DNA of 9,821 bases, from NCBI GenBank assembly GCA_947629115.1, contig CANRCL010000037.1, forward strand, positions 1 through 9,821, written 5' to 3'. Position 1 is the stretch's first letter. Each line of letters begins with the position of its first letter. A program made the translations under genes and the position numbers. Of this stretch, positions 1-9,821 are shown in pieces. The notes under the pieces are model-generated. The model did not search any database and was not told the origin of the DNA. It saw nothing but the letters and a program-made list of their open reading frames with translations. This stretch comes from an uncultured Bacilli bacterium (GTDB lineage Bacteria; Bacillota_I; Bacilli_A; RF39; UBA660).

Positions 1-167
1 CTTACTTCTGATGTTACCAATTCAAAATCTTCTTTTAATTTTTTTACTGGAACTTTAATTATTTCACTAATTATATTAAGTATATATTCTTTACTTGCTT
101 TGGAACCACTAGTAAATATTTTCTTAACTACTTCATCCTTTAATAAGACTTTTTCTTTAGTAAGCAC
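1..167 (-). CDS. Probable Rpn-family PD-(D/E)XK nuclease/transposase-like protein, N-terminal fragment
   Basis: Only the first 55 codons are inside the window; the gene runs off the left edge. The start is a GTG at 165-167, supported by a perfect AGGAGG at 173-178 with 5-nt spacing. The reading frame is open to the edge and contains KDEVVKKIFTSG followed by SKEYILNIISEI and LKEDFELVTSEV. This pattern resembles, from memory, the N-terminal region of the Rpn (recombination-promoting nuclease) or PD-(D/E)XK nuclease family transposase proteins common in gut Bacillota. The catalytic D...ExK motif would lie beyond the window, so activity cannot be judged. It lies downstream of the efp terminator and so is probably transcribed separately. 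The family call is an inference from a short segment; that a gene starts here is much more certain. Confidence 0.6.
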   Translation of the reverse strand, partial: MLTKEKVLLKDEVVKKIFTSGSKASKEYILNIISEIIKVPVKKLKEDFELVTSEV

Positions 168-228
168 GTTTTCCTCCTTTCACTTATATATTTAACCTTT
201 TTTTCTTTCATTTCCTTTTTTTTAAAAC

Positions 229-255
229 AAAAAAATAGTCATTTTAACTATTTTT
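229..255 (-). terminator. Rho-independent terminator after efp
   Basis: Read on the minus strand, a perfect 9-bp stem (AAAAATAGT / ACTATTTTT) with a 7-nt loop runs into a T run. It starts 41 nt after the efp stop codon. The stem is nearly symmetric, but no plus-strand gene points into it, so it most likely ends the rpmG-efp transcript. Confidence 0.7.
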
Positions 256-295
256 ATCAATATTTATTAGTTTATCCATTAAAAAAGAAGAACCA

Positions 296-856
296 TTAGG
301 CTCTTCCAGCATATTTTCCATCACTTGTAGAAATTAAGATTTTTTCTCCCTCATTAATAAATAAAGGAACTTTAACTACTTTACCGGTTTCTATTTTAGC
401 GTCTTTTTGAGCATTAGTTGCTGTATTACCTTTAACTGCTGGTACTGTTTCAACAACTTCAAATTCAATTTTTTCTGGTAAAGTTATACCAATAATTTCG
501 CCTTCATAAAAATCAATTGAAATATCAATACCTTCTTTAATAAATTCAGCATCACTACCAAGAATACTTTTAGGTACTTCAATTTGTTCATAAGTTTCAT
601 TATTCATAAATACTAAATTATCTCCATTAGCATATAAATATTGAACTTTAGTTTTATCTATATGGGCTCTAGTTATTTTAATATTAGTATTAAAAGTTTG
701 TTCAACAATTGAACCAGTTCTTAAATTTTTTAGTTTAATACGAACAAAAGCAGGACCTTTACCTGGCTTTACATGTTGAAATTCTTGAATCAAACATAAA
801 TTACCATCAATAATAACAGTCATTCCATTTTTAATATCATTAATATTAATATTCAT
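296..856 (-). CDS. efp: Translation elongation factor P
   Basis: EF-P binds between the P and E sites of the ribosome and rescues ribosomes stalled on polyproline stretches. The 186-residue length is typical. The N-terminal KOW-like domain contains the loop PGKGPAF with Lys33 at its tip. This matches the position that is post-translationally modified in many bacteria (Lys34 in E. coli, Lys32 in Bacillus subtilis). The two OB-fold domains follow, and the C-terminus has the family signature PLFINEGEKI...GKYAGR. The start is fixed by AGGAGG at 864-869, 7 nt upstream. The gene begins 17 nt after rpmG with only its ribosome binding site between them, so the two are co-transcribed. No modification enzyme is visible in the window. 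Identification is secure. Confidence 0.97.
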   Translation of the reverse strand: MNININDIKNGMTVIIDGNLCLIQEFQHVKPGKGPAFVRIKLKNLRTGSIVEQTFNTNIKITRAHIDKTKVQYLYANGDNLVFMNNETYEQIEVPKSILGSDAEFIKEGIDISIDFYEGEIIGITLPEKIEFEVVETVPAVKGNTATNAQKDAKIETGKVVKVPLFINEGEKILISTSDGKYAGRA

Positions 857-873
857 TAGTTTACCTCCTTATT

Positions 874-1038
874 TTATTTCTTTTCTTTTGCTACAACGTT
901 TTTACGACATTTAGGACAATATTTTTTGATTTCTAAACGTTCAGGATTATTTTTTTTGTTTTTACTTGTTGGACGTAATTCGGCACCACATTCTGTGCAT
1001 CTTAAAGTTACATAATTACGATTTTCATTTTTAGCCAT
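874..1038 (-). CDS. rpmG: 50S ribosomal protein L33 (bL33), zinc-ribbon form
   Basis: This 54-residue gene begins [14 protein letters not shown]. It encodes a small basic protein with two CxxC pairs, CTEC (residues 14-17) and CPKC (41-44). These form the zinc ribbon of the C+ type of bL33, a component of the large ribosomal subunit. The spacing of the pairs, the NYVTLRC start and the [10 protein letters not shown] segment are all characteristic of bL33. An AGGAGG ribosome binding site lies just upstream of the ATG (about 1046-1051). The gene sits between the PBP gene and efp on the same strand and appears to be the first gene of an rpmG-efp unit driven by the promoter at 1069-1096. Because it keeps all four cysteines, it belongs to the zinc-dependent paralogue class. 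Confidence 0.95.
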
Positions 1039-1068
1039 ATAAAATCCTCCTCACTTAATTACCACCTT

Positions 1069-1096
1069 ATTATATCAAACTTTTATCTTTTTTCAA
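1069..1096 (-). promoter_or_regulatory. Sigma-A-type promoter for rpmG-efp
   Basis: On the minus strand, TTGAAA (1091-1096), a 16-nt spacer and a perfect TATAAT (1069-1074) are preceded by an extended -10 TGA. The -35 overlaps the last codons of the PBP gene. Transcription would start about 25 nt before the rpmG ribosome binding site. It lets the two translation genes be expressed independently of the PBP. Confidence 0.7.
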
Positions 1097-3020
1097 ATAG
1101 AAAGTTTGTAATACCAGAAGAAATATATCTTGTGATGTATACTTTACTATAATTATATTCTCTTTGAACATAAATATTAGGTGCTAAAACAACTAAACTA
1201 TATTCGGGATTATCATAAGGAGCAAAGCCAACAAAGGCAATAGAAGTCGTTTTTGTATCCATAACTCCATCATTATTAGTATCAATAAAAGTTTCACTTG
1301 TTCCCGTTTTACCAGCCGGATTATAAGTGCTTTTAATATAGTTTCTTGCTGTACCACTCGTAGTAGCCAAATGCATTGCTTCTTTTAACCTGCTTAAATA
1401 TTTACTATCTAAACTTACTTTACTAACCAAATCATAATTATTTTGATAAATTATTTCATTATTATTTTTAACTTTAGCCATTAAACTAGGCTTTCTTTTT
1501 TCGCCCATATTAGCAACAGTACTAACATATTGAAATAATTCTACTGGAGTATAAGTATCATATTGGCCTATACTTAAATTAAGAAGTAAATCGCTTTGAT
1601 TTAAAGAACCAATTATACCCGTTTTTTCATTTGGTAAATCAATACCTGTTTTGGCTCCTAAACCATATTCTCTAAAAGTACTTCTAAATTTTTCAAAATC
1701 ATTTTTAGTAGTATTAAGATGCATATTATATTTATAATCATTACCTGTGAGACCAATGGCTATTTTAAATTGATAATAATTACTACTTTTAGCAATGGCT
1801 GTTAAATCATTAATTTTTCCTAAACTTTTATAACTACATTTAATAGGTACTTGATATAATTTAATACAACTATCAATAACACTACTTCCAATATCTATAA
1901 CTCCATATTTATAACCAGTACTAATCGTGGCCATTTTAACAACTGAACCAACGGTATAAGAAGTATTAATTAAATTAGTATTAACATTTTTAAATATTTT
2001 TTTATTTTTATCCATTAATTTTTGTCCACTTAAAGCAATTATTTCTCCAGTTTTAGGATTACCAACAATACTATAAACTTCACTAAAATATTCTGTATTA
2101 CTTCTTTTTTTAATATTTAAAATATTTTCTCTAATAATACTTTCTAATTTTAATTGAACATCTATATCAATTGATAAAACTAAATCATAACCATTTCGCC
2201 CCTCTTTAATTAATTTTAAATTGTTATTTTCATCGACTTCATATAAATCTTTTTCGCCTTTTAAATAATCTTCATAATAATTTTCTAAATAAGATAAACC
2301 AACTATATCTGAAAGATTATAACCTTTTTGTAAATATTCTTCTTTTTTATCGGCCGGAATACTTCCAATAGTTCCAAAAATATCTTTTAAAGTATTTCCA
2401 TAATTATAAACTCTTTCCCAAGTCAGTTCTACATTTACACCTTTAATATTACTATCTATTATTTCACTAAATTGCGTATCACTAATATTACTAGCAATTT
2501 TCTTTTTATCATAAGAATATCCTTTATTCATTAAATCATAAATAGTGGCTACTTCTTTTTCTAAATCACTTAAATTATTTAGCATTTCTTTAGTTATTCT
2601 ATCATTTTTTAAATTCTTTAAATCTTGACTTGAAAGTTTACGCATTTCATATAAATCCCATTCTTCTTTTGTTATTAAATCATCCCCATTATTATGTGTA
2701 ATTAAATAATAATTTTTTAAACTATTAGAATTTATATCTACTTGTAAAATATTGGCTAAATCTTTGGCTATTTCTAACTCTTCTTTAATAGTAATACCTT
2801 TATCTTTACGATAAAAAACCGTTTTAATTCCTTTATTATCTACTAAAACTTTCCCATTACAGTCTAAAATTCGGCCTCTTGGAGCACTACTACCATAAAC
2901 ATAATTATTAGTTTTTTTAATAAGTAAATCTTGATAGTATTCCCCTTTAACTATATTTAAAAATAATATTCTTCCTAAAATAATAGTAAATATTCCTATT
3001 AAGATTAAATACTTCTTCAT
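1083..3020 (-). CDS. Class B penicillin-binding protein (peptidoglycan transpeptidase)
   Basis: A 645-residue monofunctional D,D-transpeptidase that cross-links peptidoglycan at the outer face of the membrane. A single N-terminal membrane segment (about residues 4-24) is followed by PRGRILDCNGKVL (47-59), the RGxIxDxxG motif of the class B dimerisation domain. The catalytic domain has all three penicillin-binding motifs: SVVK (Ser359, Lys362), SSN (412-414) and KTG (571-573). GQYDTYTPVELFQ (486-498) and AFVGFAPYDNPEY (595-607) match conserved transpeptidase segments. No PASTA domain is present, so it cannot be assigned confidently to FtsI/Pbp2B or to PBP2/MrdA. Its neighbour is translational rather than a division cluster. 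The ribosome binding site is weak (GGTGG). A cell-wall enzyme argues against a wall-less mollicute. The family is certain; the subfamily is not. Confidence 0.93.
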   Translation of the reverse strand: MKKYLILIGIFTIILGRILFLNIVKGEYYQDLLIKKTNNYVYGSSAPRGRILDCNGKVLVDNKGIKTVFYRKDKGITIKEELEIAKDLANILQVDINSNSLKNYYLITHNNGDDLITKEEWDLYEMRKLSSQDLKNLKNDRITKEMLNNLSDLEKEVATIYDLMNKGYSYDKKKIASNISDTQFSEIIDSNIKGVNVELTWERVYNYGNTLKDIFGTIGSIPADKKEEYLQKGYNLSDIVGLSYLENYYEDYLKGEKDLYEVDENNNLKLIKEGRNGYDLVLSIDIDVQLKLESIIRENILNIKKRSNTEYFSEVYSIVGNPKTGEIIALSGQKLMDKNKKIFKNVNTNLINTSYTVGSVVKMATISTGYKYGVIDIGSSVIDSCIKLYQVPIKCSYKSLGKINDLTAIAKSSNYYQFKIAIGLTGNDYKYNMHLNTTKNDFEKFRSTFREYGLGAKTGIDLPNEKTGIIGSLNQSDLLLNLSIGQYDTYTPVELFQYVSTVANMGEKRKPSLMAKVKNNNEIIYQNNYDLVSKVSLDSKYLSRLKEAMHLATTSGTARNYIKSTYNPAGKTGTSETFIDTNNDGVMDTKTTSIAFVGFAPYDNPEYSLVVLAPNIYVQREYNYSKVYITRYISSGITNFLFEKR

Positions 3021-3103
3021 AATTCCACCATTATTAGTATGGTTTTATAAAATATTAGTATTCATTTTATTTAATTTTACATAAAATATATTAGGTGGTA
3101 AAG

Positions 3104-3364
3104 ATGTACAATTTAATTGAAAGATATATGAATAGAATAACAAAAGAAGATATCAATAATTTTGCTTTAAGTAAAAACATAACTTTATCCGAAAGTGAAC
3201 TAGATTTTACCTATGACTTTGCTAAAAAAAACTATCAAAATATTTTAGCAAATCCCACTCTTTTTAACATCAATCGTTATAAAAGTCACTACACAGAAGA
3301 AAACTTTAACAAAATTGTTAAAGTTTATAATGAATACTTTCAAAAATACGCAAATTATTTATAA
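3104..3364 (+). CDS. DUF2624/YqfT-like small protein
   Basis: An 86-residue soluble protein and the only plus-strand gene here. Its function is unknown. The order of features, an N-terminal segment IERYMNRITKEDINNFA, a middle region ITLSESELDFTYDFAKKN, and a C-terminal helix FNKIVKVYNEYFQKY, recalls the DUF2624 family, whose Bacillus subtilis member yqfT lies next to the endonuclease IV gene (yqfS/nfo). The adjacency to nfo here supports that assignment. The ATG at 3104 is preferred over the GTG at 3095 because AGGTGG (3093-3098) sits 5 nt before the ATG and overlaps the GTG. The gene converges on nfo and the two coding regions overlap by 10 bp. It diverges from the PBP gene across 83 bp. Homology is inferred from memory and context. 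Confidence 0.7.
   Translation: MYNLIERYMNRITKEDINNFALSKNITLSESELDFTYDFAKKNYQNILANPTLFNINRYKSHYTEENFNKIVKVYNEYFQKYANYL
3301..3326 (-). terminator. Possible nfo terminator embedded in the convergent gene
   Basis: A perfect 10-bp inverted repeat (AAACTTTAAC / GTTAAAGTTT) with a 6-nt loop starts about 29 nt beyond the nfo stop codon. Read on the minus strand the stem is followed by TCTTCT after its own TTT, a modest T-rich tail. It lies entirely within the coding sequence of the small plus-strand gene. The stem is certain; the terminator role is inferred from position. Confidence 0.45.
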
Positions 3365-4257
3365 AAAGAACGAATATCTGCAATTAAATTGGGATTAAAA
3401 ATTCCCTCTCTTAACATTTTAATCTCAAATTTATAAGGTGGATAAACTAGTTCTTTTTCAGTATCTTCTTTGTTAATATATGGTGTTTCTAATATTTTAG
3501 GAACATCTTTTAATTGAGGATTATTTAAAATATTTAAAATAGTTGGAAAACCTAGAGTACCTAAACCTATATTAGCATGACGGTCTTTATGAGAACCAAG
3601 AGGATTTTTACTATCATTTAAGTGAACACATTTTATTTTATCAAGGCCGATAATAGTATTAAATTCTTCTAAAAATTTATCAAAATTTTGCATATCATAA
3701 CCCGCATCATTTAAATGACAAGTATCTAGGCAAACGCCAATGTTTTTACTTTCTACACCATCTAAAATAGTTTTAATTTCTTCTAAAGTACAACCACATT
3801 CGCTTCCCTTACCAGCCATAGTTTCTAAAATAATCATACATTTAGCGTCATCTTTTACGATGTAGTTTAAAGCCTCAATTATGTTAGCAATGCCCTCTTC
3901 TTTAGTATGTTTTACAGCACTTCCCGGATGAAGAACAATATATTTAATTCCTAACATTTCACATCTTTCAATTTCTTTCTTTAAAAAACTTATTGAAAAA
4001 TTCCAAGCTTCTTCTTTTTCTTTATTGGCTAAATTAATAATATAAGGAGCATGACATATAACATTGTCCATACTTATATTATTTTCTTTCATTAATTGTA
4101 AGGCTTCATCTAAATATTCCTTTTTTATTGAACTCCGAAATGTATTTTGAGGTGCTCCAGTATATAACATAAAAGCATTAGCATTATAACTTAATGCTTC
4201 TTTTAAAGAACCTAAAATTTGGTCATTTCCAAAATGAACATGACTACCTAATATCAT
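3355..4257 (-). CDS. nfo: Endonuclease IV (AP endonuclease)
   Basis: A 300-residue AP endonuclease that cuts DNA 5' of abasic sites in base-excision repair and cleans blocked 3' ends. It is a TIM-barrel enzyme with three zinc ions. All nine ligands known from the E. coli protein can be placed: His69 (ICHAPY), His110 (VLHPGS), Glu145 (ILETMAG), Asp178 and His181 (CLDTCHLNDAG), His212 (CVHLNDS), Asp225 and His227 (HKDRHANIG), and Glu257 (ILETPY). Length and register fit the family closely, so the enzyme is probably active. The Shine-Dalgarno is weak (GAAG). A promoter at 4278-4306 lies directly upstream and overlaps the terminator of the pilin gene. The 3' end overlaps the convergent yqfT-like gene by 10 bp. 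Identification is secure. Confidence 0.97.
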   Translation of the reverse strand: MILGSHVHFGNDQILGSLKEALSYNANAFMLYTGAPQNTFRSSIKKEYLDEALQLMKENNISMDNVICHAPYIINLANKEKEEAWNFSISFLKKEIERCEMLGIKYIVLHPGSAVKHTKEEGIANIIEALNYIVKDDAKCMIILETMAGKGSECGCTLEEIKTILDGVESKNIGVCLDTCHLNDAGYDMQNFDKFLEEFNTIIGLDKIKCVHLNDSKNPLGSHKDRHANIGLGTLGFPTILNILNNPQLKDVPKILETPYINKEDTEKELVYPPYKFEIKMLREGIFNPNLIADIRSFYK

Positions 4258-4277
4258 TTTACTTCACATCCAATTTT

Positions 4278-4306
4278 ATTATAAAAAAAAATGAACTAAA
4301 TGTCCA
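4278..4306 (-). promoter_or_regulatory. Sigma-A-type promoter for nfo
   Basis: On the minus strand, TGGACA (4301-4306), a 17-nt spacer and a perfect TATAAT (4278-4283) lie just upstream of nfo. The -35 is inside the stem of the terminator for the preceding pilin gene, and the T tract forms part of the spacer, so one short stretch of DNA appears to end one transcript and begin the next. Confidence 0.6.
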
Positions 4307-4311
4307 TTCTT
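4282..4311 (-). terminator. Rho-independent terminator after the small prepilin gene
   Basis: Minus-strand sequence forms a stem of about 9 bp, including G-U pairs (AGAATGGAC / GTTCATTTT), closed by a 5-nt ATTTA loop and followed by a run of Ts. It begins 6 nt after the stop codon of the gene at 4318-4857. It overlaps the nfo promoter. Confidence 0.65.
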
Positions 4312-4317
4312 ATTTTT

Positions 4318-4857
4318 TTAATTTACAGCGCTACAATCAAATTTTGTATTTTCAGGAATAGTAGTACTATCTTTAACATCAGCACTATCTACTTCGCTTT
4401 CTTCTACATCTACATAATAAGCGGTGTTTCGCATAACAATATGATAAGTATAGTTATTAGAACCTGTTATTGGTTTTACAACAACATATCCTTCATAATC
4501 GCCACCTTTATTATTTGCTTTAATGGCTTTTGGACTTTTATCCCACCAACTTAAATCAACTAATTTTTTTAAAGAGAAACAATAGCCACCAGTAATTTGT
4601 TTATAATTTGCTTCATCACCTGTTGGTAAATTTGCATCCCCATGACGATGTGTACCAATTGCAATCATTGTCATTTCATTTGATGCTGCCTCTACTGCTG
4701 CAGTTGCTTCTACGGCAAATGCACTTTCTCTTGCTTTATTCATATATGGTAGAATTGTTGACATTGCTAATAACATAACAATTGCTAATACCACAATAAC
4801 GGCCAATAATTCAATAAGAGTAAAACCTTTATTATTCTTGAACGTTTTCAAAAACAT
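4318..4857 (-). CDS. Type IV pilin-like prepilin (major-pilin-like)
   Basis: A 179-residue prepilin. The class III leader ends KG|FTLIELLAV: prepilin peptidase would cut after Gly11, leaving Phe12 as the methylated N-terminus and Glu16 as the conserved Glu5 that guides filament assembly. The hydrophobic helix covers about residues 12-37. Cys93 (GGYCFSL) and Cys175 (KFDCSAVN) could form the C-terminal disulfide loop typical of type IV pilins. A near-consensus promoter and a terminator bracket the gene, so it is expressed on its own, as expected for an abundant structural subunit. The start needs care: GAGGTG lies only 1 nt before the ATG, but 7 nt before an in-frame TTG at 4849-4851, which is the more likely true start and shortens the leader by two residues. 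No pilus motor, platform or peptidase genes are visible. Confidence 0.88.
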   Translation of the reverse strand: MFLKTFKNNKGFTLIELLAVIVVLAIVMLLAMSTILPYMNKARESAFAVEATAAVEAASNEMTMIAIGTHRHGDANLPTGDEANYKQITGGYCFSLKKLVDLSWWDKSPKAIKANNKGGDYEGYVVVKPITGSNNYTYHIVMRNTAYYVDVEESEVDSADVKDSTTIPENTKFDCSAVN

Positions 4858-4879
4858 CCACCTCTATCCTTATAAAATA

Positions 4880-4908
4880 ATCTTACAATAATTATTATTC
4901 GTTGTCAA
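4880..4908 (-). promoter_or_regulatory. Strong sigma-A-type promoter for the small prepilin gene
   Basis: On the minus strand, a perfect TTGACA (4903-4908), a 17-nt spacer and TAAGAT (4880-4885, one mismatch to consensus) lie in the 89-bp gap between the two prepilin genes. The predicted start is a few bases before the GAGGTG ribosome binding site at 4858-4865. Consensus strength suggests high expression of this pilin relative to its upstream neighbour. Confidence 0.75.
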
Positions 4909-4946
4909 TTAAAAAGGCATGCATTTTACAAAAAAATTTTTTCCTT

Positions 4947-5927
4947 TTAGCCAATATGATTTATTACCAAACTATCATAACTACCAATATTGCCAACTTT
5001 ATCTTTAACACATACTAAATAAGTCCCATTTTTATTAACAGTCCATACATTATTTGATTTATAACTGGCATCCGGAATATTATTACAAGTTTGTCCCGTT
5101 GTTTTTATTCCTAAATAATAAGTAGCTATACCTGATCCTTTTCCATCACTTGCCACAATGGTTACATTCTTATTAGGTGTATTTATAAAACGATTAGCAA
5201 TAGTAAATTCATTTGGATAAATAACCGGGTTTTCATTATCAATTTTTAAATCAACTGAAGCACTATACCTTTTAACATTATCACTATTATAAAAAGTTAA
5301 TTGAAAAGTATATTTAGTTGTTAAAATTCCATTAATATTATCTAATACAATATTAGCCTTATTTTCAATTGAAGCCCCACTACTACTTGTCCATATACAT
5401 TTATTATTCGAATTTTCACAATTTATATCAACATCATTACTTGATGGATTAAGACTTATACCACTTCCTCTTACCCAACCATCAGCATTTGAAGGAGCAT
5501 AAGCCCCGATTAAATCTATATTAATACTTGCCGTTTGTTGATTTAATTTATTCTTATCGCAAGTTCCATTAACATCATAATCCATTCCATCAATAAATTT
5601 TGCTTCGTAATAATTACCCTTTTTTTCCATTTCAATTAAATAACAATTTAGTCTTTTATTGGTAACTGGGTCATTTATAGTTCCATCTTCTTCATCACTA
5701 TCTAAATAGCCAGCCTCAACAAGGTCATTAGCAAATATTATTGTTTCTCCAGTATCAAAAGCATATTTAGCGGCGGCGACTTCAATATTACTAATCATAT
5801 TCCGTCTTTGACTTTCTCTAATTGTTTTTACTACATTGTTAATACTAGGAACCGCAATCGCAAATATTAAAGCCAATATTACTATCGTAGCAATTAATTC
5901 AATTAAAGTAAAACCTCTCTTATTCAT
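4947..5927 (-). CDS. Large type IV pilin-like protein with C-terminal Ig-like region
   Basis: A 326-residue prepilin. The leader is very short, MNKRG|FTLIELIATI, with cleavage expected after Gly5 and Glu10 as the conserved Glu5 of the mature protein. The membrane/assembly helix spans about residues 6-30. A helical stretch and a pilin-type region run to about residue 130. The remaining region is beta-rich, cysteine-containing and reads as one or more Ig-like modules, ending with DGKGSGIATYYLG...GTYLVCVKDKVGNIGS, a module type seen at the ends of surface proteins in gut Bacillota. The size and extra domains suggest a minor or tip-located pilin or a displayed adhesin-like pseudopilin rather than the main subunit; that is inference. 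The ribosome binding site is AGGTGA with 4-nt spacing. The next gene on the strand is a second prepilin with its own promoter. Confidence 0.85.
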   Translation of the reverse strand: MNKRGFTLIELIATIVILALIFAIAVPSINNVVKTIRESQRRNMISNIEVAAAKYAFDTGETIIFANDLVEAGYLDSDEEDGTINDPVTNKRLNCYLIEMEKKGNYYEAKFIDGMDYDVNGTCDKNKLNQQTASINIDLIGAYAPSNADGWVRGSGISLNPSSNDVDINCENSNNKCIWTSSSGASIENKANIVLDNINGILTTKYTFQLTFYNSDNVKRYSASVDLKIDNENPVIYPNEFTIANRFINTPNKNVTIVASDGKGSGIATYYLGIKTTGQTCNNIPDASYKSNNVWTVNKNGTYLVCVKDKVGNIGSYDSLVINHIG

Positions 5928-5943
5928 ACTGTCACCTATAATA

Positions 5944-5972
5944 ATTTTAACTTATTTAAAGATTTATTACAA
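5944..5972 (-). promoter_or_regulatory. Possible promoter for the large prepilin gene
   Basis: On the minus strand, TTGTAA (5967-5972), a 17-nt spacer and TAAAAT (5944-5949) lie in the 52-bp gap after the ZIP gene. Spacing is ideal and each hexamer is 4-5 of 6 to consensus, but the predicted start would fall almost at the ribosome binding site (5932-5937), giving an unusually short leader. Read-through from the ZIP gene is an alternative. Confidence 0.35.
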
Positions 5973-5979
5973 GAAGAGA

Positions 5980-6780
5980 TTAACCAAATGCCACATCTAA
6001 CATCATCATAATAACAAAACCTAAAATAGTAAATAAACTCATTAAATTTTTATGTTTATTTTTTTGACTTTCAGGAATAAGTTCACTAATCGCTACATAA
6101 ATCATGGCTCCGGCTGCAAATGCTAAAAAGAATGGTAAAATATTTTTAACAAAAATAACTAAAAAACAACCAATCAAACCAGCAATAGGTTCAACTATGC
6201 CACTTAAAGTACCTAAAATAAATGATTTAGTTCGGCTTATATTTTCTCTTCTTAAAGGAAGACTAACTGAAGAACCTTCCGGAAAATTTTGAATACCTAC
6301 TCCAACTGCTAACATTACTGCTGCTGTTAAAGTCGCTTCTGGTGCCCCACTAGCAATTGAACCAAAAGCAACTCCTATCGCAAGACCTTCCGGTATATTA
6401 TGTAAAGTAATTGAAAACATTAACATTGCTGTTCTTTTAATTCCTTTTACTTTAGAATTTCCTTTTTTACTTAATATAATATCAAAAATATAATCACAAA
6501 TTATTAAAATAACTCCACCACTTAAAAATCCTAAAGAAACTACTAGCCAAGAATTCATTCCTAAAGCATCAGCCCCATTAATCGCGGGATTTAATAATGA
6601 CCAAAAAGATGCTGAAATCATTACACCCGCTGAGGAACCTAACATAGCATCTAATATAGTTCCATTTACTTTTTTAAAAAAGAAAACTAATGCCGCTCCT
6701 AAAGCCGTTATGCCCCAAGTCATTAAAGTTGCTAATAAAACTTGAATGTAAACTGATGAATTAATATAAAAACTTACCAT
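5980..6780 (-). CDS. ZIP-family divalent metal transporter
   Basis: A 266-residue membrane protein that moves zinc and possibly iron, manganese or other divalent metals into the cytoplasm. About eight hydrophobic segments are visible. The family's metal-site motifs are intact: LHNIPEG (residues 126-132) in TM4 and QNFPEG (164-169) in TM5, with ISELIPE (231-237) in a later segment. TWGITALGAALVFFF at the N-terminus matches the bacterial GufA/ZupT-type branch and supports the chosen ATG, although there is no ribosome binding site at normal distance. The closest, AGGGTG, is 10 nt upstream and lies in the 3' arm of a hairpin (6791-6812). The loop between TM3 and TM4 is short and lacks the histidine cluster of many eukaryotic ZIPs. 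Substrate cannot be decided from sequence alone. Confidence 0.92.
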   Translation of the reverse strand: MVSFYINSSVYIQVLLATLMTWGITALGAALVFFFKKVNGTILDAMLGSSAGVMISASFWSLLNPAINGADALGMNSWLVVSLGFLSGGVILIICDYIFDIILSKKGNSKVKGIKRTAMLMFSITLHNIPEGLAIGVAFGSIASGAPEATLTAAVMLAVGVGIQNFPEGSSVSLPLRRENISRTKSFILGTLSGIVEPIAGLIGCFLVIFVKNILPFFLAFAAGAMIYVAISELIPESQKNKHKNLMSLFTILGFVIMMMLDVAFG

Positions 6781-6790
6781 AAAAAATAAA

Positions 6791-6812
6791 CACCCTATTA
6801 TAATATAGAGTG
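6791..6812 (-). promoter_or_regulatory. Leader hairpin burying the ZIP gene's Shine-Dalgarno
   Basis: Minus-strand CACTCTAT and ATAGGGTG form an 8-bp stem (one G-T pair) around a 6-nt ATTATA loop, followed by TTTATTTTTT and then the ZIP start codon. The only Shine-Dalgarno candidate (AGGGTG) is inside the 3' arm. The shape also looks like an intrinsic terminator. A perfect TATAAT (6797-6802 on the minus strand) overlaps it without a convincing -35, so an operator role is also possible. Confidence 0.45.
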
Positions 6813-6829
6813 TAAATTATTATTTAGTG

Positions 6830-6878
6830 TAGGCAATAATCTAATTTATAAAATTTTCTTAACTATTCAAATTGCCTA
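6830..6878. repeat. Widely spaced inverted repeat upstream of the ZIP gene
   Basis: TAGGCAAT at 6830-6837 and its exact complement ATTGCCTA at 6871-6878 are separated by 33 nt of AT-only-like sequence, between the terminator of the surface-protein gene and the ZIP leader. These are among the few GC-containing blocks in the gap. They could be paired regulator half-sites for metal control or the base of a long hairpin. Function is not established. Confidence 0.4.
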
Positions 6879-6888
6879 TTTTATTTTT

Positions 6889-6917
6889 AAAAAAAAGAAG
6901 TTTTTTCACTTCCTTTT
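6889..6917 (-). terminator. Rho-independent terminator after the third surface-protein gene
   Basis: On the minus strand, AAGGAAGT pairs with ACTTCTTT (8 bp, one G-T) around a GAAAAA loop and is followed by a run of Ts. It begins 3 nt after the stop codon at 6920-6922. This is the clearest terminator in the window and ends the surface-protein cluster. Confidence 0.85.
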
Positions 6918-6919
6918 AA

Positions 6920-7729
6920 TTAATCAAAACTTTCAACGTTTGAACATACAAATTCAGTATTATCAACTTTTAAAGATAATTTCTTATCTGCTAAATAATT
7001 TTGATTAGCATTTCTATTAACAATTTTTAATGCTGCTTCAAATGCGGCTTCGCCTTTAACTTCTTCTACATTAGCAGTAGTAATATCATAAACTACATGG
7101 AATGTTGTTCCGGCTTCTGCTTTTAAAACACTTAATAAATCAAATTCTACACTATCTGCTTTATTAGAAATAGTTTCAGTTGATTTATAAAAATACACAT
7201 GATTGCTACCATTGTCAGATGCTGAGTTTTGGAACTTGATTGAACCATCTTCGGCTTGCATTTGAGTATCTCCAGCTTTCGCTACTTCAGCCATTGTATT
7301 TTCACCTTCACCAGCAGAAATTTTAACTGTTGATGTACAACGGAATTTCTTTCCTTCAGTACCACCTTTTATTACTGCCGTTGCAATTTTATGATATGTT
7401 TCAGCATCAGTTTTGTTGCTTTGAAAGCCACTATCAGATTGATTTGGAGTTGTAGTAGCATAATATGCTTTACCACTATCACCAGCATTCATTTGTGACA
7501 TATCAGCAGCACTTAAAGCAATATAGAACTCATCTTCATGGTCAGTAAGTGATGCAGTACCGAATGTTGCTTCATCTACTCCTTCAGTAGTACCTTGGAA
7601 TTGAGTTGATGAAGTACCGCCACCTCCTTGTTGTACTATTGAAAAGTATGCAAATGTTGCACCTACTACTGCAACTAATAATGTAGCAACAGCAATAACT
7701 GTTAAAAGCATCGTATTTTTCTTGTCCAT
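6920..7729 (-). CDS. TasA/camelysin-like exported protein, paralogue 3
   Basis: A 269-residue exported protein, third in transcription order of three tandem paralogues. Residues 7-23 are hydrophobic and lead into GATFAYFS (23-30). This resembles the SipW-type signal of TasA and camelysin, where cleavage would fall after Ala27. DEATFGTASLTD (52-63) vaguely recalls the ATFASGTLDL stretch near the start of mature TasA. A glycine-rich linker follows the signal. Two cysteines conserved in all three copies, Cys131 (RCTST) and Cys262 (FVCSN), could form a disulfide outside the cell. The start is firm: GGAG lies 9 nt before the ATG and there is no upstream alternative. Unlike its siblings it has a consensus promoter with no G run, so it may be the steadily expressed copy. 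No SipW peptidase or sortase motif is visible. The exact family is inferred. Confidence 0.75.
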   Translation of the reverse strand: MDKKNTMLLTVIAVATLLVAVVGATFAYFSIVQQGGGGTSSTQFQGTTEGVDEATFGTASLTDHEDEFYIALSAADMSQMNAGDSGKAYYATTTPNQSDSGFQSNKTDAETYHKIATAVIKGGTEGKKFRCTSTVKISAGEGENTMAEVAKAGDTQMQAEDGSIKFQNSASDNGSNHVYFYKSTETISNKADSVEFDLLSVLKAEAGTTFHVVYDITTANVEEVKGEAAFEAALKIVNRNANQNYLADKKLSLKVDNTEFVCSNVESFD

Positions 7730-7754
7730 TTTTTTAATCTCCTCTCTATTATCA

Positions 7755-7784
7755 ATTATAGAACAATATTTTTTGCTTTGTCAA
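7755..7784 (-). promoter_or_regulatory. Consensus promoter for surface-protein paralogue 3
   Basis: On the minus strand, a perfect TTGACA (7779-7784), an 18-nt AT-rich spacer and a perfect TATAAT (7755-7760) precede the gene at 6920-7729. No homopolymeric G run is present, in contrast to the promoters of the other two paralogues. Confidence 0.8.
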
Positions 7785-7812
7785 TTTAAAAATGCTAAAA
7801 ATTATTTCATTT

Positions 7813-7841
7813 AAAAAGAACTAATATAAAATTAGCCCTTT
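7813..7841 (-). terminator. Second terminator between surface-protein paralogues 2 and 3
   Basis: On the minus strand AAAGGGCTAAT pairs with ATTAGTTCTTT over 11 bp (two G-T pairs) around a TTTAT loop, running into further Ts. It lies about 35 nt upstream of the paralogue 3 promoter and would block read-through from paralogue 2. Confidence 0.65.
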
Positions 7842-7847
7842 CAGAGA

Positions 7848-7877
7848 TTAAAAATAACGGACAAGTGTTATTTTTAA
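7848..7877 (-). terminator. Hairpin downstream of paralogue 2, with conserved loop
   Basis: A perfect 11-bp stem (TTAAAAATAAC / GTTATTTTTAA) closes an 8-nt loop reading ACTTGTCC on the minus strand. It is AT-rich with a T-rich 3' arm and lies about 40 nt after the stop codon of the gene at 7917-8738. The CTTGTCC loop is shared with the hairpin at 8815-8838. Confidence 0.6.
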
Positions 7878-7916
7878 ATATATAATTGCTTTGACACTTA
7901 ATTGACAAAGTAATTA

Positions 7917-8738
7917 CTAAAAATTATCGACAGCAGAACATACAAATTTTGTATTATCAACTTGTAAAGTTAAATTTTTATCTGCTAAATAGTTTTGATT
8001 AGCATTTCTATTAACAATTTTTAATGCGGCTTCAAATCCGGCTTGACCAATTACACTTGGCGCCTCAGATTCAGATGTTGCAGTTGTAATATCATATACA
8101 ATATTAAATGTTGTTGCTTCTTTTAAAACACTTAATAAATCAAATTCAATGCTATCTTTTTTATCAGTAATAGTTTCTGTTGATTTGTAAAAATAAACGT
8201 GATTAGCATCCGTTGATTGTGCTTGTATATTACGGAATGTAATTGCACCATCTTCTGCTACTACTTTTTTATCAGTTGAATATCCATCATTACCCTCCAC
8301 ATAAGTTTTTAAAGTACCACTTGGAGTAATAGTTGCAGTTGATGTACAGCGAATTTTTTTATCTGCTTTTCCACCATTAATTACCGCAGTAGCAACTGTA
8401 TGAAATGCATTTCCAACTTCAGTTTCTTTATTCGTAGTTAAACCATCATTAGGAGTTGTAGTAGCATAATAATCTTTGCCACTTTCACCAGCATTTCCTT
8501 GAGACATATCAGCAGCACTTAAAGTAATATAAAATTCATCTTTGCTATCAGTAAGTGAAGCCGTACCAAAAGTATCTTTATCTACTCCTTCAGTAGTACC
8601 TTGAAATTTAGTTGCTGAAGTACTTCCTCCCTCAGGTTGTTGCACTATTGAGAAATATGCAAATGTTGCTCCTACTACCGCAACAAGTAAAGTTGCCACC
8701 GCAATTACAGTTAATAACATCGTATTTTTCTTATCCAT
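7917..8738 (-). CDS. TasA/camelysin-like exported protein, paralogue 2 (putatively phase-variable)
   Basis: A 273-residue paralogue with the same first 33 residues as its neighbours through GATFAYFSIVQ. The hydrophobic signal ends in the SipW-like motif, followed by a Gly/Ser-rich linker, Cys131 (RCTST) and Cys267 (FVCSA). The ATG at 8736-8738 is chosen over an in-frame GTG at 8748-8750, because that GTG overlaps the Shine-Dalgarno AAGGAG (8750-8755) and paralogue 3 starts at the equivalent Met. The middle (about residues 133-175, TITPSGTLKTYVEG to FRNIQAQ) differs strongly from the other two copies, whereas the segment ITTATSESEAPSV is shared with paralogue 1 only. It ends in DNF, lacking the final Asp of its siblings. 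Its promoter carries G7 and a 15-nt spacer, probably a weak or off state. Confidence 0.75.
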   Translation of the reverse strand: MDKKNTMLLTVIAVATLLVAVVGATFAYFSIVQQPEGGSTSATKFQGTTEGVDKDTFGTASLTDSKDEFYITLSAADMSQGNAGESGKDYYATTTPNDGLTTNKETEVGNAFHTVATAVINGGKADKKIRCTSTATITPSGTLKTYVEGNDGYSTDKKVVAEDGAITFRNIQAQSTDANHVYFYKSTETITDKKDSIEFDLLSVLKEATTFNIVYDITTATSESEAPSVIGQAGFEAALKIVNRNANQNYLADKNLTLQVDNTKFVCSAVDNF

Positions 8739-8792
8739 TTTATTTAACACTCCTTCCTATTTTTCATTATAAATTACCCCCCCGATTGTCAA
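8736..8792 (-). repeat. Promoter-leader block duplicated at 9685-9743
   Basis: The stretch from the -35 box through the ribosome binding site to the start codon is almost identical to that at 9685-9743. Differences are confined mainly to two bases plus one G in the spacer and a single base before the ATG. Upstream of the -35 the two regions diverge. Promoter, G run and leader were therefore duplicated with the gene or homogenised afterwards. Confidence 0.8.
8766..8792 (-). promoter_or_regulatory. Promoter with G7 run in a 15-nt spacer (paralogue 2)
   Basis: On the minus strand, a perfect TTGACA (8787-8792) and a perfect TATAAT (8766-8771) are separated by ATC, seven Gs and TAATT, 15 nt in total. 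Two bases short of the optimum predicts weak activity. Loss or gain of Gs by slippage would change the spacing, so the promoter is probably phase-variable. Confidence 0.75.
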
Positions 8793-8814
8793 CATAAAAT
8801 TTTACACTTTACAC

Positions 8815-8838
8815 TAAAAAACGGACAAGGGTTATTTT
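8815..8838 (-). terminator. Hairpin/terminator downstream of paralogue 1
   Basis: On the minus strand AAAATAAC and GTTTTTTA form a stem with one mismatch around an 8-nt CCTTGTCC loop, and the 3' arm is a T run. It starts 16 nt after the stop codon of the gene at 8854-9687. The loop matches that at 7848-7877. Confidence 0.5.
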
Positions 8839-8853
8839 CAATATTTAATTTTA

Positions 8854-9687
8854 TTAATCAAAATTTTCAACGTTTGAACAAACGAAATCATCTGTATCAA
8901 CTTTTAATGATAATTTTTTACCTGCTAAATAATTTTGAGTTGCATTTCTATTAACAATTTTTAATGCGGCTTCAAATCCGGCTTGACCTTTTACACTTGG
9001 CGCTTCAGATTCAGATGTTGCAGTTGTAATATCATAAACAATAGTAAATGTTGTTGATTCGGCAGTTAATAAACTTAATAAATCGTATTCAAGGCTTTCT
9101 GCTTTTGAAGATATAGTTTCTCCAGATTTATAGAAATATACATGATTTGTTCCACTTTCTGAAGTACTATTTTGGAATTTAATTGAACCATCATCAGCAA
9201 GCATTTTTTGTCCTTCTGGTGCAGTTGCTGCTTGAGATGCAACTTCTTTTAAAGTATTTTCACCATCACCAGCACTAATAGTTGCAGTTGACGTACAACG
9301 GAATTTTTTATTAGCAGTACCACCATCAATTACAGCAGTAGCAACTTTATAAAATGTTTCAGCATCATTTTTATTACTTGTTACAACTCCATCACCTTGA
9401 TTTGGCACATTTGTTGCATAATATGCTTTTCCACTATCACCAGCATTTACTTGTGACATATCAGCAGCAGTTAAAGCAATATAAAAATCATCAGTATGGT
9501 CAGTAAGTGATGCAGTACCAAATGTTGCTGCATCCACTCCTTCAGTTGTACCTTGGAACTTAGTTGCTGAAGTACCTCCTCCCTCGCCTTGAACTATTGA
9601 GAAGTATGCAAATGTTGCTCCAACTACCGCAACAAGTAAAGTTGCAACTGCAATTACAGTCAATAGCATCGTATTTTTCTTATCCAT
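8854..9687 (-). CDS. TasA/camelysin-like exported protein, paralogue 1 (putatively phase-variable)
   Basis: A 277-residue paralogue, first in transcription order. The N-terminus is the shared hydrophobic signal with GATFAYFS at 23-30, then GEGGGTS linker, AATFGTASLTDH (53-64), Cys131 (RCTST) and Cys270 (FVCSN). The ATG at 9685-9687 is preferred over the GTG at 9697-9699, which overlaps the Shine-Dalgarno AAGGAG (9699-9704). The protein is a mosaic: the middle (TISAGDGENT, then IKFQNSTSESG) resembles paralogue 3, the ITTATSESEAPSV segment matches paralogue 2, and the last 20 or so residues (KKLSLKV to NFD) return to paralogue 3. Its promoter has G8 and an ideal 17-nt spacer, so this copy is predicted to be on in the sequenced genome. 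An exported, surface or extracellular matrix role is inferred from the signal. Confidence 0.75.
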   Translation of the reverse strand: MDKKNTMLLTVIAVATLLVAVVGATFAYFSIVQGEGGGTSATKFQGTTEGVDAATFGTASLTDHTDDFYIALTAADMSQVNAGDSGKAYYATNVPNQGDGVVTSNKNDAETFYKVATAVIDGGTANKKFRCTSTATISAGDGENTLKEVASQAATAPEGQKMLADDGSIKFQNSTSESGTNHVYFYKSGETISSKAESLEYDLLSLLTAESTTFTIVYDITTATSESEAPSVKGQAGFEAALKIVNRNATQNYLAGKKLSLKVDTDDFVCSNVENFD

Positions 9688-9743
9688 TATATTTAACACT
9701 CCTTCCTATTTTTCATTATAAATTACCCCCCCCGAGTTGTCAA
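9685..9743 (-). repeat. Promoter-leader block duplicated at 8736-8792
   Basis: Counterpart of the block upstream of paralogue 2, with nearly the same sequence from TTGACA to the ATG. The main difference is in the spacer: ACTC plus eight Gs here against ATC plus seven Gs there. Confidence 0.8.
9715..9743 (-). promoter_or_regulatory. Promoter with G8 run in a 17-nt spacer (paralogue 1)
   Basis: On the minus strand, a perfect TTGACA (9738-9743) and a perfect TATAAT (9715-9720) are separated by ACTC, eight Gs and TAATT, exactly 17 nt. With both hexamers perfect and the spacing optimal this should be a very strong promoter. A/T tracts upstream (9750-9821) could act as an UP element. The G run makes it a candidate slippage switch. 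Confidence 0.8.
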
Positions 9744-9821
9744 CAAAGCTACTGAAAAAGTATTAAAAAATTTAATATTTAACATTTTTTTACACATTTT
9801 TTCTAAAATTTTTTCTAATTT
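9744..9821. other. AT-rich upstream region, no gene seen
   Basis: The last 78 bases contain long A and T tracts and a short direct repeat (TTAGAAAAAAT twice on the minus strand, near 9797-9819). No open reading frame or ribosome binding site is visible. It is probably the upstream flank of the paralogue 1 promoter. Confidence 0.5.

Follow-up and report, generated by a model that had tools for sequence, protein, structure and literature searches.

The window, a 9,821-nt stretch of DNA from an uncultured Bacilli bacterium, carries on its minus strand three paralogous genes, each behind its own promoter (Table 1). Paralogue 1 codes for a protein with a hydrophobic N-terminal segment, MDKKNTMLLTVIAVATLLVAVVGATFAYF, and a predicted beta-sandwich. 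The initial annotation had placed a run of eight Gs exactly between perfect TTGACA and TATAAT boxes with a 17-nt spacer ahead of this gene, which direct reading confirmed, and a promoter scan of the window scored the same promoter as a 12/12 match with a spacer of 17. It had mentioned paralogue 1 alone; the poly-G element is present in two of the three paralogues, as G8 in paralogue 1 and as G7 in paralogue 2. From their spacers, the promoter of paralogue 1 (17 nt) is predicted to be on, that of paralogue 2 (15 nt) to be weak or off, and that of paralogue 3 to be fixed and non-switching.

Table 1. Paralogues 1 to 3 of the window and their promoter elements
Feature	Position	Strand	Basis or prediction
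-35 box TTGACA, poly-G promoter of paralogue 1	9738..9743	-	read directly and promoter scan
17-nt spacer ACTC-GGGGGGGG-TAATT (ACTC-G8-TAATT), G8 at 9726-9733	9721..9737	-	read directly
-10 box TATAAT, paralogue 1	9715..9720	-	read directly and promoter scan
SD-like AGGAAGGAG, paralogue 1	~9707-9699	-	read directly
Paralogue 1, 277 aa, ATG at 9687	8854..9687	-	
-35 box TTGACA, paralogue 2	8787..8792	-	read directly
15-nt spacer ATC-G7-TAATT, G7 at 8777-8783	8772..8786	-	predicted weak or off
-10 box TATAAT, paralogue 2	8766..8771	-	read directly
Paralogue 2, 273 aa, 70% identity to paralogue 1	7917..8738	-	
Promoter of paralogue 3, TTGACA-18-TATAAT, without G run	7755..7784	-	predicted non-switching
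Paralogue 3, 269 aa, 78% identity to paralogue 1	6920..7729	-	

The scan of the whole window returned 15 sites and 15.2 in shuffled sequences, that is, no excess, so that the -35 and -10 boxes by themselves are no proof of a promoter. The window contains the exact G8 promoter pattern once, whereas 0/200 dinucleotide shuffles contain it. Similarly, there are five GGGGGG windows for 0.58 expected, a number reached by none of 200 shuffles, and all five fall inside the promoters of paralogues 1 and 2.

The annotation was partly supported as a whole. Its observation of the promoter and G run stood; its assignment of the product to a TasA/camelysin-like family was not supported by family searches. 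None of the three window proteins matched PF12389, NF046066 or TIGR04088 (E≤0.1 for Pfam and E≤0.01 for NCBIfam), and Foldseek returned no PDB match at E 0.001; the predicted fold may be compatible with a TasA-like jelly roll. Two other features of the window can be mentioned. A common element, ACGGACAAG.GTTATTTT, is found at 8818-8840 and at 7856-7875, in the intergenic sequences after paralogues 1 and 2. Additionally, positions 4318-5927 code for two prepilin-like proteins with N-methylation motifs and ComGC-like N-termini, adjoining nfo and genes for a ZIP transporter and a PBP2-type transpeptidase, rpmG and efp.

Distribution and position of poly-G promoters

The regions upstream of homologues were read at 31 loci of GTDB genomes. 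Many contain the arrangement TTGACA-...-G8..10-...-TATAAT, and others are G-free, of the type TTGACA-...-TGTAGAAT. The leaders of the G-free promoters at these loci contain an inverted repeat, GAAATATAGA..TATTTC, and the poly-G leaders a different one, ATAGATAGAT..ATTCTATC; both are possible stabilising hairpins.

A strict pattern, TTGACA-N2..14-G7+-N0..8-TATAAT, was then searched in the 21 genomes behind 22 of these loci and was found in 13 of them, with 39 copies in genome G012, 23 in G015, 18 in G009, 12 in G010 and one to three in the other nine. Since both hexamers and the G run are built into the search, their presence and conservation at the sites retrieved hold by construction; in this sense the homopolymer is poly-G, and not poly-A, in the window and at all counted sites. 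The survey yielded 185 strict sites with the homopolymer between -35 and -10 in 29 genomes, among which the spacers differ in their non-G letters and in where the run is placed. The pattern was present in 17/145 genomes of the family of G012 and in 48/288 genomes of the order of G010, which may be RF39. A G8+ version was present in 17/296 genomes of a class sample, 13 of them new to the survey and possibly, though not certainly, from outside the order of G010. The element is therefore patchy, its strict form being missing from 128/145 and 240/288 genomes of the family and order, respectively.

Read backwards, the pattern was absent from every genome of the homologue, family, order (0/288) and class sets, and the recurrence of the element is not due to chance. 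A C run in the equivalent place was found in 0/29 genomes; therefore, the Gs lie on the coding strand.

G runs were concentrated in these promoters in several genomes, with overlapping G8 windows falling inside strict sites in 19/19 cases in G079, 35/36 in G015, 41/48 in G012 and 27/33 in G009. The figures were less favourable for G140 (41/70), G010 (13/42), G048 (24/87) and G153 (26/154). We read by eye 30 loci from the 38 G8+ runs of G010, and 29 were situated between -35-like and -10-like boxes, many of which were TTGACT or TATACT and hence outside the strict pattern. Even among genomes without a strict site, 21/30 contain G8+ runs, up to 63 of them. Twenty contexts from such genomes, also examined by eye, comprised 12 divergent forms of the promoter before a gene for a product with a hydrophobic N-terminus (the boxes from G042 being poor), three promoter-like sequences without a readable gene, and five that were neither.

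Two poly-G promoters of G153 (L140, at ~1977 in C39, and L285, at ~523 in C16) continue after the Gs not with TATAAT but with an unrelated sequence, AGACTGTCTGAGAATGAATG.., common to both. Both junctions are near contig ends, and 6/10 fetched contig starts of this genome fall inside a G run; a breakpoint, an insertion or an assembly effect are alternative explanations. One IMG/VR contig classed as viral (L195, GC 0.33) contains TTGACA-..-G11-TATAAT before a gene for a product with a hydrophobic N-terminus. A viral origin of the element was rejected, considering that four of the six IMG/VR matches have a GC of 0.51-0.55.

Genes, tract lengths and spacers

A hydrophobic N-terminus was predicted for the products of 100/104 ORFs situated behind G7+ runs vs. 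60/162 background ORFs, the former coming from any such run in the fetched regions of 14 genomes (17 of 121 runs had no ORF) and the latter from the seed loci and the window. Three of the four exceptions look like wrong or broken starts and the fourth is a glycosyltransferase. The proportion was just 13/19 downstream ORFs in the class sample (20 sites from eight genomes). Among 55 chosen proteins, 17 families were matched, none of them in more than seven proteins; these included camelysin M73 (PF12389, seven proteins), InlB B-repeats (four), ConA-like lectin (two), LPXTG (one) and one glycosyltransferase. As judged from these sequences, the products behind the G runs are probably surface proteins. 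In G012, 21 of the 24 sites read precede a single family, whose members share the anchor MRIINKKYLL.. (MRIINKKYLLIILL..) and diverge afterwards; two of the remaining sites are at contig ends and one precedes a different gene. As in the vlp system discussed below, members of this family have their own homopolymer promoter, as counted from the poly-G sites. At one G012 locus (L081, contig C32), the family member behind the promoter has an ORF of just 120 aa, with a second ORF further on, perhaps representing a frameshifted copy.

Tract lengths, all taken from assembled contigs, ranged from 7 to 12 Gs over the 185 sites of the 29 genomes, with further sites of up to 16. The copies of one core from G012, TTGACACC[G]TAATATATAAT, contained G7 (seven copies), G8 (22), G9 (six) or G10 (two). 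Tandem arrays also varied internally, with G10, G9, G9 and G8 in G269 and with six copies of G8 to G10 in G015, and two sites from G033 had G10 and G14 with near-identical flanks. The number of Gs was unequal in 45/83 pairs of nearest paralogues (≥80% identity, within a genome), a comparison of paralogues within genomes, not of orthologues between genomes, in which pairs share members. In the control, A/T runs of ≥6 without interruptions in the leader and coding sequence were unequal in 5/37, after setting aside 34 runs interrupted by substitutions. Other sets were near-uniform: at least 34/38 runs in G010 were exactly G8 (42 windows over 38 runs) and 18/21 in G140 were G9. A comparison of the copies of three genomes revealed no pair of alleles of a single locus.

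Gene mutS was above the cut-off in 38/40 genomes, 25/26 with the strict element and 13/14 without it. An explanation of the variation by a loss of mismatch repair was thus rejected: slippage is not favoured by a lack of mutS in these genomes, and a switch would operate despite mismatch repair.

Spacers were compared in two genomes, G012 and G140. Here, perfect promoters lacking a G run had a spacer of 17 nt in 31/59 cases and of 16-18 nt in 50/59; these are pattern matches and, with 17 (G012) and 8 (G140) matches in the backward-read control, up to ~25 of them could be due to chance, although chance matches would flatten, not create, the peak at 17 nt. The poly-G promoters, including one G6 site per genome, had 17 nt in 2/62 cases and 16-18 nt in 13/62, clustering at 15 nt in G012 and at 19 nt in G140; Fisher tests on these spacers assume that copies are independent, an assumption that paralogues violate. 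Poly-G promoters are, hence, displaced from 17 nt in these two genomes. Over all 185 sites, counted after removal of two duplicate readings caused by overlapping -10 boxes in G048, the distribution was bimodal, with 87 sites at 14-16 nt, 14 at 17 nt and 84 at 18-22 nt. G012 and G140 show the displacement from the optimum most clearly, because 68/185 sites are within the normal working range of 16-18 nt and several genomes centre on 16 nt.

A putative promoter switch, its alternatives and its significance

Poly-G tracts in promoter spacers have precedents. According to PMC7864442, tp0126 of Treponema pallidum has a poly-G between -35 and -10 and is best transcribed with a 17-nt spacer, porA of Neisseria meningitidis has a poly-G between -10 and -35 and loses transcription when the 17-nt spacing is cut, and the tract of tprL varies from 7 to 11 within strains. 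According to PMC10502178, every member of the vlp surface family of Mycoplasma hyorhinis has a promoter-region homopolymer subject to random indels. The mechanism that the annotation invoked, with the poly-G of the porA spacer and the vlp promoter homopolymer, is known (PMC7864442, PMC10502178). Slippage in a G tract also controls a surface structure, the sortase-dependent pili, of the gut commensal Bifidobacterium breve, although that tract is inside a gene and not in a promoter (PMC9187656).

We consider that slipped-strand phase variation of promoter strength, with many copies parked off the optimum, is the best explanation for these sequences, with a probability of roughly three in four. 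The G8 tract would be a spacer, in a promoter of the sigma-70 type, at which strand slippage during replication would readily add or remove Gs. The change in their number would shift the distance between -35 and -10 through an optimum near 17 nt, altering sigma-70 binding, and transcription of the surface protein would go up or down in a heritable and reversible way. The window locus would then be one member of a multi-locus promoter type, with up to 39 copies per genome before probable surface-protein genes of related uncultured Bacilli. With an optimum near 17 nt, as for porA and tp0126, many copies would be weak and one to three slips away from full strength.

The off-17 spacing, with many copies at 15 or 19 nt, is expected of a mostly-off repertoire and also of a fixed, regulated weak promoter. 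The G run could be a fixed structural part of a purposely weak or regulated promoter, for instance if a regulator binds or bends it and compensates for the wrong spacing, with length differences arising by neutral drift between duplicates. The near-identity of the whole core in dozens of copies per genome, as in a regulon, the single length kept in genomes such as G010 and G140, and the coding-strand position of the run at all sites, with no C run in its place, agree with this. Against it, genomes differ in the remaining letters of the spacer and in where the run lies within it, the unequal G numbers in 45/83 closest pairs would upset a fixed site, and the 15-nt and 19-nt classes cannot both fit a single untwisting regulator. 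MerR-type promoters, with 19-20 nt, were rejected by reasoning as unsuited to the 14-16-nt class. Because the spacing fits both readings, we retain a fixed promoter as an unlikely alternative.

The near-identical promoter, leader and first codons, followed by diverged proteins, the existence of tandem arrays and the contigs that break at or inside the element, as in G153, would also suit a recombination cassette of promoter, leader and signal-anchor for swapping or duplicating surface genes, with the G run as a passenger. We regard this as quite improbable, since every gene retains its own promoter and the cassette leaves unexplained a G run maintained between -35 and -10 where the other spacer letters vary by genome. 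Finally, chance or an assembly artefact is hardly credible: each site comes from a single assembled contig and long G runs are error-prone, so exact lengths could here and there be wrong by one base, but the backward-read search (0/288), the window shuffles (0/200) and the many separate assemblies refute both for the presence of the run.

Phase variation by spacer slippage would resemble tp0126 in having a poly-G in the promoter spacer of a (here probable) surface-protein gene, and porA in its position between -10 and -35. Whereas tp0126 is one pathogen gene with this exact layout and porA a single locus of a Gram-negative pathogen, the G run is here part of a multigene repertoire of uncultured Bacilli, which can reach tens of genes in a single genome. 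The closest likeness in organisation is with vlp, a paralogous family with promoter homopolymers, which in that case are poly-A before pathogen lipoprotein genes and not poly-G before genes for probable surface proteins. The vlp system of M. hyorhinis comprises few genes. Among the titles and abstract openings of open-licence PubMed Central papers we found none on poly-G promoters in these Bacilli, and none pairing phase variation with RF39; the mechanism is already known from porA, tp0126 and vlp, and no case on this scale or in this setting came up in the open-licence papers searched.

We lean, by a little over even odds, towards the view that this order of Bacilli, which have reduced genomes and are apparently commensals of the gut, possesses a promoter phasome. 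Tens of surface genes in some species would have their own poly-G spacers, many of them one to three bases off 17 nt, so that few would be fully on in each cell and combinatorial diversity of the surface would be generated by slippage alone, despite mutS. The sample titles of related genomes, such as "Lapin-005" and "Goat_Rectum-1", point to rabbit and goat samples. If true, this phasome would be among the largest repertoires of promoter-spacer switching and would argue against the idea that multi-locus phase variation is a trait of pathogens. The predicted switch can be checked in existing metagenome reads, without culture, and the poly-G promoter would provide a recognisable DNA signature for repertoires of surface antigens in unannotated genomes.
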